DNA from: Plasmodiophora brassicae
Lineage: Eukaryota; Endomyxa; Phytomyxea; Plasmodiophorida; Plasmodiophoridae
Length of the DNA: 64,000 bases
Direction: 5' to 3'
Assembly: GCA_039704465.1 (NCBI GenBank)
Contig: JASFAU010000003.1
Coordinates: 62,001-126,000, forward strand
The notes beneath the pieces are model-generated. The model ran no database searches. It worked only from the letters and a program-made list of their open reading frames with translations, and was not told where the DNA came from. The position numbers and the translations under genes were made by a program. Numbering within the stretch: the first letter of the stretch is position 1; every line of letters starts with the position of its first letter. Of this stretch, positions 1 to 64,000 are shown piece by piece.

Positions 1-735
1 CAGAGTGGAGTTTGTCGAAGGGTCCTGCAGGTCGATACCGCTGTACGTCCCCGTGTACTGCCTGCCGCTGATCTTCTTCCGCACGCGACAACTGCTGGCC
101 GCCCCGCTCCAACAGGCGCTCCAGACGCTGCTCAGTATCGTCCGATCGTCAATGTTCGTCGGCGCGTACATGGCGCTAGGCTGGACGGGCGCCTGCCTGT
201 TGCGGTGATCCGCTACACCGTTCCCGATTGTCCCGTCGCCGTCTGATGGGGCGTGCCCGAGTAGTGCCATTCGGATGCAAACGCCCAAGCTGACCGGCCT
301 GGTGACGGGCCTGTTTGCCGGTTGCGCCCTGTTCATCGAGAAGCCGTCGCGTCGGATCGAGCTGGCCCTGTACACGCTGTCGCATGCCTTGCAGTCGGCT
401 GCAAAGGTCAGACGCCCGCCCAGCGCTAACAGCAATTGCTCATAGTATGTGCCTTGGCAGAACGCGTGCTGGAGCGCGCGCCAACGAGGGCTTCGCCTGA
501 CGGTTCCCGGGCTGGACGTCCTCGGATTCTCCCTGTCGCCCGCCCTGCTTTGCTACACGTAAGCAGTACACGTCGCACGTCATCTGTCGAAACTGAGCGA
601 CCGCCCAGGTACGTGTTCGAACCGACGGCGCTGCGACGAGGGTACATGTCCCTGATGAAGTGGCTGATCGGGTCGGGGTCCGCGTCCCTGCAGGCCTCGC
701 CAGGCCTGCAGTCCCCCGCCCGTCGAAACTCGTAA
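1..735 (+). CDS. TMEM135: TMEM135-like membrane protein, 5' end outside window
   Basis: Multi-pass membrane protein of the TMEM135 group, which in animals acts on mitochondria and peroxisomes and in lipid handling. The 3' part only is present. Four exons can be joined: up to 204, 265-406, 461-558 and 609-735, with introns of 60, 54 and 50 bp; all phases agree. Family hallmarks are a proline-rich PLYVP segment before a hydrophobic run, the motif FIEKPSRRIELALY (about 324-375), and near the end an EP-x-LRRGYMSL segment that matches the conserved EPE..KPSYRS region. The stop at 735 lies 79 bp from the convergent end of the next gene. The identification rests on pattern memory rather than an alignment. 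The function in this organism is inferred. Confidence 0.7.
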
Positions 736-814
736 TCGCCTCTGCCCCGAAGGAATACACCCGCTCGCTGTCGCAGTCGGTGGGGCGAGCGCGCAGGAGA
801 CGTGTATTCGACGG

Positions 815-2090
815 TCAGAGCCAGCCCTGGGACCCAGCCACGACCTGGAGAACGGACGACAGGACGGCGGCCAGGGCGCCGCCCGTCCCGGCCAGGGTGA
901 CGCAGAGCGGCTGATCCCGAATCGGAATCGGGTTGTCGTACCTCTTTGTCATATCGTACAGCGCGTTGGCGTACGTCGCCCCGGACAGGAGGCCCGTCAG
1001 GCCCATCAGGGCGAACTGCGCCTCGAGCGGCATGAACGGGGCGCGAACGTGCGCGACGAACAGGGCGAAGGTGGCCGTCAGCGGCACCAGGATCAGCGAG
1101 AACCGGCGAATCGTCACGAACGACAACGACGACCGCGCGACGAAGATGCCCGACTGCATGCAGAGGATGAGGATCTCCAGCGAATGCTGGACGGCCCAGG
1201 ACGGCTGCTTGCCCGCGCTGGATGTCGCCAGGGCCTGGCAGCGGGACGCCAGCAGGCCGTGCATGGCGGCCACCACGAAATACATCCAGGCGACGTTGCC
1301 GATGTGGACCCAGGCCGAACGCAGGGCGCCCGCAACGCGCGTCGTCGTCAGGCGCGCCGGCATCTTGTGTGCCAGGGCCGCGTCCGGGTCCTGGTCCGCG
1401 CTTCGCTTCGCCAGCGGGTAGCACAGCGCGAAGAGCGCCGCCGCTGGGAACAGGCCGATCGACACGCGCGTCCTGACAGCCACGGTTAGGCACGGGTCGG
1501 GCACGACGGCCCGACGATCACCGACCTGAGATCAGCGCCAGCGCTCTTCGTGAGGAGCGCGAAGGCGGTGCCGAGGATGCCGGCGGCGCCGGTGCCCGCC
1601 GTCCACATGCCCAGGCTGCCGTCGGGGAACCGCGACATCGACGACAGGATGGCGATCTCGCCGAACGACGACGCGCACGATATGAGAATGATGGCGACGA
1701 TCGATGCGGACAGCACGGCCTGGATCGTCAGCGTCAGCAGCAGCGCGCCGAGCACGCTGCACGCCAGCGCGGTCACCACGCGGCTGCTCATGCTCAGGCT
1801 CGTCATGAACAAGTTCGACGCTACGCGACATGCGGTCAGGGATGTCGCCGGGGGGCATGGGGGCGCGCGCGCCTCGACGTACCTGAGACGAGGACGGTCC
1901 CGATGCCCATGGCGAGCGTGACGAGCCCGATCAGGTCGAGCTTTCCGAATTCCTTCATCATGGGGTCCGCCAGCGCGCTGACGACGACGTACCCGATATT
2001 GTTGGACAGGCCGAGGGCGAAGAACGCGGGGAACGCCACAAGCGATGTCATTTCCGACGGCGTGCACGATATCGGCAACCGCCTGCCCAT
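815..2090 (-). CDS. CLN3: Battenin (CLN3) family lysosomal membrane protein
   Basis: Multi-pass transporter-like protein of the CLN3 family, found in lysosome or vacuole membranes and lost in human Batten disease. Three exons on the minus strand, 2090-1883, 1820-1526 and 1472-815, are joined by introns of 62 and 53 bp and give 386 residues in one frame. Signatures: FFALGLSNNIGYVV near the N-terminus (family FxLLGLxNNxxYVV); CASSFGEIAILS followed by WTAGTGAAGILG in exon 2 (family SSFGEVxxLS and WSSGTGGAGLxG); and GLLSGATYANALYDM near the C-terminus (family GLLYGAAYVNTFHNI). An in-frame ATG at 2048 is an alternative start. The length is close to the 438 residues of the human protein. Confidence 0.88.
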
Positions 2091-2972
2091 GGGCTGAGGC
2101 TGCTCTCCGGCTCGGAAGGGGCAGTATAAGATATCGTCGTTAGAGGTGGTCTAGTAACTGGACGGCGCCCTTAGAACTGAAGCCCATCGCTCCGGTCGCG
2201 GTCGATCCGGCGATCGGGCCACGTCAAGCAGATCGATGCGACGACTAATCGCGTGTTTCCAATTTTAGCCAGCGAAGCCCGACCCGACCACGTTTCATTC
2301 GTCGGTATCGAACTATCAGTACTCTGGTTTACTCAACGCGTCCTGGACAAGCGCCCCCCTTTTACAGCAACTTGTCATGGTCGTCGGCGGAGGCGACGTC
2401 TCCGACGGGGGCTGCCGGTGCTGGATCGACAGCCGGCTCCCGGGCGCTGCTGCCTGATTCGTCGGCTGGCCTGCATCTGAAAACGTAGCGCCACAGTGCA
2501 ACGAGAACAGCAAACGCGAGAACCAGGAACCGGAACGGGCACATGTCACCCTGCGCTTGCCTTACGGTATATGCTCCGGGGCACCTGCCATTCTCCCGTC
2601 CGCATTGCCGGCGCGCTTGCCGGCACCGATCCAGAACGCTCTCGAACGTTGCGCATGCGTTTCTACATGGCGACCGTTCGTCGCAGCCTGCTGCCGCGTC
2701 ACGCAAGGCGTGCCGATCGAGAGCATGGCCTGGCTCGTCAGTCAGGTACGACGGGCGCGCACTTCGAAATGTGCGAAGCGCGCCGTGTCGCGCAGAACTG
2801 ACCAGGCCAGGCCAGACTTCGATGTGCGGCCGGACTGGCCTGCCCCTGGCGCGGCTACCATCCTACAGCTGAGGCCCGGGATCACGGTATCGTGAGCGAC
2901 TGTGGGCACCGAACGGTGCGGCCTGGACTGAACGCCGAGCGTCGCCAACGAACGATCCTGTTTACTACACGG
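2091..2972. other. Intergenic stretch between CLN3 and the HypX-like gene
   Basis: About 880 bp between two minus-strand genes. Apart from one weak 60-codon ORF (2362-2544, listed separately), I see no exon that connects by splice sites to a known family and no structured RNA. Other ORFs here look like chance frames in GC-rich DNA. Confidence 0.5.
2362..2544 (-). CDS. Possible 60-residue single-pass membrane protein
   Basis: An ORF of 60 codons starting at 2544. It begins with a short stretch, then a hydrophobic segment of about 17 residues (FRFLVLAFAVLVALWRYVF), followed by a proline/alanine-rich and acidic tail (APAAPVGDVASADDHDK). That layout fits a small tail-in-cytosol membrane protein. 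An upstream in-frame ATG would extend it to 114 residues, but the extension has no recognisable character. I do not recognise a family and there is no independent support such as conserved splicing. It may be a chance ORF. Confidence 0.25.
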   Translation of the reverse strand: MCPFRFLVLAFAVLVALWRYVFRCRPADESGSSAREPAVDPAPAAPVGDVASADDHDKLL

Positions 2973-4921
2973 TCATTTGCGGCAGGGCATGGCCGCCGAC
3001 TTGTACACGAAGTCGCGTCGGCGCGCGGCGTACTCGTCGCTGCGGAAGCAGTCGTACATGTGCATCAGCTCCAGGCGCCGGCACAGCCTGCGTAGGGTGG
3101 CGCGGCCGGTCAGCCGGGCACCGATGGAGCATCACACACGCCTAGACAGCGCTCACTGACCGCATGCGTCGCTGTTCCGCCGGCGCCGCTGCCGCCTTGC
3201 GCCGCAGGAACGCCTCCACGTCGACGGCCAGGTCGCCGGCGTGATCGGCAACGGCGTCGACGAACCCGTGCGCGTCGTCGCTGACGATGCGGTCGACGAG
3301 GCCGATGCGGTGCGCCTCGTGGGCGGACACGGGCCTCCCCGCCAGGGCCAGCGAGCGCGCCAGGTCGGGGCCGACCCGGCGCCGCAGCGAATACGTCCAG
3401 TACTCGCTGCCGAACAGCGCCATGTTGGCGTACGACGGCAGCAGGACCGAGTTGGCGTGCGCCCAGACATGGTCGGCGGCGATGGCCATCATGGCGCCGC
3501 CGGCGCCCGCGTTGCCCATCAGGGCCGACACCGTCACGGTCCCGGTCGCGTGCAGGACGCGCTCGACGACGTCGTCGATGGCGACGATGTTGTCCGCCGA
3601 CTCGGCGACCGGGTCGGCGGACGCCTCGATCGTGTTCAGGTTGATGCCGTTGGAGAAGAACCCGGGGCCGCCCATGAGGACCAGGACGCGCGGCGGCGGC
3701 GACGACGTCCCGTCGAGGAGATTGTCGAGCGCGCGGCACAGGCGACGACACTGCCGGGTCGACATGGCGCCGTTGTAGAAGTCGAACCACAGGAACACGA
3801 CGTCGTCGGCGCGCGGGTGCCTCCACGCGTACACCTCCTGGAACCCGTCCGGCGCCCTGCCGAACTCGACGAACAGGCCGGGCGACGCCCGCACCGGGCG
3901 ACACGGCCGCGTCACCGCGTCGTCGTCGTCGCGCGTCACCGCCGCCAGGGCGTCGCGCGCCGGCACCTTGATGCCGTTGCGCCCGACCCGCATCGTCCCG
4001 ATCCAGACGGCGGACCGGCCGCGCTCGCAGGCGATCAGGACGGCGTCGTCGCGCAGCGCGATCAGCGACCCGGACGCGGGGCCCGACGACGACGGGCGCC
4101 AGTCGCGGGCGACGCACGCGTTGAACAGGGACACGGGCGCCGACGCGCCCGGCAGGACGGCTTCCAGGCCGGGCTGGGAGTCGGCGGCCGCGACGCGCCG
4201 GGCGATCTCGTCGGCGGACATGGCGTCCCAGTCGATGCGGCGATCCGCCTGCGTCATGCGCGGTCGGGCCCGGCCCGGGCCGTCCTGCGCTGCCGGCCGC
4301 GGGCGCCCGCCGCCCGCGAACGACGCCAGGGCGGCGTCCAGGCACGCCATGGCGGCGTCGACGCACTCGCGACGGTACGTGCCCGACTTGGTGGCGCCGG
4401 GCCGAACCGGGAACGTCGTCGTGGCCCAGACCCTACGCCAGGAACAACAACCCGGGTCACGTCGAACGACAAACGGAACGTGGCGAATGGCATACGGTCC
4501 AGCGTCCATCACGTCGTCCGCCTGGAGGATGGTGACGCCCCAGACGGGGCTCCGCCCCTGCAGAGCCCAGTCCAGGGAGGACATCCCGCGGTCGCCTTCG
4601 ATGCCCGGGTGCACGATCCTGCGCGACAACGGAGGGGAGCGTTTCCGTCAGCCGACACACTCTGCGATGGTCGCCGTCGACGTACCAGCAGGGGCGGGCC
4701 GTGTCCCGGTACAGGTCGGACGGGATGCGCCTGGTGAGGAACGGGCACAGGATGATGTCCGGGTCGTGCACCGCGGCCGCCTGGATCATGCCGGCGGGCG
4801 ACCGCGCGATGTGCACGACGACCTGGTGGCCCTGGGCCTCCAGGCGCAGCATGGCGCGCTGGCACATGGAGTTGAACGCATCGCAGAGGAACAGGAACCG
4901 GTACCGTTGCTTGCCGGGCAT
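2973..4921 (-). CDS. HypX/HoxX-like formyltransferase-hydratase fusion
   Basis: Resembles bacterial HypX/HoxX, which fuses a formyl-THF transferase-type domain to an enoyl-CoA-hydratase-type domain and makes the CO ligand of [NiFe]-hydrogenase from a formyl group. Four exons, 4921-4686, 4618-4496, 4432-3161 and 3087-2973 (introns 67, 63 and 73 bp), give 581 residues, a usual HypX length. Joined sequence shows CDAFNSMCQRAMLRL at the N-terminus, CPFLTRRIP then IVHPGIEGDRG-x2-SLDWA across intron 1, MDAGPVWATTTFPVR restored across intron 2, then FSNGINLNTIEA, GNAGAGGAMMA and GSEYWTY in the hydratase half, and the family-typical ending ARRRDFVYK in the last short exon. Splicing restores family motifs at three junctions, so this is a functional-looking nuclear gene and not bacterial contamination. 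The substrate in this organism is unknown. Confidence 0.88.
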
Positions 4922-5338
4922 CGCCCACCCGCGCTGGACCAACGGGGGACTTCTCCCGAGGCAGGCACGCGAACGACGTCTGGAACAGTGTGGCAGCCAG
5001 GCGCGGGCCTCTCGGACGACGTTTCGACCGTACTTCTGGAGTCGCGTGTGGCGTCTGTGGGCCTCGAGAGCGAATCGAGAATTATTGCCCAATCGCCGAT
5101 CTCGACGCGCGTCCGATACCCTGTGACGAACGACGACCCGTGCCGGGTGCTGCCTGCTGCTCATCACAGCGGCCAGGGGGGCCTTCCAGCGGCTCCTGCC
5201 CAGATACTATCCTCAACTGGGCCTGCGCCGAACGTACGCCTGATGGATGTGACGCGGATGCGCATCGGTAAAAGGGCTGACGGCATCGATAAATACATGG
5301 GACGCTCCTGTACTGTGTCCATGCTAGGTAGAGCGCTG

Positions 5339-6357
5339 TTAGCCGTCGTCATCGGTGACCTCGTCGCTGAGCGTGTCGTCGTCCTCCGCGGCGTTCGACT
5401 GCCGGTCGAACTCGTCGTCGTCGTCCAGGGGCATGGCGTCGTCGTCCAGGTCGGACTGGTCGAAGTCGCTCAGCGTTTCCTGGTCGCTCCCGACGACGCT
5501 GCCGCTGGCGGACGGCGCTCTCCCGGGCTGGTCCGCGTCCCCCGAGGGCGCCGCGTTCGGGTCCAGTTTCTTTCGCGCTAGGCCGAGCAGCTGGGACAGG
5601 CGCGCATTGTCAGGAGACAGCTCCAGGGCGGCTTCGAACATTTCCGCTGCGTCCACGTATTGCTTCTTGGCACCGTACGCCAATCCCGTCAACGTCCTGG
5701 CTTGGACGGAATCCGACGATATGTCCAGAACCTGTGTTGGACGGTCAGGGGGGCAACGTTCCTAGGGGCAACCCTGAGCACCCCCATGCACCTTGGTACA
5801 CTCCGCTAGGCAGCCGTCAAAGTCGCCAGTCTCGTACAACGCCATGGCCAGGGTCATGAGGACGTCCTCGTCCGGGTCGTCACGCAGCAAAGCCATGGCC
5901 GATTTGCAATCATCCGAGGCCAGCACGGGTTTGCATACGCCGACGCGTCCCAGGGCGCGATTGGCGTACGCGTCCGCCAACGACGGGTCCAACAGGACGG
6001 CCTTGGCCCAGTCACGAAGAGCCAGATCAGGCCAGCCGCGCTCGGCATACACCACGCCTCGGTTGTTGTACAGCTTGGCATTGTCGGGATCCTTCCGGAT
6101 CCTGCGACGGACGTCAGCAAACAACGCCGATAAAAAGTGGTCCAAACACCTGACCGTTTCGTCAGCTCGTGCACGGATCGGTCAAAGTCGCCTTCCAGGA
6201 ACAGGCGCACGCTGCTATCTCGATCCTGACTAAACTCGGGAAACTTGCTGACACGGGATATGCCCAGGTGGCTAGACCGGGTTTGTGGGCCAATCAGCCT
6301 GTCGCCGTCCGACGGCCCATCCGACTTGCTGATGAACGACCGTATGTACTCCTGCAT
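5339..6357 (-). CDS. TPR-repeat protein with acidic tail
   Basis: Three exons (6357-6155, 6101-5792 and 5731-5339; introns 53 and 60 bp) give 301 residues. The middle exon holds clear tetratricopeptide repeats: DPDNAKLYNNRGVVYAERG, then DPSLADAYANRALGRVG, then ALYETGDFDGCLAEC. The last exon continues with AYGAKKQYVDAAEMFEAAL-x-LSPDNARL. The C-terminal about 70 residues are low-complexity and strongly acidic (many DDD/DDE runs). TPR units usually form a protein-binding superhelix, so a scaffold or co-chaperone role is reasonable but unproven. The N-terminal 55 residues have no recognisable domain. I cannot place it in a specific TPR family. It is adjacent to, but unrelated to, the QPPDG-repeat genes. 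Confidence 0.72.
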
Positions 6358-6400
6358 GGACTTACGATCATTAAGGCCAAGCGCCTACAGAAGCGTGTGA

Positions 6401-7648
6401 TTAGAATGAAACGGCGTCACGCTGCAAGTTGACAGCGTCGACCTTCCAGGTAGGGCAAGCACCACGATGCCATCCGAGACCGCAACCCTTAATGCGCCCA
6501 TCAGGTGGTTGAAGCGCACGGCATACTCTCGCCAGAGTCCCAGTGATGCCATGATCACTGCGATACTTGTCCACATACGTCTAACCAGGGCGCCGTTACA
6601 TGCAGCAGAACGCGACAGAGCACGGACGAGACCAGGTACCTTAACACCTTCACGGTTTGGCACGCCGAACGCCACCCAGCTATCGCACACGTTCATCCGA
6701 TGGAACGGTTCGCCGCATCCGATGACCCGCCCGTCCGGCGGCTGCGGCAGGTTGCACAGCTTTTCAGCATCCGACCTGGACTTGAACAGTTTGACCTTCG
6801 TGTCGCCTTTGTCCTCGCGAAGCTTGTTCAGAGCGTCCTGCCTCGACAGGATACCGTGCTCGGCCCACGACCCGCACACCCGGCCCTTGTGATGAGGAGC
6901 ACCACACCCGCGAAGCACGCCGTCCGGCGGCTGCACGAAGGTGCATGGCTTCCGGTTCGAATCCGGATGGTCCTTGTGCCAGTTCATCAGGAACTCGCGA
7001 ATCTCCGGGAACGTTGTGATTCCTCGGCCCTTCCAGGCGTCGCACACCTCGCCACGATGATGGCCTGACGAAGAGCATCCGCGAACAGCGCCGTCCGGAG
7101 GCTGCGGCACGATACATCGATCCCGGTCAGGGCGTTTACGAACCCTGACATTGTACGGTCAGAGCACATCGCAATGGGCGTCTTCGTGAGAAGTTAGACG
7201 ACCTGGGCTCGCTTTTGACAGTCTGCGCAGGGGTCTGCTTCTTCCATTCCAGAAGTTTCTGGCGCGCTTCCAGCAGCGTGAACACGCCCTGCGCCAGCCA
7301 GCTGGCACAGACTTGGTCGGGGTGTGCCGCCTGGCCACAGCCTTTGCGCAGCGCTCCTGTTTGCCCGGCCACGGGCGGTTGCCGCATGGAGCATAGTCGG
7401 TTTCCCGACAGCGCTGCTGTCGACGCTAAGCCAGCGTTGACTTGCTTGAGGTACGGCTGTATCTGGTCCGCATGCGTCAATCCCTGGGTACGCGTCAGCA
7501 CTGATCTGGCAAGTACGACACCCGCATTTGCCCGTACTTGTTGGGCCCACGCTAGACAGCAGACTGGATAGTGCTCAGCCTGGCCGCAGCCCAGCCATCG
7601 GCCATCGGGTGGCTGTGGCGCCCGACAGGCAACGGCACTGGATCGCAC
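6401..7648 (-). CDS. Six-copy QPPDG/GCG Cys-His repeat protein
   Basis: Four exons (7648-7538, 7483-7203, 7144-6640, 6565-6401; introns 54, 58 and 74 bp) give 353 residues in one frame. The protein is almost wholly made of six repeats of about 40-60 residues, starting near residues 8, 68, 141, 198, 261 and 314. The core is C-x3-QPPDG-x3-GCG-x2/3-H-x3/5-C-x2-W, followed by a short helix-like segment. Repeat 2 has a degenerate QPPVAG core with an insertion. Three Cys and one His recur in fixed order, suggesting a small metal-binding module; that is inference. Introns 1 and 3 each complete a repeat when removed, which supports the model. No signal peptide or membrane segment is seen. I do not recognise the domain. 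Confidence 0.75.
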
Positions 7649-7684
7649 CTGAGGCCAGCAGGCAGCAACGGCAGCACGTTTAGC

Positions 7685-8451
7685 TCAGAACAGGGTGGCC
7701 AGGCACATGACGCGCGTTACGGAATCGAGCAGGTTCGGGTCGCTGACCACCATGCTGGCCACGGACATGGACGCTGCCTGCAACGTGCTCGGTGCCAGGA
7801 TCGACGCCGTCTGCTGGTAGAACTGGAGCCGGGCAACGTCCACGTTCTGACAATCCCCCGGGTGCCACATGTTAGTCAAGCCGGAAGGTTTCTGACAAGC
7901 GCAATATCGAGAATGACGTGAAACACAATCGATAAACTCGGTCAACCAGACGAAGACGAAAGAAATGGACCTGGTCGGGTGGGGGTGCCAAATACGTAGC
8001 TGGATAGACGCGTTGTGCTTGGACGACTTGCACGTCTGGGGCAGCATTGTGGTCCACGTTGTCAGGTTGCGGGGCAGAGTCGGTTTCAATCGGGGCCGCC
8101 TCCGCAACAGGCCGTCGGGGATCGGGCATCAACACCGGCACCGGGGCGACGTTGTCGACGTCTTCCATAACGGCTTCGCAGACAGGCGGTTCGGCGTGCA
8201 ACACTGACTGAATATAATCGTTCAACTAGCACATATCAGCCATTCGTACGCGGGCGGGATTTTTCGATTCGACGTACTTGGGCGACCGTGGCAACGCCCA
8301 GGTTCATCCACGGGTGGCAGACGGTCAGCGCGTCGTGTTCCTGGCCACACCCGATGACGGCGCCGTCGGGAGGCTGCGGCACCGTGCACGACGACGCGCC
8401 AGTCGCCGCCCCCGCAACGACCTCGCCCGGGCCAGCACCGGACGCCATCAT
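7685..8451 (-). CDS. Single-copy QPPDG-repeat protein, paralogue of its neighbour
   Basis: Three exons (8451-8278, 8225-7971, 7891-7685; introns 52 and 79 bp) give 211 residues. Residues 22-60 carry one copy of the repeat (C-x3-QPPDG-x3-GCG-x2-H-x5-C-x2-W), and removing intron 1 joins it to LNDYIQSVL, the same helix-like tail seen in the neighbouring gene's repeats (for example IQPYLKQVN). The rest is proline/acid-rich, then a C-terminal part (VARLQFYQQTASILA and beyond) with no recognised domain. The gene ends 36 bp before the start of the six-copy gene and is on the same strand, so the two are probably a tandem duplicate. An in-frame ATG at 8616 would extend it into a 36-bp direct repeat. 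The second intron could use an alternative donor near 8006. Confidence 0.6.
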
Positions 8452-8524
8452 CGACCACTTCCGCCCTACGCACAATCTGCCCCACGGCCTTCGCCAGCCG
8501 TCTGGACTGTGGACGAAAACTGTG

Positions 8525-8596
8525 CAGTCCGTGCGAGGCGCGGATTCGCGTTTCAGTGTACAGTCCGCAACAGGCGCGGATTCGCGTTTCAGGGCC
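8525..8596. repeat. 36-bp direct repeat, two copies, in a divergent promoter
   Basis: Two near-identical 36-bp units (8525-8560 and 8561-8596), each with CAGTCCG at the left and GCGCGGATTCGCGTTTCAG at the right. They lie between the divergent starts at 8451 (minus) and 8631 (plus) and could affect both promoters. Confidence 0.7.
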
Positions 8597-8630
8597 TTCT
8601 TTTCCGCAGACTGCAATTGGTCGGATCGGG

Positions 8631-11061
8631 ATGGCGTCGGGAGCGCTGCCGTGCGTGGCCGTCGTCGCCGGCGACCACGACGATGTCGTCAGCGTCGGGG
8701 CCATCCTCGTCCCCGCTTCGATGTTCGCGAATGGCAAGATGGCGCTGGGCGCCGCCGTCGAGTTCACGACGGAGGCCGGGCGGCGCATGCTGGGCCCGGC
8801 GCATCCGATCCCGTTGTCGTCGACCACGTCGCCTGTTGACGAAGTGATCGTACTGTCGTCGGTTCCGAGCCCCGGGCATCACTGCCTGCCTGGACGGAAT
8901 GCCCAGCGCATGCCTGGCGTGTTGCGCGCCCTGCCTCGCTTGTCGGCCGCGTTCCACGTGGATGTCGTCATTCCGGACCATGAGTTCGAGTTGCTTTCCG
9001 CCTCCATTCTTCGATCTGCGCTTCACCGCCAGGATGTTGTTGTTGAACCTGGCTCCACGTTGTCGCTGGTGTTGTGGCGTGGTCGTCCTCCGGTCCCCTG
9101 CCGCATCCAGTCGTGCAAACCGTCCGCGTCGCCTGTAATTCTCACTTCATCGACGAATATTGTGCTTTGCCGAGAGCCGCCTGTTATGCATCCGATCCAG
9201 ACCGGCGCCGTGTTTGAAAGAGTTGAGGCGCTTGGTGACGCCTTCCCCCGTTTGGTGTCGTTGTTGTCTCTGGACCCTCGTTGGCGTCCGCGTGGCGTCA
9301 TCGTGCATGGGCCGAGTGGTTCCGGCAAGACATTGCTGGTTGATTCTGCGCTGTGCCAATTGGGCCAGACACAAGTTGCTCGGCTTGATGGCAGAGCTCT
9401 GTCTGCCATGGCAACGCCTGGCGCTGCCGAACGCGCGCTGGTGTCTGTATTCGATCATGTGGGCCTTGACGGCGTGATCGTCATCGATGCCATCGATGCG
9501 ATCGGTGGTCGGGACCGGGACCGCCGTAGACTGTTAGGGCAGCTTCTGGTTTGTATGGATCAAGGCGCTACGGCCTCTGGCTCTATTGTAATTGGCGTGG
9601 CGGCCAACGTCGACTCGCTCGATCTGGCACTGAGGCGGCCGGGGCGATTTGACTACGAGATCGGCGTTACTGCTGGAGACGTTGCCCAACGATCTGCCGT
9701 CCTGTCATTGTATTTGCCGAAGGTTGGCGCCGATGCGATCGAGATGTGTGCATCGAAGGCGGTGGGCTACACTGGATCCGATCTGCGACAGGTTGCCGAC
9801 TTGTGCGCGCTGTCACATGCGTCTCTGGTACTTATATGCGGTTTGTAGGTCGCCCAGGAGGCATCGCTTGTGGCGCTAAGTGACGGACGGACGCAAGTGT
9901 GTAATGACGACCTTAACGGCGCACTGCATCGGATCCCAGCGTCGTCATCTCGGAAGGAGTTTGCCGTGCCAGTTAAGCCTGCGAAGGTCTTGTAATGATT
10001 TCATGCTCGCGCCGACAGCAGCGTTGATCATGGCAATGTAGTGGGATGATATTGGCGGCCTTGATCGTGTAAAGACGACACTGAGGACAATCATCGAGGG
10101 CCCCATGCTGTATCCTGAGGTATATTCCCATATGGGCATCGATCGTCCTCGTGGCATCCTTCTTTACGGTAGGTCGAGTAGATTGTGTACCAGGCCCGTT
10201 CTAACGTTTTCTAGGGCCACCTGGATGCGCCAAGACGACCCTAGCCAGAGCGCTGGTTGGAAGTACATCAGACCAGTGGTCCATTCTGCTGCTGGACCCG
10301 GCTCGCGTGTATTCCGCGTTTGTCGGTGAAGCGGAACGATGCATCCGGGATGTGTTTCGTCGTGCTCGTGATAATGCCCCGTGCATGATCATTCTGGACG
10401 AAATTGACGCCATTGTCACTAATCGCGCTTCAGCTTCTGATGGCAACAATGTCCAACGTCGGGTCAGTTTGTTCGTGCTCTTTGTTGCCATGGCACGTTA
10501 CTCAGGTTTCAACTGTAGGTGCTGTCTACTCTGCTGAATGAGATGGATGGGGTCGGAAGCGCATCACAGATCCTAGTCGTAGCCACAACAAACCGCCCCA
10601 AGATGCTTGACGACGCCCTGCTTCGTCCCGGTCGGTTCGACCAAATCGTCTTCGTAACCGTCGATCCCAATTTGGGTGCTGCTGGCATCTGATTACCTGG
10701 ATATCTCCAGGTTCCCGAACCTGATGCACTCGGGCGACGCGCTATTGTCGAAGTGCATACTCGAGGCATGCCGCTCGCTCCTGACGTTGACCTCGAGGCC
10801 GTATCGTGTGAATTACTCAAGGGGTACACGGGTGCCGAGATCGAGAGTGTTTGCCGTGAAGCTGCGATCAACGCCCTTCGACGAGACCTCGACAGCAAAT
10901 CAGTCGTGCGTTCACATTCGCCACTGTCTGTTACTGTTTTACTCACTGCGCCATGTTAGCAAATGGGCGACCTCCATGCGGCCATATCGCGAGTTCATCC
11001 GGGCCTCAGTGAAACACTCCGGCAGTCGTACTCGGAATTCCACAAGTCTCGTGCCCGTTGA
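8631..11061 (+). CDS. AFG2A: AFG2/SPATA5-type double AAA ATPase
   Basis: A CDC48-related unfoldase with an N-terminal domain and two AAA modules; the AFG2 branch releases shuttling factors from pre-60S ribosomes. Module 1 has Walker A GPSGSGKT (9309-9332) but its Walker B reads [10 protein letters not shown], with Ala (codon 9489-9491) where the catalytic Glu belongs. Module 2, split by introns, has Walker A PPGCAKTT restored across a splice site at about 10215, Walker [11 protein letters not shown], the [17 protein letters not shown] segment, and [15 protein letters not shown]. At least six introns are needed; five have clean boundaries. The one near 9829-9860 is not resolved. The last exon ends with [28 protein letters not shown], as in AFG2-type tails. 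Confidence 0.85.
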
Positions 11062-11641
11062 GCTTTCATCGGACATGGGGTTTGCAAACATGTTGGAACT
11101 CGTGAGACTTCGTTTCCTGTCTGTGGCTGCAGAACATGCGTCCTCAAAACCAGAGATTCGTCTACAATCCGCATCATGCGGTTCGCAGAATGTGATTGCG
11201 TGCATCCATGTGCGCGAGACGCTCGCATAAGACAATAAATAGTCAAGATTCGGTTGTTTACTAGAACAGAGTGCAGCCACGTCCGATGAAGCTCACGGTT
11301 ACCAATAACGAGGCCCGGTGGTTCTGTGTCGTGCTTCTCTTCGCGTCTGCCAGATTTAACATGACACTCTAGAGCGATGCCACAATTTATAAACAAACGC
11401 TTGCAATTAACGATCGGATTTTTATTGTATGAAACCGAGTGGCCTCTTATGCCGACACTGCCGCACGCCATGCAGACCGACAGGAACGTGGTTTGTTCGC
11501 GACAGCTTCATCATGCATGCGACTCACTCCATGCGCAACTTCTCGTATACCCAGCGGAACCGCGCGCGAAAGCGTGGTTTGCGCGGGAGGGGGCGTCCGA
11601 TTTTTGGGGGGACGCCGTCCATTGGCTGCTGCACGGGTTTC
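11062..11641 (+). other. Intergenic region upstream of DNA polymerase alpha
   Basis: About 580 bp between two plus-strand genes. It is more AT-rich than its surroundings and holds no exon I can link to a family. It should include the polymerase promoter; I see no clear TATA or other motif. Confidence 0.4.
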
Positions 11642-14600
11642 ATGACGAAGGACGGCAACCGTCGGGCATCCGCGCTGGTGGCCATCGCCAACGCGAAGAA
11701 GACAGGCAAGCGCCAGCTCGACCAGCTGCAGGTGGGTGGGTGGCGGTCCCGGGTGCCATGTGCGTTGCTGACATGCGCCTCACAGCTGAACGACGATCTC
11801 GTCTACGAATCGGTATCCGAGGATGAGTATGATCGTGTCGTATCGAGCCGGCGCCGCGGAAACTGTGATTCGTTCATTGTCGATGACGGGCATGGGTGCG
11901 TATTGTTCTGTTTGTTCACATGATGGATAGTCGTTGATCGCACATACTTAGATACGTTGACAATGGAGAAGATGACTGGGAGCAGGAGGATCCCGACGAT
12001 AAGGAAGTGACCAATGTAAACGCTCGAGCCCATAAACGGTCTCGCAAGGTACCTCTTAAGGATTCTGCCGTCCCTGCTGTCGTGTTATTAATTTGCATGC
12101 AGACCGATGCCCCTGCGAAACCATTGGCGTCTGCGTTCCTGCCACAAGCGCCACCAAAGCCTGATCAACTCAAGCCCGTATCTACCGCTGCGTAACATCC
12201 CTCAGGCATACCGTTTACGGGTATCTGAACCTAACGGTGGAGTAGGCTCCTGGCTCAGACGGAAATGGCACATCAGAGCCTGCTAGATGACCTGCTTGAG
12301 AACCCGGACGACAATGATGATGGGCAACCTTGTCAGCCTGACACGATCGACACTCAAGAATTGGCACTGTTTGGGCAAGCGCATCAGATCGAGAAGGTTC
12401 ATCAGGCTGCAGCGATGGAGCGCGTTGGTATGAAGCTGCAAACGTTACTGAATTATTTAAGCCCTCATTGGATGGCGACCTTCAGGACGCGCGCAGGCCA
12501 CTAAGGCTTCTAAGCCGATTTCCCAAGAAGAAAGGCCTGCATCACGGCATCCAAATTCTCATGACGTGTTGCCACCTGCTGTAGCGCTGCCGGAAACGGT
12601 TCCTACACAGGTCCTGTCGACGGCGAACGCGGATTCCAGTGGCAATGGCGATGCAACCCTGGATGCAAACAATGACGCGTCTGTCAGTTTGCCGCCATCA
12701 CACGAGGAAGACGGTGTGGTCACCAGGAAAGCGGAACCCGCAGTTCCGATCGCTCCGCCTCCTCGTAGGTTTGCATAGCAGCTGAACGTTTGCATGACTG
12801 ATCGTAAACGCGCAGCTGTTGTTACATCTGCACTGCCTACGGTGACTTCGACATGGATGCAAAGCGGTGCACAGGCGCCGGCAAATCAGGCGACGAATAC
12901 GGGTCCGCCTGCTTCTGTCAATGTTCGTTGAGCTCTTCGTTGCGCAGCGTTGCACGCTTGTACTTACAGCTGGTTTGTCTCAGGTATCGAACCTTCTTGA
13001 TGACTCTGGATCGTTGGAACTCTATTGGCTGGATGCGTACGAGGATCCGCAACTCCCTGGTTGTACATCCGTACCTACCTCGTCGAATCGTTTGTTCTTA
13101 CTTGCGCGCAGGCCGCGTTTATCTCTTTGGCAAGACGGCACTCAAGAGCGAACCAAATCGTTTCGTTAGCTGCTGTATAACTGTTGAGAATATCGATCGC
13201 AACGTTTACGTCGTGCCACGTTCCCATGTTCTTGCTGGTCAGTGCCTCCGCGGGGCGACACTGGATGCCTGATATCTGATCAGACGTGTGCCCAGACGCT
13301 AATGATGAGAACAGCGTTACTGACCAAGAGGTCGAACCGAAAATGGTTTGGGAAGAGTTCGGGGAAATTGCTCGTAAACATGGCATCTCCCGTTGGGCGA
13401 CAAATTTCGGTCTGACAGTCGGAACTTCTGTATGTGTTCATTTCGCTAATTTGTATTCATGTTGCAGTACGACGGAAGTACAATTTCGACAACCCGGGTA
13501 AGAGTCGTTGGAATCTCGACAATCTATTGCGCTTAAACACTCCTTTGTGCTTAGACGGCAAGGTACCACTTGAGGCGGACGTTATGAAGGTCGTCTATTC
13601 CGCCGCTCTCCCTGATCTACCGCGGTCCGCCTCTCGGTGTGGTGCCCACCGTTGTGTACTGAACATGGGTTAGAGATTTACGCGGTACGACGTTCTCGCA
13701 CGTGTTCGGAACGAAAACCTCGACATTGGAGTTGTTCTTGCTTAAGGTGAACACGGTTTCCGTCTGATGCTTGAACATGCGTATTGAATTTTCTCACGCG
13801 CAGCGCGATCTGATGGGTCCTCAATGGCTGCGGATCACGAACGTTACTGAGAGCTCCGCTTCTCTCACGTGGTGCAAGGCAGAGTTTACCACCAGCTCTC
13901 CGAAAAACGTTACAAAGATTGAAGGTATTCGTCATTCAATCCGTGTCTTGGCTGGGGAACGTTGAAACGGGTTCTTTAGACCGTCCTCCACCCTCAGTGT
14001 CTGTTCTTTCCCTTAATATCACATGCGTCTTCAATAGCGATACGCACGTCAATGAGATCGTTGCTGTTACTGGCCTGTTCCACAACGACGTCGCAGTTGA
14101 TTCACCAACTGACCAAACCGATCCAACGGAGGCCTTCTCTATCGTGCGACCACTGTCTGGAGGGTCATGGCCTCCTGACCTCATTGCGACTATCGCTCAT
14201 AACGTCAGTACCATTGTGACAATGCACCCGGTCGTGTTTAATTCGTTGGGTTTGTTGGGTCTCATGCAGAAACTACCTATTACATGTTCCCCGTCTGAGC
14301 GAGCGCTTCTGTCGCTCATGTTGGCAAGACTGCATGCACTCGATCCGGACGTTATAGTTGGGCATGGCTTGTTTGGGTATGCTTATATCTTACGTTGCTT
14401 CCGAAACGTTGACGCAAATGTCTGGCAGTGCAACTCTGGATATTGTCCTTTCCCGGATTGGATTCCATCACATTGGTCAATGGTCTAAGGTGTGTACTAC
14501 TCCGTGCTACTCGTCACGAAGATCCTGACAATGGGATGCAGCTGGGTCGGCTAAGGCGGAGTCGTCAACCAAGGACGAAGGCAGCTAACGATGGGATGTC

Positions 14601-17600
14601 TTCAATTGTTGCCGTGTCTGGGGGACGACTCTTCTGCGATACTAGCCAGTTCGCGAAGGAAGTCTTGTCAAAAGAAACTAGCTACGACCTGGGACACCTA
14701 TCGGAAGTTGTCCTTGGTATCCGGTAGGCTAATCATCGGGTATGCTGTATTGTCAAGGCCCCCTCTGATACGGTTCCGTACGTTTCAGTCGCGACGATAT
14801 CTGTGTCGAGAAAATGATGTTATCAACTTCTGATATCATTGAAGTCGTTCGCCATTGTGGCAATGACGCCTACCTGGCTCTACGATTAATGTTCCATCTA
14901 CAGGTTTGCGCAAATGACTCTTCCTTCAACTCATTACTAACGAAAAACGTCAGGTTTTGCCACTGAGCAAGCAACTTACGTGTCTTGGTGGACATACTTG
15001 GGCCCGGTCTCTTCAGTCGGCCCGTGCTCAACGCATTGAGTTTCTTCTTCTTCACGAGTTTCATCGAAACAAGTAGGTGTAGGTATGCTCTGCACAATCA
15101 TTGCGCCATAACAGGCGTCCTTCAGGTATATTGTACCTGAGAAATTCACACGCAAGGAACGCCAGGAGCGAGATCAGTCTGAGTGTCCACCTAGTGAAGC
15201 TGTATGATGCTGTTTCTCTCGTTTGCAATGTATGGCTTCCAACGTGTCTGTTGTAGACGAATTCTAAAAGAAGGAAGCCTGCGTATTCCGGGGGCCTGGT
15301 CCTGGAACCTGTAAAGGGGTTCTACGACAAATATGTTTTGATGCTTGACTTCAACAGCCTGTATCCGTCAATCATTCAGGAGTTCAACATTTGCTTTACG
15401 ACCATTCAGCATTGGCAGGTCAGTATGGAGTTCTTGTGATTTTGTCGAACGCTGACTCCTCTACAGCTGGACGAGAATGGAATGGCTAGTCTCCCTGTCC
15501 CCTCAGCGCCGGAGGGTATACTTCCCCGTGTGATTCGCCGTTTGGTGGACAGGCGTCGATCCGTGAAAACGATGCTCAAAAACGAAAAGAACCCAGTCAA
15601 GCGGCAAGAGTATGATATACGTCAACAGGCAATAACGTGGACCCGAGCATGCGTCTCTGTTTACTAATTCGCCCGTCTCGCAGGCCTTGAAGCTCGTCGC
15701 AAATTCCATGTACGGGTGCCTCGGGTTCGTCTATTCGCGCTTCTACTGCAAACCGTTGGCAGCCCTGGTTACTTCCCAAGGACGGCACATTCTCTCCAGT
15801 ACTGTGGAACTTATCGAGTCTATGGGGCACAAAGTCATATGTAGGAACATTGGCAGTGGGTTTCCGTCGATAGTGTTGATAACGGCGATATGATTCCCTT
15901 AGACGGAGACACGGATTCGGTGTGCGTATCGACACAGTCAACTGACTGGAAGCAGTACGCAGGATATCGTGTGTTCTTTGCTGTCTCTAATCACCCGATC
16001 CAGAGTCATGCATCTTGGAAACGACATCAAGGGGTCTGTTAACAAGCTATACAAGACTTTGGAGATCGAGATTGACTACGTGTTCAAGGCGCTTCTGCTG
16101 CTGCAAAAGAAGAAATACGCCGCTCTCGTTGCGACTGAAAGAGATGGTGAAATCATTTGCAAACGAGAAGTAAGGACATGTTTACATACCTAATCGCGTT
16201 CCTGTTGGTAATTAGTGTCCTGTTCAGGTGCGTGGATTGGAAATGGTTCGCCGTGATTGGTGCCCGTTATCGAAGCGTACAAGTGAGTTCGTCATCGACA
16301 ACATCCTGAGCGGCAGTTCTCGCGACGAATGCGTTGACGCCATCCACTCTTACCTGTCGCGTCTTGCTGAGGCTGCTAGAACCAACACGATCCCACTTAA
16401 TGATTTTGTCATCACCAAAGTTTGGCCGTTCTGCCACGAAACATGGAAATCCTTTTCTAAGCAGCGTCTTCGTAGGGTCTCTCGAAGCCTCCATCGGATT
16501 ATCCGGACGCGAAATCCCAACCTCATGTCTGTGTGGCGCTGCAAATGTCCCAGCAAGGGCTTCCTGTCCGCGTTGGTGATCATATTCCCTACGTCATCTG
16601 CAAGTCCTCTAGCGACAAGGTTGGTCGGTTCACTAATGGCGCCTCCAAACCTTCTGAAGCCGTTTTCAGTCTGTGGCACAGCGCGCCTATCATCCTTCAT
16701 TGGTTCTCGATGTGTCCCAACAACTATCCATAGACGTTGAGTGGTATTTCGCCCAACAGGTATGCGCGCTGAAGTGCGCCACCGCCGTCTCCTTATACCC
16801 GAATGCATCATGTTTAGGTGCTACCACCAATCGTTCGGCTGTGTGCCTACCTTGAAGGAACTGACGCTGCGCACCTCGCTGACTGCCTCGGGTTGGACAA
16901 GTCAAAGTTTGCCTCGGCTGTCGTGCAACCAGTAGGCTCCAATCAGGTATACAGTAGAGCTGACCTTGGTGTTGCGTATTGATAGCGTTCGTAGGAACTG
17001 TTTGAATCATCGGTGTGTTTCCGTCATTTCGATGATGACGAGGCTTTCAAGGAGACGGTCAAACTGGAAATCGCGTGCCCGTCCTGTCGTACCCGGTGGG
17101 AGTTCAAGGGCGTCGTTGATCTCGCCTCTGGGCAGTGTGGTCTAAGATGCCCTTCAAGCACCTGCGGCCGCACTCTGGAGGACGATCAGTCAATCGCCAT
17201 GATTATCAAGCAAGCTTGGCTTCTGTTTGCCCGCCAGGTTGCTGTTTATAATGAGGGCTGGAGCGTTTGCGAAGACGTTTCGTGTCGCAATCGAGAGCGA
17301 TACGCTGTTCAGTGCAGCGCTTGCAAGTCTCCTTCGACTATCATCTATAAGGTAGCGTGTCTGTCATGGCGCTTTTGAATGCAAACGCTAGACTAATCAT
17401 TACCGGCCAGAGCGGGGACCTGTCTCTTCAGGTTCGGTACCTGAAGTCTCTCTTCGACATCGCGAGGTTCAGAAAGCGTTTGGAGTCGCATAACGCCGAG
17501 CGCAAGCGACGGTCTGAAGAGCCCTGCAACATTCAGCCACCCGCGAAGCACTGCGCCGTGCTTGACCGCGTGCGAACCTTCATCGACCGCAAGATGGTGG

Positions 17601-17677
17601 ATGCGTCTGCGTATTTCTCGCTCGACGCTGATGATGCTTTTGCCATGTTCCGACGCTCCAAGTCCAGTTCGGCATGA
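11642..17677 (+). CDS. POLA1: DNA polymerase alpha catalytic subunit
   Basis: Family B replicative polymerase that extends primase-made RNA primers. The start at 11642 gives an N-terminus with [21 protein letters not shown], followed across introns by [12 protein letters not shown] and [19 protein letters not shown], typical of POLA1 tails. Then come [13 protein letters not shown] and [18 protein letters not shown] (exonuclease-like region), [31 protein letters not shown] (motif A, about 15346), [18 protein letters not shown] (motif B) and YGDTDS (motif C), the last restored by removing a 62-bp intron ending at about 15900. [14 protein letters not shown] and the two C-terminal zinc modules (CPSC...CPSSTC and CEDVSC...CSAC) follow. 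Well over 15 short introns are present. Frames agree at the junctions I checked; the full exon list was not resolved. Confidence 0.93.
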
Positions 17678-17699
17678 GTACACTAACGCCTCGCTTCGT

Positions 17700-20597
17700 T
17701 TATGATGTGATCTGCTGGACGCGGTCGTCGAGCAGTCGGCGACTTTTGTTCTGCTGTCGTAGCTTCTGACACCACTCGGGAACGTCGTTCGGCGCTGGGG
17801 CCGATTTGCAGGTCGCGACGTCTTCCGCGTTGCCGTCGACAGGTTTGCGCATCGCTGACGTCGCCTTCAGCAATGTCCGGAGGCTGGCCTCGACCTCATT
17901 CTTCGACGCCACCAGCTTATCGTATTGCTGGAACGGGCAACAACGGACGAGTCAGTGTGCGTGTGGGAGTGGTGCCGCCCGCGTTGCTGACGCACCTGGC
18001 TCACGTCCTGAAGTTGCCCCTTCAGCTCCCCGATGACCGCGTGTGCCTGCTTCAGCAACGTCTCCCGCTCTTTGATGGACTCGACCAAGAAGTTATACGG
18101 CTGCTCGACCTTCTGCAGCTGCGACCTGCGATCGTCCGGTCACGACGTGCCTGGGACGCGTACGCGCCGCAACGCCCGCCGACCTGCACTCGTGCAACTC
18201 GTTGCTGACCGCGTGGAGGCGCTCGCTCTGCGCGACCAGTTCGCCCTTCAACGTGTCCAGCTCGCGCTGCTTCTGCAACAGCTTCTGGGCCAGCATCAGG
18301 CTCTGCTTGATGCGCCGCTTCGACGTCGACGGGACCGCAGCGCTGACGTCGGCCACCACATCCACCGTCTAGCCACGTTGGGATTACGTACTGCCCACGA
18401 CACACACACACACACGCGCGGCACTGACGTTTCCAGGATCAAAGTGGGCGTCGGCACCCGAACTCGTGATGGCCATGTCTAGCTCCGCTTCCAGCTGCTC
18501 GTAGGTGGACAGCTTGTCCCTCAGGACCGTGTTCAGACCGCTCAGCTCCGACTCGACCCGCGCCGACTCGTTTCTGGCCGCATGTCAATCGATGTGCGGG
18601 TCGGCGTGTACGATGGCGCGCGCGCGTCCCCACCTCAGCGTGTAGTACTGCGTCCTGAAGATGTCGTTCTCCTCCTGCAACTTGGTGAACGTTTGCTGCA
18701 ACTTTCGGTGTGCGCCCTGCGACTCCTCGAACGTCACCGTTAGGCGATCGAACTCGAACGTCTTCATCTTCAGCTGGCTGCGTAGGTCCTGGGATGACGG
18801 ACGCTGAGCGCGAGCACGTTTCGATTGCAATTCGTCGGGTTCGTGTACCTGCACCTGGCTCTCCAGGGTCGTCTGGCTCGTCTGGTACTCGCTTCGTAAC
18901 TTGTCGTACGCCGTCCGCGCGTCTTCGTACTTGGCCTGCGGCAACCGCTGAATCGCCATCCGACGCCCCACGGGCGAACAGTCGGGGTAACCTGGAGGCG
19001 GTCACGATCGGCGGCCGCCATGTCACGTTGCTCGCGAAGGCCAGCGAGTTCGCGCTCGTATCCGTCCCGCTGCTGGACCCGGATCTGGTCCAGCTCGCGT
19101 TCGCTCCGTTCTTGCAATCGGGCCAGCTCGGAATTCACGCGATCCTCGTACTGCGTCTTCCATTGCGACCTTCAGGAACAACGTTGATCAGGGCGAGCGG
19201 CACGAAAGATGGACGACTGACGACCGGTGTACCGCATCGTTTCGATCTTGTCGTGCAGCTGCTCGCGTTGCTCCCTGAGGCGCTTGACCTTGTCGTTCAG
19301 CTCGGCCTGGATCGCATCGTGCGATGCGTTCAGGTCGCGCAGCGCGCCGACCTCCCGCTCCAGGTAGATCTTGTCCAGGCGCACCAGCTCAAGGCTCTGT
19401 GCCTGATCAGCTGCGATGGCAACGACGGCCGAACCGGCGCACCTGTTCCCGTTCCGATGCCTTCTTGGTGGCCGCGTCCCGCTCCTGGCAGGCGCTGGCG
19501 TAGTTGGCCGACAGGAGCTTGAACTCCTCCGACAGCTTGGCGTCCCGCTCTTCGGCCATCGCCAGCTTCTCTGAAAACCCATCGCACATCAGAAGGGACG
19601 CCACGATCAGGGCAGCGCTTCGCGACAGACGTTGGACGGTGTCGAACCTGGCTTCCTTGTTGGACACTTCCTCCAGTCTAGCGTTGGCGTGTGACGCGTC
19701 CTGCAAATGGGCGCTGTTAGCGACGAGGCGGGCCGCCCCCCGGGAACGCGGTGCCGACCTCGCTGAGCTTGCGGTTGCGGGCCTGAAGCGATTCGATCTC
19801 CGTCAGCGCCTCTTCCATCCTGTCCCGAAACGTCCTCTCGGCGCGTGACGCCTCTTCGGTCATCTTGGGGTCGGTCAGAGCGGCGTGTGTGTGTCGGTCC
19901 TGTCGCAGCGCTGGCGCGTACCTCGGCGTGTTTCTCCCTCAGGCGGGCGAGGTCCTTTCGGGCAGCATCGCGGGCGCTCGTTTCAGCCGCCACCTGCTTT
20001 CGTAGCGCTGCGACGCGTTCGTAGACCTGGACGACGGCGAACTCTCGTAGCGAGCGCTGCTCTTCGGGGATGGCCACGATCTCTGGGGCATTCCACATGA
20101 GGCAGGCGGGACGCTCGGAAACGGGATCGGCACCTAAGTATTCCGATTCGGGCACGACCAGGTCGTGCAGGGCGTCCTTGGCGACGCGCAAGCGCTCCTG
20201 GGCGATGGGCCCCGCCGACTCCATCTCCCGGAGGCGCTTCTCGAGCTGGCGCAGGTCGCCGGCCGTCTTCTCCTGCGCCAGGCGCATCTGCCCTAAGGTA
20301 GGCACAGGCGACCTCGGTCATTCCACGGTTGCACGCGGGCGGGCGAACAATCGCCTGGGTCGTACGTCGTACGGCGGCCATGTCTCGTTGGTGGCGTTCG
20401 CGCTCCCTCAGCACCTGACGTCGAGCGGCGCTTACCGCGACGTCTCGCGTCGTCGACGACGACATGGACGATCGGTCGTCACCGTCGTCATCGTCGTCGG
20501 CCGACGCCGTCGTGGAGTCCAGCAGCTTGAGGTCATCGGGTCGCAGCGATTCGATGCCGCAGCGCTGGATCAAGGGCCCCAGTTCGGCAGACTTCAT
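17700..20597 (-). CDS. PIBF1: PIBF1/CEP90-like coiled-coil centriolar protein
   Basis: Long coiled-coil protein of the PIBF1 (CEP90) family, found at centriolar satellites and distal appendages and needed for ciliogenesis. About nine or ten exons on the minus strand. Diagnostic segments: IPEEQRSLREFAVVQVYERV-x3-RKQV (family [27 protein letters not shown]); STSKRRIKQSLMLAQKLLQKQ (family TAKRRLKQSVHLARRVL), followed by EQPYNFLVESIKERETLL (family QQPYRYLIESVRQRD); and a C-terminal DVPEWCQKLRQQ (family APEWSKKQK). The rest is heptad-rich Glu/Lys/Arg/Leu sequence. I took the ATG at 20597 (KSAELGPLIQ) as start; upstream is not convincing. Its presence argues for a flagellated life stage. Confidence 0.82.
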
Positions 20598-20832
20598 CGC
20601 CTGGGCGACGGTACAGGCGCGCCGCAAGGACCGACAGAGACCCGCCAGAGTCAGTGACGGGCGGGCGCGGCGGCATCCACCCCCCGTTTGTGGCCGTTGA
20701 CGATCGGCGGCGCCTGCACAATCACGGAGAGTAATAACTGGCGTTGTCTGAAGCAAGGCGTCACGACGTGCAGATCGTGTTAAGTAGTCGATACAAATAG
20801 TTTATGGTGTATGTGAGATAGAGGGCGACTTA

Positions 20833-21950
<1,118 letters not shown>

Positions 21951-22338
21951 GGGCGTCCTGCCCGTTACTATTTATCGATACACCTCGCGCGCCGGTCAAC
22001 TACGACCCACGTTTGCTCCGACATACTGCACGCTAGCCTCGGCGATTCGTCGTAGGGCGCCGATCAAGCGGCCAGCATTACCGGTCGACAGTCGGAACGT
22101 GCAGAGTGGGGCAGCACCGGGGGTGTCCCTGGACGGGCTACGCACTGCGCAGACCGACGCGCACCCGCCGAGAAGTCGACGTATAGCCGCTGGGACGTGG
22201 CAAGTGGCAACTGGCACCACCACGTCAAAATGCCCAGCCATGCGGTCATTTTGGATTTCGTCGTGTTGGGTGATGATGACGACGAGTGTTGTCGTTATCG
22301 TCGTCGTCGTCCCGGTGCTGGCGGGCCTGGCGGGGTCG

Positions 22339-23902
22339 ATGGCGCCGTCGCCGAGGTCGGCGTTGTGGAGGCAGATCCGGGAGGCGGAGGCGGAGATCGC
22401 CTGGCGGAAGCGGGGGATCGCGGGGCACTATAACGACTTCGAGGAGATCCAGGAGAAGTGGTTCCAGTACCTTAGCGAGCGCAATGCCCGAGTTGATCGT
22501 GATGACGGACCCGGTGTGGCCGGCTTGGCTGAACAAGTGGCATGGTTCGGTACGTTGACCATGATTGGCGCGGGCAGCTGTTGTCTCTGATTGCTGACGA
22601 CCAGAGGCGCAAAGCGTCATGTTCGACCGGCGTACCACGTGGGCTGAACGAACAATCGCCGACATTGAGCAGAAACTGCCTGCGCTGCGCGAGGCGTTGG
22701 CGAGGACGTACATTGACGACTGGAATCCTGTCACCTTGCCCGTCGCGATGAACAGCGTCGAGCCACGCCTCCTCCTCGGTCTGCGCGAACAGTCTCGCGC
22801 CCACCGTGCTGGTAACGTTGTCGGCTGGGGCCGTCCGCAATCGCCCCTGATAACATGCTGCAGATGCCAGTTCTCAGACGGAGTCGGCCCGGATTCATCC
22901 CCTGGATTCTCAGATCAGACCTACTGCACATGGCACTTCAGGCGGTTCTGTGCCGATCCGCAAACGCCGTCGTTTAGACCACGACGACGACGATGGTGGT
23001 CTCCCGCATCCGGCTCTCGAGACTCCATTGCCATCTGCAGAGACTCAAGCGCCAGCTGCTGCCGACCTATCGTCGAGCAAGCATGTCACCAGTAAGGATG
23101 TTAATATTGGTATCCTTGAACGGATACTTATTTGTTTGCGACGCCAGGTGCTGCCAGCCACGCTGAGGACGTGAAAGGAACCGGGGGCGCCCTCCACAAC
23201 AACGATGATACCCAAGAAATCGAGCCGTTGTTGGACAACATTCGCCTCACCGATGCCGCCGACCCGCCCGTCTCCGATTCTGAAGTGGTGCTGTCGGAAC
23301 ATCAGTTTGCAAATGGTTCGTTCGCGATGTGCCACTGGACGGCATCTCATCACCTGTGCAGATGCCGTTTCGGAATATGAAATCAACCGAGCGCTTCGTC
23401 CTCACACGAAGCCCATTGATTCGCTCGATATCATCATCCGCCGTATCGACCGGCGTCGCAGGGATATCGCCAACGAGGTTCAGACGCTGGACAGCGAGTT
23501 GGGCGAGTTTCGCGAGATCACTGCCGAACTGCCGGGAATTATTCGTAACCAGACTTGCCAGTCCCACAAGAACTACTATGAGGTTCGTTCATGGGCGTTG
23601 ACCTGGTACCGACGTAGCTGACGCTGCGTTCACCCTAGGCATGGTTCGATGTTCGGACAAAGGAGCACGTGCGGATCGTTCGCGCGTCAGAGCAGCGCAT
23701 TCGCGAGCTGCGACGCGGGCTGGAACGGGACCAGACGAGGGTGAAGAAGATCGTTCAGCTGCGTGGCTCGGTAGAGCTCAACGGTCTGATGGACGCCGTT
23801 GCTCCCCTCGCCGATACCGAGCTGCCAACGATAGACGAAACCGCGGAATCAGAAGACGGCTCTGCCGGTGAACCGGTGCCACCTGCTGCGGGTGCTGTGT
23901 GA
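22339..23902 (+). CDS. Unrecognised multi-exon coiled-coil protein, model incomplete
   Basis: Several coding-looking segments in changing frames suggest a gene with six or more exons. The first begins near 22339 (MAPSPRSALWRQIREAEAEI) and contains charged helix. Later pieces include TIADIEQKLPALREALART, a basic stretch PIRKRRRLDHDDDDGG (about 22950-22995) that could be a nuclear localisation signal, SEYEINRALRPHTKPID followed by a heptad-rich RRIDRRRRDIANEV, and RIRELRRGLERDQTRV, ending SAGEPVPPAAGAV at 23902. Not all splice sites could be fixed; the link between about 22490 and 22640 changes frame. I do not recognise the family. A nuclear coiled-coil scaffold is the most that can be said. 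An ATG-led frame from about 22240 with a hydrophobic run is probably microsatellite and not a signal. Confidence 0.5.
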
Positions 23903-24276
23903 CTCGAGTGTGCCACAAAGTCCCCCGCCTGGTCTCGTCATTCGTAAATTCCCTTTCGATATCGTTCGGTTGCTACTCCTGGTAGAGCGTGATAGCCGCG
24001 CGGCCCGCACGTTCGTCCTTGCCTGTAACGTGATAGACCTGGGGGTGACAATCATCGGTCGCCAAGAAGATGGGATGGTTGCCGTCGGGGCGCAGCGGCC
24101 GGGTCCTGAACATTGTCAGAGCCGGGTTGGCCCGCCTGCCGCCCAGTGTACTAATGCCGGATGCCAGGTCTTCTTCCAGCACCCGTCGGTCGGCCTCGAG
24201 TCGATTCTGCAATCAGGTCCGGCCGCAGTCAGAAACCATGCATGACCGGTTGCCCTCATTGCCACACCGTCTAAAG

Positions 24277-24957
24277 ACTATCCCGAGGTTTCCATCAACC
24301 ATCAGCTCGTCTGCTACCGCATGCGACGCAAGATCGTCTGCATCGACGCGCTTGAACCCGTCAATGTCAGTGGCGGTGGTGGGGTACTCAGCGGCGTTTC
24401 ATCCATTGAGGGACGGGCCCAGATGGCTGATGACACAATCAATGCCGACGCGTTCGTATTCGTCTACAGTGATCGGTCCAACGCGACGGCCGTCTGCCTC
24501 GAGCCCGTCGTCACGAAGGTCATCGACGCCAAAGGCACCCTGATGTTCCCGTTGTTCGTCGTCCACATCGACAAGGTCGACGCGCGCCACCGCAAGGTCC
24601 CTCCCACATTTGGCGACGCCCTGGCAATCGTAATGGGATTTGTCAACACGTCGCCGCCGTGCCCCTGACGCTCCTCAGGCGTACGGTGGCGAATTCGCGC
24701 GAATGCCCGTGACGGCTGGCGACACGGCTGCCGAACGGAAGGCGGCTACTAGGCAGCTGTTCCAGGAGATTCTCCGGGAGGTCTGCGACTTTCGCCGCAT
24801 ACAGAAAAGGATCCGGCGGAAGCGGCTCGCCGAGCTGGACGCGGTGGCGAAATGGAGCGACGCCAGCCTGGGCCGCTACGAGTTCGCCAACCTGGCCATC
24901 CTCGGCCTGCTGTCGCTCCTCGCCCTTCGCTTGCTGTGTGCGATCGTTGGGCGGTGA
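24277..24957 (+). CDS. Ras-like G-domain fragment with C-terminal membrane segment
   Basis: Two exons are clear, 24277-24629 and 24679-24957 (intron 49 bp, phase 0). The joined sequence follows the Ras fold: DYPEVSINHQLVCY (switch I and strand 2), KIVCIDALEP in place of the DTAG strand, then NADAFVFVYSDRSN, FPLFVVHIDKVDARHRKV (G4 region; DKVD where N/TKxD is usual) and GDALAIAYGGEFARMPV. After the G domain come a basic helix (RRIQKRIRRKRLAELD) and a hydrophobic C-terminus (LAILGLLSLLALRLLCAIVG) that could be a tail anchor. The 5' exon with the P-loop (GxxxxGKS) was not found in any frame I read, so either the exon is missed or the protein has lost it. The Ras assignment is moderate. Confidence 0.45.
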
Positions 24958-25019
24958 ACAGATATAAACATAATCACGTGTGAATGTGCCACATAAATAC
25001 AACGGCCATCGCAGACGCC

Positions 25020-26762
25020 CTAGGTGAGCGCCTGAACGACCTGGCTCTCCAGGTCAGGGAACAATGCCATCATGGCCCTGTACTTGGCGGCGGCCGATGG
25101 TTCGGGCGATGCTCGCAGTTCGATGGAGGCGACGTCCGGGTACTTCACATAGGTGCCGGCTGACTCGCATTGCAGGCCGTGGTACGCGCGGACGGCTCCA
25201 CCGAACGCAGCAGTGTTCGTACCAACCGTGGCCGTATAGACAGGGGCGTTGAACACGTTCGACAGGACGGTCAGGATCTCGGCGTTCGATGAGGCGCCGC
25301 CCGTGGCGATCACCCGGCGATGTCTGACGCCCAGCAATTGTGAATGGTACAGCATCGACATGCACTGGCCTTCGACGATGGCCCGGATCTCGACTTCTGC
25401 GGGAAGGTCGGCGAAATCAACGACAAGGCCGGCCGAGTTGAAGCCATAGATCCCGGTGTCGCGAACGGTCGGCGTGATTTCCGGCTGCAGGTAGAAGAAC
25501 CCAGTGTAGCCACTGTTGCCCGGTGCGGTCTGACGCAAACACTTCGAGAACGTCTCCCACGACCCGCCAGCGCACCGATTACGAACGTCCTATGCACGGC
25601 AATGGGTACGAGATCAGCACCTCAGGACAGCGCGGCCCCGACCTCACGCGCCAGTGACCCATTCTTGAAGCAGAGCATGGCCAAGTTCGACGCAGGGTTG
25701 CACGGGTTGGTGAGAATGTGTCCCTCAGTGCCAGACGGCTTGCAATCGAGAGCTGGGACGACGGCGAGAACAGTGTCGGACGTGCCGAGCGACACGATCA
25801 CGTCACCGGCTTCCGAAAGGCCCAGGCCGGCGACGGTAGACGGGTTATCGCCCGTGAATGGTATTACACGGCACGATCGCGAGAACCCGTGCCGCTGGAC
25901 GAAATACGACGACACGGTGCCCAGCACGGCATGCGGTGCCACGGGCTGCTCCTTCCCGAGCAGTTGCTCCAGGCGTTGGCACCCGGATTGGCCTGCAATG
26001 CTCTGGAGCAGTGCGGGCGACCAGCGCCTCGATCGAATATCCATGCAGTTCATGCCCGACGCGTCACTCTGGTCGATGGGCGCGTATCGGCCCAGAAGCA
26101 GCGACGCCAGCATCGACGAGATCAGCGAGATCCGCTCGCAGCGGTCATACGCGACTGGTGAATCCTGGATAATCTTCGCGATCTGGTTGCCCGTGAACCT
26201 TTCGTAGGCGCGCGACCCGCTAACATCAGCCAAAGCCTGCAGGCATGCCTGTGAGCGCGCGCCGACAGGAATGACGACAACCCGATGGCACCTGTGGGCC
26301 GCCTAGGGCATCCTCCAGGCGTCGGCAGAGTACAGCCGTGCTGGAATCCATCCAGATCGGGCCGTCGGCAATGGCGAACGCGTCGACGAGCTGGTCGCGC
26401 AGCGTGCGACCCGGATCGAGATTGGCCAGGAGGGTCGAGGCGCCGCGGGCCCAGTAGACGGATCCATGCTGCTGCCCGCAACCGCTCACAGCAACGATAT
26501 CCGCGAGACGGACAGACGCGGCCAGATCGTCGAGGAGCCGATCGACGGCCTCGACGAACATCAGCGTAGGCGCAACAACGACGCCGCCTGGCTGCCGAAC
26601 GCACCCGGACGTCGTGCCATAGGACGGAAGATCGTCGTCGAACGACACCGCTTTCTCGCATACGACCTTGAACTGTTCGTCGACGACGATCGCGGCCAGG
26701 CCCTGCGTCGACAGGTCCAACCCGAGGTACAATCGCGGTCGACGCCGCCCGCTCCGCCCCAT
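25020..26762 (-). CDS. XYLB: D-xylulokinase (FGGY family)
   Basis: Phosphorylates D-xylulose to xylulose 5-phosphate, feeding the pentose phosphate route. Three exons (26762-26292, 26248-25643, 25589-25020; introns 43 and 53 bp) give 548 residues, close to the human 536. Family segments: LYLGLDLSTQGLAA at the N-terminus, GCGQQHGSVYW, GPIWMDSSTAVLCRRLEDA, then GSRAYERFTGNQIAK (restored across intron 1), PIDQSDASGMN, VIPFTGDNPSTVAGLG, SLGTSDTV, CFKNGSLARE and ATGGASSNAEIL. The C-terminal ATP-binding motif ATGGAS is intact. An in-frame upstream ATG near 26860 adds a hydrophobic stretch (VLLLAAAVASLSAVAVSW); I prefer 26762 because the family starts there. Product is probably cytosolic. Confidence 0.93.
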
Positions 26763-26880
26763 GATCGCCCAGCTGACGGCCACCGCCGACAGCGACGCGA
26801 CCGCCGCCGCCAGCAACAGGACGGCCCCGTCGCCACCACCGCCGCCCCTCTGCTGCACCATTCCCGTCCGATTCCCAAAT

Positions 26881-27147
26881 GACGTTTTGACGAGTTCGTT
26901 TTCCGCCCTTTGACGTCCCCCGTCCCCCCGTGGCAGTGCGCCATCGCTGGTCAGCCCCAGTCCCGACCGTTGCAGCTCGTGTGCAGCGCCAGTGGGCTGC
27001 CAACGACGGGACGCCTTTTGAGGAGTTCGCTTTCCCCCTTTGACCTGCCCCGTCCCCCCTCGGCCCTTCCCCGTGACAGTGCGCCAGCCCCAGTCCCGAC
27101 CGTTGCAGCTCGTGTGCAGCGCCAGTGGGCTGTCAACGACGGGACGA
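26881..27147. repeat. Tandem duplication of about 130 bp in the XYLB upstream region
   Basis: Two imperfect copies (about 26881-27009 and 27010-27147), each with TTTGAnGAGTTCG at the left, a CCCCTTTGAC-type stretch, then CCCCAGTCCCGACCGTTGC and CAGCGCCAGTGGGCTG. The second copy lacks a 12-bp internal piece and has a C-rich insertion. The region lies between XYLB and a plus-strand kinase-like gene and carries the TGCAGCTC core seen in other intergenic repeats. Confidence 0.75.
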
Positions 27148-27377
27148 CTGACGACGCGCCGGCAGAGAGACGGGGCGGACAAATCTGCACTGGTGTTTGG
27201 GACGGCGTTCTCAGGATAATTCGGCCGGCAACTCGCGTCGAGCAGTCCTGGGACCCGCGAATGACGCCGAGGCGGTGATTGTCGTTGTGGGCGGCAGTGC
27301 GCAGTCACAGAAGGGTCCAGAGGGGATCGCGGTTCGGGGGGCGGTCTGCGCCCGGGCGAGGCGGCGCGAATGACCTG

Positions 27378-28382
27378 ATGTCGATCATCGATCAACGCTA
27401 CGAGCCTGTCGAGGAGGGCGCCGGCCCATCGATCCGCACGCTGAGCAAATGCTGCGAGCGGCAGATCGTTCGCCGGCGACGATCGTCGGGGACGATCTAC
27501 GCCGGCGACTTCTGCATTCGAACGACGATTGACGTTGGGCGGGCCCCGCGTCTGCAGGGTGTCGCCGGCATGATCGAGCGGATCGCTGTCCTGGGTGATG
27601 CTCACGTAGGCGGCATCCTCGACATGTCGATCACGGGCAACGAACTCGTAGTTATAACCCGGTACCAGCGTCGAACGCTGTCGAACATGGATACCGGCGG
27701 GCCCGTCGGAGAAGCGTTCGCGTTGAAAGTCATCGCCCAGGTCGGCAGTGGCCTACTCAATGTTTATCGCGGGTCGCGGCCCCTGTTCGAGAAGCTGGCG
27801 CCAGTTCATGCCGACGTCTGCGCGCTGGACGAGAACGACGACGACCTCGTCGTCGACATCCTGGATATGCTCCTGTGCGAAAACGTCGACCCCACCCAGA
27901 CGGTCGACGACGAAAGCGTGATCGTCTGGGCACCGGAACGCGTCGAGCAGCGGTCGTCGACCACGCCGAGAGATCAGGACGACACGAAGGCGCAGGTCTG
28001 GGCGCTGGCTGTCACCGTATACAAGCTGGCTGCCGCGTCGGCCCCATGGCACGGGTCGTCGCCGCTGGAAGTCATGCGGAAACTCGTCGACGACCCGCCG
28101 GAACCCATCCCGGACACCTTCTCCACCGACTTCCGAGACCTGCTCCTGAACCGCATGCTAGCCAAGGACAGGCACGAGCGAATCTCCCTCGCCGAGCTCG
28201 TCGAACTCCCGATCCTGTCCCCGTACCTGCGGCAACCGCCCGGTGACCCGCCCCCGACCGACGTCGGCCTGCACCCCGGTGCCGTCGCCGACGCCAGCTC
28301 CTCCGAGGGCGGCGACGACCCCGCAGCCGACGACGACGACGACGTCGCCGACGCCGGCGCCCCTGCCTGTCGCATCCAGTAA
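27378..28382 (+). CDS. Probable pseudokinase
   Basis: Intronless, 334 residues. The C-lobe is kinase-like: KAQVWALAVTVYKLAAASAPWHG corresponds to the F helix (D-VWSLG...P-F), DFRDLLLNRMLAKDRHERIS to the HI region, and VIVWAPERV fits the APE motif. Catalytic features are missing: the expected HRD-x-KPxxN loop reads VHADVCALDENDDD, DFG is replaced by DIL, and no Gly-rich loop or VAIK lysine is recognisable in the N-lobe. A tail of about 50 residues is acidic (GGDDPAADDDDDVAD). It is likely an allosteric or scaffold protein, if the fold reading is right. No family name is assigned. Confidence 0.6.
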   Translation: MSIIDQRYEPVEEGAGPSIRTLSKCCERQIVRRRRSSGTIYAGDFCIRTTIDVGRAPRLQGVAGMIERIAVLGDAHVGGILDMSITGNELVVITRYQRRTLSNMDTGGPVGEAFALKVIAQVGSGLLNVYRGSRPLFEKLAPVHADVCALDENDDDLVVDILDMLLCENVDPTQTVDDESVIVWAPERVEQRSSTTPRDQDDTKAQVWALAVTVYKLAAASAPWHGSSPLEVMRKLVDDPPEPIPDTFSTDFRDLLLNRMLAKDRHERISLAELVELPILSPYLRQPPGDPPPTDVGLHPGAVADASSSEGGDDPAADDDDDVADAGAPACRIQ

Positions 28383-28559
28383 ATCGAATGAAACATTAAT
28401 TCGCGGCGGGCCCGCATGGCAGCCTCCCTGCCAGTCAGGGCGGCGGCAGCGTCCGAGGTGGGTGAGGCCCCCATGTCAGTCGGGGGAGGGAGCGCGCGGT
28501 CACGCACGGCCACGGGGCATGGTTGCAGTTAATTGCGTGGCGGGCCCGAGGGGGGGTCG

Positions 28560-30181
28560 ATGTCGTTGTCGACGCCGCGCCGGGCGGACGCCCAGCAGCC
28601 GCTGTCGCCGATGAGGCTGTCGTTCCAGTCGGCGGCGTCGCCGTCGGCCTCGTCGTACCTGGCGTACAAGGGGGAGGGCGCCGTCGCGATGCCGTCGCCG
28701 ACGACGGCGTTTCCCGGGCAGTATCAGTCGCGGGCGTACGTGTTCCCTGACGGATGGGACGACGACCGTCTAATGGTTCGGACGTGCCGTGATTGATGCG
28801 CTCTTCGCCGTCCCAATGTGCGGTCCCTTCAGGCGATACGATTTGCGGATGCTCCGTTGGCGTCGATCGATCCGGAAGGACATGCGGCGCACGTGAACTG
28901 GTGGCTGGAAGCCATCCGGTCGTATGCGTCCCAGAAGCGCACGACGCACGTCAACCTGGACGAGATCACGAGGCATTTCACTCGCCATGGAATGTACCCG
29001 GAGTGCATCGACGAGGTCATGCGGGAACTGGTCGCCACCGGCCAGGCCTGCCCGGTAGGCACGTTCCTAAACCCGCCGAACCTCCTGACCAACATATGGA
29101 CGCTCGTCACCTCCGGGATCACCAGTGCCCTGTTCTCGTCCTCGTCGGACACGCTCTCGAATGGCCCGTTCTTCTTCACGCAACTGGTTCGGGAGCGGGC
29201 CGCCGACCTGCTTGACACGCTGCTGTCGTCGTCGTTCAACGAGGTCGACCGCATCATCGACGTTGCGCACATCAAGCGCGTTCTGGCAGCCCGGTCTGGG
29301 ATAGACTTGTCGACCGAGAACCAGTCGCTCCTGGATTCGTCGATTGCCGCCCGCCTAGACGCGGACACGCAGATCGTGCTGAGGCAGTTGGTGGTCGACG
29401 GGAAGGCGGCAACGTTCATGGGCCAGGCGCAGACCCTGTTCGTGAAGATAACGTCGAGCTCGAGGCTGCCCGTGGAACCCGTCGGCGACTCGGATAGGAA
29501 CATCGCCAACCTGAAGTACACGATGCAGTACCTGCAGGAGCACCTGGCCGACGTCGAGGGCAAACGGGCGGAGAAGATGAAAGAGGTCAAGGCCGCCCTC
29601 AGAATCCAACGGAAAACGTTGGCGAAGTATCACCTCGCTGCGGTGAAGGTCGGCATGGAGTCTCACGGCACGTGTTGCGATCGTCTAATCGGGCGTTGCT
29701 GCAGGCGCTGGAGAAGGAGGAAGAGACGCGAAGCCAGCAGCTGCACAACCTGCAAGGGCTCCTGCTTCGGATATCGTCGTCGCACTCCAATCGCGAAGTG
29801 TTCTCGGCGATGAAACAGGCGTCCCAGGCGGTCACGCAGATCCAGAAGGAATGCGGCCTGGATGCCGAGTCTGCCGGCGATTTCATGGCCGACCTGCAGG
29901 ATACGCTGGCGGACGCCAGCGAGATCGACCAAGCGCTGTCGCAAGGTTCGCTGTCGTGTGCCTTTGTGTATCCCGCTGCGTCTGATCGAAGTGCGTCAGA
30001 CGTTTCCGGCCAGGCCGAGGACATGAAGGAGCTGGAAGACGAACTAGAACGCCTGGACGCCATGGACGAGATCACGCCTGTCGTCGCCGAATACGAGTTC
30101 CCGTCGGTGCCTCGAATGGCCGCCGTCGAACCCATCCCCGAAACGTCCCGACGACCGTCCGTCGAGCTCGACCTAACATGA
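28560..30181 (+). CDS. CHMP7: CHMP7-like ESCRT-III subunit
   Basis: CHMP7 recruits other ESCRT-III subunits, most notably to seal the reforming nuclear envelope. Three exons (28560-28775, 28833-29648, 29705-30181; introns 57 and 56 bp) give 502 residues. The N-terminal half reads as tandem winged-helix (HVNWWLEAIRSYASQK, HFTRHGMYPECIDEVMREL, FFFTQLVRERAADLLD), as in CHMP7. The C-terminal half is a Snf7 domain: NLKYTMQYLQEHLADVEGKR, KALEKEEETRSQQLHNLQGLL and an acidic tail with DMKELEDELERLDAMDEITP. A region before the Snf7 domain (TFMGQAQTLFVKI) matches the linker. Start chosen at the first ATG in frame. Confidence 0.88.
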
Positions 30182-30378
30182 AACCTACCGTATTGTAAAA
30201 CGCTAATGGTATGATTATACGTTGCGGTCGGCCGGCGCCCCATAGGCGAGGCCGCTTGCTGTCGCTGCAACCAGAGCGATGCTGTCCATGATCGATCCCA
30301 CGCAGATTTCGACGGAAAATGACAGTGGCGCCCGCACGTTCCCGGAAACTGCATTTGCGATCTCCGTGGCGGGTCGCG

Positions 30379-32274
30379 ATGGCAGACATGGAGGTCGTCG
30401 AGCGCGACCTGGGCGACTTTGTCGAGGACGACGACGTCGATTTGGACGAGTGAGGCATGGTGTGTGCGCGCCTGGGATTGCTTGCGTGCTGACGGGTTGC
30501 CGGGCGTGCAGCGCCGGATGGGACGACGCCGATGACGGCGGCGATGCGGCGCCGGATGCCTGGGAGACCACGCCAGGGTACGAGGTCGGCATGTCGGATT
30601 CGCTTGCAGACCTGTCGCTGATGCACCCCAGCGCTCCACGTATCATCAAAACTATCAAGCTCGTCCTGTACCGCGTTGTGATCCTGACCGGACGCATGCC
30701 TCGACACCCTGACAATCGCCAACAGCAGCAGCCGTCCCTGGAGGCCATCCCCGTTGCCAAGACGACAACGAATCCAGAACCGTCGTCGTCGTCGTCGTCG
30801 TCACACCCACGCAAGCGCCCGCACGACGGCGGCGACGCGTCGAGCGCCTGGGCGAAGGGCACCGGGTACGGCGATCGCCACTCGAAAGACTTTGACGTGA
30901 ACGAAACGATCCGCACGAAGAAAGCCTTCTCGGACGAGCTGGCCGGCGAGCTGGGCACGCTCTGCGACCAGGTCGAGCTGTGCCCGCCGGCGTCGTTCGC
31001 CTTCATCGCGAACCTGCTGACCGAATCCAACATCGTCGTCGCCGTGACGACGATCCTCGACGTCGACTCGATGCTGGAGGCCGAGATGTACTACTCGGCG
31101 CTGCTCGCCGCCCTGCGCCTCTGCACGATCCTGTCGTCCCGCGACGAAATGAACCTGATCGGCTACCTGGAACCGCCGTCCGGCCTGTCGATCTACGGCG
31201 CCCTCGCCGGCCTCAAGGTACCGTGCCCGTTTGGTCCCATTGCTTGTCGCCCGCCCTGACGAACGTTGTCGCGCGAAGCAAAAGGCTGAGGACGCGCACC
31301 TGCTGATTCAGTCGACGTCGTCATCGCAGGCCGACGACGGGAACGGGATCGTGGAGAACATCCTGGCGGCGGCGCACGCGACGCTGGACGTCTGCCCGGT
31401 GGACGCCCAGCGGGACGGTTCGACGCTGAAGGCGGAGACGCCTGCGCAAGCGACAGCGGCGCCGACGGCGTCGTACCTGCTGGACGATGAGGCTGCCGCC
31501 CAGTACGAGACGTTCATGGAGGCGCAGCGCTTCCAGTTGGTGGACGACTTCCCGCAGCATCTGTTCAAGGACAGCAAGGAGGCGAAGGAGGCGCCGAGCG
31601 CGCCCGTCGTTCGGCGCCTGGCGCATGAGCTGGCGACGCTGCGCCGGTCGCTGCCGGTCAACCAGGAGTCGTGCGTCCTGGTGCGCTCCAGCCAGATGGA
31701 CATGCGGTTCGCTCGCGTGCTGATCTTCCCGGCCAGCGGCACGCCGTACAGCAACGGCGCGTTCGTGTTCGATGTGTTCTTCCCGAACGCGTACCCGATG
31801 AAGCCGCCCAGGATGCTGCTGCGGACGACGGGCGGCGGCACGGTCCGGTTCAACCCGAACCTGTACAACTGCGGCAAGGTGTGCCTGTCGTTGCTGGGCA
31901 CCTGGGAAGGTCGCGCGGCAGAGAGGTGGAGCGCGGCGTCGTCGTTTCTGCAGGTCGTCGTCTCGGTGCAGGCCCTGATCTTCATCCCTAAGCCGTACTT
32001 CAACGAGCCCGGGTTCGAGGAGTCGCAAGGGTCCCGCCAGGGCGAGCAGGCCAGCAACGAGTACAACAGGAACCTGTATCCGAGCACAATACGCTGGGCG
32101 ATGACGGACGCGCTGGCGAACCCGTACGCGGAGTTCGCCGACGCCGTTCGGGCCCACTTCTACTTGAAACGCGGCATCGTCAAGCGCCAGGTCGCCGAAT
32201 GGCCGTCCGTCCCTGCCCGGATCGTCAAGGCGCTGGTCGAGCAGCTCGACAGGCTTACCGAGCCGGCATGGTGA
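30379..32274 (+). CDS. BIRC6/UBE2O-class ubiquitin-conjugating enzyme
   Basis: Three exons (30379-30449, 30512-31217, 31279-32274; introns 62 and 61 bp) give 590 residues. The C-terminal third is an E2 fold of the large class: PYSNGAFVFDVFFPNAYPMKPP, FNPNLYNCGKVCLSLLGTWEG with the active-site Cys (GKVCLSL), SSFLQVVVSVQALIF and KPYFNEPGFEESQG, the layout seen in BIRC6 and UBE2O. There is no BIR domain and none of the SH3-like domains of UBE2O, and the length is far short of BIRC6. The N-terminal part is acidic, then low-complexity (SSSSSSS), then helical. A third intron around 30655-30720 is possible. Function: E2 or hybrid E2/E3, inferred. Confidence 0.82.
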
Positions 32275-32405
32275 CAACCGTCTACTACTACTATTATTAT
32301 GAACGACTCTGCTGGCTATGTAAGGCGCGCGTTGAATGGCGCATGTCGCCCCGGAGGGTCCAGCGCCAGTGCGCGGTCGGTAGCCACGCAGTTTTTCCCT
32401 GACTG

Positions 32406-33074
32406 ATGGACCGCATCGGGACGAAACGGCCGGCCAGCGAGCAAGCCGTCGCCGCCGCCGACGACGCCGCTGCTTCCAATCCAATCAAGAGACGGGCGGG
32501 CAGGATGCTGCAAAGGTATCAGGCTGGGCGTCGCGCGGCGCCGTCGCTGGCGGCGTCGTTCGCCCCTGTGATTGCCAGCCCCGGGGAGCCGCACGCCGAC
32601 CCGGTCCTGTTGATTGTCGGGTCGGCACCCAGCGTCATCGCACTGCAGCGCCAGCAGTACTACGGGAACCCGAGCAACCATTTCTGGCCGATCCTGGGCG
32701 AACTGATCGGCCTCGACGTTTCCGCTGCGTACGAGGACCGGCTGGCGCACCTGAAACGGCACCGGATCGCCCTGTGGGACATCTGCGGGCAGTTTGCCCG
32801 GCGAGGCAGCGCCGACGCCGACATTAAGGACGTGCTGGCCAACCCCATCGCTGAGCTCCTGCAGAAGCATGCGTCGATCCGCACCGTCGCCTGCAACGGG
32901 TCGCTGGCTCACCAGCTGTTCACGAAACAGCAGTGCCGACCGGGTGTTCGCGTCGTACGGCTGCCGAGTTCCAGTCCGGCGCACGCGATGAAGAACCCGA
33001 TCGTCGCGAAGGCGGCCAAGTGGCGGGACCTGCTCGGGGAGGACCTGCTCCGCGACATCGGCGCGCACCAGTAA
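32406..33074 (+). CDS. Uracil-DNA-glycosylase superfamily, hypoxanthine/mismatch type
   Basis: Intronless, 222 residues. The fold markers are GSAPSVIALQRQQYYGNPSNHFW (positions about 32625-32690 in nucleotides) and the second active-site region LPSSSPAHAM, characteristic of the HDG (family 6, deoxyinosine) branch and its Mug-like relatives. It would remove hypoxanthine or uracil from DNA in base-excision repair. The first 45 residues are basic and could be a targeting or DNA-binding extension (PIKRRAGRMLQRY). The short ORF, lack of introns and bacterial-type motif order suggest, but do not prove, acquisition from bacteria. The stop lies 29 bp from the convergent stop of TBC1D19. Confidence 0.85.
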   Translation: MDRIGTKRPASEQAVAAADDAAASNPIKRRAGRMLQRYQAGRRAAPSLAASFAPVIASPGEPHADPVLLIVGSAPSVIALQRQQYYGNPSNHFWPILGELIGLDVSAAYEDRLAHLKRHRIALWDICGQFARRGSADADIKDVLANPIAELLQKHASIRTVACNGSLAHQLFTKQQCRPGVRVVRLPSSSPAHAMKNPIVAKAAKWRDLLGEDLLRDIGAHQ

Positions 33075-33103
33075 CCATGACCATACATAGCAAATAGCTC
33101 TAT

Positions 33104-34772
33104 TTATCGGCTGGAGTCGAACAGGAAATGCTGGAGCAGGGGCATGACCCGGAAGTAGATGCCGTCCTCGAAGATGTCGCGGATCTCGTCGCTCGACGTC
33201 GCGTTCAGCACCGACTTTGACCGGAACAGGAAGATGGCGCTGGCGAGAATGGCGAGCAGCTCCAGCGAGTCGTACGCGAGGATGCGGTCCCACAGCGTCA
33301 GCACCTGGTCGACGGCCAGGTACCCGGAGAACGCTGTGAACAGCCAGGGGAACACGACCCGCAGCGGCGGCATGCCCACCTCGACCGCATGGTAGAACAC
33401 CTGCGGGCTACGCGACTGCACGAGGTCCTCGAACAGCTTGCACAGGTGCAGGATCGTGCCCGGCCGCGAGCTGATCGTATGCAGGCGACAGAAGTACCTG
33501 GCGTACATGTGCCGGAACACGAAGTACGTGTGCTCGCAGCGCTGGAACAGGTAGCAGAGCGGCGCCGCCAGCATCACCTGATGGTGGAACGGGACCACGC
33601 CGCACGGCGGGATCGTTGCCGTGCCCTGGTCGTCGATCTCGATGCCGGAATTCTCCACCAGCGACGGGGACAGCTTGCCGTTCGCATCCGCGAACGGGTA
33701 CCCGGCGCCGTCGTCGCGGCCCGGGACGGCCGCCTCCGAGAAGACGTTCGTCGTGAGCGGCGCCAGGCACAACGGCAGCGTGCTGTTCTTGGGCAGCCAC
33801 GAATCCCGGCTGAAAGCCAGCATGATCTCGTCGAGCATGTCCTCGAACACAAAGTAGGCGGCGTTGTCGGTCGTCTCCTGGACCTCCAGCCGGTACAGGT
33901 CGTCGGTGATCAGCTCCCAGCGGCGAACCTGCGTGATGAGCCGCTCGTAGTACGCGACATCGCGATCCGACGTCCACACGCCCAGGATCCGCTTCCAGAA
34001 CCGGGGACGAAGCGATGCCGGTACGCCGGTCTGCGCGTACCTCATCAGGTCGGCGACGGTCGTCTGCGCGTCGTTCAGCAGGCGTTCCCCTTCGACGTAC
34101 CGCTGGTTGCGGAACCATTCCAGCCCGGCAAGTTCGTCGTCGAGGCCGACATGGCGAACGTCGGGGCTCAGCTGTCGGTACCGCTCCCGTAGCGTCGCCA
34201 GGGACGGCGTCTTCAGCGACAGCTTGATGAGACCGAACCCCTTCAGGTTGGAGAAGGTCGCTGTCGCGTTCGGGTTGACCAGGTTCTCCAGATCGCTGAG
34301 CAGGTCGGCCCAGGAGAAGACGAGGTGCGCCGGGAACGGTTCGGCGACGTCATCGCGCGCGGCGCTTGATTTGGACCGCGGCGCGATCAGCGGGCGTTTC
34401 TGCTGGGCGGCGAACGCCCTCAGCTGGTACCGCATCCGCGTGTCCCATTGCAATCGGACGGCCTCGACGAACTCCAACGGTTCGTACAGGTCGGCGTCGC
34501 CCGCGGTCTTCATCTCCAGCGTGGCCTGCGCGGCCCGGTCGAGCACGTAGATCAGGCTGCGGAGCTGGCACGCCATCGGCGACGCCTCCAGCAGCGCCCC
34601 GGCGTCGGCCTGCGTATCCGCCACCGACTGCCGCATGCACATCTCCTTGACGGAGCGCCGCGCCAGCCAGTACACGGGCAGGCGCTCGATGGCCGCCACC
34701 ATCTTCGCCCGGCGGTCGCCCTCCGTATCGCCCCGGGCGTACACCAGCGCGCCCGCCCCGACCTGATCCATC
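33104..34772 (-). CDS. TBC1D19: TBC1D19-like protein
   Basis: Intronless, 556 residues, co-linear with human TBC1D19 over nearly its whole length: GFGLIKLSLKTPSLATLRERY, LRPRFWKRILGV, YFVFEDMLDEIMLAFSRD, YARYFCRLHTISSRPGTI, VFPWLFTAFSGYLAVDQVLTLWDRIL and VMPLLQHFLFD. TBC domains are usually Rab GAPs with IxxDxxR and YxQ fingers; neither finger is clearly present here, as in the human protein, so Rab-GAP activity is uncertain. Start at 34772; the frame stays open further upstream but only through a minisatellite. A gap in the middle (SLVENSGIEIDDQGTATIPPCG) is a lineage-specific loop. Confidence 0.92.
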
Positions 34773-34799
34773 GCCGCCCGTCCGTCGTCAGCGCCCGGC

Positions 34800-34951
34800 C
34801 ACCGCAACCCGTCCCGGAGGCATTCTGACGGGGGACTGCAACCCGTCCCGAAGGCATTCTGACGGGGGACTGCAACTCGTCCCGAAACAATTCTGACGGG
34901 GGACTGCAACCCGTCCCGAAGGCATTCTGACAGGGGACTGCAACCCGATTC
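34800..34951. repeat. 34-bp minisatellite, about 4.4 copies
   Basis: Head-to-tail units of 34 bp with the core CTGCAACCCGTCCCGAAGGC followed by ATTCTGACGGGGGA. Copies differ at a few positions (GGAGGC, CTCG, AAACAATTC, ACAGG). It fills the upstream region of the minus-strand TBC1D19 gene and the space before the next plus-strand gene. No unique spacers separate the units, so this is not a CRISPR-type array. Confidence 0.9.
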
Positions 34952-35185
34952 CCCCCGTTGGCCCCCAGGAGAAGAAAACACCGAACGTGTCATGTCACCC
35001 CCCGTCCTGCCGCAGCTGCAGTTGGCAGGCGGCCCCCCACGTGGCCTGTCCGAGGTCGTCGCCCCAGTCGCTGTCCGACGCGCTGCCGACTGGCTGTCCG
35101 AGGCGCGGTGGTCCGCCGCAGTCGCAGCGGGCGGCGGCGGCAGTTCAAATCGCGGGCGCCGACAACAGTTGCCGGTCGCGCGTCG

Positions 35186-35962
35186 ATGAGCACCGCCGCG
35201 TCGCTGCTCGGAGCCGTGGCGAGCACGTTGCGGGCGCGTGTCCAGTACGCGGCCGTCGTCCGGTGTCGGCATGGTCCCGCAGCCGTGTCCGTCAGACTGC
35301 TATCGAGTGTCGCGTCCGGGCGGCACGCTTCCGCGGATAAACCGAATGGTGGGCGATGTATGTGGTCGTCGGGCGGCGTGCCCCGTGCGCTGACGGTGGA
35401 GTGTGTGTGCCTAGAGACGAAGGTCTTCTACCTGCTGGTTGACGCGGATCGGACGCCGCTGAACCCGGCCGACCAGGCGAAGACGGTGTCGCTGGCGACG
35501 AGCGAGACGGTGGCGGCGTTCCGGAAGAAGATCTGGACCGAGTCGAGCGTCCTGCAGAAGTTCCAGATGGATCAGCTGCAGGTGTGTACGTCGGCGCAGC
35601 AGAGCGTATACGTCAAGATGGAATTGCCGGTGACGTCGCTGCGGTCGTCGTCGTTCTGGCCCATTCTCGTCATTATCCCCCGGATCCGCACGATTCTGGT
35701 CCAGGTGCCGAACCCCGACCCGCTCGCCAAAGACGACGCCTTCGAGTCGGTGGTCATCGCGTCCGACGACGACCTGAAACGGTACCTGAAGGGCAAAGGC
35801 ACCGCCCTGGTCAAGATCAAGGAGCCGACCCTGAAGGTCACGTCGATGAGGCACCTGAAGGACAACGCCCGGTACGTGGTCTACACCCGCAACACGTCGT
35901 ACATGGCGCCCAGAATGGGCGAGAAGAAGCCGAAGACGCCCCAGTTCAGACGCAACCGCTGA
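35186..35962 (+). CDS. Small protein with CRN-header-like N-terminal fold
   Basis: Two exons are likely, 35186-35629 and 35705-35962 (intron 75 bp, phase 0, so reading through would also stay open), 233 residues. After about 60 residues rich in Arg/Ala/Ser that could be a targeting peptide, the sequence TKVFYLLVDADRTPLNP, TVAAFRKKIWTESSVLQKFQMDQLQV and the following DDAFESVVIASDDDLKRYLKG resembles the ubiquitin-like header of Crinkler proteins, where a strand, a KKxI helix and a DxLQ element recur. The classical LFLAK motif is not present and the usual C-terminal effector domain is absent. The start may instead be at 35360. Family assignment is weak. Confidence 0.4.
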   Translation: MSTAASLLGAVASTLRARVQYAAVVRCRHGPAAVSVRLLSSVASGRHASADKPNGGRCMWSSGGVPRALTVECVCLETKVFYLLVDADRTPLNPADQAKTVSLATSETVAAFRKKIWTESSVLQKFQMDQLQVCTSAQQSVYVKMELPVTSLRSSSFWPILVIIPRIRTILVQVPNPDPLAKDDAFESVVIASDDDLKRYLKGKGTALVKIKEPTLKVTSMRHLKDNARYVVYTRNTSYMAPRMGEKKPKTPQFRRNR

Positions 35963-36315
35963 CCCGCGAACTCGCGCTGCGTTGTATAACGTTGCATGGA
36001 CTATATACGACCTCGGTGTTTCGCGAACACGGGTACCCTTCGTTGTACACGTATTGCTGCATCGGCGGTCGAGACGGCCAGTCAAGGCGAGCTCCTGTAC
36101 GAACACCCGCCCCGTTTCGGTTGCTTTGCTGTACGCCCAGCAGACGGCTGCGAATTGCGACGGGGACGGCCTCGTCCAGGTGCAACGATACCCGCGACAG
36201 TCGGTCACCTGCCGGCACCCGTCAGGCGTCACGACACACGTTACCGGGTGGCCAGCGGGACGTCGCCAGTGGCGAGGGCTGGGGGACCCATTTTCGACAT
36301 CGCCCCCCCGAACCG
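35963..36315. other. Intergenic stretch before the aspartic protease
   Basis: About 350 bp with no gene seen. Fragments of open frame do not connect to a family. It probably includes the protease promoter. Confidence 0.4.
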
Positions 36316-37789
36316 ATGACGATGACGTCGTCACGAACGCGTCTGGCGGCGGGTGTCGTGGTTGCCGTGCTGGTGGCGTCTGCGTGCGCCGACGCCCGCC
36401 TGGAGAACCTGCTGGCCGGCATCCGGCAGTTCTTCGCTGACGCGAACGACGCGCACGCGAGGCTGGATGCGGCCGCGCCGATCCGGAACGACGACGGGAC
36501 GATTCGTATCGCCCTGCACCACGTGTCGAAGGGTGCGGCCGGGGCGCAGGCGTACAGCGGGTACGACAAGTACGGCGTGTCGCACCCGCCGTACGTCCCT
36601 CTGCAGGACTTCATGAACGCGCAGTACTACGGGAACGTGGACATCGGCACGCCCGGCCAGACGTTCAAAGTCATCTTCGACACGGGCAGCTCGAACCTGT
36701 GGGTCCCGTCGAGCAAGTGCCCCGATTGCAACCACGCCAAGTACGACCATACGCGGTCGGCCACGTACAGGGCGAACGGGACCCGGTTCGAGATCCACTA
36801 CGGGAGCGGGTCGCTCAGCGGGTTCGTCAGCACCGACGTGGTCACGTGGGGCGGGCTCCAGATCGGCAACGTCCAGTTCGCCGAGGCCACCGACGAACCC
36901 GGCGAGGCCTTCAAGCAGGGCAAGTTCGACGGTATACTCGGGATGGCGTTCCGGTCCATCAGCGTGGACGATCTGGACCCCGTGTTCCAGCGCGCCTGGG
37001 AGCAGAGGCTGATCGCCAGGAACCAGTTCGCGTTCTACCTGCCGAGCAAGCCGGGCCAGACCGGTGAGCTCGTCCTCGGCGGGTACGACCGGGCGCACTT
37101 CAAGGGCGACATCACGTGGGCGACGCTGGCCAAGGAGACGTACTGGGTCCTCGACGTGGACTCGCTGGGGCCGGAAGGGCGCCCGTCGGCCTGCACAACG
37201 GTCCGCTGGGGCGCCGTCGACAGTGTTACGTATCCGGTTGCCTGACCGATGGTGACCCGGCAGGCCATTGTCGACACGGGGACGTCGCTGATCGCCGGGC
37301 CCAAAGCGGAGGTGGACGCGTTCGCGAACGACATCGGGGCGTTCGCCAGCCCAGCGGGCGGCACGTACATCCTGTCGTGCTCGCAGGCGGACTCGCTGCC
37401 CGACTTCCAGGTCACAGTTGGCGGCCGCAAGTTCAGCCTGTCCGGCAGGCAGTACCTGATGAAGGTGAAGGTGTACGGGTTCCCCGTCTGCGTCCTCGGC
37501 CTGATAGGGATGGACATCCCGGCGCCCATGGGACCCCTGTGGATCCTCGGTACAGCGCCCCAACGTGTCGTGCGATGACCGCCTGCTAACGACCTAGACG
37601 CCGCCAGGTGACACGTTCATCCGCCAGTACTACACGATCTTCGACGTGGGCGGGTCTCGCGTCGGGTTCGCTACGGTGAACAACGACGCCGGGCACAGCA
37701 ACGACCACGACGCGCCGCTGTCGCCGCATGTCTACGACAGCGCGTACGAGAAGGTGCTGGACATCATGGCGGGCGTCGCCGTGCAGTAA
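36316..37789 (+). CDS. Cathepsin-D-like aspartic protease
   Basis: A secreted or lysosomal pepsin-family protease of 450 residues, three exons (36316-37200, 37264-37549, 37608-37789; introns 63 and 58 bp). A signal peptide is apparent (RLAAGVVVAVLVASACADA), followed by a propeptide and the mature part beginning near DFMNAQYYGNVDIGTPGQTF. Both catalytic motifs are intact: FDTGSSNLWVPSSKC and VDTGTSLIAGP, the second restored across intron 1. The flap YGSGSLSGF and the region preceding the last splice (GPLWILGDTFIRQYY) are typical. Pepsin-fold disulfide cysteines are mostly kept. The C-terminus has an added about 35 residues (HSNDHDAPLS...). Likely endolysosomal. Confidence 0.95.
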
Positions 37790-38054
37790 GCGCGGACGTC
37801 AGGCAACCGAACCGTCGAAAATGCAGACACACGTGTCATGGGGGTCGCTCTGTCTCGTCTGTGGTGCCACGGAGAAGCTGCTGTGCCTGTCGCGACTGCA
37901 AACGGCGGCGACTGTTGCGTTCGGCCCCGCCCGACTCGCGAGCTGCAGCTGCGTAGTGTGTATCGCCCGTTGGGCAGTGGCCCACACGGGTCGGCGGCTC
38001 ATTTTGAATTCGGGTGGGCGGGCGGCACTGCGTTGTGGTGCGTGGCCGGGCTGC

Positions 38055-40707
38055 ATGTCGGATGCGCTGCGGGACGCGGTCGTTGCCGGGCGGTACGACG
38101 ACGGCGTCGTCGGGGCGGTGCTGTCGGCGATCAGCGCCGGCGATACGTCGCTGCCGGAGCGGGTCCACGACCAGGTCGCCGACGTCGTGTTCGACGGGGA
38201 CGGCCGCCGGATCGACGCGCTGTTCGGCTACCTGCAGCGGGTGCTGACCGCGTTCGGCCATCGGCATCTGCGCTGCTTCAATGCGGTCTGCCTGCAGGCG
38301 CTGGACCGGTGCCGCACGGCGACGGTCATGGCGTATGCGAAGGATTTGTGCCTGCGGGATCATGAGTTCCTGCGCGCCCTGATGCGACGGTTCTGCACCG
38401 ACCGGAGCGCTCCCGAGTGCGTGTTGCACCTGCTGCGTCACCACTGCTCGATTGCACCCGGGCAGTTCCTCGAGCAGCTTCAGACGTTCCTCGTAACGAT
38501 GACGTGCAGCAGTGTGCACATTTTCGCATCTCATGGCGTCAATTTAGCAACCTCCCACCAGCGATGAAGCCGTGCAGTTGCTCTTCTCGATGGCACAGGA
38601 TCAGGTTCGTTCGTTGGATTCGGGAGCGTCCATCGATTAAATGCATGTCCCAGATGCTGTCGCTGTCGCATCTAACGAGCGCACCGCTGTACGCCGGCTT
38701 GATGCGAGATCTTCTGTCGTCGTCCAGCGTTCACTATGTGTCGCTGGGCGCAATCGCTATCGCCATGGCCATATCACATGGGGTTGGCACGGCGACGTTC
38801 GGTGACGCGTCGCAGATATATGGCCTGCTGCGGTATCTACTTGGATGGAACATTGTCGAGGCGTCCCCGATAACTACGTCGAGGCAGTCGCGGTCGAATT
38901 CGCTGCCGGCGTCGAATCTACCGCCTCCTCCATCTGCCGTTACCCCTCCAGTGGCGGAGCAGCTTCCTGTCGAGGTCATGTATGCTGCCGTTTCGCTATT
39001 CCGCAGCCTGTATACGGCTTGGCCCTGGGAGACTGTGTGCTTCATGCGGCAGGAGGTGTCCCGTTCGCCCTCGTCTCGATCTTCACTCCAGTTTCTGTTC
39101 AAGTCGCTGCCGTTTCATCCTGGGCTCATCGGGTGCACGTCCGAAGGTTTTGACGTTGCTATGTCGTCGACTCGCCCACTCGAGACCATCGCAACGGCCA
39201 ATGTGGTGCGATCTAGCCACGATGACGGAGATCACTCTCTAGCTGCGCCCTCAGCGTCTTCGGATGTTGAACTGTGGAAACTGAAGAACGGTTTTACCTT
39301 GCCTGAAGATGCCGTCGGGTTGCGCATGGCTGCCCAGTTGATGCAAGTTGAGCTTGCGTTCGAGCATTTCCAGCGAAAACAACTCGAAAGCCGGTTATCT
39401 GCCAAGAATGGGTCTATCCGGACGGCGCATCGTGGCACTGGTGCAGATGCAAAGGAGAGGGCACGCTTCAATGAGCGTCTCCATCGCGCACGAGATGAAC
39501 TTCGTCAGTGCAAACAGCAACACCGGAAATGGGAGACAGAGTTGCTGCACAAGTTGGACAAGGTCAGCTCGCAGCGGTCTTCGGTAACGGAGCGGTGCGT
39601 CTTGCTGGAGCGCGCCCACGCTGAGCTTCAGCAGAAGGTGGCAGCATTGCAGGCCGAATCAAAGCAGCTACGAGCGGATGCCAACCGTTCTGACCAAGCT
39701 GCGTTCGTTGCTGAGCAAGTTGCAGGCAAGCTTCGGCAGGAGGTCGAGAATGGCAACCTGACCATCAAGTCGTTGCGAGATCAGATCCGCGAGCAAGAGC
39801 GTCAATTCACGGAATTCAGGACGCGGAATGTTGATGAGCTTCGTCGAGAATTCAATCAACGTGAGGAAAACATGATGAACAAGATCGTAGGGACAGAAGA
39901 GCAGGCAGCCCGCGTCAGATCCCAACTCACAAAGGCACATGGTGAGCTGGAGGCGCTGAAGTTAACGGTAGCCAGCCGCGACAAGGCACTGGATGAGGCG
40001 CGGGAATTGCTTCGTGAGCAGCGTGGCCTGACCTCGCCCGTCACCATCCTGCAGGACAGGGTCGACAACCTCAAGGCCATCAATCGAGCACTCCAGGCCC
40101 GAATATTCCAATGCGAAAGGCTACATACACACGTAAGTAATATTTCCTGATGAGTTATGCCTGTCATGTATCGACGGCGTATTGCCAGACTCTCACAGCG
40201 CCAATCGGAACAGCTGAACAGGTCACATCGCGGATGACCCTGCGAACTCGCAGTGAACACGGTGAAGTTTGGGAATCCAGTACGCGATATTACATGTCCT
40301 TAACGATTGTTGCTGGGGGTGTGGGGGCACATCACACGATTCCATGTCCACGTTATGAAGCGAGTCGTCCGTTTCCTCCACATGGGAGGCAACAGTCTAG
40401 GCAAGAAGGATTCCACATGACCTCACGTAGGTACAACGAGCACTGATCTGGAGGTCGTTACCAGGCGTGGAGCCGAACAAGACATTGTTATCATCGACGA
40501 TCGGCGCCGGATGCCACCTGCGCTGGAGTCTTCGTCGCTACCCGCATCCGCGTTTCCATCCAGCAAGACGAGCGACTTGTCGAGCAAGTTGATCTCCAAT
40601 TGGATCAGCGCCGTCAGCTGCAGGAACGCAGTGACTTGGGACGAACCTCTGCCGCCACCGGCATGCGTCGGGTGCTTCACTGGAAACAGATTGTGATATC
40701 AGAATAG
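38055..40707 (+). CDS. TSC1: TSC1/hamartin-like protein, 3' end uncertain
   Basis: Hamartin scaffolds TSC2 and restrains TORC1. The N-terminal half is helical and HEAT-like; the region VMYAAVSLFRSLYTAWPWETVCFMR, then RSSLQFLFKSLPFHPGLIGCT, matches the hamartin segment LFxxLYxLYPCNFxxYLR...VRxHPELV. The C-terminal half is a coiled coil opening with LMQVELAFEHFQRKQLESRL, comparable to hamartin's LLLYERFKRQQHALRNRRLL. At least one intron separates the first exon (ending near 38498) from SDEAVQLLFSMAQDQVRS. The exon that runs to about 40130 is clear; past it a donor GTAAGT is present, and I can only sketch the final exons, the last ending at 40707 with a coiled-coil segment (QQDERLVEQVDLQLDQRRQ). 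Identification is moderate. Confidence 0.6.
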
Positions 40708-42118
40708 GGCCATGATCGCACCCGTTGAGACATACAGTTCCAGTCGTCAAGAAGCGTCTCCAACGTTTTGGCTTGCTCAAGCCGTTTCGATATGCAGAAC
40801 CGGAGGAAGTCTACCCAGGAATCTGGACGGTACACCAGACGGTAGTTGGACAGGTCGCCGTCAGGAATGTCGGCAAGAGCGTCGTCGATCGTCGGCTCAA
40901 ATACGAAGATCGATTCTTCGACGGCTTTGCCCGTGGCCGCCTTCGTAGGATCTCGGTTCAACTTCGTGCAGATGTCCTGCCATGAGAAAGTGCACCCGGC
41001 AATCCGGTCCAGCGCCAAGGAATGCGTCTTGAAGAACTCTGACAGGACAAGCTCCTGGTACAAACGCTTATAGTCCTTCTGAGCGCTCGTCTTCGCAATC
41101 AACCTGATCGTACACGTCATAACGCGACCGAAACGCTGTACGAAGCGACAAACCGGCTAGCAGCATCGCCATTCATCAGGGCCGTGGTGTCTGGGGTGGA
41201 TTGCATTCTCCAGACAACGACCGATCAGATTAGCCACCCAGAGTTCACTGACATTGACACTTACAGCTCCTTCGCTATCGAGCGGCTATGCATTGCCCCG
41301 CTCCAGTCTGCAGCGGACCAAGCGCTGTTCGAACGAGAGAACGCCTTCCACGGGGACACAACGGCGAATTTTCCTACGTCGATGGAAATTCTATGTGGCA
41401 GATTAGAGCCGCTTCAACACGCGCGCGGCCGTCGTCTGAGTTACATTTCGGACACGCCCAGGAATCCAAACTCTGCACCATGAGCGTCAGTACTGTTCAA
41501 CGAACAAGCTCCTATCACGTACGAATTAGGCTCTGGTTGCATTCTGCGTCATCCTCGCACAGCACAAGTGATCGGTTGATCAGCACGTTGGAGATCCTTC
41601 GCCAATCGTTACATCGGGCAAGCGCCTTGTCGATGTCTTTGGAACGACGAGCGAAGATGTTGGACGAGCAGCTGCTTTCACGCCATTCCTTGTCTTGCGG
41701 GAGGGGCTTGATGTCGAAGAGGCCCAGACGGGGCAACGTGTGCCGCATGAACGAGAAGAACTGGCGTTGGCTTCGAAACCGTGAGCGACCTGCCTCAGGT
41801 GGTGAAGCATTGGCAGGGTCCGACGGATCCATCGTCTTACAGGAACAGTTAACCCAAACGAGATACGCCTCAAACCGTCTATGCGATACCGCTTGGGTCC
41901 ACCCAACAACGGCGGCGCGTGCCTCGCCAGACTCTCCGATATGACAAAGTATCTCCAGCACAGCTGACAAGGCGCTCCTGATTTCCTACAGACAACTCCT
42001 GCGAGTAAGTACTTAGACGGGATAAGAAGACGATTAACGCCCTACGATCCGGGCGAATTGCTGGTCCGGGGTTCAATAGAGAATCACTTAGCGTGAAAAC
42101 AGAACAGCACCCAGTCAC
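40677..42118 (-). CDS. Unrecognised multi-exon protein
   Basis: At least three exons on the minus strand. Exon 1 is 42118-42032 and exon 2 starts at 41985 (intron 46 bp, phase 0), giving DRRALIEIRSALSAVLEIL and then RAAVVGWTQAVSHRRFEAYLVWVN, FFSFMRHTLPRLGLFDIKPL and SKDIDKALARCNDWRRISNVL up to about 41523. A last exon holds VCRFVQRFGRVMTCTIRLIA, KTSAQKDYKRLYQELVLSEFF and IFVFEPTIDDALADIPDGDL, ending 40677. The middle part, about 41150-41510, could not be resolved; a strong GTAAGT donor is at about 41267. The sequence looks like a conserved soluble protein but I do not recognise the family. Its end overlaps the proposed TSC1-like end by about 30 bp. Confidence 0.5.
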
Positions 42119-42174
42119 CGTCTGGGCTGCTTCTCACTCTCTGTGCAGCCAGTCTGTCTGCCGGTGAAACAAAC

Positions 42175-43043
42175 ATGCGGCGCGTGTGTCTTGTGGCGAT
42201 CAGGGCAATACCGGCGATGGGCGCGACATCAGGAGGCTGGGATTTCAACTGGGTAGCATATGCAGGGCGGAACGGCAGCATCCGGCTGACATTGGGACAG
42301 GATCGAAGGAAACCGGTACTGAAGTCCCCGCCGTCGACACCTAACGATCAAGGCAACAAGACGGCAATAACCCAACGTCGCGAGCGCCATATTCTTCTTA
42401 TCCGGCATGGACAATATGTTTATTCGCCGGACGTTGACGACGATGCCGAACGGGTCCTGACAGACGTAGGTCGGCGCCAAGCAGCGCTGACTGGGAAGCG
42501 CCTTGCGAACCTGGGCGTCCAGTTCGATCGTATCTGGGTTAGCACCATGACCAGAGCCAAAGAAACCGCAGACATCATCAAGGACTGGTGAGTAGAAGCA
42601 ACCGTTCTCTCCGATTCCAACACTGAGGAGCGACGCGCAGTCTGCCAGAGTGCCCGCCGATGGAATTTAGCGATATGCTGAGGGAAGGGTGCCCTTGCGA
42701 ACCCATCCCGACACCACTGACGTATTCACCGTCCGAGTCCGAACTGTTCCTGGAAAGCGCAAGGGCAGAAGCAGGGTACCGCATGATATTCCACCGTCCC
42801 AACCCGGCGCAGTCAGCAGGCGGCGAGCAGCTGCCCCAGCAGACGTACGAGGTCGTCGTCGCCCACGGCAACCTCATCCGGTTCTGGACGCTGCGCGCCA
42901 TGCAACTCGACGGCCACGCCTGGCTGCGTTTCGGCATCCACAACTGCTCGCTGACCTGGATCACCATCTTCGACGACGGCAAGGTGTCCGTCCGCGCCGT
43001 CGGCGACTCTGGCCACCTGCCACCCGTCGACGCCACCTTTTAA
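42175..43043 (+). CDS. PGAM5: PGAM5-like mitochondrial Ser/Thr phosphatase
   Basis: Histidine-phosphatase-fold protein phosphatase; PGAM5 is anchored in mitochondria and acts in mitophagy and cell death signalling. Two exons (42175-42587, 42641-43043; intron 53 bp) give 271 residues. The multimerisation motif WDFNW is near residue 22. HILLIRHGQYV holds the catalytic RHG, and STMTRAKETADII, then PMEFSDMLREGCPCEPIP (family TDLLREGAPIEP), VVVAHGNLIRFW and VRAVGDSGHLPP follow. The N-terminus (MRRVCLVAIRAIPAMGATSG) is short and less hydrophobic than the animal membrane anchor. It starts 56 bp from the divergent start of the unknown minus-strand gene, so the two share a compact promoter. Confidence 0.92.
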
Positions 43044-43100
43044 CAACCGCCCCATTTGCCAAATGACCCAAAACGCTTCCAACGACCATCCCATCACTGT

Positions 43101-43196
43101 TCACTGCACGTATGCAGCTCACTGCACGTATGCAGCTCACTGCACGTATATATGCAGCTCACTGCACGTATGCAGCTCACTGCACGTATGCAGCTC
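43101..43196. repeat. 18-bp minisatellite, about 5 copies
   Basis: Head-to-tail units CACTGCACGTATGCAGCT. One unit has an extra ATAT. Each unit contains the palindromic-looking ACGTATGCAG and TGCAGCT. It lies between PGAM5 and the OHCU decarboxylase. Confidence 0.92.
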
Positions 43197-43357
43197 TGGG
43201 TCAGTGGCCGTCGCGTAAAGTAGCACCCCGTGTTCAAAACAAAAAGACGTCTGAGCGAGTGCACCGGCGAACGTGGTCACTGTCACACTGATCCACGCCG
43301 TGACACGTTTGAGGAGGCAGTCGTCATTTTGAACAATTCAGTGAGGGGGTCGTCACG

Positions 43358-43849
43358 ATGGGTCGTCGTGTGCTGTGCGAGGCGGTGGCGCGGGCGTCGG
43401 ACCAGGACCTGATGGGGTGCTGTCCGAACAAGGCGTGGGTGCAGGAGGTTCGCTCGGCGGTGGGGAGTGCGCGTGACGACGAGGCGTTGCTGGCGGCCGC
43501 GAGGGACGTGTTCATGCGGTTGGACGCGGGCCAGTGGCGGGCGACGTTCGCGACGCACCCGAAGATTGGCGACCGAGGGTCAGATCGTGAATCACGCGAG
43601 CAATCGGGGATGCTGTCGGCGACGGACGGCGTCCGCCTGGCGATGCGCCAAATGAACGAAGAGTACGAGCGGAAATTCGGGTTCATATTCCTGATTTGCG
43701 CTTCTGGCAAAACCGCGGAGGAGATGCTGGCCGCCATTCGACAACGGGTTCGGAACAGCCCGGATGAAGAGGTTAGGGTTGCGGCGCTCGAGCAGACTGC
43801 CATCACCGCGCTTCGTCTGAAGGCTCTTGTCGACCGTCCCAAACTGTAA
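43358..43849 (+). CDS. URAD: OHCU decarboxylase (urate degradation)
   Basis: Decarboxylates the unstable 2-oxo-4-hydroxy-4-carboxy-5-ureidoimidazoline to S-allantoin, the last step of urate oxidation. Intronless, 163 residues, a normal length. Motifs: the catalytic THPKIGD (His, with the HPxxG turn), EQSGML (Glu), RLAMRQMNEEYERKFGFIFLICASGKTAEEML (family LNxxYExKFGFxFIxCAxGKxAxEML) and ALEQTAITALRLKAL near the end. No peroxisomal SKL tail is seen; the sequence ends RPKL. Urate oxidase and HIU hydrolase are not in this window. Confidence 0.93.
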   Translation: MGRRVLCEAVARASDQDLMGCCPNKAWVQEVRSAVGSARDDEALLAAARDVFMRLDAGQWRATFATHPKIGDRGSDRESREQSGMLSATDGVRLAMRQMNEEYERKFGFIFLICASGKTAEEMLAAIRQRVRNSPDEEVRVAALEQTAITALRLKALVDRPKL

Positions 43850-44471
43850 GCTATACACAGTAGATCGCGTTCCGAGACGCCTGACGTGCTTAAGTAGGAC
43901 CAACTCCTAATTAATGTCGTCCTGGCGCGAACAGTACGCGTGTGTGCCACCATAATTGCCTCAGTGCGAATCGTCGCCCAGGTCGCCTGCAGGAACTGTC
44001 GGAAAGTATCGGGTGGCGGGTGCACTCGACGTTCGCTCCGGTGACAAAACCAAACCATATACGACAGGACGTGCTCTGACTAAGTCCACATTCGAAACGG
44101 TTTCTGTGCTTGGCGATCATCGCTTGGATGTCAGGGTTGACCCGCTCTACGGGCCAGTGCCCAGTGACACGTCGACAGATCAGGCACACTGGATCGCATA
44201 GGGCAACGCGGTCAGGAAAATGTATTGGCCACGAGGTCGGTCTCATCGACAATTTCGAACAGGTTTCCGTCAAGAACACCCGTAGTGTCCATCAACCTAC
44301 CGTACAGCAAACAGGTAGGTGGTTTGGCAATGCATTGCCGTGTGTTTGGCAGATATTGAGATTTGTACTTCAGAGTTTCGTTCGTTGGATTCCTTTTGGC
44401 GAGAGGAGTTCGAAACTGCCTTCGTCTCGTTCTTGGCGCTTTATCCTTGGTACGCTGCGTTGGGTGACCGC
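43850..44471. other. Intergenic region upstream of the transposase remnant
   Basis: About 620 bp without a gene I can support. Its base composition is lower in GC than the flanking genes. It could hold the 5' part of the mobile element, but I found no terminal inverted repeat by eye. Confidence 0.35.
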
Positions 44472-46080
44472 CATGAGGGAGGGCCACCCCAGCACTGTTG
44501 AACTGGACGGCGGGCGCGGTCCGCGGCGAAGGCGCGCATCTTTGATTGCAGCGCAATGGGAAAGGACCACGTACGAGGGTGTCGCCAGGCGCCGCTGCCT
44601 ATACACCGTCAAGCAGAAGCGGACCATTGTTCGTTCGGCCACAGCTCGGGGCAACGTCAAAGCCGCTGCTCGCGAGTTTCAAATCGAACCCTGCCAAATT
44701 CGTGACTGGCGGCGTAACCTCATGGGGCCGACGAATCAAACGTCTAGCGAGAGCAGCGATGCTGAAGCGATCATTCAGTTCAAACCGTTCAGCACGCGGA
44801 CGTCTAGGCGGAGGACAAGGTCGCATGGCAGAGCGTCGACATTGCCGCAAGACGTGACAGACGCAGTTTAGGAACACGTCAAATATCTTGACAGCTGTGA
44901 TCTCAACATTAACGTGAAAGCAGTCCACCGGTTTGTCACATCGTAAGTTAACCGTTAAGGTCAGTTAAACACTTCTTACTTACTCATGTGGACTGCAGAC
45001 AGTGTCCTCAGTATGCCGCCTCCATGATGAATGAGCAGGCGTCCGAGCAGAAAATCAGACGTTCTCTGCATCGGAACGCCAAGCTGGTCAAGAGACGGTA
45101 CACTCGGGTCGCACAGAACACTCGTTACGACGAGGATGTTGTGCAGGGCTACCTTTCGTCGGTGAACAACTCTATCCGAGACCTGGAAATCGTCGATCCG
45201 CATCTGCTGCTGAACATGGACGAGACTTCATTGCCCTTTGACCAGCCAAAGTCATCAACTCTTGCTCGGGAGGGAGTTCGCACCGTTCGATGCAGGACCA
45301 CCGGTTCGAGCAGCAGTGCGACCGTGTGCCTAACCGTGTCGATGGCTGGGGACAAGCTCGGCATGCTCATCATCTTCAGAGGTACCCATATGAATTGCCG
45401 TCGGTTTCTTCGATCTCATTCTGCATGGCAGGCATCCCGGGAGGGCGGATCGATAAGGAGCTCCGACAGCTCGACGCCCAGAAGAATGATGGCCATCGCT
45501 GTATCGTCCAGCAAAGGAGCTGGAACGATGAAAGAGGCATGAGGGCTTACGTCGACATGATCACCCGTCCTTGGGTGGGTGGAAGACGAACGCGACCCGT
45601 GTAGCGAGGCTCGACAATGTCAACCTCAACGCCGTGTTGGGCCAGAGCGTCAATTACCGGCGGGCATTTGTGAGCCGACATATCGTCCAGCAGAAGGAGT
45701 GAGGTCATCCGTCTTCCACCCATCCACACCGGTCGCGTTCGTCTTCCACCCGCCCAAGGACGGATGATCATGTCGACGTAAGCCCTCATGCCTCCTCACT
45801 CCTTCTGCTGGACGATATGTCGGCTCACAAGTGCCAGCCGGTAATTGACGCTCTGGCCCAACACGGCGTTGAGGTTGACATTGTCGAGCCTCGCTGCACC
45901 GGTCGCGTTCAAGTCCTGGACGTTGGTGTTAACAAGCCTTTCAAGGATCGAGTCCGATGCCTGTGGGAAAGCTGGTTGCATTCCGAAATGCAACGATGCC
46001 CGAACGTAGTCCCAAAGGCCACGCGTCCACTCGTTCGCGAGTGGGCTCTCACGGCATGGAACGAGGTCACTGCCGGATAA
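44472..46080 (+). pseudogene. Broken DDE (pogo/Jerky-type) transposase gene
   Basis: Plus-strand remains of a DDE_1 superfamily transposase. The N-terminus has a psq/CENP-B-like helix-turn-helix (TVKQKRTIVRSATARGN then AAAREFQIEPCQIRDWRRNL). The catalytic part reads LLNMDETSLPFDQPKSSTL (first Asp), then LLLLDDMSAHKCQPVIDALA (second) and VQVLDVGVNKPFKDRV (third). A TAG at about 44869 interrupts the frame before EHVKYLDSCDLN, and an internal inverted duplication destroys the region between the first and second Asp. Two GT-AG introns are implied, one of 51 bp after IIFRG, so this is a spliced host-like gene and not a fresh insertion. Activity is ruled out in this copy. Confidence 0.82.
45537..45898. 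repeat. Snap-back inverted duplication inside the transposase
   Basis: Two nested palindromes. Arm A (45537-45603) recurs inverted at 45727-45793 with about three mismatches; arm B' (45602-45706) recurs inverted at 45793-45898 with a few mismatches. The minus strand from 45789 reads an uninterrupted copy of the A-linker-B protein segment. Order is therefore A, inverse(A-linker-B), B. The junctions sit at the short inverted match GAACGCGACC and at CCTC. Confidence 0.9.
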
Positions 46081-46255
46081 ATTACTAACACGTGGAGCAC
46101 GGTCGGGTTCAGCGTCAACTGAGCGCGTCCCAGAGCGTGCAATGAAACGAGACATTTCGAATACCAATCCTCTGTTGTTGTAAACAGGGAACGCAGTCTC
46201 GCAGTCCGCGAGGGAGCAACGGCGCCCCGCGTTACAGAGGGGAACGTTTGCCATC

Positions 46256-47362
46256 ATGTCGTTCCTGACGGGCGCGCGCGTGCCGAACGCGCACAGCGAC
46301 TCGATCTGGGGTGTCGCCTGGAGCAAGTTCGGCCTGCTGACCGGGTCGCTCGACGAGACCGTCCTGCTGTGGAATGCCGGGGAGATCTCCAGGGAGTCGA
46401 CCGCGGGTGCCGCCGCGCCGATCAGAACTTTTGCGGGGCATTCGCTCGCGGTCTGCTCTGTGGCCGTATCGCCAGATGGGGTCCTGGGGGCTTCTAGGTA
46501 GTGTGGTATGTACTGGAGATTGCCATGTGGGCTGAGTTTGCCTGTCGTAGCTCGATGGATGGCAGCATAACAGTCTACGACTTGGAGCAGCAGGCGCAGC
46601 TGCGAAAGATCACGCTGGGGCCGACGAAGAACTGGACGGTGGCCATGTCGAACAAAGTTGTTGCGACCGGCGCCACGGATGGCGCGATCAGCATGTTCAC
46701 GGCACGATCCGGCGAACCCGTCGAATCGTCCATGAAGCTGTCGACCGCGTTCGCGCTCAGCGTCGCGTTCAACGAGTCCGGCGATCGCCTTGCCGCCGGC
46801 GGTAACAAAGGCGAACGTACGTCTTCGTGCATTTGTATCGCGTCTGCCGTGCCCTAACGCAACCTTCCAGTTGGCATAATGGACCCTGGAACCGGCCAGC
46901 TCGTCCAGAAGATGACAGGGCATTCGAAAGGCATTCGGTAACGCAGATTCGTATCGTCTGGTAGATCGTGGTGCTAAGCGCCGGCGGGCTCCCAGGTGCA
47001 TTCAGTTCGCAGGAGCGGACGGGCAGACGCTGCTGACAGGAAGCGAGGACCAGACGATCGGGATTTATGACGTGCGAGGTGGGCAGCAGGTGGCGTCGCT
47101 CGCCGGGCACAACAGCTGGGTGACGGGCGTGGCATTCCCTCGCGGACCCGTTTCCGCTGGCGGCGTCGAACGGTTCGCGTCGTGCTCGTGCGATCGCAGC
47201 GTCAAGATCTGGGAGCTCCGCACGCAAGAGCCGCTGCACTGCTTCGACCAGGCGCACAGCGATCTCGTCACCGGTATCGCGTTTGGCCCGGCGGGCACCA
47301 ACCAGCTCGTCACCGTCTCCGACGACGCATCCATCCAGTTCTACACCGTACCTAGCCATTGA
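46256..47362 (+). CDS. SKI8: WD-repeat protein SKI8/WDR61
   Basis: Seven-bladed beta-propeller that bridges the Ski (cytoplasmic exosome) complex and, in animals, PAF1C. Four exons are linked by introns of about 54, 55 and 58 bp that restore WD repeats: HSDSIWGVAWSKFGLLTGSLDETVLLW in exon 1, SMDGSITVYDL after the first intron, GIMDPGTGQLVQKMTGH, then GSEDQTIGIYDVRGGQQV and GHNSWVTGVAF, CSCDRSVKIWELRTQEPL and HSDLVTGIAFGPAGTNQLVTVSDDASIQFY. The opening HxDxIWxVAW is the family's first blade. The length, about 310 residues after splicing, is normal. Highly conserved; no oddities seen. Confidence 0.88.
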
Positions 47363-47396
47363 TCCGGGACATGTAAACCGCTCACTGTATGCAGCG

Positions 47397-49548
47397 TCAT
47401 AGTTCGTCGTGGTTCTTCCGTGCAGGCGTCCGCGATTTGAGTACCTTGTTGAGAGCGCCAAGGACAAGGTCGATGTGCACGTCGTCGGCTATGTACGGCC
47501 CGTTGTAGTACGCGTTGAACGAATCGACCGGGTGGAGCTTGGCACCGATCGCAGCGGCGAGGTTCGCAAAGCAGTTGTCAACAGCGGGGCGGATCGGGAA
47601 GTAGACGATGGTGACCCCCATGGGAGCGAACATCATGTTGGACAGGCCGGCACCGTGTGGCCCGATGATGACCTGTGCTCGACTGAACAGGCGCGCCTGG
47701 TCCATGAGCGTCGTCGACGGTGCCGCCCGAAACACGTGGAACTTGTCGTCGCCAACGAGGTCGGCAATCAACTCCACCAGGTCGTCTTCGTGCTCAACGC
47801 TGCGGGCAAATTCATGGTTACCACGAGCGACATAGATGATCTCGGGCTTGGGGCCGTCACCGGGCGATGCGTCGACAGCCTTTCGCACAGCTTCGCGCGC
47901 CATCAGGACACCGAGTCTCCCCGGATGGTGCATGTTCTGCATGGATGGGCCGTCGGAAATGGGCGCGCCCTTCGCTTCTCGCCAGTCAACCCTGACGAGT
48001 TCCTCGAACCGGTATTGGCGAGGGCCTTCGTGGTTATACCACATGACTTTGTCTCCGGGAATACCGAACAGAGCGACGGCTTCGCGAGCCCATTGCGAAT
48101 CGGGCAGCATGATGGGCAGATCGGCAGCGAAGCGGCGCGTCAGGGCGATCGCCCCAAGGCCTTCGACGATCCAGTGGTACCAGTTGTCCTTGTTCGATGG
48201 GTCAATAGTCGCTGTCGCATGTGGAACGTCCAATACGACATCGGACGTCGTCCCACCGGTGTAGTCGAGTGGCATCCAGGAATGGCCAGCGTAGAACACC
48301 TTGGAATCTGTGTAGATGACGCCGGTTGCACCTTCCATTGTAGCCTTCGGAACGCGTGCCACGAAAAATTCGCGCTCAGCAAACTCAACGGGGAGAATGT
48401 CACCGAACGACAGGGGAACGTAATCGCCATCGTCATCGTTTACAACGGTACGCCCCGGTACTTCCAGACGATACGTTTGTCCTATTCGCATACACGAATG
48501 GTCAGCGCTTGCGAACCTGCAGAGTAGCCATGCGTGCAAATATACCGCCTTGAGCGGTAATGTTGACATCCGCGCCAATGTCCTCCCACTCAAAAACAAG
48601 CCGCCGGCGCGTGCCCATTTGGCTGATTTCGTCACATCGTTGATGCATGGCATCAATGTACAGATGGCGGGCATCGCCTTCGTCGATCGGGCGATGGCAT
48701 CGAAGAAGGGCACCAAGGTTCTGCTTGTTCTCAATGCTGGGGACGTGCATGATGGCATTCCGCAGAGCCTGAACAGCAGTGGGCGCATCAAACGGGCTGA
48801 AGACGTTGCGCTTATAGATGACGTTGTAAAGCTGGTTCAGGATTCTCTTATACCGCCCAAGTTCCGCATCCGATTCACTGCCGTCGTCGAACTCCTGGAG
48901 CACTCGGATGGCGTCCTCGTACGCAGCCGCCGCTCCTTCAATGTCACCCAGCAGATAACGCATCCGCCCCAGGTCCCCGAACACACGATGATCGCGTTCG
49001 TCCAGTCGTGTCGCCGCTGTGCAGACCTCCTTCATTGTCGCTGAGTCTTCGCAACAATCAGCATCCAGTTTAGCCATCGTCTTGTCAACGTCGGGACGTT
49101 TAAGGCCCCATGCGGCCAACGCGGAACGTTTCACAATGGTGTCCTCTCGAACGTCATTCTGGGGGTTCGCCTCCCGACGCGCCAAACAATCGTTAATCAG
49201 TGTTCGGCACAGCAGCGAGTGCAGGTGCCCAAGCGAGTACCGCCGACGATATACCGAGATATGAGGCAGTCGCCGCGCGCCTTTCAAAATCGTCGCTCGT
49301 GCCGCAGCGCGATCGCCCATCGCCTCGTACGCCGCCCCCGCGTTCATATACGCTTCGATAACATCCGGGTACTCGCGCATCATCTGGCGGAAACCGGCGA
49401 GGGCGCCGCTCAAGTCGCCTGCATCGAGTTTCGCCATCGAACGCTGGAGGACCCTCTGCGCGCGCTCCAGCGACCGCGTGTCCGACTGCGCCGACGCCAT
49501 CGCCGCAGCGACGGCGACGACAACCGCCACCGTCACCCACCGCCCCAT
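47397..49548 (-). CDS. Secretory TPR plus family-61 glycosyltransferase
   Basis: Two exons (49548-48546, 48481-47397; intron 64 bp) give 695 residues. A signal peptide is clear (VAVVVAVAAAMASAQS), then about 300 residues of TPR-like repeats (GDLSGALAGFRQMMREYPD, EAYMNAGAAYEAMGDRAAA, DIEGAAAAYEDAIRV). The C-terminal half is a GT61 (EOGT/plant xylosyltransferase type) domain: NWYHWIVEGLGAIAL, LFGIPGDKVMW, IIYVARG and AQVIIGPHGAGLSNMMF, where HGAGL is the hallmark nucleotide-sugar region. It should act in the ER/Golgi lumen. TPR fused to GT61 in one lumenal protein is unusual. The acceptor is unknown. Confidence 0.85.
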
Positions 49549-49762
49549 TTAGCCGAATGACCCCCCCGTGACCGTTTGCAGCTCGCCGAAAACGGTCGAT
49601 CGCTCGACGCCGATTTTCCGATGATTGTCCTACAGCACGGTGCCGGCCTGTCGCTGGGCGTCTAATTATGGATACCGTACCGTACCGCTACGCATTCGCG
49701 TGGCACCAAAAAGTCGCGCGAAAGTTTCGCTCCATCGGTGGAATATCGCTGTGCTTGGACCG

Positions 49763-52344
49763 ATGGCGGAGCTCGTCATGTCGACGACGACGCCGACGAC
49801 GGCATCGAAGAGCCCTGTGCAGAGCCCGTAGGCGCTGGCGCGTCCCAATCGTGAGCAATGCCGCGCTGACATCGGGTTAGGGTGCCGACCACGCCGGGGA
49901 TCGTGCCATCCGCTGTGCTCCGCGGACTCAGCGACAGGTCCTATGAGAAACGCAAATCGGCGGCGATGGAGCTCGAGCAGATCATCAGAGACGATCCGGC
50001 GCATTCGAAGGTGAAATCGATCATCGCGATTATGAACACCGATTTCATATCGTCCACACAATCCAACCTCCGCAAAGGCGGCTTGATTGGCTTGGCAGGT
50101 CCGTTCGTGTCGTTCGAATGCTGCCCTGTGGTCTGACGTCTGCACAAACAGCGGTCTCGATTGGTTTATCGCAGACCTGCCATTTGTTCTTGGACGACAT
50201 CCTGCCGCCCGTTCTGCAGCTGATGCAGGATCAGGAGGCGCGTTGCCGATACTACGCCTGCGAGACGCTGTACAACGTGACGAAGGTCACTCGCGGACAC
50301 GTCCTGAAGCATTTCAATCGGATCTACGACGGTCTGTGCACGCTGGTGCTTGACAGCGATCCCGATGTCCGCAACGCGGTGTCGCTTCTCGACCGTCTGA
50401 TGAAGGACGTTGTAACCGAGTCAGACAGGTGCGTCCTCCAATGGTGATTCCCGTTGCGCGCATCGATGACGCGTCTGCACATAGTTTCGATATCGGCCTG
50501 TTCATGCCGATGCTGCAGGAAAGGATTCTTGTTAAGGATAGCGCCGTCCGTGGCCTGAATGTCGGCTGGATTCAAGTGCTGGATTCGATCCCCGGCATTG
50601 ACCTGCTGCGCTACCTGCCTGGTGTTCTGCCGGGCCTGTTCGGCATGACTGCTGATCCCAATGCCGCCACTGTGGCTGCGGCGGAAGAGATGCTGTCTGA
50701 GTTTCTGAACGAATTCAAGGCGTCGCAGCCAGACACAATCGAAAAGCTGGTCGGTGGTTTCGCGCTGGCTGTGAACAATGTCGGGTTCACGCTTGCCCTG
50801 TTCAGCTCCCCGTCCTTGTCGACCAGAGTTCGTCGGATGCCCCTGCAGTTGCTAAGCTGATGGCCTTGAAATGGGTGGACGCCTTCGTCGCTGCCTGCAA
50901 ATCCCGACTGTTTCCTCAGTACCCCTACCTAATCAACGGGTTGCTCAAGTGCATTGCCGAGACGGACAATGATCAGATCAGGAAGTCAGCGGAATCGATT
51001 TCACAAGCAATGATGAAACAGGTAATCATGCCTGTTGTTCTGTCGGGAACGTTCTGTGTCATACAGTCAATGGGCAGGTCGCCAACGGATCCGGGTCGTT
51101 CGACCCATTGGAAGACTTTCTTGGGCAGCTGACCGTTTACCTTAACAAGGATTGCGGTTCAACGAAGCTGCCCATCTTGAATTGGGTTGACATGCTGCTT
51201 CAGAAGCATGCGGACGCCTTGTTCAAGTCAATCGACCACCTGCTGCCGGCGCTGATCCAGACGCTTTCGGATCCATCCGACCACGTTGTTCAGGTACGCT
51301 TCTCGATTCGTACGCATGGATATACATTTTCGAACACGTTGCTCCAGGTGGACCTTGCCGTCTTGGCGGCCGTATCCCGGAATCCTGCCCACTTCAACAA
51401 CGTGTTCGTGCATCTGATCACAGTGTTCTGCGACGACGACTCGTTGCTGACTTCGAGGGGCACCCTTGTTATACGGGAGCTGTGCGCCCTTCTTGATGCT
51501 GAGCGTGTCTATACTGCCATCGCCCGGCTTCTGCCAGGAAAACAACTGGGTATGCCGTTCACCTGCGGTTGCATTTGCCTCACGCTGAATGGCTGTACGC
51601 CAGAACCGACCAGTACAATTGTTCAGATACTCAACGAGCTGCTCCTGACGTCGTCCCATCTCTTTGCGCTCCGGCAACAACTACAAACCAGTGTGAAGAC
51701 GCCAGATGGTGTAGCCCTTTTCGAGACGATATTTCGTGCCTGGTCCTACAACCCGGCCGCCGCGCTTAGCCTCTGCCTACTGTGCGAGTTCTACGAACTG
51801 GCGAGCGCCATCGTCAACTTGTTGTAGGACCTCTCAGCGCGAGCCACGTTGCCTACATGATTAACGCATGCATACCGCAGCGCCGACCTGCAGATCACGG
51901 TCGGGTTCCTCGTCGACGTTGACCGACTCGTCGTTCTGATCGAATCACCTGTCTTCATCCGCATGAGGCTGCACCTGCTAGAGCCCCGCAGCAATGCATG
52001 CCTCGTCAAGGCTCTGCACGGGCTGCTCATGGTGCTGCCGTCGCAGGGCAGTTCGTTCAAGGTGTTATCAGCTAGGTACGGCACTCGTGATATTCTCTTA
52101 CCCTGTTCGACGCGATGATGGGCTTTGTACCAGACTGCAATGCGTGTCGACACTTGGATGGCTGGAATTCGCGCCAGTGTCCCGTGCATCGCACGACATG
52201 GCGAACGCTGTTCGCGCAGACGCGCACCCGCCCGTGGACAGGTTCGTTGAACACTACTTGTCCATTCAGAAACAGTTTGCCGATGCCCGTAACGCGGCGG
52301 TCGCCGAGAAGCGGGTCGGATCGTCGGCGTCAATACGCATGTAA
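49763..52344 (+). CDS. VAC14: VAC14 scaffold of the PIKfyve/FAB1 complex
   Basis: HEAT-repeat scaffold for the kinase and phosphatase that set PtdIns(3,5)P2 on endolysosomes. A short first exon (ATG at 49763 or 49778, ending VQSP) joins across a 51-bp intron to VLRGLSDRSYEKRKSAAMELEQI. The family pattern then runs through: NLRKGGLIGLA, LDDILPPVLQLMQDQEARCRYYACETLYNVTKV, SLLDRLMKDVVTES, SFDIGLFMPMLQERILVKDS, LNVGWIQVLDSIPGIDLL and AEEMLSEFL, then more HEAT repeats with short introns near 50100, 50430, 50860 and beyond, ending YLSIQKQFADARNA. The VAC14 C-terminal domain segment AVCLCLLCEFYELASAIV is shifted as LSLCLLCEFYELASAIVNLL. Exon boundaries past 51300 are approximate. Confidence 0.9.
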
Positions 52345-52381
52345 ACAATTCGAATAATATGGTTTAAACTGCATGGGGCGT

Positions 52382-53305
52382 TCACAGTGCACTTGGACTT
52401 GAGGAGGTGCTGTCGACGGGCGTGTACAGCTGGGCGTCAGGCGACGCGCCTACCACCGACAGGCCGATGCGGGATCCAGCGGCCGCTGCACGCAGGACGT
52501 TGACGTACGGGCCCAGATAGCGTTGCATATGCTTCAGGTTCAGGAACTCGTCAAGGTCAATCCACCTGCAGGCCGCGATCTCGTCGGACGGCGCCTGCAA
52601 CGGCGCAGCGTCGTCGTAATCCGGAGGCAGCACGCAGAGGCAGATAAAGTACAGGTCGCCGCGTTCGAACCGGAACGCAAGATTGTGCCGGATCATCAGG
52701 ATCGTCTCGAACTTGCATGACACACCCGTCTCTTCCAGGACTTCCCGCTCGACTCCCGTAGCGATGGACTCAGTGTGTTCCACAACGCCTCCCTATGTCA
52801 CACAGTCAACGTCGCCATGGCGTTCGGCGACCGCGCTCCCATACCGGGAGTTTCCAGAAATTGTCCGGTCGGTCAGGTCGGCGGTCGGCGACGACAAGAA
52901 CCTGCCCGGATCGGTTGACGACGAACCCTCCAGCGCCCACATGTGTCGTACAGTAGGGCGGTATGGACGCAGGCAACTGTAGCACAGCGATCAGCATGAC
53001 GTACTCCTGCTGAGCGTGATGCATCTCCATCGGAATCGGGAAGTCGTGTGACAAAGCGCACGCCAGCAGCCCGCGCACGATCTGACGACGACGCGTTGGC
53101 GAGCAGGGCGGGTCGGCGACGCGCACACCCCGACCTGAGCCTTGTTCAACTGCAGCCAAACCGCCCGCGTCTGACGATGCGCCCACACCGGAACGGCATC
53201 CACGAACCAGGCCCGGAACGCGGCGACGGTGGCATCGCCGACCATCGCGGCCGACACGTGCACACATCGCCAGATGTCGACGTCGAGGTCGCCCAGACGA
53301 TCCAT
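52382..53305 (-). CDS. NUDT6: NUDT6-like Nudix hydrolase
   Basis: Nudix hydrolase of the NUDT6 group, whose exact substrate is unsettled. Three exons: from 53305, a middle exon ending 52845, and 52792-52382, with introns of about 53 and 52 bp. The first part (FRAWFVDAVPVWAHRQTRAVWLQ) and middle (MEMHHAQQEYVML, HVGAGGFVVNRSGQVLVVADR) match the NUDT6 N-terminal and sandwich regions. The Nudix box is split by an intron: KLPGGVVEHTESIATGVERE then VLEETG, complete with its catalytic Glu residues. The ATG at 53305 lies only 17 bp beyond the end of the U6 T-tract, so it uses a start right after an RNA gene; an upstream ATG at 53359 would lie inside the U6 gene. Confidence 0.85.
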
Positions 53306-53322
53306 CGCGGCGGCGTTCGTCG

Positions 53323-53433
53323 AAAAAAGTGTTGACCTCCTCAGTTTGATGCGTGTCATCCTTGCGCAGGGGCCATGCTAATCTTCTCTGTTATGTTCCT
53401 AATTTTTTGGGTGGTACATCCCCGAAGGGAGAC
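53323..53433 (-). ncRNA. U6 spliceosomal RNA
   Basis: The minus strand holds the universal U6 core: a 5' hairpin GTCTCCCTTCGGGGA, then GGAACATAACAGAGAAGATT containing the ACAGAGA box, AGCATGGCCCCTGCGCAAGG (AGC triad and U4-pairing region), and GATGACACGCA (internal stem). It ends in a T run (53323-53328) that would stop RNA polymerase III. The 5' end by comparison is at about 53433. The length of about 105 nt matches other U6 genes. It supplies the catalytic centre of the spliceosome that removes the short introns seen throughout this window. Confidence 0.97.
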
Positions 53434-53459
53434 CAATCGGGTCATGGGGCGAAATCGGA

Positions 53460-53465
53460 TATATA
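53460..53465 (-). promoter_or_regulatory. TATA box of the U6 gene
   Basis: A TATATA sequence, reading the same on both strands, lies 27-32 bp upstream of the U6 5' end, the usual spacing for an RNA polymerase III snRNA promoter. A proximal sequence element was not identified. Confidence 0.7.
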
Positions 53466-53694
53466 CCCGGCCGCGCGCGGCCCCACAACCGCCTATGGGA
53501 CCCCGTCACGGACTTTCCCGGCCTCGGCACAAACGCTGGTCACTGCAGTTCACGACCAGCGCGCCGCAGCTCACTGCCGCAGTTTGTTCGGCCTGTCTGC
53601 GTACGCATGCTTTATCCATTCCTCTGGGGACGGCAGCAACTTGGACTGGCAGGCAGACCTGCCTCCGCTTGGTAGCGCGACCGGACGGCCATAA

Positions 53695-54544
53695 ATGGCG
53701 GGCGCCGCTGCTGCCGCTGCTGCTGCCGTGCGTCGTGTGGCGCTTGGGGAATACGTGTACGGTGCCGACGCTGTTCTCGCTGCCCTATCCGGATCGAAAC
53801 GCTCCTCCTTTCACCACCTATTCGTCCTGGACGACGTCGACCGTGACGATGACCGGAAGCGGTCCAAGGCGATGCGCCTGGCCGAGCAGCGCGATCTGCC
53901 GGTCACGGCCGTGTCCCGTCAGACGCTCGACTTCATGTCAAGACAACGTCCGTCGAATGGCATCGTCCTCGACGCTGAGTCCGTCACGCTCCCGACGCTG
54001 CCTTCGATCTCGCCGTCGGCGGGTCGCCAAGTCTGGGTCGCCCTCGACCAGGTCATGGACCCGCAGAACCTGGGCGCCATTCTTCGCAGCTGTTTCTTCT
54101 TCGACGTCGCCGGCGTCGTTCTCTGTGCCCGGAACTCAGCGCCATTGTCGCCCACAGTCGCCAAGGCGTCCTGCGGTGCACTGGACCTCCTTCCCATTGT
54201 CGAGTGCCGCTCCATGCCGAAATTTCTTCGACAATCACGGGACACCTGCGATATCATCGGTCTGGCCGTCGACCCTTCCGCCGTTTCCTGGCGTTATCTG
54301 CCGGAGCCGACTCCCTCCAAGTCCACGCTGCTCGTTCTCGGTAACGAACGTTCGTTCTGTTGCAGCTCGCACTGATGTGTTCTGTGCAGGGAATGAAGGG
54401 ACCGGGCTGCGTACGTTGGTCCGGGATCAATGTCACACGCTGGCGAAACTGGATCGTGGCCATCGACCCGATGCCGACTTCGTTGATTCGCTGAACGTGT
54501 CGACAGCGCTCGGCATCGCTCTCTACAGCATGGTGGGGCGATGA
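53695..54544 (+). CDS. MRM1: MRM1-like rRNA 2'-O-methyltransferase (SpoU/TrmH family)
   Basis: A SPOUT-fold RNA methyltransferase; MRM1 modifies a G in mitochondrial large-subunit rRNA. Two exons with a 71-bp intron between LVLG and NEGTGLR. Motifs: GEYVYGADAVLAAL at the N-terminus, then VWVALDQVMDPQNLGAILRSC (SPOUT motif 1, NxGAIxRxC), NSAPLSPTVAKASCGALDLL, and after splicing LVLGNEGTGLRTLV (motif 2) and VDSLNVSTALGIALYSM (motif 3, LNVSxAxGIxLY). An N-terminal run of alanines could reflect a targeting signal (AAAAAAAAVRRVALG). No oddity in the active site. It is followed at once by a degenerate duplicate of its own 3' end. Confidence 0.9.
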
Positions 54545-54562
54545 CATCGGTTCCGTGTAATA

Positions 54563-54886
54563 CATGCTGTTCATCCATCGTTCTGGGACATCGTCGCCGT
54601 CGTTGTCGGCAAGCGCCAAGCTCGGATCGCCCTGAACGCCATGCGCCAGAGTCGCATTCCAGAACGCAGCACAACCGGACGACAGTACAACGCAGCTGCC
54701 GCTCATGAATCGAAAAGGCAGGTTGGGACACCCGGAATTCCTACGACCGATCATGTGAAACCTGCAGCGACCTGGCGCTAGGCACGCCAGCCGTTCCCTG
54801 GCGCCATCTGCCGGATCCACGTCCACGCGTCTCATACTCGGTGACGAATATTCGCTCCAGTTGCAGCTCACACTGAGCGTTCTGGT
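54563..54886. repeat. Degenerate tandem duplicate of the MRM1/ZC3H15 gene-end junction
   Basis: Two decayed blocks. 54791-54886 resembles 54287-54386 of MRM1 (last coding part of exon 1, its intron and the CACTG beyond, including GTTGCAGCTC and CTCGGTAACG versus CTCGGTGACG). 54563-54640 resembles 54950-55022 at the ZC3H15 3' end (TAATACATG...CAAGCTCGG-TCGCC). Order and orientation are the same, so this is a tandem duplication of the convergent junction that has since diverged. Confidence 0.6.
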
Positions 54887-54964
54887 TCGTTGGACGTGCC
54901 AACGACGCCTGTACTGGAAGTCCCCTGTAGCAGTACGATGGGCGGTTGCGTTAATACATGACGT

Positions 54965-56065
54965 TCATTTGTCGTCGTCGGGTAGATCGTCGTCCGCGAG
55001 GAACAAGCTCGGGTCGCCGACCATGCTAAGTTGCTGTTTCTCGTCATCGGCAGCGTCTGCTCTGTCAGCATCCTCCTCCTCCTCGGCAACGATCTCGAGT
55101 TCGTCGTCGTTGGCGGCGTCGAGGTCGTCGACGAACAACGACGGGTCGAACGTGAACAGGTCGCGACCGCTGAGCCCGGTGGCCAACCCCATCTTACCCA
55201 TCGCCTTCTTATCCATAGCGGCCTTGACTTTGGCCTTGACCTCGGCTTCGGCCTTCTCCTTCTGCGCGATCTTCCACTTCTCGAACGACTCCTTCGTAGC
55301 AGGAGTCAGGTCGCTGCGCTTCAGCAGCGCGGCCCGATCGATCTCGATCTGCTCCTCGAGCGATACGTCGTCGCCCTCCTGCTCCGCCATCAGCTTCTTG
55401 TCGCGCTGCAGGACGAAGCCCTGCGGCAGGCAGTGGTTATACTGGCAGTCCTTGCCGTTATTCGGGCACACCCACAATGGGCCGTACTTGCGGGCCTCGA
55501 CCGCATCCAGGAAGTATTTACAGACAATGTCGGTGCGGTTCGGACGCTTATCTTCCTCGTCGATCCATCGTGGGTCCTGATATACTGTTGCACATCGCGA
55601 GCGTCAGACACGAACGGGAACGCACAACGGCAGTACGTACTGTCGAGCTTGGCGACTTTGCGGACCTGGCTGGCGTCGTGCGAGAATTTGCACTTGTCGC
55701 CGCGCAGGCAGAGGCCCTGTTTGAAGTATTCGCAGAGGACGGATTTGGGATCCATGCCCTGCTTGGCCGGCTTCTGCACCGTCTTGAACATTTGCGCCAT
55801 TTCGCGTTCCAGTGCCTGCTGCGACGCCTTGGCCGCCCTTTTGGCCGCGCTGGCCTTCTCGGCCGCGACCTGCGCCTGGCTACGTGTCACTGATTGCACA
55901 TAGGCTTGGACCTGAGCAGGTCGATGGTCACTGGCGGATCACGACGATACGATATCGCGACCGAACCTTCTTGCTCTTGTTCTTGTTCTTCAGCCCGAAC
56001 GTCTTGTCTTCGGCGACCTTCTGCCGTCGAGCGGCGGCGGCCTTGTCCTGCTTCTTGGGCGGCAT
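54965..56065 (-). CDS. ZC3H15: ZC3H15/Tma46-like translation factor (DFRP1)
   Basis: Stabilises the DRG1 GTPase and binds ribosomes; two CCCH zinc fingers. Three exons with introns of 55 and 56 bp; removal of the first joins NKSKK to [14 protein letters not shown]. Family features: N-terminal [22 protein letters not shown], finger 1 [19 protein letters not shown], then [15 protein letters not shown] (restored across intron 2; family KVDLYEDPR), the second finger region [23 protein letters not shown] with [22 protein letters not shown], a helical charged region, and a C-terminal [19 protein letters not shown]. The start at 56065 lies in a basic lysine-rich context as expected. Confidence 0.92.
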
Positions 56066-56396
56066 ACGTGCGGCAGTCTGCGCTGGCGCCGTCCGCACAC
56101 GCGAACGATCCGGTTTACGCACTCCGTGGTCGCCGGGTAGCTCTCTGCCGCCTCTGCAGACTCGACATCCGCTGACGGCCGGATGCGAAGCGCCAATGCC
56201 CCGCCCTGGCCGACTTGGAACGAATCCCGTTACTGTCCCACCCAATCGTCGTAACGGGCGCTCGTGACATAATTTGCTCCAGCGATTTGATGAGGAACCG
56301 AAGGTGGATCTAACAAATAGGTAGTGCAGTGGTGCCAAGTGATCGGACCTGTTTAATGGCTGAACACAGGGATTGCCACCATAACGTCGCAAAGAC

Positions 56397-56560
56397 TCCG
56401 GTGCGTGGCCTGCGTGTGGGCGCGTCTTCAGAGCACCGATGCCGACTGCGGAGAGCGGGACACACATGCAGTACGGACTGCGGCCTGCGGAGGGCGGGCA
56501 CAGTGGCGCACATGCAGTGCGGACTACCGCATTGGCCGGTCAGTCTGACGCACACGCAGT
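56397..56560. repeat. Imperfect GC-rich repeat of about 45 bp
   Basis: Two to three decayed units of about 45 bp, each with a GCGGAG-GCGGGCACA piece and ACATGCAGTACGGACTGCG-like core (best copies at about 56450-56490 and 56493-56540). They lie in the 584-bp stretch between ZC3H15 and the secreted-protein gene, which otherwise holds nothing I recognise. Confidence 0.55.
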
Positions 56561-56649
56561 CCGTGGGCGGCCTGCGCCGGGCTGGCCAGCGGGCGGTCAT
56601 TCCTCAAATCGACGCGTTGTTGCACAGTCTATCGGTGCCCAAAGAACCA

Positions 56650-57897
56650 ATGCTGCGTACCCTGCTGCTCGCCGCCGCCGCCGTCGTTGCTGTCGCTGCG
56701 CAACCGAGGGCGGCAGTCGTCTTCACGGATGTCAAGTTGGATGACAAGGTGGGGATTGACCACTTGAGCTGCATCGGCATCTACGACCATGTCACTGCGG
56801 TCATCACCGGCGTCAAGGACACTCAGCGTGCTCATAGCGACCTGCGAGACTTTCTGAACAGCATGGAGCTCCTGCGCGCTGCTTCGGTCAAATGCTCTCC
56901 GGTTTTCGTCTTGGGCGTCGAGTCCATGAACGAGAAGCCTGTTCCTCACGAGGTGAACTTCATTGGTGACGGAATTCCTGTGCCCTCGTTCGTGGACAAT
57001 ATCAATGGATGGTTTCAGCCGTCCACTATCGTCGACATCTACCAGATCGCGCCGACTCCCAAGATATACGTTGCGACAGTTGCTGACGTGAACCACGTTC
57101 AGGTTGGAAGGTACCACCTGGTGCATGGGTACAACTCGAAGCAGTGGGACGACAACGGGAAGGAGAGCGACGTCGCCCAGGGCGAGTTCCTGCACAACCT
57201 CACGAAGTACATCCGGAGCAAGCACGAGAACCCTGCGGTCGTGTTTACCAACAACTTCGCATCTTTCGAGCCAGCGGGTGCCGGCAGCTCTCAGTTGTAC
57301 TCCGACGTCAAGCCCTTCCTGCCTGAGGACCACCTGGAGGCCGCACTGAATGACCCGTTCCATACGAAGAAACTGCTGGAAGTCCAGAAGGCCCTCCACG
57401 ATTTTGGCATATCCATCGACGCTACCCTGTTTCCCGACCCGGAATCGTACGGCCGCGATCTGCAGCCTACCAAGGAATACCTGCAGGCATTGGTCCTGGA
57501 AGCTCGCAAGAACGAACCCGGAACCCAGGGGCAGATCCTTCGCCAGCACTTCATCAACTATATCGACGAATCCGTTAAGGCCTTGGAACGAGTAGAGGGG
57601 TGCGACACGAAGATGCTCCTCCGCGTGAAGACGCATGTACTGGGTGCGTTCCGCAAGCCGTTATCCGTCGAGCTGTGCGACGCGAACCACATTGCCGCCG
57701 TCGTCGATATCATGGAGGAGCGCAACACGATCTCCGGGATGTGCAAAGCGAACAACATGCGCGGTATGAAATTCGTCTACAATGACGGGGATGGATTCTT
57801 CCAGTTTGCTCCCGATGATGAGGCCGGTGACCAAATGCTGTACAGCCTAAACGCTGCCCGTTGTCTCGCGCTTCTTGCAACTAAATGGCCAAAGTAG
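56650..57897 (+). CDS. Secreted protein of unknown family
   Basis: Intronless, 415 residues. A signal peptide is plain (LLLAAAAVVAVAAQPRAA with a likely cut near AAQ or RAA). The mature part has an alpha/beta feel: AVVFTDVKLDDKVGIDHLS, SPVFVLGVESMNEK, PHEVNFIGDGIPVPSFVDN, PKIYVATVADVNHVQ and PAVVFTNNFASFEPAG. One possible N-glycosylation site, NLTK, is seen. Cys residues are few and clustered toward the C-terminus (EGCDTK, ELCDAN, GMCKAN, ARCLAL). Codon use resembles neighbours, so no sign of recent transfer. I do not recognise the family; a secreted hydrolase or effector-like role is possible but unsupported. Confidence 0.7.
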   Translation: MLRTLLLAAAAVVAVAAQPRAAVVFTDVKLDDKVGIDHLSCIGIYDHVTAVITGVKDTQRAHSDLRDFLNSMELLRAASVKCSPVFVLGVESMNEKPVPHEVNFIGDGIPVPSFVDNINGWFQPSTIVDIYQIAPTPKIYVATVADVNHVQVGRYHLVHGYNSKQWDDNGKESDVAQGEFLHNLTKYIRSKHENPAVVFTNNFASFEPAGAGSSQLYSDVKPFLPEDHLEAALNDPFHTKKLLEVQKALHDFGISIDATLFPDPESYGRDLQPTKEYLQALVLEARKNEPGTQGQILRQHFINYIDESVKALERVEGCDTKMLLRVKTHVLGAFRKPLSVELCDANHIAAVVDIMEERNTISGMCKANNMRGMKFVYNDGDGFFQFAPDDEAGDQMLYSLNAARCLALLATKWPK

Positions 57898-58575
57898 TTG
57901 CTATCCGCCCGTTCGTCTACCTTGGGCCTCTTCCAAATACAATGTGTTCACAACCTCATACGTTTGAGTGATTTCCGGATTGATGTTGGTTCCATGAGAA
58001 CCTTTCTCCCCGTTAGGATCCAACGTTTCCTAATTCCGGTTCCGACAGGCCAGGGCCTGGGAACGAGTCTGGCGGCTACGTACTGTCGAGTTTGCGTCGT
58101 CGCGCACAATAACAAACCCCACAACGTCGAGTTCGACAGGTCCTGAAATGCTTAATTGCCGAACTGTCTTCGCCAAATTTCGAGTCTGACGCTGGGAGCA
58201 GTGCGCCCCGGCGACTGCGGGATACTACTGTACGTCGTACGACGTGGCGTATCCGCAATGCGCGCGCGCTCCGGTTCCCGACGTCGTCAACGACCAAGCC
58301 CTCCGGTGACACGCTTCATATGCCGACCTATTGGCTCCCGGCCTCCAGCATGACGTTGGTGAGGCCCACAACGTCAATAATGTATATACATTATACGTCG
58401 TTACTATAATTAGCGCCGTCATCGAGATCCATACGACTTACGAGGCGTACAAAAAATAGCGGTCGCCCGCGGCAGACAACGACAGTGTCTATTTCTGGCG
58501 CTGACTGTGGCGCCCGATCTCCGCACGCGGGTTCGAGGCCGAGCTGCACAGTCATTGCCGCGGCGCGTGCGACGA
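57898..58575. other. Intergenic stretch before the tandem kinase
   Basis: About 680 bp, lower in GC than the genes around it, with a TA-rich segment at about 58376-58415. I see no exon, RNA gene or repeat I can name. Confidence 0.4.
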
Positions 58576-60897
58576 GATGACATCGCCATGGGCAGTGCTG
58601 TGTACCGTCGTTGCCGCTGTCGGCATTGTCGCCGGAGCCGGGCAGTATTCCATCCAGGAAGTCAAGACGCATCTGCTGAAGGCTAACATTCGGGTAGGGC
58701 GGGGGACGTTGGGTTGTGCGACGGCGCGCCGCTGACTGCGGCGCTGTGCAGAAACTGCCCGACCCGGTGGAGGATCAATTCGTGTTCGTTCGGGTCCTGG
58801 CGGACGCGCACACTAAAGTCGACTTGGTGCGCCCTGCTACGAGAAGGGACGGAGTGCAGAACCTGGCGCTGAAGAGCATCAAATTGGAGAAACTCCGAAA
58901 CAGATACATGCTGAAGGTTCGTGTCGAGGCCAGAGTTCCTCATTGTGAAAGACATGCAATAACGCGACATTGTGGACAGGGATTCATTCAAGAAGTGCAG
59001 CTGATGCTATATGTGGACAATCCATTTGTATTGAAAGCGCTGAAGGCCTTCCATGACGACACGAATGCGTATATTCTTATGGAAGCTGCCACCTATGGCG
59101 ACCTTGGTAAAGTAAGGAACAGCCGAGAATGTCCATCGCGCGCGCCGTGTGAAACTTACACGCGTGCTATCCTGCAGGCCATTTCCGACCCGCAGTTCCG
59201 TCGTCGTGTGGAAGCTGGGACGGCCGAGGAGATTGTGAAATTCTATATCGCGGGCATCATCCTTGGCTTGAAGTATTTGCACTCCCACCATATTGCACAT
59301 CGCGACATCAAACCGGACAACATCCTGATTCGAAGCAACGGGTACCCGGTCATCGCTGACCTGGGGTTTGCCCACCAATTCCATGGCGATGTCGAGGAAG
59401 TGCAGGAGGACTGGCGCCTAGGGACTCGGGGATTTGCTGCACCGGAGCTGGAGAAGAAGGAGATGCATGGCGTTGGCGTGGACTGGTGGTCGCTGGGCAT
59501 GGTCCTGTATGAGCTGTACACGCTGGATTACTACGATGGCACGTCGCTGGACTTCAGTGTGACGACGCGCACGACGCTGACGGCGCACGTTCCACCGTAT
59601 CCCACTGCTCTCATCTACGCTCTTCTGAATCCCGATCCCAAAGTTCGACTGGGTATGCCCCCGGTCGCCCGCGATTACAACAGTACCGCCGAAGAGATCA
59701 TGGACTTTCCCTGGTTCGCTGGGTTCGACTGGCACGCGCTCGACTCCTGCTCGATGCCGGCCAGGTTCCGACCTGGCGACGAGACGACGATGACGTACAC
59801 CGTCGTCGAGGAAATCGAACCGTATCCGGCCGGGCATCGATTTTCAAAGGCGTGCAAGATTCAGGTCGTCAAGGATATTGAGGGCGACGACGGCCACATC
59901 GTACCGGAGGGGGTCCAGAAGATCATGCCGTCCACCATGCGCGCGTATGCGAATGTCGAGGCAGACGTGCATAAGGCCATGGTTCCGCACCCGTTCATCG
60001 TGCGGTACCTGACCCAGACGGACGAACGTTCGGGGATGATCTCCATGTTCCTCGAGTGGTGCCGCGGCGGGTCTCTTCTAACTGATGTGAGTCTCACCGG
60101 TACGCGACTCTGCGTATGCTGACGGGTCGCCCGTGCAGGTCATTGGCAATTTCGGCTATCGGCGTCTGCTCACACACGACTCCAAAGGCATCCTGATGAC
60201 GGTCGTCAGGTTCTATGCCGCATCGCTCGTGCTGTCGGTTGGGCACCTGCACGAGTACGGCATCATGCACTGCGACCTGAAACCGGGCCACATCCTGCTC
60301 GACGACCGGGGGTTCATTCGCCTGACCGATTTCTCCAGGGCGGTCGTGGGCGTCAAGTTCTCCGCCGACCCGCCCTTACTCAAGGGTCGACGCGAATGGA
60401 AGTACACCAGCCCGGAGATGTTCAATGCGGTACCGAAGGGCCACTATGGGCCGGAATGCGACTGGTGGGCGGTCGGCTGCATCCTCTACGAGATGCTGAC
60501 CCTGAACCAGTACGACCGGATTGCGAATCCGATCTCGGGGCTCACCGGCATCACCGATCGCAACGCTGACGACCTCGTTCGCAAGTTGCTGAACCCGGAC
60601 AGGTCCAAGCGCCTCGGCGTCTTCCGTGGGGGCGTGCTGTCACCACTCGACGAGATCATGGCCCATCCCTTCTTCGACTGCTACGACTGGGATGAACTCC
60701 GCCTGATGCATTTGACCCCTCCGTCGTTCGACCTCCATGCTGGCGCGTCGTCTCGGAAGCCCAGAGCGTCGTCGTTCACCGAGGACCGCATCGCCGAGAA
60801 GCGCGAACGACGATCGAACAGCAAGCTGTCGTCGTCCCTGCCCGATAACTTCCCGATCGCGCTCCACTTCAAGCATCTGGAAGAGGCGGACGCATGA
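58576..60897 (+). CDS. Membrane-anchored tandem AGC-type kinase and pseudokinase
   Basis: Five exons with introns of about 58, 65, 66 and 52 bp. The N-terminus is a probable signal anchor (WAVLCTVVAAVGIVAGAG). Kinase domain 1 has the ALKSIKL lysine, an alpha-C Glu in FIQEVQLML, HRDIKPDN, DLG in place of DFG (IADLGFAHQ) and GTRGFAAPEL, so it looks active. Domain 2 keeps VQKI and an alpha-C Glu but has HCDLKPGH (Asn to His in the Mg loop), DFS for DFG and SPE for APE, so it is probably inactive. Both lobes end with an AGC-like FFDCYDW or FAGFDWHAL segment before a Ser-rich tail. Domains sit head to tail in one frame. Confidence 0.85.
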
Positions 60898-61131
60898 CCC
60901 GCGTCGTCGTCGTTACCATCATCAACATCGGAGACCTATCAGGAATGCCCATAACGTAAACGGCCGATCCATACAATCATCATGCATATTGTTACGTACA
61001 CGGAATCTGTGCGGCACCCGCCGTGGCCGTGCTACGTCATCACGAGTGCGGAGTGTTCGCGCGGTTTGGCTAAATATAGTTGGCTTGCCGTACGGCGACT
61101 ACCTACACCGCAAGCAGGAAGCAGCACGCGG

Positions 61132-63380
61132 ATGGCGTTGTCGTGCGGTGCCGACCTGAAATCGGGGACGGCCCCAGCCGCGCCGCCACCCGTCGACAAG
61201 CGCAAAGAGCGACGCGGCTATGTGTTCATGTCGATCGCGGTACGTCCTCCATCGCGTGGCCCGGTGCGCCGTTGACATCTGACCTGCTCGCAGCGGTACC
61301 CGAGCACCATCGTCCTCATCGGATACTTCCTGCCGTATGTGACCCTGTTGACGAGGCATTCCGCCGGCGACGACGGTCGCGTCGGTGTCCTCGGCCTGCG
61401 CCTGCAACCAACGTCGTTGCCGGCCGTGTTCACGACGACGTTTTCTCTGCTGTCCATGCTGGTCTGCCCGATCGTCGGCGCCGTCGCCGACTGTAGCCCG
61501 CATCGTCGCCGGTTACTGTACTGGACGACGCTGGGCGCCGCCGTCTCCCTCTGCATCGCCATCTTCGTCCAGATGCAGACCTGGTGGCTCGGCGGCGTCG
61601 TCGTCATCGCCACGCTGCTACTGTCCACCGCCTCCGACCTACTCATGAACTCGTACCTGCCTGAGATCGCAGGTCGGCGCGACGCAAACCTGACCATGCC
61701 CGTCTCGACTGACGATCGTCCCCGCTGCAGAAGGCGCATCCGAGCGCAGTCACGTGTCGGCACGAGCGACCCAGCTGGGGTTCGCCAGTCAGGTCGCCCT
61801 CGCCGTCGCCGTCTACCTTCTGTCGCGGTCGTCGGACGCGCAGCTGTCACTCCAGGTGAGTCTGCGCGCCGCTCTTGATATCGTTAGCAACGCGTAACGA
61901 TGCTGTGCCGAAGGGCGGGCAGTTCGACTTCCCGCACGACATCGACCGGTGGAACGTTCGCACGGGCGCGCCGACCGACGATTTCTCGTTCGACGATTGG
62001 GATCGACGGTTCCCAAAGTGCAGCGCCCTGGGCGACATCTGCCAGCGCGTTAAGAGCGACGGCAGCCTGTTCCCATCGTACAGCATGCAGTAAGCCGACC
62101 TTGGGATGCTCGTATGCGTTCCAACGTGACCGATTCGCCGTTTTCAGGTTGACTGTGCGAGGCCATGCCGGTATCCTGCAGGTCGAGCAGACGACGGGCG
62201 ACGTGCTGGATGGTCGGTGGGTCCGCGTCAACGCCATGGCCAGCTGCCAGGCCGGTCGGGCGTTCGCCCGCATACGATTGTGGACCGAAGGTGATGCCGG
62301 GCAGATCCACGCTGTGCACGAGAGCCCTGAATTCGACGTCCACCGGAAACCGCGGCAGATGACCTTCACCTTGGTAAGCCTCGTCGTCCGGTCGCTCCCG
62401 TTGAACGTGCTCAAACGCTCCCTGCCCAGGATGCTCTCCCGCGAACGACTCGTCGCCTGGCGTACGAGGTCGCATTCCGGTCCGCGTCCGGCGACGTTGC
62501 CACGATCCTGATCGACAAGGCGGAGGCGTTCAGCGCGCCGAACCCGTGGGTGCCGCTGTCTGTGTGCCTGTGCGGCATCTGGTACGCGGTCTGGACGTGG
62601 ATGTCGGTACGAAACCTGGGCAAGCGTGTCCGTGCGGGATCCAGCGACCTTCCCGTTCATGTGATCATCGTGCGGTCGTTCGTCGAGCTGGGCCACACGA
62701 TCTGCCGAACGACGCACGACACGGTGATGACGCGGTTCCTGATCGCCCTGGCGCTGTACTCGGCGGCGGGTGGCGCCACGATCACCATGGCGACGACGTT
62801 CTTCAACGTGCAGCTGGACCTGGACGGCAGCACGATCGGCATGCTGATGCTGGCGACGATCATGTTCGGGATCGTCGGCGCGTTGCTGTTCCAGCGCGTC
62901 GGCTCCTGGATCGGGTTCTCCCGGGCCCTGGCCATGTCGTACCTGCTGTGGATCATCACGTTGGTGCTGTCGTTCATCTTGCTCCTCGATGCGTCGTCGT
63001 CCATCTGGCTGATCCTGATCGTCCCCCTGCTCGGGCTGAGCTTCGGCGGCAGCCTGACGCTGGCGCGTGCCGTGTTCGCCTCCATGATCCCGGTCAGTTT
63101 CGAGGCCGAGTACTTTGGCCTGTTCAACTTTGCGCAAGTGTCCCTGGGCTGGCTGGCCACGCTCGTATTCGCCGCCGTCAATGAGGCCACGAACTCGCTG
63201 CGCTGGGGCCTGCTCTCCCAAACCCTCATGCTCCTCATTGCGTTCGTCCTGCAAACCTCGCTCAACGAATCGCTCGTCCTGCAACGCGACCACGACCAGC
63301 GCGACGACGACGAGCACCACCCGGTCCCTATCACGACCCCGGGCGAACCGACACCCAACGGCGCGTGCACGCCGCAGTAG
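61132..63380 (+). CDS. ATG22/UMF1-type major-facilitator transporter
   Basis: A major-facilitator protein of the vacuolar effluxer group; Atg22 exports amino acids from the vacuole after autophagy. About six exons. Evidence: an N-terminal cytoplasmic tail and RRGYVFMSIA joining YPSTIVLIGYFLPYVTLLT; FTTTFSLLSMLVCPIVGAVADCSPHRRR (family PLLGAxADxxxxRK); SEPERSHVSARATQLGF; a lumenal loop with DWDRRFPKCSALGDIC; then VPLSVCLCGIWYAVWTWMS, FLIALALYSAAGGATITMATTFF and a final set of six helices ending RWGLLSQTLMLLIAFVLQ. The domain order (two six-helix halves with a long central loop) fits. The central exons (about 61700-62520) are the least certain. C-terminal about 45 residues are charged. Confidence 0.72.
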
Positions 63381-63764
63381 CGTCGGCCGCGTTTAAACCC
63401 CACCGGCGGCATCACCCCTCACTGTGATTAAAATAAGCTCGACACGACAGTGGGTCCGGACCCTGGCTTTGCAGCTTGCGACTGGCGCCCGGCAGACAAC
63501 CTACTACACCGCTCCGACGGGCGGCGGTCGGTTGCAGCTTCCGTCCACGCCGACTGGGGATGCAGCTCCCGACTGGCGCAGAGGCGGCAGAGGACCCACA
63601 CGAGGCGGCGACCGCGACGACGAACCACAAAATACGTCGCGCGCGCGCCGACCCGCCGCCCCACATTTGGAGGACCTGGGCAGGGCGCGGTTCGCCGGTG
63701 GCGGATTGTTTGGGACGGTGGTGGGCGGGGGCGGGGTCCGGCAGCGATCAGTCCGCGTGGCGTC
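63381..63764. other. Intergenic stretch with GCAGCTC-type repeats
   Basis: About 380 bp. Short, imperfect copies of a TTGCAGCTT/CGACTGGCGC element occur at about 63469-63490, 63532-63545 and 63558-63577. These resemble the elements in other intergenic repeats in this window. No gene seen. Confidence 0.45.
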
Positions 63765-64000
63765 ATGGTCGGTGACCTCGCGGCGTCGTTCGCCGACGAG
63801 TACCGCCCGCCGGCCATCCTGTATCGCATGCTGCACCTCCGGGCGTGCTCGAACGTCGGTCCCGAACGGGGCGCAGTTGCTGTTTGCCAGGCGCCGCTCT
63901 GACTGTGGCATCGTGTTGGGCAGCCGTCGTTTCTCCAGCGGACGCTGCGGTACGCGGCGGGCCGGCGGCGACGTACGCGATCTGTGCACGGCCTGGACCT
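63765..64000 (+). CDS. Possible 5' exons of a gene leaving the window
   Basis: An ATG at 63765 opens VGDLAASFADEYRPPAILYRMLHLR; about 80-100 bp later a pyrimidine-rich TTTCTCCAG acceptor precedes RTLRYAAGRRRRTRSVHGLDL up to the edge. The first exon looks coding but is too short to name, and the splice model is a guess. No homologue recognised. Confidence 0.3.

Follow-up and report, generated by a model that had tools for sequence, protein, structure and literature searches.

A single gene of Plasmodiophora brassicae, annotated but uncharacterised, encodes seven copies of a cysteine- and histidine-containing repeat together with a tetratricopeptide repeat (TPR) domain and an acidic tail. The seven repeats are real, related coding modules, beyond what chance would give. 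On sequence comparison the repeat is a module without a described family in the libraries searched, all of the searches being of limited reach. Judging from composition and architecture, the product is most likely an adaptor. We give a probability of about 0.55 to the reading in which it acts inside the cell, with the seven modules, each stabilised by zinc, serving as a multivalent arm next to the TPR domain.

Gene structure

The gene spans positions 5339..8451 on the minus strand of the window, by which the whole analysed stretch of 64,000 nucleotides is meant, and it has 10 exons and 9 introns (52–124 nt) with a product of 840 amino acids. Six of the introns were placed from the window sequence alone, and they gave a single frame across all seven repeats. 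It was found that a public P. brassicae protein, P0001, named 'Tetratricopeptide repeat' (840 aa), is letter for letter the product of the ten exons read from 8451 to 5339 on the minus strand. The introns of P0001 are those six and three more. Strand-specific RNA-seq is named among the evidence for the published P. brassicae annotations (PMC6823432, PMC4471660), and an average intron length of 60 bp is given for the species (PMC4471660).

The original prediction had divided the repeats between two paralogues 36 bp apart, because a stop in the 72-nt intron 7720-7649 was read as coding. This intron (7649..7720, minus strand, GTAACG...CTCAG in the exon model) contains the in-frame TGA at 7687-7685. 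If the intron were retained, that stop would end the first part, and two neighbouring paralogues would result, one with a single repeat and the other with six. Such a pair is scarcely credible: the frames are joined by the GT-AG intron, no ATG stands between the stop and the first repeat of the supposed second gene in that gene's own frame, and P0001 is joined in a public annotation with RNA-seq among its evidence. In the same way, the TAA at 6403-6401, taken earlier as the end of the seventh repeat, lies inside intron 6442-6385. The gene continues beyond the left edge of the region first described, down to 5339; the last repeat crosses an intron and is followed by the TPR domain and the acidic tail, both of which were missing from the earlier description. 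The introns starting at 7970, 7202, 6442 and 6154 on the minus strand, four of the nine in this gene, begin with GTC and not with GTA or GTG.

Architecture of the protein

The order of parts in P0001 is the first repeat (R1), an acidic linker (net charge -10) some 120 residues long, R2 to R7, the TPR domain and the acidic tail, the seven modules occupying residues 20-553. The TPR domain (approximately residues 591-760; 5582..6204, minus strand, with introns 6154-6102 and 5791-5732 inside) matches Pfam TPR_2 at 1.2e-15, with 56.7 bits against a cut-off of 27, and TPR_11 with 55.3 bits against 26.8. Eight Pfam TPR families besides TPR_2 match as well, most of them above their cut-offs, and solved TPR chains of 57 distinct sequences match the C-terminal domain at E up to 1e-4. 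The likeness to TPR proteins such as O-GlcNAc transferase, STI1 and engineered TPRs is limited to this domain; none of these matches spans the seven-repeat part, and they are generic, with no partner named. The public name and the precomputed Pfam list of P0001 hold TPR only, and the repeats carry no domain name there. The acidic tail comprises residues 766-840 (5342..5566, minus strand, the span taken from the exons) and has a net charge of -24 by charge count. No strongly hydrophobic stretch was seen near the start (maximum of 0.76 over the 19-residue segments whose start falls within the first 40 residues), and P0001 would thus be an intracellular protein.

The repeat module

The seven-copy alignment gives the consensus C-x12-C-x4-H-x4-C-x2-W-x3-G followed by a helix; QPPDG stands between the first and the second cysteine, and the copies are 51 to 59 amino acids long as aligned. 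All seven lie on the minus strand: R1 at 8184..8394, R2 at 7427..7633, R3 at 7223..7399, R4 at 6958..7122, R5 at 6790..6951, R6 at 6548..6762 and R7 at 6316..6529. It had been proposed that intron removal completes individual repeats, and this is true of R1 (intron 8277-8226), R2 (7537-7484), R6 (6639-6581) and R7 (6442-6385).

The motif of QPPDG, GCG, His, Cys and Trp that was first put forward stands as to its three cysteines and its tryptophan, but QPPDG is exact and the histidine is in place in six of the seven copies. The residues invariant in all seven are the three cysteines, QPP, the glycine of the DG turn, the glycine preceding the second cysteine, the tryptophan and the glycine four residues past it. 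R3 departs from the motif with QPPVAGQTG, and its five extra residues make the spacing between the first two cysteines x17 in place of the x12 of the other six. The histidine stands five residues past the second cysteine in 6/7 and is shifted by one residue, to four, in R1. The spacing C-x4-H-x4-C is exact in R2, R3, R5 and R6, while R1, R4 and R7 deviate.

When each repeat was omitted in turn and a profile of the other six was searched against P0001 with Z set to 6000, the omitted repeat was recovered in all seven cases. The i-E values were 3.9e-14 for R1, 1.1e-11 for R2, 2.9e-9 for R3 (the weakest), 4.2e-15 for R4, 1.1e-13 for R5, 6.4e-16 for R6 (the strongest) and 5.8e-11 for R7. In the six-frame version of this analysis one further piece, 5857-6384, came below E 0.01; it is the second half of R7 on the next exon, and it vanishes once R7 is omitted from the profile. 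The seven copies of the original prediction are thus borne out, each being recovered by a profile of the others.

The copies differ strongly from each other. Over the 21 repeat pairs the identity is 27–41% at the amino acid level and 38–50% at the nucleotide level, and identical residues are often written with different codons (15 of 19 in R3 versus R4, 7 of 18 in R4 versus R5). Because of this low identity and the different codons, the repeats look like old duplications, as far as sequence comparison within a single array of one genome points. A recent expansion is therefore not supported, and neither, by this one array, is the suggestion that the array expands and contracts. Exon shuffling was considered and rejected: the four introns that interrupt repeats have phase 0 in common, but they lie 10, 3, 12 and 1 residues past the tryptophan and thus share no position.

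Search for relatives

No convincing match to the repeats was found in Pfam, NCBIfam, PHROGs or the PDB sequences, in agreement with the earlier remark that the pattern fits no family known to its author. It should be noted here that part of these library and PDB searches used the repeats as first cut (R1, R2, R6 and R7 unspliced or with missing ends) and part used the spliced forms. The first-cut repeats gave several weak matches, every one confined to a single member or fragment, which were put down to chance. These were sig_GCG_CRPN_rpt (0.0023), MXAN_5453 (0.021) and NadA (0.12), then Pfam YhiY (0.032) and TRS130_4HB (0.27), and also Prok-E2_C (0.14) and YhiY again (0.045). The best PDB sequence match, Caskin-1 with E 0.32 (first-cut) and 0.33 (spliced), was judged in the same way.

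A search of approximately 5.8 billion proteins, a set which may not include proteins of Spongospora or Polymyxa, returned nothing but the gene's own products, P0001 and P0002, the latter (83 aa) being the R3 reading frame of the window. Only proteins of similar length that have five-residue words in common with the query can be found in this way; 7999 (those with the most such words), 6459 and 323 candidates were scored. A peptide pattern was matched by 15 and 23 stretches of prokaryote and viral contigs, none of them a relative, and there were no exact matches to the motif pattern. Divergent copies would escape these contig searches because the patterns are exact. As regards the literature, the string 'CX12CX4HX4C' was not found in the portions of text available to the search, and 'QPPDG' occurred there only in papers on other subjects.

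The genome of P. brassicae isolate e3 is described as an assembly of twenty nuclear contigs and one mitochondrial contig, 25.1 Mbp together (PMC6823432). In the organism's own genome as searched here (25.34 Mb, 21 contigs), protein queries found no repeat copy outside the P0001 gene. All places found with the repeat queries lay inside that gene (5/5 for R4-R6, 3/3 for R3, 6/6 for R7, 6/6 for R1 and 7/7 for R2). The R4-R6 query recovers the four other repeats and the R3 query two of the other six. Since the R1, R2 and R7 queries miss R3, a genome copy as distant as R3 could be overlooked. With the whole of P0001 as query 21 places were obtained, 9 in its own gene and 12 elsewhere, and all 12 fall on residues 587-752, which is the TPR part; the best other TPR matches in the genome are 48% identical over 63-64 residues.

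Metal binding and fold

Each repeat is probably stabilised by zinc through its three cysteines and one histidine, a reading compatible with the conservation. A putative metal site is supported by the fact that the cysteines are invariant in 7/7 and the histidine is placed in 6/7, despite an identity of only 27–41%. The AlphaFold2 model of R5, made from the seven-row alignment, has a mean pLDDT of 76.8 and a pTM of 0.57, with helices at 32-36 and 42-56, and two of the five models of this repeat have a mean pLDDT near 64. The one-repeat model (pLDDT 77, of moderate confidence) gave no convincing match to a solved fold, the sole Foldseek match being a pilin with E 6.5. The full-length model of P0001, for which no alignment was used, has a mean pLDDT of 37.7 and is unusable. 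Beyond this single moderate-confidence model of R5, the fold of the module would be a predicted one.

By spacing, the zinc knuckle (zf-CCHC) is the nearest known thing to the module as its sequence reads. The zinc knuckle has the pattern C-x2-C-x4-H-x4-C, and small zinc domains are known for fast divergence. Both have three cysteines and one histidine, and the second half, C-x4-H-x4-C, is shared by four of the seven repeats. However, the first cysteine of the module stands 12 residues upstream (17 in R3) and not 2, and two helices follow in the R5 model. None of the seven repeats has the spacing C-x2-C-x4-H-x4-C, and the zf-CCHC profile of Pfam gave no match with first-cut repeats (E up to 10) or with P0001 (E up to 1). 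Because of the displaced first ligand and the missing profile match, the module is not filed under the zinc knuckle.

The most serious competing explanation is that the module belongs to a known zinc-finger class, zinc knuckle or treble clef, but has diverged so far, with its first ligand cysteine lying further upstream, that profiles no longer recognise it; the function would be the same. We hold this to be a real but less probable alternative. It gains from the spacing of the second half, which is that of the zinc knuckle's second part, and from the weakness of a profile built from seven copies of one gene. It loses in that no zinc-finger class is found among the Pfam matches (E up to 10 with first-cut repeats, four of them without their spliced second half, or E up to 1 with spliced P0001), in the first spacing of x12 in six repeats and x17 in R3, and in the single pilin match of the Foldseek search. 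A repeat without metal, in which the conserved cysteines serve a structural or redox purpose by disulphide or thiol chemistry, would suit the differing ligand spacing among repeats. Nevertheless three cysteines cannot all be paired in disulphides inside one repeat, the histidine is conserved alongside them in 6/7 and the start of the protein has no signal-like hydrophobic character, and we regard this explanation as improbable.

Proposed role of P0001

According to the adaptor reading, each module would have short strands about its QPPDG turn, followed by two helices, the first short and the second long; the conserved tryptophan would open the helical part, and the three cysteines and the histidine would hold zinc. 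The modules together would make a multivalent binding arm, of which R3-R7 could bind either RNA or the acidic surface of a protein, while the C-terminal TPR domain would bind a protein partner. The net charges are -5 for R1, 0 for R2, +5 for R3, +1 for R4, +3 for R5, +1 for R6 and +6 for R7, so that R3-R7 sum to +16. The array is not uniformly basic, since R1 is acidic and R2 neutral, and this speaks against the adaptor reading, as do the exact C-x4-H-x4-C spacing in only 4/7, the five extra residues of R3, the two repeat models near pLDDT 64 and the unusable full-length model.

A further-reaching and more doubtful proposal is that the module is a small domain of a new kind, metal-binding and with its own fold, born in the P. 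brassicae lineage and multiplied to seven copies within a single gene, where it would give a TPR adaptor a multivalent recognition arm specific to this lineage. What is gained here, for a repeated module that is nameless in the libraries searched, is a clear consensus together with a full and corrected gene model. If it binds zinc and has a fold of its own, it would be an instance of a small domain that arose and multiplied within a single gene of an obligate plant parasite. The finding by itself makes no statement on disease.

Other features of the window

Reading frames with AAA ATPase domains lie at 8631-10537 on the plus strand, with matches of 7e-19 at 8631-9848 and 3.5e-18 at 10205-10537; they are divergent from the P0001 gene and begin approximately 180 bp from its start. 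In the gap between the divergent genes, at 8520-8595, a stretch with GGCGCGGATTCGCGTTTCAG occurring twice, about 35 bp apart, was seen by eye and is not listed by Tandem Repeats Finder. That program reported tandem arrays at 34804-34947 (34-bp unit, 4.2 copies) and 26885-27146 (133-bp unit, 2 copies). A U6 spliceosomal RNA, a eukaryotic mark, was found at 53325-53434 on the minus strand with 83.1 bits.
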